From NCBI GenBank assembly GCA_903843705.1, contig CAIMQW010000057.1, forward strand, positions 1 to 45,283: a stretch of 45,283 nt of DNA, written 5' to 3'. How positions within the stretch are numbered: position 1 is the stretch's first letter; each line of letters starts with the position of its first letter. The notes under the pieces are model-generated. The model searched no databases, was not told the DNA's origin, and saw only the letters and a program-made list of their open reading frames with translations. The position numbers were made by a program, and so were the translations under genes. The DNA comes from an uncultured Holophagaceae bacterium (GTDB lineage Bacteria > Acidobacteriota > Holophagae > Holophagales > Holophagaceae). This document shows, piece after piece, positions 1 through 45,283 of the stretch.

Positions 1-455
1 CCCACGGCCATGCCCAGGTTGACCGCGAGGCGATGGAGGGCGAAGACGGCCTTGCGCTGCTCCGGCCTGGCCAAGCCCGCGAGCAGGGCCATGGAGCTGG
101 GCCAGAAGGCCTGCGTCAGCCCCGCCCACAGGAAGATCAGGGCGAACAGCAGGGGCTTGGTGGTGGCGAAGGGCAGGGCCATGAGCATGGCCCCGGCGCT
201 CCAGAGGCTGGCCTTCAGGATGTGGACGTGCCCGAGGCGGTCCGCCAGGCGGCCCGAGAAGGAGCCCACCACCAGGGCCCCGGCGCCGTAAGCCATCATC
301 CCGAAGCCAGCCTCGGCGGGGGACCAGTGGCGGGCCTCCGTGAGGTAGAGCACCAGGAAGGGCAGGGCCATGGTGCCCAGGCGGTTCACCAGGGTGCTGG
401 CGCAGATGAGCCAGACTTCCCGGGGCAGACCGCGGAGGCCCTTCCATGGGTTCAT
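1..455 (-). CDS. MFS transporter, C-terminally truncated by the window edge
   Basis: Minus-strand translation MNPWKGLRGLPREVWLICASTLVNRLGTMALPFLVLYLTEARHWSPAEAGFGMMAYGAGALVVGSFSGRLADRLG... is typical of an MFS N-terminal half. Its ATG overlaps the upstream gene's stop (ATGA, 452-455). Confidence 0.85.
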   Translation of the reverse strand, partial: MNPWKGLRGLPREVWLICASTLVNRLGTMALPFLVLYLTEARHWSPAEAGFGMMAYGAGALVVGSFSGRLADRLGHVHILKASLWSAGAMLMALPFATTKPLLFALIFLWAGLTQAFWPSSMALLAGLARPEQRKAVFALHRLAVNLGMAV

Positions 456-1279
456 CCGGGGATCCGGTCCCGGCCGCTCCGGCACCACTCGCTCCAGCTG
501 CCCATGTAGACCGAGGCACCGGGCAACCCGGCCACTTCCAGGGCCAGGAGGGTCTGGCAGACGGTGACGCCGCTGCCGCAGTGCACCGCCAGGCGCTCGG
601 TCGGCGTGCCCGCGAGCAAGGCGAGATACTGGGCCCGGAGCAGCTCTGGGGCCTTGAAGCGCCCATCCGCCGCCAGGTTCTCGTTCCAGGCCAGGTTCAG
701 GGCGCCGGGGATGTGGCCCGCCACGGGATCGAAGGGCTCGGTGTCCCCGCGCCAGCGCTCGGCGGAGCGCACGTCCACCAGCTTCCAGGTGGGATCATTC
801 CTCAGCGTCTCCACGGCCTCAGCGTCCACCTGGGGCAGGGTCCAGTCCACCGCGGGGTAGGGCGGCAGGGCCGCCGTGGCAGGGCAGTCGGTGCTCAGCG
901 TCAGCCCCTCCGCCAGGGCCGCGGCCAAGCCGCCGTCAAGCACCAGCACCTGCCGGTGGCCCAGGGCCCGCAGCATCCACCAGAGCCGCGCTGCAGCGTT
1001 GCCGCCGCCGCTGGCATCGTAGACCACCACCTGACTCGCGGGCGTGATGCCCCAGGCTGCCACCTGGGCCGCGAAGCGGGCCACGGGGGGCAGGGGATGC
1101 CGCCCGCCCCGGGCCGGATCGTGGTCCGCATCCGTGGCGGTACTGAGATCCCGATTGAGGTCGGCGTGGCAGGCGCCAGCCAGGTGCCCTGCGGCGTAGT
1201 CCTCAGGGCCCGGGCGAGCGTCGAGCAGGCGCACGGAGGAAGCAAAGGCGCGAAGGCGGGAAGCGGAGATCAGGGACAT
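452..1279 (-). CDS. Thiosulfate/3-mercaptopyruvate sulfurtransferase (two-domain rhodanese)
   Basis: MSLISASRLRAF..RLLDARPGPEDYAAGHLAGACHADLNRDLS...VVVYDASGGGNAAARLWWMLRALGH...HCGSGVTVCQ. CGSGVT is the active-site loop. Start set at internal ATG 1279, not the ORF-track start. Confidence 0.88.
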   Translation of the reverse strand: MSLISASRLRAFASSVRLLDARPGPEDYAAGHLAGACHADLNRDLSTATDADHDPARGGRHPLPPVARFAAQVAAWGITPASQVVVYDASGGGNAAARLWWMLRALGHRQVLVLDGGLAAALAEGLTLSTDCPATAALPPYPAVDWTLPQVDAEAVETLRNDPTWKLVDVRSAERWRGDTEPFDPVAGHIPGALNLAWNENLAADGRFKAPELLRAQYLALLAGTPTERLAVHCGSGVTVCQTLLALEVAGLPGASVYMGSWSEWCRSGRDRIPG

Positions 1280-1339
1280 CCGCCCAGTATGAAGTATCCG
1301 GCTCTGGCTATACCCTGAAGCCTCAATTCTGGAGTCTCC

Positions 1340-1903
1340 ATGGTCGAGGCCTACATGCCCGAATCCCGCTGGCGGCTGGGCGTGGCGGCGCTGATGGTGG
1401 GCGGGGGGCTGCTGCTGGGTGGGGTTGTCCTTTTTCGCGGACTTCTCGGGGGCGGGGGTGGGGGCTCCGAAGGCGCGAAGCCCGGCACCGACGTCAGCCG
1501 GGTGGCCTTCCGGGACGAGGAGGGGAACCGCCACACCCTGGCGGACTACCGGGGCCGGGTGGTGTTGGTGGATGTGTGGGCCACCTGGTGCCCGCCCTGC
1601 CGCAGGTCCCTGCCTGAGGTGGCGGAGCTGCAGAAGGTCGGCGGCGAGGCCTATGCCGTGCTGCCCATCTCCGTGGATCGCGGCGGCTGGAGCGACGTAA
1701 AGCCCTTCCTGGCCCAGAACCCGCAGCTCGGGCTCACCGCCTACCTGCCCGACGGCGGGGAAGCCCTGGATGCCTTCGGGCCGATACCGGGCATTCCCAC
1801 GACGATCCTCGTCGACCGGGAGGGGCGCCTCATCAAGCGCTGGTCGGGCTATGGCGAGGGGCTGGCCCGGCGGGCCCTGGATGAAGCTGTGGGCCGCCGT
1901 TGA
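1340..1903 (+). CDS. TlpA/ResA-like membrane-anchored thioredoxin-family protein
   Basis: N-terminal TM segment, then VVLVDVWATWCPPCRRSLPEVAELQKV with WCPPC motif and a cis-Pro region (GIPTTILVDREG). Confidence 0.88.
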   Translation: MVEAYMPESRWRLGVAALMVGGGLLLGGVVLFRGLLGGGGGGSEGAKPGTDVSRVAFRDEEGNRHTLADYRGRVVLVDVWATWCPPCRRSLPEVAELQKVGGEAYAVLPISVDRGGWSDVKPFLAQNPQLGLTAYLPDGGEALDAFGPIPGIPTTILVDREGRLIKRWSGYGEGLARRALDEAVGRR

Positions 1904-3174
1904 CCCGCCTGGCGACGGTCCTGGATGCCTGGCGGCTCTGGGGTCGCGGGGCGGCCCTGCTGGTCCTGGTACTGCTCGGTCCCCTGGGACTGCAGGGCAC
2001 CCGACTGGCCATTGTCGCGGACACCTGGAAGATGGTCTTGATCCTGGCGGTCTGGATCTTCGCCGTCGGCTCGTTCATTGGCGCGCTCCTGCACGCCTCC
2101 GTCCCTGCAGTGACCATGGCGGAGCGGCTCTTCCGCAGCTGGATCGCCCGCTTCTCGGACCGGCCCAGCGAACTCTGGCTGCGGTGGGCCCGGGGGGCGC
2201 ACCACCCGCCTCTGGCCCGGTGGTACCTGGGGCGGGCCGCGGCGCTGGGGGGACGGGAGGCCCAGTTCCAGGAGGGCCTGGTGTTCATGGAAGGCGGGCA
2301 GGGCCACGGCGGACAGACCACCGGGCTCGACCGGTTCCGGCGGGCGGCCCTGCGGGGCCATCCCGAGGCCGCTTTCCGCCTGGCCGAGGCGCTGCGCACC
2401 GGGCACGGCGTCCCCCTGCCGGAACCGGCCGAGGCGAAGACCTGGTACCAGCGGGCTGCGGCCCTGGGCTTTGGACCTGCGGCGGCCTGGCTGGCCCTGG
2501 CCTATCAGGACGGCGATGGGGTCCCCGAAGACCAAGCCAAGGCTGGGGAGTGGGCCCTCACAGCGGAACGTCTGCGCCCCTTTCCGCCCCTTTCCCACAG
2601 CCTCCTGCGCCACGACGCGGCCCCGGCAGATCCCCTGGTCCACGCGAGCGGGAAGGCCATGGCGGGCGTCGAGGCCCTTGCAGACTGGGCCTTGGCGCAC
2701 CGGCCCCTCCGCTGGCTGCTGCTGACGGGGGCTGTCCTGCTGCACGTGCTCTGGCTTGGCGTGGCCTTGACCTTCTTCTGGGCTGGATCATCCCAGCTCC
2801 ATCACCTTCCGCTGATCTTCATGACCCCGCCCTTGCTGATGATCGCCTGGCTGGCTTGGCAGCACTACCGGGAGCGGCCCCGCACCGGTCGGGACCGCCT
2901 GAGGGAGGCCGCCGAGGCTGGCGATCTGGATGCCTGCTACCAACTGGGGCTGGCCTACCGGCAGGGGAAACATCTCCGGATGAAGGACGACCTGGCCGCT
3001 GCGCTGTGGTTCCGGAAGGCGGCGGAAGGGGGCCACACCGGCGCCATGGCGGCCCTGGCCGAGGCCTACCTGGGGGGGCACGGCGTGCTGCGGGATCCAC
3101 GGGAGGCCAGGCGCTGGTCAGAAGCAGCGAGCAGGGAATCAACTTCCCAGTCCGAGGTTCCGATGGAGCCCTAG
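1900..3174 (+). CDS. Sel1-like repeat protein with transmembrane segments
   Basis: SLR motifs (AAFRLAEALRTGHGVPLPEPAEAKTWYQRAAALGFGPAAAWLALAYQDGDGVPEDQAKAGEWA; ACYQLGLAYRQGKHLRMKDDLAAALWFRKAAEGGHTGAMAALAEAYLGGHGV) and hydrophobic segments. Overlaps the upstream stop codon. Confidence 0.8.
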   Translation: MTRLATVLDAWRLWGRGAALLVLVLLGPLGLQGTRLAIVADTWKMVLILAVWIFAVGSFIGALLHASVPAVTMAERLFRSWIARFSDRPSELWLRWARGAHHPPLARWYLGRAAALGGREAQFQEGLVFMEGGQGHGGQTTGLDRFRRAALRGHPEAAFRLAEALRTGHGVPLPEPAEAKTWYQRAAALGFGPAAAWLALAYQDGDGVPEDQAKAGEWALTAERLRPFPPLSHSLLRHDAAPADPLVHASGKAMAGVEALADWALAHRPLRWLLLTGAVLLHVLWLGVALTFFWAGSSQLHHLPLIFMTPPLLMIAWLAWQHYRERPRTGRDRLREAAEAGDLDACYQLGLAYRQGKHLRMKDDLAAALWFRKAAEGGHTGAMAALAEAYLGGHGVLRDPREARRWSEAASRESTSQSEVPMEP

Positions 3175-3184
3175 GGGGAAAGCG

Positions 3185-3691
3185 ATGTCCCGCGTCTGGT
3201 GGTGTCTGGTGGTGTTGCTCACCCTCACGGGGTGCAAGGAGGATCCGCACCGCGTCGAGAACGAGAACCTCGGCATCGCCGCGACTTTCCCAGGAACGCC
3301 CAAGCTGCACCGGCACACGGACCCTGGCCCCTATGGGGAGGTGGAGTGGTTCGACCTCGCCATGAGTCCCGCGGGGCGCCTGGACGAGACTTTCAGCGTG
3401 GCGGTGGGCAACCTCCCCCCCGGGGACAAAGGCGGCAGCAACGCCCGCGACATCCTCAACACTTACCGGAACTTCCTGGGCTACCGCTTCGGCGCCATCC
3501 AGCGCACGGACCTGCCCGCCGAGAAGGGGCCGGGGTTCCGCTACAAGGTCAAGGGTCCCAACGGCGGGATTGTCGAAGGGATTGTGGTGGTGCGCCGGGG
3601 GCGTCTGCACCACGCCCAGGCCATCGTGCGCAAGGAGGGCGACTCGCGCACCGCGGCGTTCCTGGATGACTTCGAGGTCAGGACCCGGTAG
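3185..3691 (+). CDS. Putative lipoprotein, function unknown
   Basis: MSRVWWCLVVLLTLTGCKEDPH: signal peptide with lipobox LTGC. Confidence 0.7.
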   Translation: MSRVWWCLVVLLTLTGCKEDPHRVENENLGIAATFPGTPKLHRHTDPGPYGEVEWFDLAMSPAGRLDETFSVAVGNLPPGDKGGSNARDILNTYRNFLGYRFGAIQRTDLPAEKGPGFRYKVKGPNGGIVEGIVVVRRGRLHHAQAIVRKEGDSRTAAFLDDFEVRTR

Positions 3692-4328
3692 CCTCCACCC
3701 GGGCGTGTCGGGTGGCCACCTCAACCACCAGGGTGGCGGGGGCGTCGGCGCCGAGGATCGGATGGGCTCCGGGCACCTGCTCGCCCACGCCCACGAAGGG
3801 CATGCCCGCCGCCCGGGCCGCCGCCAGGTCGTGGGGTCGGTCGCCGAAGTAGAGGTGCGGCCCGGTGCAGCCTCGCCGGGCCAGGCGCAGCAGGTCCGAG
3901 CGGTCATGGCGGGGCAGGGAACCAAGGCGGGGGATGGCGGGATCGATGCCCAGCACCTCGGCCTTGAAGGCCAGCAGTCCGGGCGCGTTGCCGGAGACCA
4001 GCCAGACCGGCCGGGTGGTCGCGAGCCAGTGCATGCCCTCCAGCACGCCCCGGAAGGCCACGGCCGCCTCGCCCCCGGGGGCAAAAACGTGGCGGAATCG
4101 CCGGACGCAGGCGGCCTCGTAGGCCCCGTACCCATCCTCATCCAGCCCCGTTTCGTAGCGCATCCGGTGGAGCTCGTCCACGATCTCCCAGTCGGTGGAC
4201 CCCGAGCAGCGGCCGAGTTCCTCCCGGGTGGGCGCCTGGCCCCAGAGCTCGCCGAGGGCTTCCCGCAGCAGTAGGTACCCCGAGCTGAAGGTTCCCAGGG
4301 TTCCATCGAGGTCGAAGCAGATGGGCAT
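3678..4328 (-). CDS. HAD-family hydrolase
   Basis: MPICFDLDGTLGTFSSGYLLLREALGEL (DxDGT motif I), WLVSGNAPG (motif II), YFGDRPHDLAAARAAGMPFVGVG (motif IV). Converges with the lipoprotein gene, 14-bp overlap. Confidence 0.82.
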   Translation of the reverse strand: MPICFDLDGTLGTFSSGYLLLREALGELWGQAPTREELGRCSGSTDWEIVDELHRMRYETGLDEDGYGAYEAACVRRFRHVFAPGGEAAVAFRGVLEGMHWLATTRPVWLVSGNAPGLLAFKAEVLGIDPAIPRLGSLPRHDRSDLLRLARRGCTGPHLYFGDRPHDLAAARAAGMPFVGVGEQVPGAHPILGADAPATLVVEVATRHARVEATGS

Positions 4329-4390
4329 CGGCGTGTGTCTCTGGTCCAGGATCGCACAGGCTGGCATTCTCAGAGGGAAGGTGGTTTGCC

Positions 4391-4984
4391 GTGCGTCGAT
4401 GGTTCCTTCTCATGTTCCTGGCCCTTCCCCTGGTTGCCCAGACCCAGGGGGGTCTGCGCTACCGCATCCAGGTGTGGATGCGCGGCGAGGCGGTGCCCCT
4501 GGAGACGCAGTTCCGGCTCCAGGCCACCCCGGCCACCCGTAGCCAGAATCGAGTGCAGAAGCCCCGCATGGGGGGCTGGCGCCTGGAGGCGGACCGCACC
4601 CAGGGCACCCCCTACGCCCAGGCCATGCTGCTGGGCCGCGCCGAGCGGCTGCTCTATCTGGCAGGACCTTCGCCCCAGACCAAGCAGGAGCCCATCGCCC
4701 TGCGCTTCGGCACCCGCAGCCTCCAGGTCTGGAGCCTGGAGATGCCCCTGGGCTTCCACGCTTCGACGGTGCTCGTCGAAGTGGCGCCCCGGCTCCTGGC
4801 CCTCTGTGACCTCAGCGTGCGCTTCGAGCAGGGGGACCTTGCCCGCCTGGAGCTCCACCTGGAGGGTCTGGAGAGCACCGCCTGGCTGGCGCCCGCCGAG
4901 GCCGGGACCACCCTGCTGACCACCCTGCAGGCCTGGGCCCGGGAGGCCCGACAGACCGCCGAGCCCACGGTCACCGTCCACTAG
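4391..4984 (+). CDS. Hypothetical exported protein
   Basis: ORF with signal peptide MRRWFLLMFLALPLVAQTQ. No family recognised. Confidence 0.6.
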   Translation: MRRWFLLMFLALPLVAQTQGGLRYRIQVWMRGEAVPLETQFRLQATPATRSQNRVQKPRMGGWRLEADRTQGTPYAQAMLLGRAERLLYLAGPSPQTKQEPIALRFGTRSLQVWSLEMPLGFHASTVLVEVAPRLLALCDLSVRFEQGDLARLELHLEGLESTAWLAPAEAGTTLLTTLQAWAREARQTAEPTVTVH

Positions 4985-5060
4985 CCGCTCCGGGGGCGCT
5001 CTGCAGCCTTCCCTGCCGGAGCCGGGGCCCCGACGGGTATCCTGGAGCTTCGGGGGAAGC

Positions 5061-6428
5061 ATGCCGTTCAGGGATGAGTGCGGGGTCTTCGGGATCTGCC
5101 AACAGGTGGAAGCCTCCCGGCAGACCTATCTGGGCCTCTACGCCCTTCAGCATCGGGGCCAGGAGGCCGCAGGCATCTGCTCGGCGGACGAGACGGGGCT
5201 CCACCTGCACAAGGCCCAGGGCTACGTGGCGGACGTCTTCACGGAGACGGTGCTCGATGGTCTGCCCGGCGACGCCGCCATCGGCCACACGCGCTACTCC
5301 ACCACCGGCGGCAACGTCGCCTCCGCAGCCCACCCCTTCCTGATCCACGGACGCTTCGGCCAGGTGGCCCTCTGTCACAACGGGAACCTGACCAACACCG
5401 AGCGCCTGCGGGCCAAGCTCATCGCCGCTGGCCACACCTTCACCAGCCCCTCGGATAGCGAGGTATTGCTGGCCCTCATCAACCGGGCCCAGGCGGACAC
5501 CCTGGAGGACGCGGTGGTCGCGGCCCTGCGCGAGGCTGAGGGCGCCTATTCCCTGCTGATCCTCACGGAAGACGCCCTCATCGCCGCCCGGGACCCCCGG
5601 GGCTTCCGGCCCCTGGCCATGGGCACCATGAATGGCACCACCGTGTTCAGCTCCGAGACCTGCGCCTTCGACCTCGTGGGCGCCACCTACCGGCGGGACG
5701 TGGAGCCCGGCGAGCTAGTGATCGTGCCCCGGCGCTCAGGGGAGCCCGAGTCCCGGTTCCCCCTGCCCCGGGTGCAGGCGACGCCTTGCGTCTTTGAGCA
5801 CATCTACTTCGCCCGGCCGGACTCTCTGGTCTTTGGCCAGAGCGTCATGGTGGCCCGGCGCGAGATGGGCCGCCGGCTGGCCCTGCGTCATCCCGTGGAG
5901 GCGGACCTAGTAGTGCCCGTGCCCGACAGCGGCGTCAGTGCGGCGCTCGGCTACTCAGAGCAATCCGGCATCCCCTTCGACTTCGGCATCATCCGCAACC
6001 ACTACGTGGGCCGCACCTTCATTGAGCCCAAGCAGACCATCCGCAGCTTCGGCGTGAAGGTGAAGCTGAACCCCGTGCGTCACCTACTCGCGGGCAAGCG
6101 GGTGGTGCTGGTGGACGACAGCATCGTGCGTGGCACCACCAGCAAGAAGATCGTGCAGATGGTGCGCGAGGCCGGGGCGGCAGAGGTGCACATGCGCATT
6201 GCCTGCCCGCCCACGACGCACTCCTGCTTCTACGGCATTGACACGCCCAAGCGGCAGCACCTCATCGCCTCCTACATGCCCCATGAAGAGATCACCGCCT
6301 TCGTGGAGGCCGACACCTTGGGTTACCTGGATCTCAAGGACCTGGAAGGCTGCATGGGTGATGACGGCCGCGGCTTCTGCTACGCCTGCTTCACCGGCAA
6401 CTATCCCGTGCCCCCGCCAGGGAAATGA
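5061..6428 (+). CDS. purF: Amidophosphoribosyltransferase
   Basis: DECGVFGICQ, LYALQHRGQEAAGI, VVLVDDSIVRGTTSKKIVQMVREAGA (PRPP-binding motif), YACFTGNYPVPP. Confidence 0.97.
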   Translation: MPFRDECGVFGICQQVEASRQTYLGLYALQHRGQEAAGICSADETGLHLHKAQGYVADVFTETVLDGLPGDAAIGHTRYSTTGGNVASAAHPFLIHGRFGQVALCHNGNLTNTERLRAKLIAAGHTFTSPSDSEVLLALINRAQADTLEDAVVAALREAEGAYSLLILTEDALIAARDPRGFRPLAMGTMNGTTVFSSETCAFDLVGATYRRDVEPGELVIVPRRSGEPESRFPLPRVQATPCVFEHIYFARPDSLVFGQSVMVARREMGRRLALRHPVEADLVVPVPDSGVSAALGYSEQSGIPFDFGIIRNHYVGRTFIEPKQTIRSFGVKVKLNPVRHLLAGKRVVLVDDSIVRGTTSKKIVQMVREAGAAEVHMRIACPPTTHSCFYGIDTPKRQHLIASYMPHEEITAFVEADTLGYLDLKDLEGCMGDDGRGFCYACFTGNYPVPPPGK

Positions 6429-6799
6429 CCGGTGCCCACGGTCCATGGTTAGCTGGAGGCATGTTCGGTTCCGGTCCCGCAGGTTCACCCCAGGCCCACT
6501 TTGAGGATGGCCTCCGCTTCCTGGCGGCGGCCCTGGCGCTAGAACTGGATCATCGGAACAGCGCCGCCATTGTTTCGGCGGCCTGCAACGCGGTGCAGTG
6601 CTTTATGGTGACCTTTGAGGTCGCGGCCCGGCGGCACCTCTCGGATCCGGAAGGCGAGGTGCTGCGCCTGCGGGGTCAGCTGGAGGCCCTGCTTACGTCC
6701 CGCCAGTCCCCAGAGGATGCCGCCCACCATGCCCTGGAGGCCGCCCGCCTGGCCCGGGACCAGGCCTCGCGGCTGCTGCCCCGGCTGATGGCAGACTAA
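6425..6799 (+). CDS. Hypothetical protein
   Basis: 124-aa ORF overlapping the purF stop (ATGA). Alternative internal ATG (MFGSGPAG). No family recognised. Confidence 0.5.
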   Translation: MTGAHGPWLAGGMFGSGPAGSPQAHFEDGLRFLAAALALELDHRNSAAIVSAACNAVQCFMVTFEVAARRHLSDPEGEVLRLRGQLEALLTSRQSPEDAAHHALEAARLARDQASRLLPRLMAD

Positions 6800-7170
6800 T
6801 AGCCCCACCCAATCGGCACGTTGCGCGGCACGGGATTGCCGCCGAACCGGTCCATGGGCAGGGTGGCCGAGGCAAGGTTCGTGGGCCCGGTGGGGCCGCC
6901 GATGCTGTGCAGGAACTTCCGGATGTCTTCGCGGAACCAGACCAGGAACTCCTGGAAGGCCGCTTGGCGCAGCTCATCCTGGGTGAGTTCCCCCACCACT
7001 TCGACTACAGCCGAAGCGCACTCATCCGACACCCGGTAGGCCTTCCAGGGCCGGGCGGAATCCGGGCTGGCCGCCAGGATCTGGGCCAGGAAGACCGGGT
7101 CTCGCCCGGGCAGGGGAGGCTCACCGGCTCTCAAGCCGAGAGCAAGACAGAAGTAGAGTAAGGCGCGCAT
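6796..7170 (-). CDS. Hypothetical exported protein
   Basis: MRALLYFCLALGLRAGEPPLPGRDPVFLAQILAASPDSARPWKAYRVSDECASAVVEVVGELTQDELRQ. Signal-peptide-like N terminus. Confidence 0.55.
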   Translation of the reverse strand: MRALLYFCLALGLRAGEPPLPGRDPVFLAQILAASPDSARPWKAYRVSDECASAVVEVVGELTQDELRQAAFQEFLVWFREDIRKFLHSIGGPTGPTNLASATLPMDRFGGNPVPRNVPIGWGY

Positions 7171-7231
7171 GGCCTTGAAATGAGTCCAGCCGTCCTGAGG
7201 TTCCCTGGCTGACAGATGATAGCGTTAAACC

Positions 7232-8113
7232 ATGCCCATCGCCATTCTCGGTCCCACGGCCTCCGGCAAGTCCGCCCTCGCTGTGGCGGTGGCGCGGCTC
7301 GTGGGGGGCGTCGTGGTCAACGGGGATCCCTACCAGGCCATCGCGGGCCTGGCCGTCGGCACGGGCCAGCCCGGTCCGGAGGAGATGGAGGGCGTGCCCC
7401 ACCGGGGCTATGGGGTCCTGCCGCTGTCCGCCCGGCCCAACCCCACCGCCTTTGGCGCCACAGTCCGGACCTGGCTGGCGGAGCCCCCCGCGCCGGTGCT
7501 GGTGACGGGCTCGGGCCTCTACCTGCGCGGCATCTGGGACCAGCTAAGTGCGCTGCCGGAGGTGCCCTCCGCCCTCGTGGATCGTGTGCGGCGCTGGGGC
7601 GCGGACCTGGGGATCCCCTTTCTACACCGCTACCTGGGCGCCGTAGACCCTGCGCGGGCCGCCCAGCTGCACCCCAACGACAGCGCCCGGGTGCAGCGGG
7701 CTCTGGCCCTGCATCTGGCCACGGGCCGGGCCCCGTCCAGCCTGCTGGCCGGCGTGGAAGCGAGCGTGCCCTCCGGCTGGCACGTATTGGTGGTCTCTCC
7801 CGGGCGGGAGCAGCGCCGGGAGCGCGTGGTGGCGCGGGTGGAAGCCCAGGTACGAGCCGGCTGGCCGGAGGAGGTGTCGGCCCTGGTGGCTGCAGGCCAT
7901 GCGGACGATCTGACGGCCCTGCGGCCCCTGGGCTACGCGGCCTGGATGGCCGGAGGCGAGGGCCCGAAGATTCAGGCCGCTGTGGTCCAGGAGACCCAGG
8001 CCTTCGCCAAGCGCCAGACCACCTGGTTCCGCAACCAGCTCCCGGGCGTGCCGGTGTGGGATCCCGATTCAGAGCCGCTGGAGGCGGCCTTCACCCGGCT
8101 GGAGCTGCCATGA
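7232..8113 (+). CDS. miaA: tRNA dimethylallyltransferase (divergent)
   Basis: MPIAILGPTASGKSALAVAVARLVGGVVVNGDPYQAIAGLAVGTGQP; VLVTGSGLYLRGIWDQL; KRQTTWFRNQLPGVPVWD. Confidence 0.88.
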   Translation: MPIAILGPTASGKSALAVAVARLVGGVVVNGDPYQAIAGLAVGTGQPGPEEMEGVPHRGYGVLPLSARPNPTAFGATVRTWLAEPPAPVLVTGSGLYLRGIWDQLSALPEVPSALVDRVRRWGADLGIPFLHRYLGAVDPARAAQLHPNDSARVQRALALHLATGRAPSSLLAGVEASVPSGWHVLVVSPGREQRRERVVARVEAQVRAGWPEEVSALVAAGHADDLTALRPLGYAAWMAGGEGPKIQAAVVQETQAFAKRQTTWFRNQLPGVPVWDPDSEPLEAAFTRLELP

Positions 8114-8769
8114 CACCTCGAACCTGGTACGAAGGCCGGACCTCCCTGGACCTGCTTCAGGGCCCGGACTGGGCCTGGATCGGCCTGCGCTCGGGCGATG
8201 GCCTGCACCGTCTTCATACGGACTTGATGGACGCTCTGGACCGGCTCTTCATCGAGCTGCGTTGGGCCGGGATCCACCGGATCGCGCTGGGCGGCGCGGC
8301 CTGGATGGCCGGGCGAGGCCACCACTTCTCCGCGGGGGCGGACCTGCATCAGGTGGCAGCCCTGGATGCGGTGTCTGCCGACCCTTTCGCCCGGCGCGGC
8401 CAGCGGGTCATGGGCCACCTGCTCTGGCCGGGTTGGCGCACCCTCACGGTGATCTCGGGCGTGGCCATGGGTGGGGGCTGCGACCTGGCCCTGCACGGCC
8501 AGGAGCGCTGGGCCGTGGCGGCGGATCCTGCCACGGGAAAGGGGGGCCTGCGGCTGGCTCACCCCGCCGCGAAACACGGCATCCTCACTGGCTTCGGCGG
8601 CACGGTGCGCCTGCCGGAGCTTCTGGGTTCCGCCGGCGCGGACCGGCTGTTCCGAGGATTTGAGACCTGGGATGAGGCGGCGGCACTGGAAGCGGGCGCC
8701 GTCCACCGGGTGGTGGCCCCCGGCGCGATTCGCGAAGAGGTCCTGCGGTGGCTGGGGCCTATCGCTTAA
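8110..8769 (+). CDS. Enoyl-CoA hydratase/isomerase family protein
   Basis: Crotonase signatures GGAAWMAGRGHHFSAGADLHQV and TVISGVAMGGGCDLALHGQERWAVA. ATGA overlap with miaA. Confidence 0.82.
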   Translation: MTPRTWYEGRTSLDLLQGPDWAWIGLRSGDGLHRLHTDLMDALDRLFIELRWAGIHRIALGGAAWMAGRGHHFSAGADLHQVAALDAVSADPFARRGQRVMGHLLWPGWRTLTVISGVAMGGGCDLALHGQERWAVAADPATGKGGLRLAHPAAKHGILTGFGGTVRLPELLGSAGADRLFRGFETWDEAAALEAGAVHRVVAPGAIREEVLRWLGPIA

Positions 8770-9502
8770 GCAGGACGAGGGCCACGATCCCCAGGAGCAG
8801 CAGGAAGCCGCCGACCAGGAGGAGGAAGAGCGGCGTGAGGGCCGCGCACACGCCCCGCCAGGTGGCGGTCCGGTGCATGCGGGCCATGCCCATGCCGATG
8901 ACCACCATGCCCGCGATCTGGATGAACAGGCCGAGGATGGGGATGAAGCCGCCGAGCTGGATGAAGGCCGCGGCGTAGCCGTAGGCGCGGATGCTCTGCG
9001 CGGTGGGGACGCCCGGGCGCAGCCCGCCCCAGAGCCAGAGGAAGAAGTGGTTCAGGGCCCCGCCCACCACCATGCCCAGGAAGCTGAAGACGGGCATCAG
9101 CAGCAGGATCGCGCCGAAGATGAAGGGCATGGCCGCGGCCAGCACTCGGCTCTCCGTCCGCCCCGCCTCCTCCAGGGCGGCGAGCACGATGCCCAGGCCT
9201 GCCGCGAAGAACACCAGCGCCACGAGCAGGAAGGCGGGAACCGAGAGCAGCAGCAGGAACCGCCAGGGTGCCCCCAGGCCCTCCGTGAGGGGCACCCGCT
9301 CGAAGAGCTCCATGGGATTCCGGAAGACCAGCTGGAACATGCCGCTCACCCGCGCCCAGAAGCCGGGGAAGGCCTCCCGATCCTCGAAGGGCACGGGCCG
9401 CGGCAAGACTGCGCCCACTCCCGGCAGGGCCAGGGGCGGGGGCGGTTCGTTCAGCCCGAAAGCCGGTGGCAGGACGTCTTGGGGGCCGCTGGCCTCGTTC
9501 AT
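8759..9502 (-). CDS. Multi-pass membrane protein, YIP1-like
   Basis: FWARVSGMFQLVFRNPMELFERVPLTEG.. followed by about 5 hydrophobic segments, including the pattern NHFFLWLWGGLRPGVPTAQSIRAYGYAAAFIQL. Confidence 0.7.
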   Translation of the reverse strand: MNEASGPQDVLPPAFGLNEPPPPLALPGVGAVLPRPVPFEDREAFPGFWARVSGMFQLVFRNPMELFERVPLTEGLGAPWRFLLLLSVPAFLLVALVFFAAGLGIVLAALEEAGRTESRVLAAAMPFIFGAILLLMPVFSFLGMVVGGALNHFFLWLWGGLRPGVPTAQSIRAYGYAAAFIQLGGFIPILGLFIQIAGMVVIGMGMARMHRTATWRGVCAALTPLFLLLVGGFLLLLGIVALVLLKR

Positions 9503-9529
9503 CGGGTGCTCCCGGAGGGCCCTAACCTA

Positions 9530-11062
<1,533 letters not shown>

Positions 11063-11133
11063 GCGGGCCTCCGGCCTGATTCTCGATATTTCGTGAACCT
11101 GGTCAAGCCTTCCGCTGGAATCGCAGTAAGGGC

Positions 11134-13722
11134 ATGAAGCAAGGGCCGCGTCGAAAGGTATACTTGCCGGACTCACATCAAGGGATCTGCTTGCCTTCTG
11201 ACGCCTCGCACTTCGGTTCCTACCGACTGGTCTCCCGGCTGGGAGAGGGCGCCATGGGTGAAGTCTGGCGAGCCCTCGACCTGCGGCTCGAGCGCGAGGT
11301 GGCACTCAAGCTCCTGAAGAATGCTGACGACCAGCGCCGCCAGGCGCTCATCGGCGAAGCCAAGCTGGCCTGTCAGCTGAACCACCCGAACATTGCCCAC
11401 ATCTACGATGCGGGCGAGGTGGAGGGCACGCCGTATATCGCCATGGAGCTCGTGGAAGGCCAGACTCTGCGGGCCCTGGTGGGCCGGCCCCTGGATGGGG
11501 AGGGCCTTCAGAGTCTGGCCCGGCAGGGGGCAGCAGCCCTCTCCCACGCGCACCAGAAGGGCATCGTCCACCGCGACATCAAGCCCGAGAATCTGCTGCT
11601 GACGGAGGAGGGCCAGCTCAAGATCCTGGATTTCGGCATTGCGCGCCGCGGCGCCGATGAGCCGCTGCGCGGCCAGGTTTCACACCACCTGACGCTGGTG
11701 GAGCGCACGGCGCCGGGCTACAGCCAGGGCACGCCCGCCTACATGAGCCCCGAGCAGGCCAATGGCCAGGCGCTCACGGGCCAGTCCGACCAGTTCAGCC
11801 TCGGCGTGGTGCTCTACGAGCTGGCCACCGGCGTGCATCCATTCCTGCGCGGCAGCCTAGTGGACACGCTCTACGCCGTGACTCGGGACGAGCCCCGGCC
11901 CCTCGCGGAGGCTCGGCCCGACCTGCCCCGCCCGCTCCAGGACGCCATCCACCGCCTCCTGGCCAAGGTCCCCCGGGACCGGTTCCCTAACCTGCAGGCC
12001 CTGGCGGTGGGCCTTGCCGAGAATGTACCCACGGCCACCGTGCCGAACCTTGCCAGCCCCGTGGATCCGCGGCGCAGCCGGCCTCGGCGCCTGCTCCTGG
12101 CCTCGGCCGGTGGCATCTTGCTGCTAGCGGCGGTCCTGGGGTTCTGGACGTGGCGCCGGGCGGAGGCCACGGGCCTGGGTGAAGCGCGTCGGGCCTCGCG
12201 AGAGGACTTCACCAAGGGCCGCCGGGTGGTGGCCATCCTGCCCCTGGAGCAGCTGCGGCCGGACCCGGAACACGCCTGGCTGAGCAATGGCTTCGCGGAC
12301 GCCATGGCCTTCGGCTTGGTGCGCCGGGAAGGACTCGCCGTGGTGGACCGCCTGCGGGTGATGGAGGCCATGCACCAGCTGGGCGACACGCCGGGCCAAG
12401 CGCCCCGCGCGGTGGGTGAACTGGGCCGCCAGCTGAAGGCCGAGCTGCTGGTCCTGGGCAGCTACCAGGTGGTGGCGGGCCAGCTGCGCATGGGCGTCCG
12501 GGTCGTGGATGCACTCCGGGGTTCCACCCTCCACCAGTTCCAGCTTGACCGCCCGGTGACGGAGTTGCTGAAGCTCGAGGACGAGCTGCAGCAGCGGCTG
12601 CCCCAGGAAATGGGTCTGGGCAGCGATCCCGGCGCCCTGCGCTCCCAGGCGCGGCTGCCGCGGACGCGGGAGCTCTATACCAAGGCGCTCCAGGTCTTCA
12701 CGGAAGGCAACCAGGACTCGGTGCGGCTGGCCAGTTCCCTCCTGGCCTCGGCCATCGAGCTGGAACCGGACTATGCGCCGACCCATGCGGAATATGCGTG
12801 GACCCTGGCGGAGCTGGGCGCCATCACGGCTCTCAGCCAGGGTCGCTACGATGAGGGCCAGGCGCTGCTCCGCAAGGGGAAAGCCGCGGCGGAAAAGGCC
12901 ATGCGCCTGGATCCCAGCGCCTCCCAGGCCTACCGGGCGCTGGCCTCTATTCAGCTGCGCCTGGGCGACCTGGAGGGTGCCAGCCAGATGGCGCTGCAGG
13001 CCGTGCGCCTGGATCCCGCCGACCACAAGGCCTACGACGTACTGGCCGATGTCTTCGCGGGGCTGGACGGCGAGGACAACCACCAGGCCGCCCACCGGTA
13101 TTTTGAAAAATCGCTCAGCCTGTTCCCGGAGGGCTGGCAGGCCCACCACCGGTTGGGGGTGCTGCTCCAGAACGAGGGCAACCTGCCTGAGGCGCTCAAA
13201 CACGCGGACCGCGCCTTGGCTCTGCGTCCCACGGTGGAGTTCGCCTACGTCACCGCGGCGGACGCCCTGCTCTGGATGGGCCGCAGCACCGAGGCCGAGG
13301 TGCGCCTGAAGGCCGGCCTGCGGGAAGTGCCGAGCTCGAACGTGCTGCGGAGCCTGCTGGCCTATACCGCCTGGGACCGCCAAGACCGCGTGGCTGCCGA
13401 GGGCTACCTCAAGGAGCTCGAAGGCGCCTGGCCTGCTGGCCACTCGAACACGATCCTGCTGGCCGGAGTGAAGCAGGCTGTGTCGGGGGATGGGGCCGGC
13501 GCGCGCGACCGGTTCGATGCCTTCCGGCAGCAGCTCGCGGCGTCGGACCTCGCCGCCAAGAAGCACAACGAGCGGCGGGTGCTCTCCGTGAACCTCTACT
13601 TCATGGCCCGCATGGTGGCCCGACTCGGCGACCGCGCTGCAGCCCTGGCCATGGTGGAGCTCGCGGACCGGCTGCATGCCGGCAAGCTCAAGGTTTCCAG
13701 CCAGGACCCCGCCTTCCGCTGA
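11134..13722 (+). CDS. Serine/threonine protein kinase, TM, TolB-like and TPR domains
   Basis: YRLVSRLGEGAMGEVWRALDLRLEREVALKLL; HQKGIVHRDIKPENLLLTEEGQLKILDFGIAR; TM (RLLLASAGGILLLAAVLGFWTW); C-terminal TPRs. Start may instead be TTG 11191 (see findings). Confidence 0.92.
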   Translation: MKQGPRRKVYLPDSHQGICLPSDASHFGSYRLVSRLGEGAMGEVWRALDLRLEREVALKLLKNADDQRRQALIGEAKLACQLNHPNIAHIYDAGEVEGTPYIAMELVEGQTLRALVGRPLDGEGLQSLARQGAAALSHAHQKGIVHRDIKPENLLLTEEGQLKILDFGIARRGADEPLRGQVSHHLTLVERTAPGYSQGTPAYMSPEQANGQALTGQSDQFSLGVVLYELATGVHPFLRGSLVDTLYAVTRDEPRPLAEARPDLPRPLQDAIHRLLAKVPRDRFPNLQALAVGLAENVPTATVPNLASPVDPRRSRPRRLLLASAGGILLLAAVLGFWTWRRAEATGLGEARRASREDFTKGRRVVAILPLEQLRPDPEHAWLSNGFADAMAFGLVRREGLAVVDRLRVMEAMHQLGDTPGQAPRAVGELGRQLKAELLVLGSYQVVAGQLRMGVRVVDALRGSTLHQFQLDRPVTELLKLEDELQQRLPQEMGLGSDPGALRSQARLPRTRELYTKALQVFTEGNQDSVRLASSLLASAIELEPDYAPTHAEYAWTLAELGAITALSQGRYDEGQALLRKGKAAAEKAMRLDPSASQAYRALASIQLRLGDLEGASQMALQAVRLDPADHKAYDVLADVFAGLDGEDNHQAAHRYFEKSLSLFPEGWQAHHRLGVLLQNEGNLPEALKHADRALALRPTVEFAYVTAADALLWMGRSTEAEVRLKAGLREVPSSNVLRSLLAYTAWDRQDRVAAEGYLKELEGAWPAGHSNTILLAGVKQAVSGDGAGARDRFDAFRQQLAASDLAAKKHNERRVLSVNLYFMARMVARLGDRAAALAMVELADRLHAGKLKVSSQDPAFR

Positions 13723-13742
13723 GCCTGCAGGGCCGCGCTCTC

Positions 13743-13800
13743 TTCGGTGCTCTTGGCGCCTGCTCGGTATCGGCTGCGCCGATACGTGAGCCAAACCGAA
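13743..13800. terminator. Nested long hairpin between convergent genes, candidate bidirectional terminator
   Basis: TTCGGT(13743-13748)/ACCGAA(13795-13800); TTGGC(13753-13757)/GCCAA(13790-13794); GTATCGGC(13767-13774)-TGC-GCCGATAC(13778-13785). Confidence 0.5.
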
Positions 13801-13839
13801 ATGTCCTGTCTTCGTGGTGAGAAGAATCAACCCAGGTGA

Positions 13840-14619
13840 TTAGACCGCCGCAGCCTGTCCGGCGCGGGCCTCGGCTACGAGGGCTTCGATGCGCTGGCGA
13901 ACTTCGGCGGCCAGGGCATCGCGGTCGGCATGATCTGCGGGGTAGACCGGATCCCCCACGAGCATGGTGAAGCGCCCGGGCCGGATGCGCAGGCCGCCGG
14001 AGGGCAGCGCATTGAAGCCGCCGACGGTGGCCATGGGGACGATGGGCACCCCAGCGTCCAGGGCCAGGGCGAAGCCGCCCTTCTTGAAGTGCAGCAGCTC
14101 GCCGGTGCGGCTGCGGGTGCCCTCGGGGAAGATCACTACGTTCTTGCCGCCGCGGATCTGCCGGGCGGCGTCCTTGATGCTCTGGATGGCCTTCTCCCGG
14201 TCGCCCCGGTTGATGAAGATCACGCCCGCAGCCCAGCCCGCCCAGCCGATGAAGGGCACGTACTTCAGCTCCTGCTTGCCGATGTAGACCGCGGGCAGGG
14301 GTAGGGCGGCCACGAGATACGGTGGGTCCAGCTGGCTCTCGTGGTTGGACATGAAGATCACGGGCTGCCGGCCCTCGCGGATGGCCTCGGGCATCCGCTC
14401 CCAGCCCCCGAGGCTGAAGGGGATGTCGCAGAACCAGGCCACGCAGTTCGCGAACATGGGGGCGATCGCGAAGAAGGCCCGCGGACGGCCGAGGAATGGC
14501 ACCGCCAGCAGGACGCTGATCACCGTGACCGGGACCATGCCCAGCACGAAGACCGCCATCAAGAATGCACCGATACCCGTGTCCCGCCAGTTGGCCACGC
14601 AGCCCCCCCCTGCTTCCAA
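13840..14619 (-). CDS. plsC: 1-acyl-sn-glycerol-3-phosphate acyltransferase
   Basis: FMSNHESQLDPPYLVAALP (NHX4D), KYVPFIGWAGWAAGVIFINRGD, NVVIFPEGTRSRTGELLHFKKGGFALAL. Confidence 0.9.
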   Translation of the reverse strand: MEAGGGCVANWRDTGIGAFLMAVFVLGMVPVTVISVLLAVPFLGRPRAFFAIAPMFANCVAWFCDIPFSLGGWERMPEAIREGRQPVIFMSNHESQLDPPYLVAALPLPAVYIGKQELKYVPFIGWAGWAAGVIFINRGDREKAIQSIKDAARQIRGGKNVVIFPEGTRSRTGELLHFKKGGFALALDAGVPIVPMATVGGFNALPSGGLRIRPGRFTMLVGDPVYPADHADRDALAAEVRQRIEALVAEARAGQAAAV

Positions 14620-14647
14620 GCTATCAGTTCAGGGCTGGGGTCGCCAA

Positions 14648-15364
14648 TCAGCCGCGGTTGGCGGCCTCCATGGCCACTGCCCGGGGATGCAGCAGCTGGT
14701 TCTCCAGGTAGATGTGCAGGTGCGTGTCCGCCTCCAGCACTCGGAGGCCGTCGTAGAGCGCCTGGAAGCTCGCGCAGCCGTCGGTTGGAACCATGTAGCC
14801 CTGGGTGAAGGCCCGGAGGTCCGCCAGCATCCCGCCGACGGCTTCGTGCTCGGCCTCCATGACGCGAATGGGGCTCTGGACCGTGCCAAAGCAGGCGGAG
14901 CCGCTCTCGCCGGCCTCCATTTGCCGGATGAAGGGGAAGAGGATCTGCTCTTCCTTCATGAGGTGGGGGATCAGGTCCGCGGAGAGCTCCTCGAACCGCG
15001 CGGAGACATCCTGCAACTCGGGATGATTCTCTCCGTGGGCGCGGAGCACCTTCTGGAGGAGGGCCTCCAGCCGCGGCAACTCCGCGCGCAGGTAGGCGTG
15101 GTGGCTGCTCTCGAGGTGGTCCATCAGGGCTGTCAGGGAGGCCTTGAGCCAGGACTGCGGCGAGGGGGCATCCGGGGCGGGCACCTCCAGAGCCGTGAGC
15201 CCCGTCAGGATCGCTTCCGGAGCCAGGCCCGCGGCCACGCAGGCCTCCCCCAGCGTGCGGTGGCCGCCACAGCAGTAATCCACGCCCTGGCCTTCCAGGT
15301 AGCGCATGGCTTGGGGCCAGGCGAGGACGACGTCGCCAACCTTGGTGCCGAGATCGATGGTCAT
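14648..15364 (-). CDS. ric: Iron-sulfur cluster repair di-iron protein (Ric/ScdA/YtfE family)
   Basis: MTIDLGTKVGDVVLAWPQAMRYLEGQGVDYCCGGHRTLGEAC (ScdA_N with CCGG), then hemerythrin-like His/Glu-rich region (DHLESSHHAYLRAELPRLE; HLMKEEQILFPFIRQME; EAEHEAVGGMLADLR). Confidence 0.92.
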   Translation of the reverse strand: MTIDLGTKVGDVVLAWPQAMRYLEGQGVDYCCGGHRTLGEACVAAGLAPEAILTGLTALEVPAPDAPSPQSWLKASLTALMDHLESSHHAYLRAELPRLEALLQKVLRAHGENHPELQDVSARFEELSADLIPHLMKEEQILFPFIRQMEAGESGSACFGTVQSPIRVMEAEHEAVGGMLADLRAFTQGYMVPTDGCASFQALYDGLRVLEADTHLHIYLENQLLHPRAVAMEAANRG

Positions 15365-15436
15365 GGGGTCTCCTTGGTTCGGCCTGGAGACCCCACCCCG
15401 CGGGCGGACGACCAAGGCTCATCCTTAAATCATACA

Positions 15437-15467
15437 AAAAAGATCACCTATTCTGTAATATCTTTTT
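15437..15467. repeat. Inverted repeat, 8-bp arms, 15-nt spacer (candidate operator)
   Basis: AAAAAGAT (15437-15444) ... ATCTTTTT (15460-15467). Confidence 0.55.
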
Positions 15468-15475
15468 ATATTGAT

Positions 15476-15506
15476 ATATCTAATTTATTTTCAATAAATT
15501 AGATAT
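15476..15506. repeat. Palindrome, 14-bp perfect arms, 3-nt centre (candidate operator upstream of ric)
   Basis: ATATCTAATTTATT-TTC-AATAAATTAGATAT. Confidence 0.7.
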
Positions 15507-15515
15507 TGAAAAAAG

Positions 15516-15839
15516 TTAGGGCACGGGGTCGGATCCGCCCTGAGTCAGGGGGGAACACCGCAGGATGCGCCAGGTGGTGAGGAGCCCGCCCCGCAGGGTG
15601 CCGAACTTCTGGACGCAGGCCAGGCCGTAGTGGCTGCAGGTGGGGGTGAACTTGCACTGGGTGGGCAGGTGCTCCGAGAGGACGGCCTGGTAGGCGCGGA
15701 TGGCGCCTCGGCAGGCCCAGGCGGTGGGCTGGAAGCGCACCGGCAGAAAGGCCTCCAGGACCAGGAGCAGGGCCACGGTCGCCGCGGGATGAGCCAGCAG
15801 CCAGAGATACACCCTAGGCCCCCGCGGCGGCATCGGCAT
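15516..15839 (-). CDS. yidD: Membrane protein insertion efficiency factor
   Basis: RAYQAVLSEHLPTQCKFTPTCSHYGLACVQKFGTLRGGLLTTWRILRCSPLTQGGSDPVP: YidD signature. Start uncertain (overlaps the ispG 3' end). Confidence 0.92.
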   Translation of the reverse strand: MPMPPRGPRVYLWLLAHPAATVALLLVLEAFLPVRFQPTAWACRGAIRAYQAVLSEHLPTQCKFTPTCSHYGLACVQKFGTLRGGLLTTWRILRCSPLTQGGSDPVP

Positions 15840-16923
15840 CGGCCTTCACCTTGCGGGCCTCCTCAAGGAACGCGGGGACCAGGTCCTCCTCCTTCACCCG
15901 GCGGATCAGCTCGCCCTTGCGGTAGATGAGTCCCTCGCCCGCGCCGCCAGCCACCCCGAGGTCCGCGTCCCGGGCCTCGCCGGGGCCGTTCACTACGCAG
16001 CCCATGACCGCGTAGGTGATGTTCTCGTGGTTGATCAGCTTGAGGCCTTCCTCGATCTCATTGGCCACCCGGTTGAGGTCGATCTGCACCCGGCCGCAGC
16101 TGGGGCAGCTCACCATGCGGAACCCGCCGGTGCGCAGGGCCAGGGAGCGCAGCAGCTCATGGCCCACGCGGCACTCGTCCTCGCCCTCGCCGGTCAGGGA
16201 GACGCGGATGGTGTCGCCCAGGCCCTCGGCCAGCAGGATGCCCATGCCCGCGCTGGAGCGGATGGTGCCGCCGAAGGGCGTGCCGGCCTCGGTGATGCCC
16301 AGGTGGAAGGGGTAGTCCACCTGCTTGGCCAGCAGCCGGTAGGCCTGCACCGTGCGTACCACGTCGCTGGCCTTGAGGCTGATCTTGATGTCGCGAAAGC
16401 CCTCGCGCTCCAGCACGTCGATGTGGCGCAGGGCGCTCTCCACCATGGCCTCGGGGGTGGCGGAGCCGAACTTCTCCAGGAGGTCCTTCTCGAGGCTGCC
16501 GCCGTTGACACCGATGCGGATGGGGATGTTCTTGGCGCCGGCCTTGTCGACCACAGCCCGGACCCGGTCCTGGCTGCCGATGTTGCCTGGATTGATCCGT
16601 AGGCAGGCCGCGCCGCCGTCCGCGGCCACCAGGGCCAGGCGGTAGTCGAAGTGGATGTCCGCCACCACGGGGATGGGGCTGCGGTCACAGATCTCGTGGA
16701 AGACCTCCCCGGCCTTGGTGGTGGGAACGCTGACCCGCACGATCTCGCAGCCGGAATTGGCATAGGCGTAGATCTGGCTGAGGGTCGCCTCCACGTCCCG
16801 GCTATCGGTCTTGGTCATGCTCTGGACGGTGATGGGCGCGTCCCCGCCCACCGGTACCGGACCCACCATGATCTGCCGAGTCATCCGGCGCGGGGCGAGG
16901 GGCAGGCTTTCGTATCCGGACAT
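15814..16923 (-). CDS. ispG: 4-hydroxy-3-methylbut-2-enyl-diphosphate synthase
   Basis: ITVQSMTKTDSRDVEATLSQIYAYANSGCEIVRVSVP; LRINPGNIG; VSCPSCGRVQIDL; YAVMGCVVNGPGEARDADLGVAGG. Confidence 0.97.
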   Translation of the reverse strand: MSGYESLPLAPRRMTRQIMVGPVPVGGDAPITVQSMTKTDSRDVEATLSQIYAYANSGCEIVRVSVPTTKAGEVFHEICDRSPIPVVADIHFDYRLALVAADGGAACLRINPGNIGSQDRVRAVVDKAGAKNIPIRIGVNGGSLEKDLLEKFGSATPEAMVESALRHIDVLEREGFRDIKISLKASDVVRTVQAYRLLAKQVDYPFHLGITEAGTPFGGTIRSSAGMGILLAEGLGDTIRVSLTGEGEDECRVGHELLRSLALRTGGFRMVSCPSCGRVQIDLNRVANEIEEGLKLINHENITYAVMGCVVNGPGEARDADLGVAGGAGEGLIYRKGELIRRVKEEDLVPAFLEEARKVKADADAAAGA

Positions 16924-16975
16924 GGGGCCTCGGTCAAAGGGCCAAGTTTACCCGCCAATGGGTCCCGGTACGCAA

Positions 16976-17000
16976 AGCGCGGCCCCAGGGGGGCCGCGCT
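16976..17000 (-). terminator. Hairpin downstream of flgE
   Basis: AGCGCGGCCCC-agg-GGGGCCGCGCT, 11-bp perfect stem, 17 bp past the flgE stop, followed on the minus strand by a short TTT. Confidence 0.7.
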
Positions 17001-17016
17001 CAAGGAACAGAAGGAC

Positions 17017-18741
17017 CTACTGCTTGAGGTTCAGGGTCACCTGCAGCAGCTCGTCGGTGGTGGTGACGATCTTCGCGTTGGCCTGGTAGCCGCGCTGGCT
17101 GACGATGAGCTTGGTGAACTCGCTGGCGACATCGACGTTGGACAGCTCGAGGTTGGAGCCGAGGATGCCTCCGCGGCCGGCCGCATTCGCCACCCCAATG
17201 GTCGGGGCGCCCGAGGCCAGGGTCTGGCCCCAGTGGTTGTTCCCGGATTGCTGGAGGCCGTTGGTGTTGGTGAAGGAGGAGAGGGCGAGCTGGGCCAGGT
17301 TGAGGATCTGGCCGTTGGTGAAGGTGCCGCTGATGATGCCATCCTGGTCCACGGTCATGCTCTGCAGGGTGCCGGCCGGGTAGCCGTCCTGGGTGCTGCT
17401 GATCGTGGCGTTCGCCGAGCTGAGGCCCGTAAAGTTGGACGTCTGGTTGGCGCCCATGATGTCCAGGGTGATGGTGTTGGAGGTTCCACTGAGCCAGGGG
17501 ATGGTGATGGTGGGATTGTTGGTGGTGGTCGGGTTGTTGATTGGCGCCCCGGGCACGCCCAACTGAGTGAGGTTGCCGCTGGCATCGAAGCCCATGATGC
17601 CGGTGTAGACGACGGCCCGCTTCGATCCGTCCGGATTCAGCGCCGCGTCTCGGACCTTGTATGTCCAGGTGAGGTTGCCGGTCAGATTGCCGCCAGCCTG
17701 GGTGATGGTGCCGGCGGTGCTCAACGCCAGGCTGTTGCCGAAGGTCGACGGGGAGAAGGCGATGGTGTTGGACACACCGGTGGAGGTGGTGATGACCAGG
17801 GGATTGGTCTCCGTCAGGATGGGGGACCCGGTGCCCCAGTCAATGGCGCCCTTGCCCACGGAAGCCGGGGCACCCGGGGTGGCATCGGTGATGTTGTAGG
17901 TCCAGTGGTCGGGTACGAAGGGCGTATCCGGGGCCGGGGCGACGCCGGCGACGAACGGGTTGCCGGCCGTCTTGTGGTAGGTGATGGTCAAGGCGTGCGA
18001 GACACCCTGGCTGTCGTAGACGCTCCCGGTCTGGGCCACATCCGCAGCGACGGCAGCGGCGCTGAGGTTGACTCCGGAGAAAGAGAGGCTGGTGGTGGGC
18101 GACTGGGCATTGGCCGTCTTGGTGTAGTCGATGACCATGTTCTGGACTTGGCCCAGGCTGTCGTAGACCTGCACGGGGGAGGAGTAGGTGCTGTTCAGGG
18201 CGGCGGAAGCGTTCAGGTTGACGTTCAAGCCCACATTGGCCGTGGCCTGGGCGCCGGCGGTGGCGGCGGAGATCTGGATGGGAGCGGCCGCGCCAGTGGT
18301 GATGACGCTGCCGACACCGTTCGCTACGGTGCGGTTCCAGCCCATGACATTGGCGCCGTCACTGGCCACGAGGTAGCCATCGCTGTTGCGGGTGAAGTTG
18401 CCCGCGCGGCTGAACACTTGCGTGCCGCCCGCCGTCTGTAGGGTGAAGAAGCCGTTGCCCTGGATGGCCATGTCCAGGGCGTTGCCCGTGGACTGGAAGG
18501 AGGACTGGGCGAAGTTCTGGTTCACGGAGTTCATCTGCACGCCCAACCCGAACTGGATGGGGTTGCCGTTGCCCTGGGTGGACGAGGCCCCCGCGGTGCT
18601 GAAGATGTCGCGGAAGGTCATGTCCGAGCCCTTGAACCCCACGGTGTTGATGTTCGAGAGGTTGTTGCCGATCACGTTCAAGGCGCTGGAGTTCGTGGCG
18701 AGGCCGGAGAGGCCGGAGTAGAAGGCGGAGTAAAGGCTCAT
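17017..18741 (-). CDS. flgE: Flagellar hook protein FlgE
   Basis: MSLYSAFYSGLSGLATNSSALNVIGNNLSNINTVGFKGSDMTFRDIFS; C terminus LELSNVDVASEFTKLIVSQRGYQANAKIVTTTDELLQVTLNLKQ. Confidence 0.97.
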   Translation of the reverse strand: MSLYSAFYSGLSGLATNSSALNVIGNNLSNINTVGFKGSDMTFRDIFSTAGASSTQGNGNPIQFGLGVQMNSVNQNFAQSSFQSTGNALDMAIQGNGFFTLQTAGGTQVFSRAGNFTRNSDGYLVASDGANVMGWNRTVANGVGSVITTGAAAPIQISAATAGAQATANVGLNVNLNASAALNSTYSSPVQVYDSLGQVQNMVIDYTKTANAQSPTTSLSFSGVNLSAAAVAADVAQTGSVYDSQGVSHALTITYHKTAGNPFVAGVAPAPDTPFVPDHWTYNITDATPGAPASVGKGAIDWGTGSPILTETNPLVITTSTGVSNTIAFSPSTFGNSLALSTAGTITQAGGNLTGNLTWTYKVRDAALNPDGSKRAVVYTGIMGFDASGNLTQLGVPGAPINNPTTTNNPTITIPWLSGTSNTITLDIMGANQTSNFTGLSSANATISSTQDGYPAGTLQSMTVDQDGIISGTFTNGQILNLAQLALSSFTNTNGLQQSGNNHWGQTLASGAPTIGVANAAGRGGILGSNLELSNVDVASEFTKLIVSQRGYQANAKIVTTTDELLQVTLNLKQ

Positions 18742-18771
18742 TGGGGCTCCTGGGTTGAGAGGCGGAACGGA

Positions 18772-19449
18772 TCAGGCAGAGATGCCGAGGACCTTGGACA
18801 TGAGGAAGGTGTTGGTTCCGGAGGTGAGAGAGATGGTGCCGCCGCTGGAGAAGGCCACCGAGTCCACCTTCATGATCAGGCTCGTCTGGAAGGGCACCGC
18901 TGTGCCGTTCGCACCGGTGGCGCTGACGCTCACTGAGTAGGCGCCATCGGCCAGCTGGTTGCCATTGACGTCCTTGCCGTCCCAGGCGACCGTCGCCTTG
19001 CCGGCGGCAAGCTGGCCGCGGGGGATCATCGCCACGGTGTTCCCGCTGGCATCCTTCACGGTGTAGGTGACGTTCGCGGGAGAGTTCAGATAGATGTTCA
19101 TGGCGGCCTTGCCGGACTGCAGGTTGAAGCCCGAGCCGTCCACCTCGACCGTCTTGCCGATCAACGCTGCGGCCTGCCCCTGGAACAGCCCCATGTTCTG
19201 GGTCTGCAGTCCCTGGAGCAGCGTGTTGGTCTGCTGCGCCTGCTCGAGGCTGGAGAAGCTGGTCATCTGCTGGACCATCTGGTTGGGATCCTGCCCGCTG
19301 GCGGACGTCGGGTCCTGATTCTTCAGCTGGGCCACCAGCAGCTTGAGGAAGCTGTCCTTGTCCAGGGCGTTCTTGGCGGATGCGGTGGTGGCGGACGAAC
19401 TGGCTGCCGCCGCCGAGGTGATCATGCCGGTCTCCATGGGGACCTCCAT
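18772..19449 (-). CDS. flgD: Flagellar hook assembly (capping) protein FlgD
   Basis: DSFLKLLVAQLKNQDPTSASGQDPNQMVQQMTSFSSLEQ; C-terminal Ig-like NVTYTVKDASGNTV..GKATVAWDGKDVNGNQLADGAYSVSV. Start may be the internal METGM. Confidence 0.95.
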   Translation of the reverse strand: MEVPMETGMITSAAAASSSATTASAKNALDKDSFLKLLVAQLKNQDPTSASGQDPNQMVQQMTSFSSLEQAQQTNTLLQGLQTQNMGLFQGQAAALIGKTVEVDGSGFNLQSGKAAMNIYLNSPANVTYTVKDASGNTVAMIPRGQLAAGKATVAWDGKDVNGNQLADGAYSVSVSATGANGTAVPFQTSLIMKVDSVAFSSGGTISLTSGTNTFLMSKVLGISA

Positions 19450-19478
19450 AGCTAGGGGTGTTTCAGGAAGCGTGCCGA

Positions 19479-21800
19479 TCAGGCGTAGAGCTCGACGTGG
19501 TGCGGGTTCAGGATGGCCACGGGGGGCGGGGCAGGTGCTTCTTGCCGGGCCACAGCAGCCTCCGCCAGCGTGCGTTCGCGGCTGATGGGGGCCGAAGGCG
19601 CCTCGTGGAAGGGGCGGTGCCCCTGCTGCAGATCAAAACTGCCCAGGTGGAGTCCCTGCTCCTTCAAGGCCTGCTCCAGGTGGGGCTGGCCTTCCTTGAC
19701 GGCCTGCACCGAGGCGGCCTCTGAGACCCACACCTTTGCGTGGACCTCGCCGCCCTCCACCTTGAGGTGGATGGTGACCTGGCCCAGTGCGTCCGGGTGG
19801 AGCTGCAGCTGCGCTTCCTGGGCGCCGGACTTCAGCATCCAGCGGAGGCCACCCTCTACCTGGAGGACTGGCGCGCTGGGCGGCGTGGCGGCAGGCTGCG
19901 ATGGCGCCGGCGGGGCCGCGGGAGCCGCGGGAGTGGGCCCTTCCATCGCACGCTGAGGGGTTCCCATGGCCAGGGCGGCACCGTCGAGGGTGCGGCTGGC
20001 GAGGGCTTGCAGGTCCGGGGCGGGCTTCGTTTCCACGAGGTCCGGGAGTGCGCTGCTGCCCTTGAGCGGGGCTTGGCCGGTGGGCCCTGCCGCTTCGGCG
20101 CCGGGCTGGAGCGCTGCCTTGGGCGGAAGCTGTGCCAGCGCCTGGGGCAGCTCCGCAGGCAAGCTGGGCTTGCCCGTCAGGGGCTCAGTTGTCATCGAGA
20201 GTGGGACCTTGACCGCGGGGCCAGGGGCCGGTTCCTCGGTTCCGCGAGTCCCCTTGAGGCTGATGCCCGGTCCTGCCGCGACCGCCTGCAGGAGGGCAGG
20301 GGCCGGAGCTTGAGCGGAGGTCTGTTGCGCCGGAGTCGCCTCAGGGGCAACCAGGGCCTGCGCGTCCGGGGTGGCCGCGTCGAGGGCGGGCTGCGGCGCG
20401 ATGGCCGGTGGGGCCTGGCGGATCGTGCCCTTCGCCCCGGTGGCGGCGGGCTGGCTCATCGCTGTGGCCAGGAGCTGCGCCAGCTCCTGGGGCCGAGCCG
20501 CAGGCACCAGGGGCTGGCTGGCCGTGGCTGCCGCCGGAGGTGGGGTGGTCTGCGGCGCGGGACTCGGGGCCGGTTCCTCGGCGCCGGGTGCTTCAGCGAC
20601 ACGCTGCAGGGTATCCAGCAGCGCCGGGGAGGCGCCGTCCAGGGTGCGGCTGGCGATGGCCTGCAGGTTCGGGGCGGACTTTGGCTCTGCCGGATCAAGG
20701 CTCCCTGGCGTGCCGCTCCCCTTGAGTGGCGCCTGGCCGATGGGTCCTTCCGCTTCGGTGACCTCGGGCTGGCGTGCAGGCCCAGGCTGGAGCTGCACCA
20801 GCTCCTGGGGCAGCGCGGCAGGCAGGCTGGGCTTGCCCGTCATGGGTGCTTCGGCCAGCGAGGGGGCAGCCGCGGTGACGGGGCCGGGGCTCGGTTCCCC
20901 GGTTCCGCGGGTCACCTTGAGGCTGGCGCCTGGTCCAGCCAGGCCTGTCTGAAGGAGGGCGGGGTCTGCGGACTGGGCGGAGGGCTTCGGGGCCGGAGGC
21001 TCCGGGAGGGCCGGGGCGGCAGCGGGGGCCGTCAGGGGCGGTGTGCCTGGCGGGGCCATGTCGAGTGTGGGCGGCGGCGCGTGGGTCGGCGCTGTGGTGG
21101 GAGCGGCGGTGAGCATGGCCGTGGGAGCGGCGGCCCCTGGGACCATGGACATCTGCAAGGCGCTGGGTAGGCTCGGAGGCTCAGGGAGCCCTGGGGTCGG
21201 AGGGGTCCCTGCGGGCGCGGCGGATGCCAGCCCGGGGGCTGCGGCCAGGACTGCCGGGGCGTCCATCGGGGCAGCCTTCGGGGCCGGGACGGCATCGGGA
21301 GGGAGCAGGACTGCCGGGACGGTCGCCGGGCCCTGGGGCGGTGCCTCTGCGGCCGGGGTTCGGGGGTCTGTCACCGGAGGGACAGTGGGGGGCTTGGTGG
21401 CGGCTGCCAAGGTGTCCTGGGTCGAGTTTTTGGGGTCCTTGGCCAGGGGGCTGGCCGCCTTGGCTTCCGGGGCGGGCTGCTGGGGCACTTTGGGGTTGGT
21501 GCTGAGGGGGCCTGGGGTCCCTGGTTCTGATGTGGCGGCAGGCGCTGCCCGGTGGCCGACCTCGGTGGGAGCGGATGGGGCGTCGGTGGCGGGGGCCGCC
21601 TTCCTGGCGGTGGACCGGTGAACCCTGGCTCCTGGGCCTGGGGCCGGGTCCACGGGGCTGGGCGTGGCCTGGGATTGGCTGATCTGCGCCATCAGGCCCG
21701 CAAAGTGGCCAGCGGCGGCTTCCGCGGGCTTGCCGTCCGGGCGTTCCGCCGGGGCTCGGTCAGGGAGCGCCGGGATGGCCATCGGGCTGGCAAAAGCCAT
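19479..21800 (-). CDS. fliK: Flagellar hook-length control protein FliK, extended Ala/Pro-rich, repeat-containing
   Basis: C-terminal Flg_hook-like LRWMLKSGAQEAQLQLHPDALGQVTIHLKVEGGEVHAKVWVSEAASVQAVKEGQPHLEQALKEQGLHLGSFDLQ. Located next to flgD/flgE. Confidence 0.88.
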   Translation of the reverse strand: MAFASPMAIPALPDRAPAERPDGKPAEAAAGHFAGLMAQISQSQATPSPVDPAPGPGARVHRSTARKAAPATDAPSAPTEVGHRAAPAATSEPGTPGPLSTNPKVPQQPAPEAKAASPLAKDPKNSTQDTLAAATKPPTVPPVTDPRTPAAEAPPQGPATVPAVLLPPDAVPAPKAAPMDAPAVLAAAPGLASAAPAGTPPTPGLPEPPSLPSALQMSMVPGAAAPTAMLTAAPTTAPTHAPPPTLDMAPPGTPPLTAPAAAPALPEPPAPKPSAQSADPALLQTGLAGPGASLKVTRGTGEPSPGPVTAAAPSLAEAPMTGKPSLPAALPQELVQLQPGPARQPEVTEAEGPIGQAPLKGSGTPGSLDPAEPKSAPNLQAIASRTLDGASPALLDTLQRVAEAPGAEEPAPSPAPQTTPPPAAATASQPLVPAARPQELAQLLATAMSQPAATGAKGTIRQAPPAIAPQPALDAATPDAQALVAPEATPAQQTSAQAPAPALLQAVAAGPGISLKGTRGTEEPAPGPAVKVPLSMTTEPLTGKPSLPAELPQALAQLPPKAALQPGAEAAGPTGQAPLKGSSALPDLVETKPAPDLQALASRTLDGAALAMGTPQRAMEGPTPAAPAAPPAPSQPAATPPSAPVLQVEGGLRWMLKSGAQEAQLQLHPDALGQVTIHLKVEGGEVHAKVWVSEAASVQAVKEGQPHLEQALKEQGLHLGSFDLQQGHRPFHEAPSAPISRERTLAEAAVARQEAPAPPPVAILNPHHVELYA
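19980..20945 (-). repeat. Degenerate internal repeats in fliK (about 660-bp spaced pair; likely about 330-bp ancestral unit)
   Basis: cttgagcggggcttggccggtggg (20061) vs cttgagtggcgcctggccgatggg (20721); agggtgcggctggcgagggcttgcaggtccggggcg (19987) vs agggtgcggctggcgatggcctgcaggttcggggcg (20641). Confidence 0.75.
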
Positions 21801-21838
21801 GGGAACCTCTTGTCCGGATCTTCCGGATGAGTTCTCAG

Positions 21839-21855
21839 GGCCAGGACCGTGCCGT
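21839..21855 (-). promoter_or_regulatory. Candidate sigma-54 -24/-12 element upstream of fliK
   Basis: Minus strand ACGGCACGGTCCTGGCC: GG-N10-GC preserved, GGCACG intact, about 40 bp upstream of the fliK ATG. Confidence 0.4.
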
Positions 21856-21875
21856 GGTCGTTGGGCAGAAAGGTC

Positions 21876-22415
21876 CTACAGTTCCTTGGGCTTCGACAGG
21901 CCGACGCGCTCCGACAGGCGCCCCGCGAGCTTGGCGTCCAGGGGGGCCAGCTGGTCCATGAGCTTCCCGGCTTTCTTGGGGGTCATGCCCGCCAGCAGGG
22001 CTACGGCCACTTCCATGTTCTGGCCAGCCAGCTCCTTCAGGGACTGGGCCCCGGCAGCGGGGTCCATGGCCTCGTAGGTGCGGATGATCTGGGGGTCGAT
22101 GGCGGGGCGGACCTTCAAGTTTTCCACCTTGAGCAGGGCTTCCTGTACGGCCCGCTCGCGGGCGGCCAGCTCGCCGCGGTCCTTGTCCAGCGTGGACTGG
22201 AGGGTGTTGAGGCGGTGCTCAAGCTGCCGGAGCTCGGCTTCCTTCTGGGCGATGGCCCGCTCCCGGTTCTGGAGCTGGGAGGCCAGCTCAGCGATCTTCA
22301 CGCCTTCTCCGGCGACGCCCTTGAGGTCGACCTTGGGCTCCTGGGCCGAAAGCCAGATGACGCCCGCGGACAGCGCCAGGGGCGCCGAGATCCAAAGCAG
22401 AAAGCGGGCATTCAT
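21876..22415 (-). CDS. MotE/MgtE-N-like coiled-coil flagellar protein
   Basis: Signal/TM, long coiled coil (NRERAIAQKEAELRQLEHRLNTLQSTLDKDRGELAARERAVQEA), then MDPAAGAQSLKELAGQNMEVAVALLAGMTPKKAGKLMDQLAPLDAKLAGRLSERVG. Lies between fliJ and fliK. Confidence 0.75.
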   Translation of the reverse strand: MNARFLLWISAPLALSAGVIWLSAQEPKVDLKGVAGEGVKIAELASQLQNRERAIAQKEAELRQLEHRLNTLQSTLDKDRGELAARERAVQEALLKVENLKVRPAIDPQIIRTYEAMDPAAGAQSLKELAGQNMEVAVALLAGMTPKKAGKLMDQLAPLDAKLAGRLSERVGLSKPKEL

Positions 22416-22431
22416 AGGAGCTCCTTCATGG

Positions 22432-22881
22432 TCAGGCGCTGCGGGGCTGGTGCCGGAGGATGGCCAGCTCGTCCAGCTCCAGGGCCTCCCGGAGCTGCTG
22501 CTCGCGCTGGTGCTCGAGGGCGCGGCGTTCCTTGAGGCGGACAAGCATCAGGTGGTTCCGGTGGGCGAGGGTCAGGGCTTCCCGCTCCTCGGCCACCTTG
22601 GCGACGGCGACCCGGAGGCGCTCGTAGCCTTCCAGCTGCCGGCGCTCCAGGACGACCAGGAAGCGCTCGCCATCCCGCCAGAGGGTCAGGTCCAGCACCT
22701 GTCCCGCGGCCTGACGGCGGGCTTCGAAGAGGGCCCGGCGCTGGTCCGCCAGGGCCTCGAGTTCCATCCGGATGTCCCGCTCGGCCTGGAGGGCCCGGGC
22801 CAGGGCGCGCTGGGCCTCACGCTCCAGGGCCTCCCGAAGCTTGCGCAGGGGCTCGAGCCGGAAGCGGAACCGGGCGGCCAT
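22432..22881 (-). CDS. fliJ: Flagellar export chaperone FliJ
   Basis: FRFRLEPLRKLREALEREAQRALARALQAERD..., coiled coil, directly after fliI. Confidence 0.85.
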   Translation of the reverse strand: MAARFRFRLEPLRKLREALEREAQRALARALQAERDIRMELEALADQRRALFEARRQAAGQVLDLTLWRDGERFLVVLERRQLEGYERLRVAVAKVAEEREALTLAHRNHLMLVRLKERRALEHQREQQLREALELDELAILRHQPRSA

Positions 22882-24242
22882 CAGGCTGGCGCCTTCAGGA
22901 AGGGCGTGAGGTCGATGCCAAAGATCTGGCCCATGGCGAGCATGGCCTGACGGTGGTCAGAGCTTTCGGCTGTGGCCTGCCGGAGGAAGGACTGAATGGA
23001 GGCCTGGAACTGGATGGCCTGGTCGATGGCCGTGCTGGAGCCCTTGGTGTAGGCCCCGATCTGGATCAGGTCCTCGGCGTCCTGGTAGGTGGCCATGAGG
23101 TCGCGGAGCTTGCTGGCCAGCTGCTTCTGCTCCGGCGGCGCCAGGGCACTGAAGAGGCGGGAGAGGCTGGAGAGGACGTCGATGGCGGGGAAGTGATTCT
23201 TGGACGCCAGCTTCCGGGAGAGCACCACGTGGCCGTCGAGGATGCCGCGCACGGCGTCGCTGATGGGCTCGTTCAGGTCGTCACCCTCCACCAGCACGGT
23301 GTAGATGCCGGTGATGGAGCCCATCCCCTCGAAGGTGCCGGCCCGCTCCATGAGCCGGGGCAGCAGGGCGAACACTGAGGGCGTGTAGCCCCGGGAGCTG
23401 GGCGGCTCACCCGCGCTGAGTCCCACCTCCCGCTGGGCCATGGCGAAGCGGGTGACGCTGTCCATCATTAGCAGGACGTCCTTGCCCTGGCGCATGAAGT
23501 ACTCGGCAACAGTGGTGCCGGCCATGGCGCAGCGCAGGCGCAGCAGAGGCGTCTGGTCGCCGGTGGAAACCACCACCACGCTGCGGCGCAAGCCCTCGAC
23601 ACCCAGGTCGTTCTCGATGAACTCGCGGAGCTCGCGGCCCCGCTCTCCCACCAGCGTGATGACGTTGACCTCGGCGGCGGTGTTGCGGGCCACCATGCCG
23701 AGCAGGGTGGACTTGCCCACGCCGGAGCCCGAGAAGATGCCCACCCGCTGGCCCTTGCCGAGGGTGAGCAGCCCATCCACGGCCCGCACGCCGGTGGAGA
23801 GCACCTGGTCGATGCGCTTCCGCCGCATGGGATTGGGGGGCGGCCCCTGGAGGGGCAGGTGGGCGGTGGCCTCGATGGGGGGGCCGCCGTCCAGGGGCCG
23901 GCCTAGGGGGTCGATGACCCGGCCCAGCAACTCGTCCGCCACGGGCAGCTCGGGCTGGTGGCCGGTGCCTTCCACCCACAGTCCCGGCCGGATGCCCTCG
24001 GTCTGCTCGATGGGCATGAGTAGCACACGCTGGCCGGAGAAGCCTACCACTTCTGCATGGAAGAGGCGGGGCTGGCCGACCGCGTCGGTGCCGTGAATGA
24101 GCATCTGCTCACCCACGGAGCACTCGGGACCCATGCTCTCGACCACGAGGCCCACCACCTTCGTGACCCGGCCCATCCAGTCGCCCTTCGGCAGGCCCGG
24201 AAGGCGGGCCGCCAGGGCGGCGGGATCCAGCACCGTGTTCAC
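22881..24242 (-). CDS. fliI: Flagellum-specific ATPase FliI
   Basis: GKGQRVGIFSGSGVGKSTLLGMVARNTAAEVNVITLVGERGRELREFIENDLG; LLMMDSVTRFAMAQREVGLSAGEPPSSRGYTPSVF. Confidence 0.97.
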   Translation of the reverse strand: MNTVLDPAALAARLPGLPKGDWMGRVTKVVGLVVESMGPECSVGEQMLIHGTDAVGQPRLFHAEVVGFSGQRVLLMPIEQTEGIRPGLWVEGTGHQPELPVADELLGRVIDPLGRPLDGGPPIEATAHLPLQGPPPNPMRRKRIDQVLSTGVRAVDGLLTLGKGQRVGIFSGSGVGKSTLLGMVARNTAAEVNVITLVGERGRELREFIENDLGVEGLRRSVVVVSTGDQTPLLRLRCAMAGTTVAEYFMRQGKDVLLMMDSVTRFAMAQREVGLSAGEPPSSRGYTPSVFALLPRLMERAGTFEGMGSITGIYTVLVEGDDLNEPISDAVRGILDGHVVLSRKLASKNHFPAIDVLSSLSRLFSALAPPEQKQLASKLRDLMATYQDAEDLIQIGAYTKGSSTAIDQAIQFQASIQSFLRQATAESSDHRQAMLAMGQIFGIDLTPFLKAPA

Positions 24243-24970
24243 AGCGTGCCACCTTCCCGCAGCTGGGCTATGAGCTTCATGAGCGCCTCCCGGCGGCGCT
24301 CGAGGGTGCCATTGAAGATGCCCTGGGGGGCCTCGATGCGGAGGCTGCCCCGGGAGAGGCCGCCCTCGCTCAGGAGGGCCAGGCCGGTGTGATCGGAGAA
24401 CTGGTCGCCGAGCTGCTCGAGGTCTGCCGGATTGAGGAAGATCTGCATGGGCATCTCACCGTCCCGGCGGCCCCGGGGAAGCGGGAACGGCAGCTCATCG
24501 AGAACCCGGTCCATCATGGCCTTGACGGCCCCCGGCGCCTGCTCGATCTGCTGCACAGCAAGGTGCTCGCCGACGGCCAGGGCCAGCGCGATCAGTTGCT
24601 CATCCAGGGTCGCCTGGAGGGTGACCGAGACCCCGGCCAGCTCTACCAGATGTGCTTCCAGGCGCTGCATGTAGGTCTTGTACTGGCTCTCGCCGAAGGC
24701 GCGCCCCTCGGTCTCGCCGGCAGCGAAGCCCTCCTCGTAGGCGTGGCGGGCGATTTCCTGGGCCTGGCGCTCCGCCTCCTGGAGCCGATCGACGATGCGC
24801 TCCTCGATGGGCACATCCGAAGCGGCGTAGTCGCCCAGCTCCGAGGACACGGAGCCGTCTCCCTCCTCGAAGGAGCCCTGGGACTGGAGGGCGTCCACGG
24901 GAAAATACGGGAAGGCCCCCAGGCGCGTGTCCTGGAGGTCTTCGGCCCGGATGAAGCCCCTAGTGGCCAT
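24239..24970 (-). CDS. fliH: Flagellar assembly protein FliH
   Basis: Glu/Gln-rich, FliH-like C-terminal region (LIALALAVGEHLAVQQIEQAPGAVKAMMDRVLDELP...) between fliG and fliI. ATGA overlap with fliI. Confidence 0.85.
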   Translation of the reverse strand: MATRGFIRAEDLQDTRLGAFPYFPVDALQSQGSFEEGDGSVSSELGDYAASDVPIEERIVDRLQEAERQAQEIARHAYEEGFAAGETEGRAFGESQYKTYMQRLEAHLVELAGVSVTLQATLDEQLIALALAVGEHLAVQQIEQAPGAVKAMMDRVLDELPFPLPRGRRDGEMPMQIFLNPADLEQLGDQFSDHTGLALLSEGGLSRGSLRIEAPQGIFNGTLERRREALMKLIAQLREGGTL

Positions 24971-24987
24971 GGTGGCGCCCTCGATCG

Positions 24988-25992
24988 CTAGGTGACATAG
25001 TCCTCGCCTCCGCCGCCGCCGATCGCGATGACGCCTTCCTCCTCGAGCTGACGGACGATCTCCACCACCTCGTGCTGGGACTTCTCCACGTCCTTGAGCT
25101 TCACTGGGCCCATGAACTCCATCTCCTCCTTCATAAGCTCCACGGCGCGGCTGGACATGTTCCGGTAGAACTGGTTCTGCAGCTCCTCGCTGGTGCCCTT
25201 CAGAGCGATTGTGAGGGTCTTCTTGTCGGCCCGCTTCAGGATCTCGGTGATGCCGTTGTCATCGATCAGCAGGATGTCATCGAAGACGAACATGAGATCG
25301 CGGATGCTGGCGGCCAGCTGCGGGTTCTCGGTCTCGATCTTCTCCAGCACGGCGCGGCCCGTGTTCCGGTCCATGCGGTTGAAGAGTTCCGCCACGGCTC
25401 GGACGCCGCCGTAGGCCTCGGTGGCAAACGATCCCAGGGCCTCCAGCTTCTGCTCGAGGATGAGGCTGATGCGGCGCACCACCTCGGGGCTGATCTCCTG
25501 GAGGCTGGCCATACGCATGGCCACGTCGCTGCGTAGCACCTCGGGCAGGCTGGAGATGAGCTCCGCCGCCTGGGAGGCGTTCAGGTGGGCGAGGATCAGC
25601 GCGATGGTCTGGGGGTGCTCGTTCTGGATGAACTTGGACAGCTGCTGGGGGTTGGCGCGCTCCAGGCTGGTGAAACCGGCACTGGATTCCAGGGCCTTCA
25701 CCAAGCGGTCGATGATCTTGCGCGCCACTTCCGGCCCCACGGACTTGATGAGCAGCTTCTTGGCGTACTCGATGCCACCCTGGCTGATGTAGCTGCGGGC
25801 CTGGGTCATGGTGTGGAACTCTTCCATGACTTCCTCGGCCACCTCCGGCTGTACGTGCTTGGTGATGGCGATCTCGCGGGAGATTGTCTGGATCTCGTCC
25901 TCTTCGAGGTACTTGAAGATGTTGGCGGCGGTCTCGTCCCCGAGGGTGACCATGAGCACCGCGGCCTTCTGCATGCCTGTGAGTTTGGCCAT
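24988..25992 (-). CDS. fliG: Flagellar motor switch protein FliG
   Basis: LTGMQKAAVLMVTLGDETAANIFKYLEEDEIQTISREIA; HPQTIALILAHLNASQAAELISSLPE; MFVFDDILLIDDNGITEILKRADKKTLTIALKG. Confidence 0.97.
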   Translation of the reverse strand: MAKLTGMQKAAVLMVTLGDETAANIFKYLEEDEIQTISREIAITKHVQPEVAEEVMEEFHTMTQARSYISQGGIEYAKKLLIKSVGPEVARKIIDRLVKALESSAGFTSLERANPQQLSKFIQNEHPQTIALILAHLNASQAAELISSLPEVLRSDVAMRMASLQEISPEVVRRISLILEQKLEALGSFATEAYGGVRAVAELFNRMDRNTGRAVLEKIETENPQLAASIRDLMFVFDDILLIDDNGITEILKRADKKTLTIALKGTSEELQNQFYRNMSSRAVELMKEEMEFMGPVKLKDVEKSQHEVVEIVRQLEEEGVIAIGGGGGEDYVT

Positions 25993-25994
25993 GG

Positions 25995-27677
25995 CTACCG
26001 TCCTTCCTCAAGCAGCCAGGAGCGCACCAGGGAGGCGATGGTCTCCGGGTCCTCGTGGGAGCCTTCCTGGAGGCGCTTCTTGATGAGCTCGCGCCGCCGG
26101 GCTTCGGGAGCGCTGAAGGCCGCGTCGGCGTTCAGTTCGGCCTCGATCTCCGACTCGATCTCGGACATGGACTTCACCTGGACGGGCTTGCGAGTGGAGC
26201 CGCCGCCGGACATGCCACTCTCGCCGCCATCGGCGCTGGCGACCCGCATGGGGGAGGGCCGGTTGATGGCCGCGGAGAGGCGCTTCAGCATGGGCATGAT
26301 GAGCATGAAGAAGACCGCCAGGCCCAGGATCCCGTAGATGACGCTCGGTGCGAACTGGCGGACCAGATCCACCCAGAACTGTTTCTTGGCCTCGGCCTCC
26401 TCCTTGGGATTCGTCTGGAGGGTGGCAAAGGCCATGTTCTCGACGGTGAGCTCGTCGCCCCGCTTGGTCTGGATGCCGACGGCCGCGGAGACCTGGTCGC
26501 GGATCTTCTTGAGCTCGTCCGCAGAGCGGGGCGTCAGCTTCAGCACGGGCTCGCCCTTGGGGTCCTTCTCCCAGGCGCTGTTGTGGTCCACGATCACCGC
26601 CAGGGTGACGCGCTTCACAGAGCCTGTGGCCTGGTCGATGGCGCGGACGGTCTTGGAGATCTCGAAATTGGTGGTGGTCTCCTTCTTGTCGCTGGTCTCC
26701 AGCGCGCTCGAGGAGGCCCCCGCGTTGGCCGGGGCCACGTTGCTGGGAGTGCCCGGGACGCCGCCGCCGCCCTCGCGCTTCTGGACCTTCTCGTCCTTCT
26801 GCTGGACGCTGCGCTCCACCTGACCTTGGGGATCGAACCTTTCCTCGTTGATCTTCACCTTGTCGAAGTCCAGGTCCACGTGGGCCGTGGCCCGCACCTT
26901 GCCGAGGCCGACCACCGGCTCGAGCAGGTCCGTGACGCGGCGGACCAGGTGGTCCTCCTCTTCGCGGGCCACCTTCTTCTGGGCGTCGCTTGCCCCCACC
27001 ATGGGATCCCGGCCGGTCCGGGAGAGGATCCGGCTGTGCTGGTCGATGATCACCACCTGATCGGGCTTCAGGCCTTCCACGCTGGCGGCCACCAAGTTCA
27101 CGATGGCCTGGGTGTTCTCGTCGGGCAGGATGCGGGAGCCGCGAAGCTTGAGCAGCACGCTGGCCTTGGCGTCCTCCTTGTCGGTGAGGAAGGGACTGTC
27201 GTTGGAGGGGGTGATGTGGACCGTGGCCTCGCTGACCTGCTGGAGGCTCATGATCGTCTTGGCCAGCTGGGCCTCCATGGCCCGGCGGTGGATCACCTTC
27301 TGGGAGAAGTCCGTGGTGCCGAGGCCGGCGTTCTCGAGCTTCTCAAAGCCGAGCTTGTCCCCTGTCAGCAGGCCGTCACCGGCGAACTTGAGCCGGAGCG
27401 ACCCCACCTTGCTCTCAGGTACCAGGATCGAGCGCTGGTCAGAGCTGAGCTCATAGGGGACCTGCATCTTGTCCAGTTGGGCCACGATGGAACTGGCCTC
27501 CGAGGGGGAGATGTTGGAGGCAAGGACCCCCTTGGTCTCCTGTCCGGCCCAGATGCCCAGGCCCGCCAGGGCCAGGAGAACTGTCATGGAAATGGCGATG
27601 ACCATGACGCGCTGGGTGGAGCTCATGCTCCGGAAAGCGCTGGTCAGTTGTTCAGCGAGGTTCGTTTCCCCGGCCAT
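25995..27677 (-). CDS. fliF: Flagellar MS-ring protein FliF
   Basis: LASNISPSEASSIVAQLDKMQVPYELSSDQRSILVPESKVGSLRLKFAGDGL; VGLGKVRATAHVDLDFDKVKINEERFDPQGQVERSVQQKDEK. Confidence 0.97.
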   Translation of the reverse strand: MAGETNLAEQLTSAFRSMSSTQRVMVIAISMTVLLALAGLGIWAGQETKGVLASNISPSEASSIVAQLDKMQVPYELSSDQRSILVPESKVGSLRLKFAGDGLLTGDKLGFEKLENAGLGTTDFSQKVIHRRAMEAQLAKTIMSLQQVSEATVHITPSNDSPFLTDKEDAKASVLLKLRGSRILPDENTQAIVNLVAASVEGLKPDQVVIIDQHSRILSRTGRDPMVGASDAQKKVAREEEDHLVRRVTDLLEPVVGLGKVRATAHVDLDFDKVKINEERFDPQGQVERSVQQKDEKVQKREGGGGVPGTPSNVAPANAGASSSALETSDKKETTTNFEISKTVRAIDQATGSVKRVTLAVIVDHNSAWEKDPKGEPVLKLTPRSADELKKIRDQVSAAVGIQTKRGDELTVENMAFATLQTNPKEEAEAKKQFWVDLVRQFAPSVIYGILGLAVFFMLIMPMLKRLSAAINRPSPMRVASADGGESGMSGGGSTRKPVQVKSMSEIESEIEAELNADAAFSAPEARRRELIKKRLQEGSHEDPETIASLVRSWLLEEGR

Positions 27678-27726
27678 AGGCGTTCCTCAGTCAGGGGTGA
27701 GGCCGCGCCGGGAAGCTCGGCCTGCG

Positions 27727-28047
27727 CTACATCTGCATGCGCATGACCTCGCGGTAGGCATCGATCAATTTCGACCGAACGGCCATCATCATCTGGAAGC
27801 TAAGATCGGCCTTCTGGACAGCCAGCATGGCCGTGTGCATGTCTGCACTCTCCCCTGTCATCAAGTTCCGTGCCTCCTCCTCGGACTGTGCGGAAGCCTG
27901 GTTCACTTCCTGGAGCGCCTGCTTCAGCAAATCGCCGAAAGCAACCCCTCCCTCAGAGCCCGCAGCGCCGCTGCCCTGGCCGGATTTGGGGGATCCGGAC
28001 ACGGGGCTGAGGGGGGCCATCTGGGGGATGTTCAGGAGTGGGTCCAT
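27727..28047 (-). CDS. fliE: Flagellar hook-basal body protein FliE
   Basis: FGDLLKQALQEVNQASAQSEEEARNLMTGESADMHTAMLAVQKADLSFQMMMAVRSKLIDAYREVMRMQM. Confidence 0.95.
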   Translation of the reverse strand: MDPLLNIPQMAPLSPVSGSPKSGQGSGAAGSEGGVAFGDLLKQALQEVNQASAQSEEEARNLMTGESADMHTAMLAVQKADLSFQMMMAVRSKLIDAYREVMRMQM

Positions 28048-28121
28048 GGGGTCAACTCGGGGAAGGGCCTTTCACACGATCGGTCGGGGGAGGGGGTAGG
28101 GCAAGTCGAAATTCCGACAGG

Positions 28122-28541
28122 TTACTGGACGCGGAGGATGTCGAGGGCGGAACTGGCCATGGCTTTGGCGGCCCGGACCACGGCGATGTTTGCCTCGTAG
28201 GCCCGACTGGCCTCGGTGAGGTTCACCATCTCCTCGACCGAATTGACGTTGGGGTAGCTCACCACGCCGTCGGGGTCGGCGTCCGGGTGGCCGGGTTCGT
28301 ACCGGGTTAGGAAGGGCTCCTGGCTGGTCCTTACCCCCGCGACGCGAACGCCAGCGTTGGCCAGGGCGCCCTCAAAGCCTAGGTCTTGGGAGGCGAAGAT
28401 CGCATCCTTGCGGCGGTAGGGGCCGCCTTCCTTGGTGCGGGTGGTCTCGCTGTTGGCGATGTTGGCGGCGATAAGCTGGACCCGGAGCCGCTGGGCGGCC
28501 ATGCCTGTGCTGGCGATATCGAGGATCTGCCTGATGCTCAT
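28122..28541 (-). CDS. flgC: Flagellar basal-body rod protein FlgC
   Basis: ILDIASTGMAAQRLRVQLIAANIANSETTRTKEGGPYRRKDAIF; YPNVNSVEEMVNLTEASRAYEANIAVVRAAKAMASSALDILRVQ. Confidence 0.96.
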   Translation of the reverse strand: MSIRQILDIASTGMAAQRLRVQLIAANIANSETTRTKEGGPYRRKDAIFASQDLGFEGALANAGVRVAGVRTSQEPFLTRYEPGHPDADPDGVVSYPNVNSVEEMVNLTEASRAYEANIAVVRAAKAMASSALDILRVQ

Positions 28542-28960
28542 CAGTGCGCGCTCGCTTCTCGGATGAGGAGATAGAGCTTCCGAAGCTCGACTTGCATGAA
28601 GGTGGAGGCGTTCTGGTAAGCACCCTGGGTGCGGGACAAGAGCATGTTCTCCCGGTCCAGGTTCACGTCGTTGCCGTCATTGCGCTCGGCATTGGGCTTC
28701 AGGGCATCCGTGCTGGCGGGAAGGCTGCTGCTGGTGCTGCCCTGGAGGTGCATCCGATGGGTGGCGGTCAAATTTGTGGGTGATTTTTGCCCATCAATCG
28801 CCAATTTCAGGGCCCCCTCGAAGCTGAAGTCCTTGGTCCGGTAGCCCGGGGTGTCGAGGTTGGCCAGGTTGGAGGCGATGAAGGCTTGGCGCTTGGAAGC
28901 CAGCGTCAGGCCCTGGTCCATGGTCTGGATCATCCGGTTGCCGCTGGTGATGTCGAACAT
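28541..28960 (-). CDS. flgB: Flagellar basal-body rod protein FlgB
   Basis: LTLASKRQAFIASNLANLDTPGYRTKDFSFEGAL; first gene of the flagellar run. Overlaps flgC. Confidence 0.95.
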   Translation of the reverse strand: MFDITSGNRMIQTMDQGLTLASKRQAFIASNLANLDTPGYRTKDFSFEGALKLAIDGQKSPTNLTATHRMHLQGSTSSSLPASTDALKPNAERNDGNDVNLDRENMLLSRTQGAYQNASTFMQVELRKLYLLIREASAH

Positions 28961-29010
28961 GATGCACCCTGCAGAATGGGCCGGGTGGGATCCGGCTGCT
29001 GCCTGATCCT

Positions 29011-29028
29011 TGCAGTCTGCGTGCCGAA
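29011..29028 (-). promoter_or_regulatory. Candidate sigma-54 -24/-12 promoter for the flgB operon
   Basis: Minus strand TTCGGCACG-CAGA-CTGCA: GG-N10-GC core exact, two mismatches to TTGGCACG-N4-TTGCA. Implied start about 40 nt before the flgB ATG. Confidence 0.6.
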
Positions 29029-29126
29029 TCCGGAACGGCTTCGGGGATCTGCTTCGGGACCCTGCTCCGGACCTTGCCCTGGACCCAGCCTCCCTTGATA
29101 CACTGGCCCCTCACCCCGAGGCCTCC

Positions 29127-29462
29127 ATGAAAATGACTACACGGAACCAGAACGATGTTCTGATCCTCTCCCCCGAGGGCAAGATCACCCTAGGGGACGG
29201 CGACCAGGAGCTGGGCGAGGCGGTCCGCACGTCGCTGTTGAACGGCGCGCGCAAGATCATCATCAACTTTAGCAAGGTGAGCTACCTGGACTCGTCCGGT
29301 GTGGGCGAGCTGGTGGGCTGCTACACCTCGATCAAGGGCAAGGGTGGGGAGCTGCGCATCTGCGGCATGAGCTCCAAGATCTTCAGCCTCATCAAAATGA
29401 CCAGCCTCCACTCGGTTTTCGAAGTGAAGGACACCGAGGAGGAGGCCCTCGTCGGCTTCTAG
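29127..29462 (+). CDS. STAS-domain anti-sigma factor antagonist
   Basis: MKMTTRNQNDVLILSPEGKITLGDGDQELGEAVRTSLLNGARKIIINFSKVSYLDSSGVGELVGCYTSIKGKGGELRICGMSSKIFSLIKMTSLHSVFEV. Confidence 0.93.
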   Translation: MKMTTRNQNDVLILSPEGKITLGDGDQELGEAVRTSLLNGARKIIINFSKVSYLDSSGVGELVGCYTSIKGKGGELRICGMSSKIFSLIKMTSLHSVFEVKDTEEEALVGF

Positions 29463-29466
29463 GGCC

Positions 29467-32400
29467 GTGGCTCCCCGCGCCGGTCTGATCCTCCTGCTCC
29501 TGGCTCTGGCCCCCCTCAGCGCCCAGGGCGCTGAGGGCGTCAGGACCCTGACGGCTGTCCGCATCGAAGGCGGCGACCTGGATGACCGCCGCTTCGCCGC
29601 TGCGGCCCTGGGCCTGAAGGCCGGCATGAAGGTGGATGCTGCGGCCTTGCAGCAAGCCCTGGAGGCAGTGCGCCTGGTGGACCGCTTCCGCACCGTGGAC
29701 GGCCGCCTGCAAGCTGATGGCTCGGTGCTGCTGGCCCTCGAGCCGCTGGTCCCCTTGGCCTCCTGGACCTGGGAGGGTGACCCGGTGCCGAAGCACCTCC
29801 AGAAGGGCCTGCTTCCGGAGCTTCGCCACGGCCAGCGCGCGGGACCCCAGCGCAGGGCAGTTCTTTCCGGCCTCATCGAACAGCGCCTCCGGGAGGCCGG
29901 CTACCCCCAGGTCCAGGCCGAGGTGGCTGAGCTGGAACGGGGGCGGACGCTCCAACTGCGCGTGAATCTCGGCACGCCCCTCCTCGTCCGCACCATTCGC
30001 CTGGAGGGCGATCCCGCCCCCTACACGCGGGACGGCCTTCTCAAGGCGGCGAGCCTCGTCGAGGGGGTCACCATCTGGACACCGACGACCCTCCGGGAGG
30101 CGCAGCGGCGGCTCCGGCAGCGCTTCGTAAAGGACGGCCGCCTGGAGGGATCAGTCCGCCTCGGCCCCGCAGAGGGCGCCCCGGATGTCCTGGTCCTGGA
30201 GGTGCATCCGGGTCCCGTGGTCAAGCTGGAAGCTCGCGGGCTCAGCTTCTTTGGGTCTCTCCTGGGCCAGCCCAGCCTCTCGGAGTTCGTGCCCTTGGCC
30301 CGGGCAGAGCGCTACTCCCCCAGCCTCCTGGATGAAGGGGCCGGTCGGATCACCGCCAGCTTCCGCGACCAGGGTTACCCCGAAGTGAAGGTCTCCTACA
30401 GTCGGAAGGTGACCGCGGGCGCTCCCGACCGGCCCGAGGCCGTCTCGCTGGTCTTCACGGTGGAGCCGGGCCCCCAGCGGACCCTGGGGCCTGTCCACTT
30501 CGAGGGCAACAAAGAGTTGTCGGAGGAGGAACTCCAGGCTGCGGTCATCCTGCCCAGGCGGACCTTCCACCAGGCCCCCTTCGCCAAGACGGAGGCCGTG
30601 AAGAGTCTAGAGGAGCGTGTCACCGCGCTCTACCTGCAGCGCGGGTTCCCCGAGGTTCGGGTCCGGCGCCGGGTGGACCAGGCCAAGGACGGCTCCGTGG
30701 AAGTGCGTTTCCTCATCCGGGAAGGCCGGCGGCGCTTCCTGGATGCCCTAATCTTGGAACTGCCGGCGGAGCCCGGCCTTTCCCGGGAGCGGTTCGCCGA
30801 GGGGCTGCTGCAGGTCTTCGCGGAGCGGCCCGTGGCGGTGCCTGGGACACACCGGTTCCAATCGAATCGTCGCCACCTGCAGGGCTTTGAGGGCACCCTC
30901 GAGGTCACGGAGCAGGGCGCCCGTCTGACCTTCAAGCCGCCACTGCCGCTGGTCCGCAATGACCTCGCGCTGGTCGTGGCCGACCTCCGCCAGCGGCTGT
31001 CTTCCGCCGGGGCGGAGAACCCCCAGGTCAAGGTGGCCCTCGACGAGGGCGACCTCCAGTCTGTCGTGCGCATCCAGATTCCGTTGCAGCCCCTGGACTC
31101 GGCGCGCCGCCTCGTGGTGCAGGGCAGCGACCGGACACGGGCCGAGGCGGTGCTCCGCGAATTCCCGGGGATCCCGGGCGCGACCCTAGATCCCGTGCGG
31201 CTCGATGGAGGGCAGATCCAGCTGGGTGGGCTCGGGGCGTTCCAGCGGGTGGACCTCCTCACGCTGAAGGACCTGCCGGGTCAGGAGACGCAGCCGTGGC
31301 AGCGGGGAGATCTAACCCTCCGCATGGAGGAACGCAGCCCCTGGGTGTTCTCCGAAGGCTTCGGTTACGACAAGACCCAGGGCTACTTCTTCGGGCTCAA
31401 CGCCCAGCGGCTGAACGTGGGTGGCATGGGCCGGACCCTGGACTTCGGTCTCCGGGCGGGGGACCAGAGCCTGAACAGCGAGACCCTGCGGCGCGCCTTT
31501 CCCACCGGCGAGATCAAGCGGTCCGTGGACAGCTACAGCATCGGTTACACGGATCCCTGGTTCCTCCCCAGCTCGCTGGATGGCTGGCTGGCCTCCCGCA
31601 CACGGTTTCACATGGAGGGCGCCTACCTCGAGGAGGCCCAGGCCGCCTACTTCGCCCGCCGTCGGCGGTTCATCCCCAGCCTGGAGTGGAAGCTCGGCCC
31701 GGTGCAGTCGGTGCAGCTGGGCTACCGCTACGAGCGGGTGGAGGTCGCCTCCAACACAGATAGCCATGGCGTGCCCCTCATCTCTGACACGGACCTCTTC
31801 CTGATCGCCCGCACGCCGGGCCGGAGCGTCATCTCTGCCCCCTACCTCCAGGTTGTGGTGGACCGCCGGGACCGCGCCTACGATCCCACCCAGGGCTCCT
31901 ATTTTCAGGGGCGCCTTGAGCTGGCCAACCAGGCCTTCGGCACCTCCACCAACAGCAGCTTCGTGAAGCTGGACCTGCGCCAGCAGTGGAACTGGCCGGT
32001 GGGTTTCCATGCGGAATACGGCGTGGTGATGGCCAACTTCCGGCTCGGCCTGGCCCGGCCCACCGCCCGGTCCGCCGAGGACCTGCCCCTGTCCGAGCGC
32101 TTCTTCGGCGGCGGATCCTTCACCGTGCGCGGCGTGGAGCCGGACATGCTGGGGGACATCCAGCGAACCGACTCCAGCGGCAAGACGCTCGTGCAGCCCC
32201 TCCCGCTTGGCGGCCAGGGCCTCGCTGTCTTGAACCTGGAATACCGGTTCCCGCTCTTCGGCATGCAGAGTCTGTGGGCCGAGGTCTTTGCGGACGCAGG
32301 TCAGGTCTACCGCAGCCTCCACCCCGATCCCGGAACGGTGACGCCCTTCCCGGCTCTGCGTACCACGCTGGGGGTGGGCCTCATCCTCAAGCTGGGGTTC

Positions 32401-32517
32401 CCACTCAAGCTCGAGTACGCGTCGGACTGGAAGCGGATCCTGGGGCGACCCCGGACCCAGGCTGAGCGGGACACCCAGCTGAAGAGCGTGCTCATCTCCA
32501 CGGGCTACCAGTTCTGA
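29467..32517 (+). CDS. Omp85/BamA-like outer-membrane protein with POTRA repeats
   Basis: Repeated POTRA-like segments (LGPVHFEGNKELSEEELQAAVILPRRTFHQAPFAKTEAVKSLEERVTALYLQRGFPEVRV) and a beta-barrel C terminus (RFFGGGSFTVRGVEPDMLG...LNLEYRFPLFG..QSLWAEVFADAGQV...STGYQF). GTG start. Confidence 0.88.
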   Translation: MAPRAGLILLLLALAPLSAQGAEGVRTLTAVRIEGGDLDDRRFAAAALGLKAGMKVDAAALQQALEAVRLVDRFRTVDGRLQADGSVLLALEPLVPLASWTWEGDPVPKHLQKGLLPELRHGQRAGPQRRAVLSGLIEQRLREAGYPQVQAEVAELERGRTLQLRVNLGTPLLVRTIRLEGDPAPYTRDGLLKAASLVEGVTIWTPTTLREAQRRLRQRFVKDGRLEGSVRLGPAEGAPDVLVLEVHPGPVVKLEARGLSFFGSLLGQPSLSEFVPLARAERYSPSLLDEGAGRITASFRDQGYPEVKVSYSRKVTAGAPDRPEAVSLVFTVEPGPQRTLGPVHFEGNKELSEEELQAAVILPRRTFHQAPFAKTEAVKSLEERVTALYLQRGFPEVRVRRRVDQAKDGSVEVRFLIREGRRRFLDALILELPAEPGLSRERFAEGLLQVFAERPVAVPGTHRFQSNRRHLQGFEGTLEVTEQGARLTFKPPLPLVRNDLALVVADLRQRLSSAGAENPQVKVALDEGDLQSVVRIQIPLQPLDSARRLVVQGSDRTRAEAVLREFPGIPGATLDPVRLDGGQIQLGGLGAFQRVDLLTLKDLPGQETQPWQRGDLTLRMEERSPWVFSEGFGYDKTQGYFFGLNAQRLNVGGMGRTLDFGLRAGDQSLNSETLRRAFPTGEIKRSVDSYSIGYTDPWFLPSSLDGWLASRTRFHMEGAYLEEAQAAYFARRRRFIPSLEWKLGPVQSVQLGYRYERVEVASNTDSHGVPLISDTDLFLIARTPGRSVISAPYLQVVVDRRDRAYDPTQGSYFQGRLELANQAFGTSTNSSFVKLDLRQQWNWPVGFHAEYGVVMANFRLGLARPTARSAEDLPLSERFFGGGSFTVRGVEPDMLGDIQRTDSSGKTLVQPLPLGGQGLAVLNLEYRFPLFGMQSLWAEVFADAGQVYRSLHPDPGTVTPFPALRTTLGVGLILKLGFPLKLEYASDWKRILGRPRTQAERDTQLKSVLISTGYQF

Positions 32518-32524
32518 GTGGCCG

Positions 32525-33703
32525 TCAGGCTGGCTGGCGGGGCCAAGTGTCCGGCTCAGCCACGGGCAGGAGGATGTGGAAGGTCGCGCCTTCGCTCGGA
32601 AGGGACTCCGCGCGGATGGTGCCCTGGTGCGCCCGGAGGATGGACTCGCAGAGGGCGAGGCCCAGCCCCGTGCCCCGCTTGTTGCCGCGCTCCTTGGTGG
32701 AGTAGTAGGGTTCGAAGATCATGGGCAGGCTCTCCGCCGGGATGCCCATGCCCGAGTCCTGGAGCCGGATGTGGAGGTAGGTCCCCGGTGCGAGGCCCTG
32801 GTCGTTCTGCACCTTGACCTCACAGAGCTCCGTCGAGATCTGGAACTTGCCGCCGGAAGGCAGCGCCTCGCGGGCGTTCTGGGTCAGGGCCTCAAAGGCC
32901 TTCATGAGGTTGGCCTCGTTGTGCCGGATGAGCACCTCGCCAGCCCGGAAATCGAACTCGGGACGGATGGAGGAGCCCGCCAGGGTTGCAAGTACGGACC
33001 TCCGCAGCAGGGCATTCAGAGGACTCACCTGTTGGTGGTGATTGGAGGGGTTGGCGAGCATCAGCAGGCGTCGACCCAGCTGGCGAACCTGGTCGGAACT
33101 CTGCTCGCTCTTCTCTAGAATCTGGTAGGCCTCGCTGGCGGGATCCAGCTTGACCTGGGCGAGGCTCACGGCGGTCACGATGGCCTGCAGCAGGTTGTTG
33201 TAGTCGTGGGCGATGCCTCCGAGCAGGATGCTCAGCGCAGCATGGTGCCTTAGGCGGATGGCCTCGGCCTCAAGCTTCTGCTTCTGCCGGAGCTGTTCCT
33301 CCGAGGAGAGGCGGTGAGCAAGGGCCATGAGGGCCGATTCAAAGCGATGCCCCTGAATGGGCTTCAGGACGTATTGGTCAATGCCAAGATCGAGGGACCG
33401 CATCAGGTAGTCCGTCTGCTCGAAGGCCGTGGTGACCAGGATGGGCACATTGCGGTCCAGGTTGCGGATCTCCCGGGCCATGGTGAGGCCGTCCATGTTC
33501 GGCATCTGGATGTCGGTGACAACGATATCCGTGGGCTTCTTCCGGAAGGCCGCTAGGCCCTCGGCACCATCGTTGGCCACCACCAGTTTGCCGGCCCGGC
33601 GCCGGAGGAATACGCCAATCTCCTCCCGTGCGCTGGGGTCATCCTCGACGTAGAGAATGGTCAAGGTTTTCAGGAAGGCGGCATCCAGGCTCTCGTCGTT
33701 CAT
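32525..33703 (-). CDS. Hybrid protein: N-terminal receiver domain and histidine kinase
   Basis: LTILYVEDDPSAREE..VVTDIQMPNMDGLTMAREI..VTTAFEQTDYLMRSLDLGIDQYVLKPI; H-box GGIAHDYNNLLQAI; HATPase GTGLGLALCESILRAHQGTI. Confidence 0.92.
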   Translation of the reverse strand: MNDESLDAAFLKTLTILYVEDDPSAREEIGVFLRRRAGKLVVANDGAEGLAAFRKKPTDIVVTDIQMPNMDGLTMAREIRNLDRNVPILVTTAFEQTDYLMRSLDLGIDQYVLKPIQGHRFESALMALAHRLSSEEQLRQKQKLEAEAIRLRHHAALSILLGGIAHDYNNLLQAIVTAVSLAQVKLDPASEAYQILEKSEQSSDQVRQLGRRLLMLANPSNHHQQVSPLNALLRRSVLATLAGSSIRPEFDFRAGEVLIRHNEANLMKAFEALTQNAREALPSGGKFQISTELCEVKVQNDQGLAPGTYLHIRLQDSGMGIPAESLPMIFEPYYSTKERGNKRGTGLGLALCESILRAHQGTIRAESLPSEGATFHILLPVAEPDTWPRQPA

Positions 33704-36318
33704 GGCTGGGCTCCGCTCACGGGCACCAGAACGGAGAACTCGGCTCCCTGTGATAGATTCCTGGCGGTGATACGGCCTCCCATATTGCGCTCGATGATTT
33801 GCATGGACATGTAGAGCCCAATGCCGGTGCCCGATTCGTGGGTCGAGAAGTAGGGCTCAAAGACCCTATCTAGTAAGGCCTCCGGAATGCCACCACCATT
33901 GTCCCGGATCGTGAGACGGCCCTGACCTTGTGCCTGCGTGAGGTGGATGCTGACTTGTCCGCCGCTGGCCTTGGCGTCCAGGATGGACCTCTTGGCGTTG
34001 GTGAGCAGGTTCAGCAGAACCTGGGAGTACTCGTTGGGGTGACCAAACAGGATGACATCTTCCTGGGCCTCGATGGCGATGGCGATGCCCACGGCCTCGA
34101 AGTTCACGTCCACCAGGGCCAGGGCAGCGCGGACCTGATCCAGGGCGGAGAAGCTGACCCTGGCCTTGTCGGGCCGGAAGAAGTTCCTGAAGTCGTTGAT
34201 GGTTGAGGACATCCTCTGGATCAGGAGTTCCCCCTTCGCCAGGGACAGTTCCAGGGATTCCTTGTCCAGCTCCCCGTAGTGGAAGGCGTCCCTCACGTTC
34301 GCAATCACCATGCTCAGAGCGTTCAGAGGCTGGCGCCACTGGTGGGCGATGTTGCCAATCATCTCGCCCATGGCGGCCTGCCGGCTCTGGTTGATCAGCA
34401 TCTGGTCCTTCTGGCGCAGCTGCGTGACAGCCTCTCCGACGCGGGCCTCCAGGGAGCGATTGAGCTCCTCGAGTTGGGTCTGCCGGAGCTGGAGCTCGTC
34501 CTCAATGCGCTTGCGGTCGCTGATGTCGGCGAAGGTCCAGATGCTGCCAGCGGAAGGGTCGCGAGGGTCGATGGCATTCCCTTGCAGGCTGGCCCAGAAG
34601 GTCGAGCCGTCTTTGCGCGCCAAGGCCAGCTCCGTCCGGAAGACCTCCCCCCGCCAGAGCACGGGATAGGCCTCTCGGCCGAGTGCCTCGAAGGCCTCAT
34701 CAGAGGGGTAGAGGAACCGTGTGCCGCGGTCGGCCATCTCCTCCTGGGTATGGCCGCAGATCTCGGTCATCCCCGGGTTGCTCCAGATCTGCTGGCGGTT
34801 CTTCACGAAGGTGATGCCGATGCTGGCGTTGTCGAGAATGGCCCGCTGCTGCCGGGTGAGCTGCCCCAGCTCCTCGCGGAGGGCCTTCTGCTCGGTGACG
34901 TCGTGGATGATGCAGAAGGCGAGCCGTCCGCGGCCGAAGTCCACGCGGCGGGCGCTCACCTCCGAGTCGACTGAGCCGCCATTCTTGCGGCGGTGGACCG
35001 TCTCGAAGCGCGCCGAGCCGTGGGACCAGACGGCTCCCATTTTCTGCTTCAGGGCTGGAAGGCCCTCCTGGTCATTGAGGTCGCCGAGCGTCATGCCCTC
35101 CAGTTCCTCCGGCGAATAGCCGAAGTGCTCCGTGGCCCGGTCGTTGGACTCTAGGATGCGGCCCTGTGGGTCCACCAAGAGGATGCTGTTGTTGGCGGAC
35201 TGCATCAGGGCCTTGATGCGTTGTTCGCGGGCCCCGGCCAGTGCCATCGCCCGGTCCCGGCTGCGGACCAGGCTCCAGGTGAGGAGGGTCAGCAGCAGGC
35301 TGACGAGGATTCCGAAGTTCAGGGTCGTCCCGGCCTTGCCGGGTCCCAGGCGGGCCGCAAAGGCCGGTAGGGCCCGGATCTTCATGGTCCAGAGGTGGTG
35401 GCCGACCTCAATCTCGAGCCGGGTCTGGAAGGTGGCTGGAAGCCGGTCCGACTGCGCCTCGACATGGCTGTCGAACATGCGGTTCTCGGGGGCGGCCTGC
35501 GTGCCGTCGTAGATCTCGATATCCAGGTCCTGTCCCTGCTCGCCCAACACGCCCGCCATGAGGTCATTCATGCGGAAGGGGGCGTAGACCCAGGCCCGGA
35601 GTTCCGTGCGCCTTCGGCTGGGGTCGCTGTGCGCGACTTCCTGCAGGCCCGGGCCCAGGGCATAGACCGGTAGGTACATCAGGAACCCGGCCTGGATGTC
35701 CTTGTCCGTCTCCTGGACCAGGGTCACCTTGCCCGAGATGGCAATGTCATCCGTGTCCCGGGCCATGTCCAGCGCGGCCCGGCGCACCGGCTCTGAGTAC
35801 ATGTCGTAGCCGAAGGCCCGGAGGTTGCGGCCCTCGAAGGGCTCGAGGTAGATGATCGAGGTATAGAGGTCTCGGTCGCCGGCGGGCCGGATGGTGTAGT
35901 TCGGGAAGCCCTCCCCGCGCACCGCGGCGATGTGCTTGGCCAGCTCGGACCGGGGCACCACCACCGAAAAACCGACACCCTGGATGCCGGGGTAATTCTT
36001 GCCAAGGTTCATGCCGGCGATCAAGCGGCCGAACTCCTTCCGACCCACCCGAGCGGTGTTGACGAAGCCATGGACATCCCGCAGGACCTGCTCGTAGGTC
36101 TTCATCCGCTGCTCGATGCGGAGCTGGGCATCGCGGGTCCGGAACTCGAAATAAGTCTGCAGCTCCCGCCGCGCCTCCGTCTTGGCTTCCTTCCAGGAGA
36201 TCCAGGTCAGTCCCAGGCCACCCAGCAGGACCAGCAAGGGCAGGAGGATCCCCTTCGCCACACCCTTGGCATCTAGCGGCCAAAACGGCCGGGAGCCATG
36301 GGGGTTTCCTGCAGGCAT
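33700..36318 (-). CDS. CHASE-PAS-PAS sensor histidine kinase
   Basis: CHASE region (YPGIQGVGFSVVVPRSELAKHIAAVRGEGFPNYTIRPAGDRDLYTSIIYLEPFEGRNLRAFGYDMYSEPVRRAALDMARDTDDIAISGKVTLVQE); two PAS segments; GNIAHQWRQPLNAL; GTGIGLYMSMQIIERNMGGRI. Confidence 0.92.
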   Translation of the reverse strand: MPAGNPHGSRPFWPLDAKGVAKGILLPLLVLLGGLGLTWISWKEAKTEARRELQTYFEFRTRDAQLRIEQRMKTYEQVLRDVHGFVNTARVGRKEFGRLIAGMNLGKNYPGIQGVGFSVVVPRSELAKHIAAVRGEGFPNYTIRPAGDRDLYTSIIYLEPFEGRNLRAFGYDMYSEPVRRAALDMARDTDDIAISGKVTLVQETDKDIQAGFLMYLPVYALGPGLQEVAHSDPSRRRTELRAWVYAPFRMNDLMAGVLGEQGQDLDIEIYDGTQAAPENRMFDSHVEAQSDRLPATFQTRLEIEVGHHLWTMKIRALPAFAARLGPGKAGTTLNFGILVSLLLTLLTWSLVRSRDRAMALAGAREQRIKALMQSANNSILLVDPQGRILESNDRATEHFGYSPEELEGMTLGDLNDQEGLPALKQKMGAVWSHGSARFETVHRRKNGGSVDSEVSARRVDFGRGRLAFCIIHDVTEQKALREELGQLTRQQRAILDNASIGITFVKNRQQIWSNPGMTEICGHTQEEMADRGTRFLYPSDEAFEALGREAYPVLWRGEVFRTELALARKDGSTFWASLQGNAIDPRDPSAGSIWTFADISDRKRIEDELQLRQTQLEELNRSLEARVGEAVTQLRQKDQMLINQSRQAAMGEMIGNIAHQWRQPLNALSMVIANVRDAFHYGELDKESLELSLAKGELLIQRMSSTINDFRNFFRPDKARVSFSALDQVRAALALVDVNFEAVGIAIAIEAQEDVILFGHPNEYSQVLLNLLTNAKRSILDAKASGGQVSIHLTQAQGQGRLTIRDNGGGIPEALLDRVFEPYFSTHESGTGIGLYMSMQIIERNMGGRITARNLSQGAEFSVLVPVSGAQP

Positions 36319-36360
36319 CGCCTCTCTCCTGGATTAAACCGCTAAGAAGGGTCGGTAATT

Positions 36361-36546
36361 GACCCTCCTACAGTATCGAGCAGGAGTCCAGGGGCCGAGC
36401 ACACTCTCTCCTGCCACTCGAATGGCAGCCCCCAGCGAGCGCGGGGGTCCGGGGGGAGGCTCTAGGTCCGTCAGCCGAAGGCATGCGGGAGCAACGCATG
36501 GCGTTGCGATAGCTGGAGGCGTGCAGCGCGGAACCCCCCGGAGAGG
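36361..36546. other. Highly structured intergenic region (candidate structured RNA or repeat element)
   Basis: Stem pairs: CTCCT(36365-36369)/AGGAG(36382-36386); CTGCCA(36411-36416)/TGGCAG(36423-36428); CCCCC(36429-36433)/GGGGG(36443-36447); TCCGGGGGG(36448-36456)/CCCCCCGGA(36534-36542); GCAACGC(36491-36497)-ATG-GCGTTGC(36501-36507). Confidence 0.45.
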
Positions 36547-36547
36547 A

Positions 36548-37369
36548 CTAGGGTCGGGCGTCCGGGAAGAACAGCGCTTGACCGAAGCGATCCTTGCCGA
36601 AGGCCGCGATCACCCGCTGCCCTTTTTCCCGGTGGACCAGCCAGGCCACGAAGGCCTGGGTCGCGGCGGTGTCCGCGTGGGGGAAGCGGGCGGGATTCAT
36701 GGGGATCAGGGAGATCCGGTTGAGCAGGACCTCGTCCCCCTCCACCAGGATCTGGAGCTGGATGCGTTCTCGGGCGCCCAGGTAGCTGGCCCGGTCGATG
36801 ACGGTATAGGCGCTCCGCTCGCTGGTGGCCACCAGGGTCGCGACGTTGCCTTCGCTACCCTTCTCGAACACCTGGTAACAGGCTCCCTGGGGCTTCAGGC
36901 CGGCCTTGTCCCAGAGCTCCAGTTCCGCCACATGGGTGCCGGACTTGTCACCCCGGGTGAGGAAGCGTCCGTTCTTGGTCGCCAGCTTTACCAGGGCCGC
37001 GGTGGCCGAAGTCATGCCCCTGAGGCCCGCCGGATCCGCGGCCGGGCCGACGATGACGAAGTCGTTGTACATGAGGGGAATGCGCCGGGTGCCATAGCCC
37101 TCAGCTACAAACTTCTCCTCCAGGCTCTTCGCATGGACCAGCAGCAGGTCGAAACCACCCCGGCGGGCCATCTCCAGGGCTGCCCCCGTGCCCGCGCCCG
37201 CATGGCGCACCGGGATGCCCGTCTCCTTTGTGAAGGCCGCCTCCAGCGCGTCCACGATGCCGGCGTCAATGGGTCCGATGGTGCTGGCCAGCATCACATG
37301 GCCACTGGGGGACTGGGCCAGGAGTAGACTCCCCGATAGCAGCCAGCCGAAGTACATGCGCAGGTCCAT
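36548..37369 (-). CDS. Tungstate/molybdate-type ABC transporter substrate-binding protein (TupA-like)
   Basis: VMLASTIGPIDAGIVDALEAAFTKETGIPVRHAGAGTGAALEMARRGGFDLLLVHAKSLEEKFVAEGYGTRRIPLMYNDFVIVGPAADPAGLRGM..FLTRGDKSGTHVAELELW. Signal peptide. Confidence 0.85.
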   Translation of the reverse strand: MDLRMYFGWLLSGSLLLAQSPSGHVMLASTIGPIDAGIVDALEAAFTKETGIPVRHAGAGTGAALEMARRGGFDLLLVHAKSLEEKFVAEGYGTRRIPLMYNDFVIVGPAADPAGLRGMTSATAALVKLATKNGRFLTRGDKSGTHVAELELWDKAGLKPQGACYQVFEKGSEGNVATLVATSERSAYTVIDRASYLGARERIQLQILVEGDEVLLNRISLIPMNPARFPHADTAATQAFVAWLVHREKGQRVIAAFGKDRFGQALFFPDARP

Positions 37370-37460
37370 GGGGTCCTCCCGACCGCTCATCCTAGCGCAC
37401 GGTGGCTCTGGCCGGATATATCGGCCCTGCCGATGCCAGGGTTGAGCTCTCGGGCAGGCC

Positions 37461-39047
37461 TCAGGCCAGCTTGAACCGTGCGGTCTGGAACTTCAGCTCA
37501 TTGGCGATTCGCGCTAGGGCCTCGATGGTCTGGGCCACCTCATGGATAGTCGCGGCCAGTTGGGTGGTTGCACTGGCGTTCTGGTCGGTGATGTTGGCCG
37601 TGGTGCCCACCGCCGCGACCATCTCCTGGCTGGCCTTGAGCTGCTCCTCCATGGCCAGGGAGATCCCGCGGATGCGGTCCGTGCTGCCCTGGGTGGCTTC
37701 TTCGATGGCGTAGAGGCTGCGGCTGACGCTCTCCACCGCGCCCGTGCCGAGGCCGACGCGCTCGCGGCTCTCCTCGATCTGAGCGGTGATCTCCTTGGCG
37801 GCGCTGCCGCTGCGCTCGGCCAGCTTGCAGACCTCCTCGGCCACCACGGCGAAGCCCTTGCCCTGGGCGCCGGCCTTGGCGGCCTCGATGGCTGCATTCA
37901 GGGACAACAGGTTCGTCTGCCGCGCGATGTCAGCGATCACGAGGGTGATGCGGTTGACCTTCTCAGACGAGTCCTCGATGGCGTTCATGGCCTTGGTGCA
38001 GTCGCCGGCCGCGTCATTGCCCCGCGCACTCATGTCCAGGGACCCGGCGGCAATCTTCTCCGCATCCGCAGCGGAGGCCCGGACTTGGGAGATGGAAGCG
38101 GACATCTCCTCCAGGGCCGCCGAGGACTGGGTCATGGCCATCCGCTGCCGCTCCGCACTCTGGCTCAGGTCCACGGTGGTTGTGTTCATCTGCTCGGCGG
38201 TGGCGCTGAGCTCGTGCGTGGCCGAAGCCACCTGCTCCGCGGTGCTGGCCACCTGAGAGATGGTGTCCCGCAGCTTGCTGACGAAGTGATTGATCCCGGA
38301 ACAGATGGCTCCTAGCTCGTCGCTGCCGCTGTAGGTTAGGGTCCGGCTCAGGTCCCCTTCGCCCTGGCCCATGTCCACCACCAGCGCCTCGATGTCATCC
38401 AGCGGCTGGCGGATGGACTGGGTGATCAGACGGGAGAGCACCGCAACCCCGACTAGGGAGGCGCCGATGATCGTCAGTAGCACCAGCTGGCTGCGGCGGT
38501 TGCCGTCCTCCAGGTCCTTGCGGAGCCGCCCGATGTCCTCATCCTGCTTGGCGGCATAGGCGGTGATCTCCGTCTCCGCCTTATGGGTGCTTTCCTTGAA
38601 CTCTGCGATGGCCTGATTGGCCTCCACGGGAGACTTGATGGCTCCGGTCCGCAGGCGGGCGGCTACCTGGGTGAACCCTGCCGCGTAGGCATCCAGACCC
38701 CTCTCGATGGCGGTCATGGTCTCCAGGTCCTTCGGTTCCGACTCCAGCTTCTTGATCTGGATCATCCGCTCTTTGGCATGTTCCCGGGCCCCCTGCCACT
38801 GCTTCTCATACTTCGCCTGGCCCGCGGCATCGCCAGCGCTCAGGAAGAGGTCCTTCTCATAGCGCCGCATCATGTTGATGTTGGCCCGCATGCGCTGGGC
38901 GTGCTCCACCAGCTTCAGGTCCACTTCGATGATGCACGAGGTCGTCCGGATGACCTCCTTCGTCTCAAAGAGCCCCACCCCGCCCATCAAGGCGACCGCC
39001 AGGGCGCACACGCCAAAACCCAGGTTGAGTTTCCTGCTGATTTTCAT
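37461..39047 (-). CDS. Methyl-accepting chemotaxis protein
   Basis: TM-periplasmic-TM-HAMP, then signalling domain [51 protein letters not shown]. Confidence 0.95.
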
Positions 39048-39096
39048 GGGGGGATCCTATGGGCAGACGCTTCCTCAAGCGGGAAGGACATCCGCG

Positions 39097-39132
39097 GCAT
39101 CGGCGCAATCGGGGCCTGGTTTTATTTTTGAC
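39097..39132 (-). promoter_or_regulatory. Possible sigma-28 (FliA)-type promoter for the MCP gene
   Basis: Minus strand ATAAAACCAGGCCCCGATTGCGCCGATGCC: TAAA/AAAA block and exact GCCGAT, 15-16 nt apart, about 50 bp upstream of the MCP ATG. Confidence 0.3.
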
Positions 39133-39173
39133 GTGTTGGTCGGCTGAACCAGCCTTCACGCGAGTCTTCGTCT

Positions 39174-40187
39174 CTAGGGTTTCGCCAACCCTTCCAGCAG
39201 TGCCTTGTGGAAGGCTTCAGGATCCTGGATCTGCGGGGCGTGGCCCAGGGTGGGGAACTCCACCAGGCTGGCGTGGGGGATGAGCTTCGCGGCGCGTCGC
39301 CCCAGCTCAGGGTAGTGGCCCAGGCGGGCCGCCACAGTGGGTGGCGCGATGTCCTTGCCGATGGCGGTGGTGTCGAGCTGGCCGATGAGCAGCAGCGTGG
39401 GCGCCAGCAGCTGGCTGAACTCGTGGACCACGGGCTGGGTGTAGATCATGTCGTAGAGCAGGGCCGAGTTCCACGCCACGAGCTCGCGCCCCGGGCCCCG
39501 GAACAGCCCCGCGAGCATCCGCACGGGGACCTCAAACTCGGGCCGCCACTGGCCGCCGTAGTAGGTGGCCTGCTCGTAGGCGCGGATGCGTGGCGCGGTG
39601 ACCCCCAGCTCCCGCTGGTACCACTGGTCCACGGTGAGGGAGGGCACGCCCTCGGCCTTCCAGTCCTCCAGGCCGATGGGGTTCACCAGCACCACCTGGT
39701 CGACCGCTTGAGGGAACATGAGGGCATAGCGCACGGCCAGCATGCCGCCCGTGGAGTGGCCGACCAGGGCAGCCCGCTTGATCCCGAGGGACTCCAGCAG
39801 GGCCCGGGTGTTGTGGGCCAGCTGCTGGAAGCTGTACTGGTAGTGGGCAGGCTTGGTGGACTTGCCGAAGCCGATCTGGTCCGGGGCCACCACGCGGTAG
39901 CCCGCGCCGGTGAGCACCTGGATGCAGCGCTCCCAGGTGGCGGCGGTGAAGTTCTTGCCATGGAGCAGCACCACGGTCCGGCCATTGGGGGTGGTGGAGG
40001 CGACCTCCAGATAGGCCATCTGCAGCTTTACGCCCTGGGACGTGAAGGCGAATCGTTGCACCGGAAACGGATAGTCGAAGCCTTCCAACTCCGGGCCGTA
40101 GAGCACCTCGGGAGGGGGCGGTTGGATCACCGGTGGGGCCGCCGAGGCGGATACGGATAGCGCGAGGGCGAGGAGGAGCATCTTCAT
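39174..40187 (-). CDS. Exported alpha/beta-fold hydrolase
   Basis: Signal peptide; VVLLHGKNFTAATW; LVGHSTGGMLAVRYALMFP (nucleophile elbow GHSTG); PTLLLIGQLDTTAIG; PTLGHAPQIQDPEAFH. Confidence 0.88.
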   Translation of the reverse strand: MKMLLLALALSVSASAAPPVIQPPPPEVLYGPELEGFDYPFPVQRFAFTSQGVKLQMAYLEVASTTPNGRTVVLLHGKNFTAATWERCIQVLTGAGYRVVAPDQIGFGKSTKPAHYQYSFQQLAHNTRALLESLGIKRAALVGHSTGGMLAVRYALMFPQAVDQVVLVNPIGLEDWKAEGVPSLTVDQWYQRELGVTAPRIRAYEQATYYGGQWRPEFEVPVRMLAGLFRGPGRELVAWNSALLYDMIYTQPVVHEFSQLLAPTLLLIGQLDTTAIGKDIAPPTVAARLGHYPELGRRAAKLIPHASLVEFPTLGHAPQIQDPEAFHKALLEGLAKP

Positions 40188-40461
40188 GGCGGGTCCCTGG
40201 GATGACCTTCGAGCATAGGGCGGGATCGGCCTGGTGGTCCCAAACCCAGATCCAAGGGGCCTAGTGCTAAAGATCTATATCAATATTTGATTGATGTTAA
40301 ATAATTAAATTGGGGCGGCACCATTGCCCGAGCCTGAGCATGTAGTGTGCATCGGGCCCTTGGGTTCCGACCGTCGGGGCGCAGCCCACGATGCCCGTGT
40401 TTACCCACCCCTCTTGAGTTGACAGCCCTTGGTGACGGCCCCCGTGGCCGGGAGGTGCGAG

Positions 40462-40710
40462 ATGACACTCGTGGAAACCCTTGCGGACTTGACGACCAGG
40501 ACCCCGAGTGGCGGGGGCTTCTGGCTTGGCAGCAACTACCTCCTGGTTCGCTACTGCTCCGACATCTGGGAATGGGAGTACCGCGGCAGCAGCTATTACG
40601 ACCTGGAGGATCTTGCGGAGGAGATCCTGAGGAGGAATGGAGAGGGTTCCAGGCTGGTGGGCTACTTCACCCAGAGTGTCTCGGACCAGCGGCGGGAATA
40701 CAGGGCATGA
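40462..40710 (+). CDS. Small hypothetical protein (82 aa)
   Basis: MTLVETLADLTTRTPSGGGFWLGSNYLLVRYCSDIWEWEYRGSSYYDLEDLAEEILRRNGEGSRLVGYFTQSVSDQRREYRA, with GGAGGT (40451-40456) 5 nt before the ATG. Confidence 0.6.
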   Translation: MTLVETLADLTTRTPSGGGFWLGSNYLLVRYCSDIWEWEYRGSSYYDLEDLAEEILRRNGEGSRLVGYFTQSVSDQRREYRA

Positions 40711-40733
40711 AAAAGGCCGCAGATGCGGCCTTT
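40711..40733 (-). terminator. Rho-independent terminator downstream of tRNA-Val (possibly bidirectional)
   Basis: AAAA-GGCCGC-AGAT-GCGGCC-TTT; on the minus strand GGCCGC-ATCT-GCGGCC-TTTTT directly after the tRNA 3' end. Confidence 0.85.
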
Positions 40734-40736
40734 GAT

Positions 40737-40811
<75 letters not shown>

Positions 40812-40898
40812 ATGCGAGGTTCCATTCTAGCGGAACCGGCGCGGCTGTCGAGGGTGGGTTGCTGGGTGGCCCCGGGGGCTGCCCTTGGCGCCATCGGG

Positions 40899-41039
40899 CT
40901 AGGAGTTCAGGTACCACATCAGGAATGCCGCCAGGGTGATGAACGCAAGCAGCAGCCAGTTGTCCGCCTGGGGGTGGTCGATGGCGAACCGCAGGAAGGG
41001 GTGGTCCTGATGGGGGTGGTGGGGAAGGTGGGTGCTCAT
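40899..41039 (-). CDS. Putative His-rich single-TM micropeptide (46 aa)
   Basis: Read from the sequence (below ORF-track cutoff): MSTHLPHHPHQDHPFLRFAIDHPQADNWLLLAFITLAAFLMWYLNS*. Confidence 0.5.
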   Translation of the reverse strand: MSTHLPHHPHQDHPFLRFAIDHPQADNWLLLAFITLAAFLMWYLNS

Positions 41040-41115
41040 GGCGACTTCCGTTCCGGGGGTGTCCCCACCTCAAGGATGGGTCGTTCCGCTGGCCGCGCCC
41101 GGGAAAAGACGCCAC

Positions 41116-41232
41116 TTAGGTTGAGAGCCCCGGCCAGAGGAGCCAAGCCAGCAGGGCTCCCGCCAGCATGAGCAGGAGGTTCAGGATCTGGGCGTGATCC
41201 CACTCAGGGTGCCGGGCGAAGAGGGTAGCCAT
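41116..41232 (-). CDS. Putative single-TM micropeptide (38 aa)
   Basis: MATLFARHPEWDHAQILNLLLMLAGALLAWLLWPGLST*, with SD GGGAGG shortly upstream on the minus strand (GGGAGGACACCATG). Internal start of the 60-aa tracked ORF. Confidence 0.55.
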   Translation of the reverse strand: MATLFARHPEWDHAQILNLLLMLAGALLAWLLWPGLST

Positions 41233-41343
41233 GGTGTCCTCCCGTGAACCTGCCTGACCAATCCCAAGGTCGGCAATGCGGCGGGAGAGCGCCGTCATTT
41301 TTCTGGAACTTGCGTGTTACCTGGTCGGCGGGCGGGCAGCTGC

Positions 41344-43176
41344 TTACTCCACCGTGACGCTCTTGGCCAGGTTGCGGGGCTGGTCCACGTCGCAGCCGCG
41401 CAGGACGGCGATGTGGTAGGCCAGCAGCTGGAGGGGTACGGCGTAGACGATGGGGGCCAGCCAGGGGTGGACCGCTGGTAGCTCCAGCACGTCCTCGGCG
41501 ATGCCGGCAAGGCCTGTGTCCCCCTCGGTGACCAGGGCCAGGATGCGCCCGTCCCGGGCGGCGGCCTCCTGCAGGTTGCTGAGGGTCTTGTCCCGGTGGG
41601 CGTCCCGGGGCATCAGGGCCACCACGGGCAGGGTCTTGTCGATGAGGGCGATGGGACCGTGCTTCATCTCCCCTGCGGGGTAGCCCTCGGCGTGAATGTA
41701 GGAGATCTCCTTCAGCTTGAGGGCGCCTTCCAGGGCGATGGGGTAGCAGGGACCGCGGCCCAGGTAGAGGAAGTCCGTGGCGTCCTGCCAGCGGTGGGCC
41801 CACTGGGCGATCTTGGGCTCCAGGGCATTGAGGCGCTCCAGGTGCGCCGGCAGCTCCCGCAGGCCCTGCAGCAGCTCGGCCTTCAGGACGGGATCCACGG
41901 TGCCCTTGGCCTCACCGAGCTTGAGGGCCAGCAGGGTGAGCACCGCCAGCTGGGTGGTGAAGGCCTTGGTGGAGGCCACCCCGATCTCGGGGCCCGCGTG
42001 GGTCAGGATGGTGGCCTCGGATTGGCGTGTGGCGGTGGAGCCCATGACGTTGCAGATAGCCAGCGTCCGGGCCCCCCGGGTGGAGGCCTCCTTCATGGCC
42101 GCCAGGGTGTCGGCGGTCTCGCCGCTCTGGGTGATGCCGATGATGAGCGTGCCAGGCTGGATCACGGGTTCGCGGTAGCGGTACTCGCTGGCATAGTCCA
42201 CCTCGACGGCCACGCGGCTGAGCTGCTCGATGAGGAACTTGCCCACCAGGCCTGAGTGCCAGCTGGTGCCGCAGGCGACGATGTGGATGCGGGTGAGGTT
42301 GGCCAGCTCCTCGGTGGTGAAGGGCAGGTCCAGGGGAATGGGCTCGCTGTCCAGCGGCAGCCGGTTCAGCAGCGTGTTGGACAGAGCCTGGGGCTGCTCG
42401 AAGATCTCCTTCTGCATGAAGTGCTTGTAGCCGCCCTTTTCCGCCGCCACAGGGTCATAGGGAATCGTCACAACCGGGCGCTGCACGTCGCTGCCATCCT
42501 GCTGGAAGATGCGGGCACCGCTGCGGGACAGCTCGGCGAAATCGCCATCCTCCAGGAAGATCACCTGCCGGGTGTGGGGCAGGAGGGGCACCACGTCCGA
42601 GGCCAGGAAGGTCTCGCCCTCTCCCAGTCCCAGCACCATGGGCGGGCCACTGCGGGCGGCCAGGATTCGGTCGGGGTCGGAGGCGTGCAGGCAGGCCAGG
42701 GCGTAGATGCCCTTCATGCGCCCCACTGCCTCGCGGAAGGCGTCGGAGAAGGACCGCCCCTGCTTCATGAGGTGGGACACCATCACCGGGAAGCACTCAG
42801 TGTCCGTCTCGGAGCTGAAGACCTCGCCGGCAAGGGCCAGCTCGGCCCGCAGCTCCAGGAAGTTCTCGAAGATGCCGTTGTGTACGGCCACCACCTGGCC
42901 ATCCTGGCTGCAATGGGGGTGGGCGTTCTCCTCCGTGGGTCGGCCATGGGTGGCCCAGCGGGTATGGCCGATGCCCAGAGGCGTGGCATCCGTGAGGTCC
43001 ACCTTGCCGGCCAGGTTCACCAGCTTCCCCGAGGCCCGGGTGATGCTGAACGTACCTGAACCCGAGCTCAGGGCTACGCCGGCGCTGTCATAGCCCCGGT
43101 ATTCCAAGCTGCGCAGGCCGTTCACCAGGATGCCGACGGCGCTCTGGTTGCCGATGTACCCGACGATTCCACACAT
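41344..43176 (-). CDS. glmS: Glutamine--fructose-6-phosphate aminotransferase (isomerizing)
   Basis: MCGIVGYIGNQSAVGILVNGLRSLEYRGYDSAG; two SIS domains (ACGTSWHSG; TQSGETADTLAAM); C-terminal LAKSVTVE. Start at MCGIVGY (Cys2 nucleophile). Confidence 0.97.
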   Translation of the reverse strand: MCGIVGYIGNQSAVGILVNGLRSLEYRGYDSAGVALSSGSGTFSITRASGKLVNLAGKVDLTDATPLGIGHTRWATHGRPTEENAHPHCSQDGQVVAVHNGIFENFLELRAELALAGEVFSSETDTECFPVMVSHLMKQGRSFSDAFREAVGRMKGIYALACLHASDPDRILAARSGPPMVLGLGEGETFLASDVVPLLPHTRQVIFLEDGDFAELSRSGARIFQQDGSDVQRPVVTIPYDPVAAEKGGYKHFMQKEIFEQPQALSNTLLNRLPLDSEPIPLDLPFTTEELANLTRIHIVACGTSWHSGLVGKFLIEQLSRVAVEVDYASEYRYREPVIQPGTLIIGITQSGETADTLAAMKEASTRGARTLAICNVMGSTATRQSEATILTHAGPEIGVASTKAFTTQLAVLTLLALKLGEAKGTVDPVLKAELLQGLRELPAHLERLNALEPKIAQWAHRWQDATDFLYLGRGPCYPIALEGALKLKEISYIHAEGYPAGEMKHGPIALIDKTLPVVALMPRDAHRDKTLSNLQEAAARDGRILALVTEGDTGLAGIAEDVLELPAVHPWLAPIVYAVPLQLLAYHIAVLRGCDVDQPRNLAKSVTVE

Positions 43177-43281
43177 GGGGACTCCCTGTTCTTCTTTCAA
43201 GGTAGCGGGTGGACCCGGCAGATCCAATGTGGTCCCTGGCACCCGGTCTGCGGCAGGGCAAGGCCCACACCCTGTGGCCGT

Positions 43282-44463
43282 TCAGCCGCGCCCACCGGCA
43301 AAGAACCTCAACACCTGCTTTTTCAGCCGACTGGTGAGGAAAGGGCCGAGGCGCTTCTTCTCCCGAAGGATCTGGATGAAGAGGTCGCGCTTCTTGCGGG
43401 GCGGTACTGCCCGATTGGCCGCAGGCACCAGGCGCAGGGCCCCCTTCTCACAAGCCGAGATGCAGGCCCCGCAGCCGAGGCAGACCCGCTCCTTCACGGC
43501 GGCGAAGCGGTCCGCCGGAGCCTCGAAGACAGGGCCCTTTGCGAGGCCGATGGCCTTGACGTTGCAGGTGCTGAAGCAGGTGCCGCAGTAGTCGCAAGCC
43601 TCGGGATCGATGATGGCCGTGAACCCGGTCTTGGCGATGCCGTCGTGGTGACCCATCTGGACGCCGGCCATGAGCTCGCAGCAGCAGCGGCAGCAGTTGC
43701 AGATAAAGGAGGGGTGCTCGCGGATGTTGTCCGTGACGTGGGTGAGGCGCAGCTCCCGGGCCCGGTCGATGACCTCCAGCAGCTCATCCTCGGTCTTCAG
43801 CTCCGCGAAGCCGCGCCGGGAGAGAAACCTTGCCGCACTACCCAGGGAGATGCAGATGCCTTCCACGGGCGCACCCTTGACGCAGGTCTTTCCCTGGTGC
43901 TCCTTCTTGTGGCGGCAGTAGCAGAGGCCCACGGCCCCGGTCCCGGCCCGGCGGATGAGCTCTCGGGCCTGCTCGTAGGTGGCGATCTCGGACGTGACGG
44001 GGATGTGCTCCTCGTAGGCCAGGGTGCGGGTGAGCTGGGTCTTGCTGCCGAAGAACTCCTTGGCCTGGCTTTCCTCGAGATACTCCCGCATCAGGGTTGC
44101 CACCCGCTCCATGGGCAGGTCCGTGCGCCGCTTCATGAAGGTGAACTCGAAGAACCCGATGAGTCCGGGCATGAGCAGGTAGTAGGTGGTTCCGGCGTAA
44201 GGCATGTCCATGACCAGGCCCTTGTCTGCCATGGTCTCCAGCAGCGGCAGCAGCTCGGCCCCGGACAGGCCTGTGGCCCGGACCAGCTCCGCCAGGGTGG
44301 CTTCCTCCAGCGGGAACCGCGAGGCCACGAAGGCCTCCTGCTCAGAGAAGAGCAGGCTCAGGATCTCCCGGAGCTTGTCACTGTCCACCAGGCCGATGGG
44401 ATACTTGTTCAGCCGATCGATGAGCGGTACCAGGCTGTCCTTGCTTCCGAGGTGGTGTCCCAT
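43282..44463 (-). CDS. 4Fe-4S ferredoxin-type protein with N-terminal winged-helix-like region
   Basis: N-terminal HTH-like SRFPLEEATLAELVRATGLSGAELLPLLETMADKGLV; GLCYCRHKKEHQGKTC; FICNCCRCCCELM; CDYCGTCFSTCNVKAI; CLGCGACISACEKGAL. Confidence 0.85.
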   Translation of the reverse strand: MGHHLGSKDSLVPLIDRLNKYPIGLVDSDKLREILSLLFSEQEAFVASRFPLEEATLAELVRATGLSGAELLPLLETMADKGLVMDMPYAGTTYYLLMPGLIGFFEFTFMKRRTDLPMERVATLMREYLEESQAKEFFGSKTQLTRTLAYEEHIPVTSEIATYEQARELIRRAGTGAVGLCYCRHKKEHQGKTCVKGAPVEGICISLGSAARFLSRRGFAELKTEDELLEVIDRARELRLTHVTDNIREHPSFICNCCRCCCELMAGVQMGHHDGIAKTGFTAIIDPEACDYCGTCFSTCNVKAIGLAKGPVFEAPADRFAAVKERVCLGCGACISACEKGALRLVPAANRAVPPRKKRDLFIQILREKKRLGPFLTSRLKKQVLRFFAGGRG

Positions 44464-44575
44464 CAGCGGAGTCTAAGGCCCCACTCCCATGATCGGGGGC
44501 ACATACCAGCGGGGCGGGTGCTGGTTTGAATGGCACCTGAACCTGGCTGGCCCTGGCACCCTCGACGGAATTGCG

Positions 44576-45169
44576 ATGAACAGCATCTGCCTCAACATGA
44601 TTGTGAAGAACGAAGCCCACGTGATCCGGCGCGCCCTGGACTCGGTGAGGCCGCTCATCAGCAGGTGGTGCATCCTGGACACGGGCTCCACGGATGGGAC
44701 CCAGGACATCATCCGGGAGCACTTGAAGGACCTCCCAGGTGAACTCCATGAATCCCCCTGGAAGGGGTTCGGCGCCTCCCGGAGCGAGGCCATCGAGCTG
44801 GCCCGGGGTCAGGCGGACTACCTCCTGTTCAACGATGCCGACGATGAGCTGCTGCTCCCCAAGGGCTTCAAGCTGCCTGTCCTCAAGGCTGATGCCTACT
44901 ACTTCTACCACCGGCTTGTGGACCTGGGGTTCATGCGGATGGATCTGGTCGCGACCCGTTGTCCCTGGCGCTACGTCGGTGTCCTGCATGAATGCCTGGA
45001 ATCGGACATGCCGCGGTCGAGTGAAATCCTCAAGGGGCCGGTGATTCAGGAACGCCGGGAAGGGGCCCGGAGCCAGGACCCTCGGAATTACGAGCGGGAT
45101 GCAGAGCTCCTTGAGCAGGCCCTGCTGGAAGAGCCGGAGAATGGGTTCCTTTCCATTTCAGGTGGGTAG
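44576..45169 (+). pseudogene. Family 2 glycosyltransferase, apparently 3'-truncated by an IS element
   Basis: MNSICLNMIVKNEAHVIRRALDSVRPLISRWCILDTGSTDGTQDIIREHLKDL...FNDADDELLLP...CPWRYVGVLHECLE. The frame runs from DAELLEQALLEEPEN into IS-end sequence and stops at 45169. Confidence 0.7.
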
Positions 45170-45283
45170 ACCGTAGCTGAGTTTGCCTGCCAACAGGTAG
45201 GCGATGGTGATGAGGTTGCGGGTGGTGCTGTAGCCCCGGGCTTTTCCTTTGGCGGCCTGGAGGATGGAGTTGAGGCCTTCGGC
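45143..45283 (-). mobile_element. IS element end (ISL3-like transposase C terminus), continues beyond the window
   Basis: Minus strand, stop at 45158-45160: ..AEGLNSILQAAKGKARGYSTTRNLITIAYLLAGKLSYGLPT*. Likely terminal sequence GGGTTCCTTTCCATTTCAGG from about 45143. Confidence 0.65.

Follow-up and report, generated by a model that had tools for sequence, protein, structure and literature searches.

The window analysed here, a stretch of 45,283 nt from an uncultured member of the Holophagaceae, raises a question about a single intergenic region: what is the function of a long and very AT-rich palindrome that lies between two genes of a GC-rich genome? The gene ahead of this region is yidD (15516-15839, minus strand; PF01809, E = 1.5e-24). 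The gene that follows is ric (14648-15364, minus strand, ATG at 15364), which encodes a di-iron Fe-S cluster repair protein of the ScdA/YtfE type. In profile searches, its product scores 223 bits against TIGR03652 (cut-off 204.7) and has the ScdA_N and Hemerythrin domains (PF04405 and PF01814). We saw no regulator gene beside ric. The host genus is Geothrix-like, within the Holophagaceae, and is presumably Geothrix itself. The original prediction was that the palindrome is the operator of an uncharacterised regulator responding to NO or to the redox state.

The intergenic island spans positions 15425-15515 and has 16.5% GC, against 67.9% in the window, where it is the sole island below 35%. 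It contains a perfect 14-3-14 inverted repeat of 31 bp, ATATCTAATTTATT-TTC-AATAAATTAGATAT, at 15476-15506, whose 3-nt centre reads GAA in the direction of ric. Both features had been described upstream of ric before this analysis, and we found their sequence and coordinates to be exact. The 14-bp perfect arms make this the longest inverted repeat of the window (with spacers up to 8 nt). In 20,000 dinucleotide shuffles, the island gave best arms of this length only once, which excludes chance as the source of the arm length and gives the palindrome the dyad symmetry generally expected of an operator. Such structures are scarce: in 800 kb sampled from a sister species (G048), the AT-rich repeats with arms of at least 13 bp were the ric palindrome and one other only. 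The palindrome is present once in the genome of the window (G000), even when up to 3 mismatches are allowed, and thus does not show the multiple copies of REP- or MITE-like elements. Since this genome has no second exact or near copy, there is also no regulon from which the regulator could be read.

The position of the palindrome is best described relative to the ric promoter. The minus-strand hexamer TATGAT (15429-15434), previously noted as resembling a -10 element, is exact in sequence. Each of the five species that carry the palindrome (see below) has either TATGAT or TATTAT here, in alignment with the -10 region of the ric promoter found across the genus. We infer that the ric promoter uses it as its -10. 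Relative to the start predicted in this way, the palindrome is centred near -69, and its near end is at about -54. No good -35 hexamer was seen at the ric promoter of these species. A second repeat, with 8-bp arms (AAAAAGAT at 15437-15444 and ATCTTTTT at 15460-15467), does exist in this genome as reported, but our results do not support it as an operator: its arms are perfect in G000 only, and ATCTTTTT reads ATCCTTTTT in the four sister species. It is thus not a maintained feature, and we regard it as promoter spacer. The leader of ric also contains a perfect 10-bp inverted repeat, TGGGGTCTCC-N12-GGAGACCCCA (15364-15395, minus strand; fold of -22.5 kcal/mol, z = -3.4), which would sequester the Shine-Dalgarno sequence and touch the ATG (GGGGTCTCC...GGAGACCCC-ATG). 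None of the four sister species retains this repeat as such.

We searched 93 genomes of the class for the long form of the palindrome, allowing up to 3 mismatches, and found it in five, each time upstream of ric. The carriers—G000, G041, G048, G017, and G040—are sister species. Their central 23 bp, CTAATTTATT-TTC-AATAAATTAG (15480-15502), are identical, and the distance between the palindrome and the TATGAT or TATTAT hexamer is constant, so within this clade one finds the conservation of sequence and of promoter distance at orthologous loci that is generally expected of operators. The surroundings are more variable: almost every position differs in the adjoining 11 bp on the yidD side, and in the leader, from the -10 to the start codon of ric, only 53% of the columns are invariant, against 87% in the coding DNA on the yidD side. 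The invariance of 23 out of 23 positions is striking when compared with the leader and modest when compared with coding DNA, and its depth is that of five closely related species. Inside the arms, the sole variable pair consists of the symmetric positions 4 and 28 (15479 and 15503), which are T-A in G000 and G040 and G-C in G041, G048, and G017; the outermost left base of the palindrome varies as well. The tree of the ric proteins, ((G000,G041),(G048,(G017,G040))), groups G000 with G041 and G017 with G040, and the paired change therefore took at least two events, although intergenic recombination could mimic two paired changes.

Three observations make the palindrome behave like an operator: the fixed distance to the promoter, the invariant 23-bp core, and the symmetric paired substitutions. 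In addition, the inner arms stay A/T in genomes with 68% GC, which favours a sequence-specific reading over mere pairing. We consider it probable that, in this one clade of five species, ric is controlled by a dimeric DNA-binding regulator that has the palindrome as its operator. Our results support this part of the original prediction. The proposed link to NO or redox sensing did not fare as well, as the identity of the target gene is the sole argument for it.

The palindrome is separated from the yidD stop by 9 nt and is on the same strand in the sense of transcription. The ispG-yidD transcript could thus end in an RNA hairpin formed by the palindrome, acting as a terminator or as a stabiliser and standing ahead of ric by happenstance. 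The predicted fold (-11 kcal/mol, z = -5.0) speaks for this possibility, and the paired substitutions are compatible with an RNA stem too. Yet an intrinsic terminator has a G+C-rich stem followed by a T-tract, whereas here the stem is made of A-T pairs, no T-tract follows it on either strand, and a terminator search found none. The palindrome is also missing in several relatives that have yidD directly before ric (e.g., G046, G018, G036), which further disfavours the role of yidD terminator that had been named as the alternative. Finally, the ten inner pairs and the loop are invariant, with no drift towards G-C at 68% GC, and pairing alone would not require this. A search of the palindrome region against Rfam gave no match at the gathering score, and only NrrF below it (18.3 bits for a cut-off of 60, E = 0.86). 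Sequence invariance, A/T retention, and symmetric substitution together speak more for a protein operator than for an RNA stem, and we regard the hairpin as improbable.

If the palindrome is an operator, then its history can be read from the ric promoters of the other species. We built a tree of 43 ric proteins, 41 from the genus and 2 from the outgroup. All 36 genus ric genes of the tree that fall outside the palindrome clade have a GTGA-N6-TCAC site with at most 1 mismatch, located 61-74 nt before the ric ATG and just after the -10, and the palindrome is absent from all of them. Inversely, the site is found in none of the five species of the palindrome clade, where the best match has at least 3 mismatches. 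The two elements are thus strictly mutually exclusive among the genus ric promoters compared. Each label changes once on the ric tree, and the palindrome clade is recovered with a support of 100/99. Conservation upstream of orthologous ric genes, on which the first reading of this locus had been made to depend, therefore holds within the five-species clade and fails as a general feature of ric, because the palindrome is not conserved elsewhere in the genus ric tree or in the 93 genomes of the class.

The genus ric promoters outside the clade (e.g., L020, L021, and L007) share the same organisation, with a conserved block GACCTTTTTAGT, then a -10-like stretch, and then TGTGA-N6-TCACG. When we used the block GACCTTTTTAGT to search for further targets, we obtained only chance sites besides ric. 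The other genera of the family have TTGACCGGCGTCAA-like sites, of the FNR/HcpR type, before ric. Many leaders outside the clade also contain a conserved CATC(T/C)TGG around 20 nt downstream. Four genomes (G047, G037, G042, and G038; loci L057-L060) encode a second type of ric, around 40% identical, that is divergent from the gene of an Rrf2-family regulator; between the two genes lies an inverted repeat, ATTGGAT...ATCCAAT, which may be where this regulator binds as its operator.

The disappearance of the CRP-type site is not explained by the disappearance of its putative regulator. One conserved full-length CRP/FNR protein is present in 11 out of 11 genomes searched, with further members of the family in G048 and G009. 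Because all five palindrome species have a match to this family, we rejected the loss of a CRP/FNR regulator as the cause of the site swap. The recognition helix of the protein, ASREAFSR, is identical in the five genomes for which this was established, three from the clade (G000, G017, and G048) and two from outside (G046 and G034), and in an alignment it falls opposite SRETVNK of structurally characterised GlxR-like proteins. From this helix, we infer that the CRP/FNR protein of the genus binds the TGTGA site. The persistence of the protein in the palindrome clade suggests that the cis site was lost while the trans factor was kept. We propose the following scenario. The ancestral CRP-family site over the -10/+1 region would be, judging from its position, a site for a CRP/FNR-family repressor. 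In the palindrome clade, it would have been replaced by an upstream dimer site, such that ric left the control of the CRP/FNR protein of the genus and passed to another dimeric regulator. In summary, the palindrome is real, clade-specific, operator-like, and apparently under selection; it would be an operator of an ordinary kind, whose replacement of another site is unusually clean to see.

Class I activator sites and LysR-type recognition sites are centred near -61 to -72. The palindrome resembles them in being centred near -69 from the predicted start of a promoter that lacks a good -35 hexamer, and for this reason the new site is probably an activator site. A repressor site seems less likely than a site for an activator or one for primary recognition by a LysR-type protein. 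The same arrangement is compatible with an AT-rich upstream promoter element that binds the alpha-CTD or curves the DNA and involves no specific regulator: the AT content is extreme ahead of a promoter without a good -35, and AT-rich stretches precede ric in other species as well. But a 31-bp dyad and symmetric substitutions would both be superfluous in such an element, and the palindrome ends near -54 (from the predicted start), farther upstream than is typical. We find this explanation very unlikely.

The operator reading could be refined if the regulator were shared with other promoters. It is possible, although we advance this only tentatively, that the palindrome belongs, as a strong representative, to an AT-rich motif that recurs across the genus, TATAAATTATTTATTTTCAATAWTTAAAA. 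The core of the motif, ATTTATTTTCAATAA, with up to 1 mismatch, was found at 21 places other than ric in 47 genomes; the reversed pattern gave none, and a dyad scramble of the same composition gave 6. The extended motif TATAAATTATTTATTTTCAATAWTTAAAA was found at 21 places versus 0. With a sequence-only model built without the ric sites, the top-scoring place of the window is the ric palindrome (12.2 bits, E = 0.014), and the model detects new sites at orthologous promoters, those of a comEA-like gene (in G020) and of a ccoS/flavin oxidoreductase (in G046). However, the motif sites were gathered using the ric core as bait, which makes the likeness partly circular, and the resemblance between the palindrome core and the motif is thus suggestive only. 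Furthermore, the motif sites turn over fast between species, and the flanks of the ric palindrome differ from the motif. The palindrome core did not appear among the k-mers enriched in AT islands across 800 kb of G048.

A more ambitious version of this idea would see in the palindrome an optimised ric copy of the operator of an undescribed regulator, active at many promoters of the genus: those of Rrf2/cytochrome c, ccoS/flavin oxidoreductase, a porin-like gene, indolepyruvate oxidoreductase, and others. By a site swap, ric would then have passed in one clade from the CRP-family regulator to this one, while the CRP-family protein was kept. We think this unlikely. The names of the genes at the motif sites were read from their translations, and only the Rrf2 protein was tested with profiles. 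This protein, encoded beside a motif site, was considered as a candidate regulator and rejected because the motif is only loosely kept in its orthologs. Other long AT-rich repeats were observed in the clade. A second palindrome, TTATTTATTTTCAA-TAY-TTGAAAATAAATAA, with arms of 13-14 bp and a 3-nt centre, precedes a zinc-ribbon/TM2-like gene in G000 (C253:1743-1772; L117, L176) and in G017 (C229; L122) and is built from two inverted copies of the motif core. An AT-rich island of G048 (C30:74366-74463; L165) has two adjoining long inverted repeats, with arms of 13 and 9 bp.

Beyond the class, a search for the exact palindrome core in 84,980 genomes returned 7 matches, four of them within the five-species clade. 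We judged the other three—two in Methylococcaceae, beside accA, and one in Apibacter—to be coincidental AT-rich palindromes. In both Methylococcaceae (L064, around position 3216, and L067, around position 127), the palindrome ahead of accA is CGCTAATTTATT-N3-AATAAATTAGCG, and its central 23 bp follow the pattern seen at ric. The core was not found in viral contigs.

These results matter for several reasons. They provide a clean natural case of what appears to be operator replacement at a single gene, with one site in 36 relatives and another in 5. The 31-bp site is a defined bait for the regulator of Fe-S repair in Acidobacteriota, and for this phylum our literature searches turned up no experiments on how Fe-S repair genes are controlled. 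As a by-product, the analysis yields a testable genus-wide CRP-type site at ric.

How do these promoters compare with known systems? As originally remarked, the palindrome does not fit known consensus sites, and we found no fit to those published for NsrR, HcpR, or NorR (PMC1274295). The NsrR operator has the consensus gATGyAT-N5-ATrCATc (PMC1274295). Like it, the ric palindrome is an AT-rich inverted repeat of odd length that accompanies a ric-type gene, and G000 has 8 matches to the Rrf2 family, but the half-sites do not correspond, and the palindrome differs in its greater length (31 bp) and in its position, which is upstream of the promoter rather than over it. An NsrR site was thus rejected by comparing the sequences by eye. 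The HcpR/CRP-type consensus at nitrosative-stress genes is wTGTGAnnnnnnTCACAw, and in B. fragilis and Desulfuromonas the dnrN (ric-type) genes are reported to be under HcpR control (Rodionov et al. 2005, PMC1274295). The genus ric promoters outside the clade are close to this consensus, with TGTGA-N6-TCACg or nearly so, whereas the palindrome clade lacks the TGTGA-N6-TCACA site (0/5), and TGTGA does not occur in the 31-bp palindrome. The genus site also differs in its placement just past the predicted -10, a position that points to repression. A further parallel is with regulon rewiring, in which operators turn over while the target is retained. The replacing regulator at ric is known here only through its candidate site, a difference from such cases; the likeness is that ric was kept, its CRP-type site was apparently replaced in one clade, and the CRP/FNR protein was retained.
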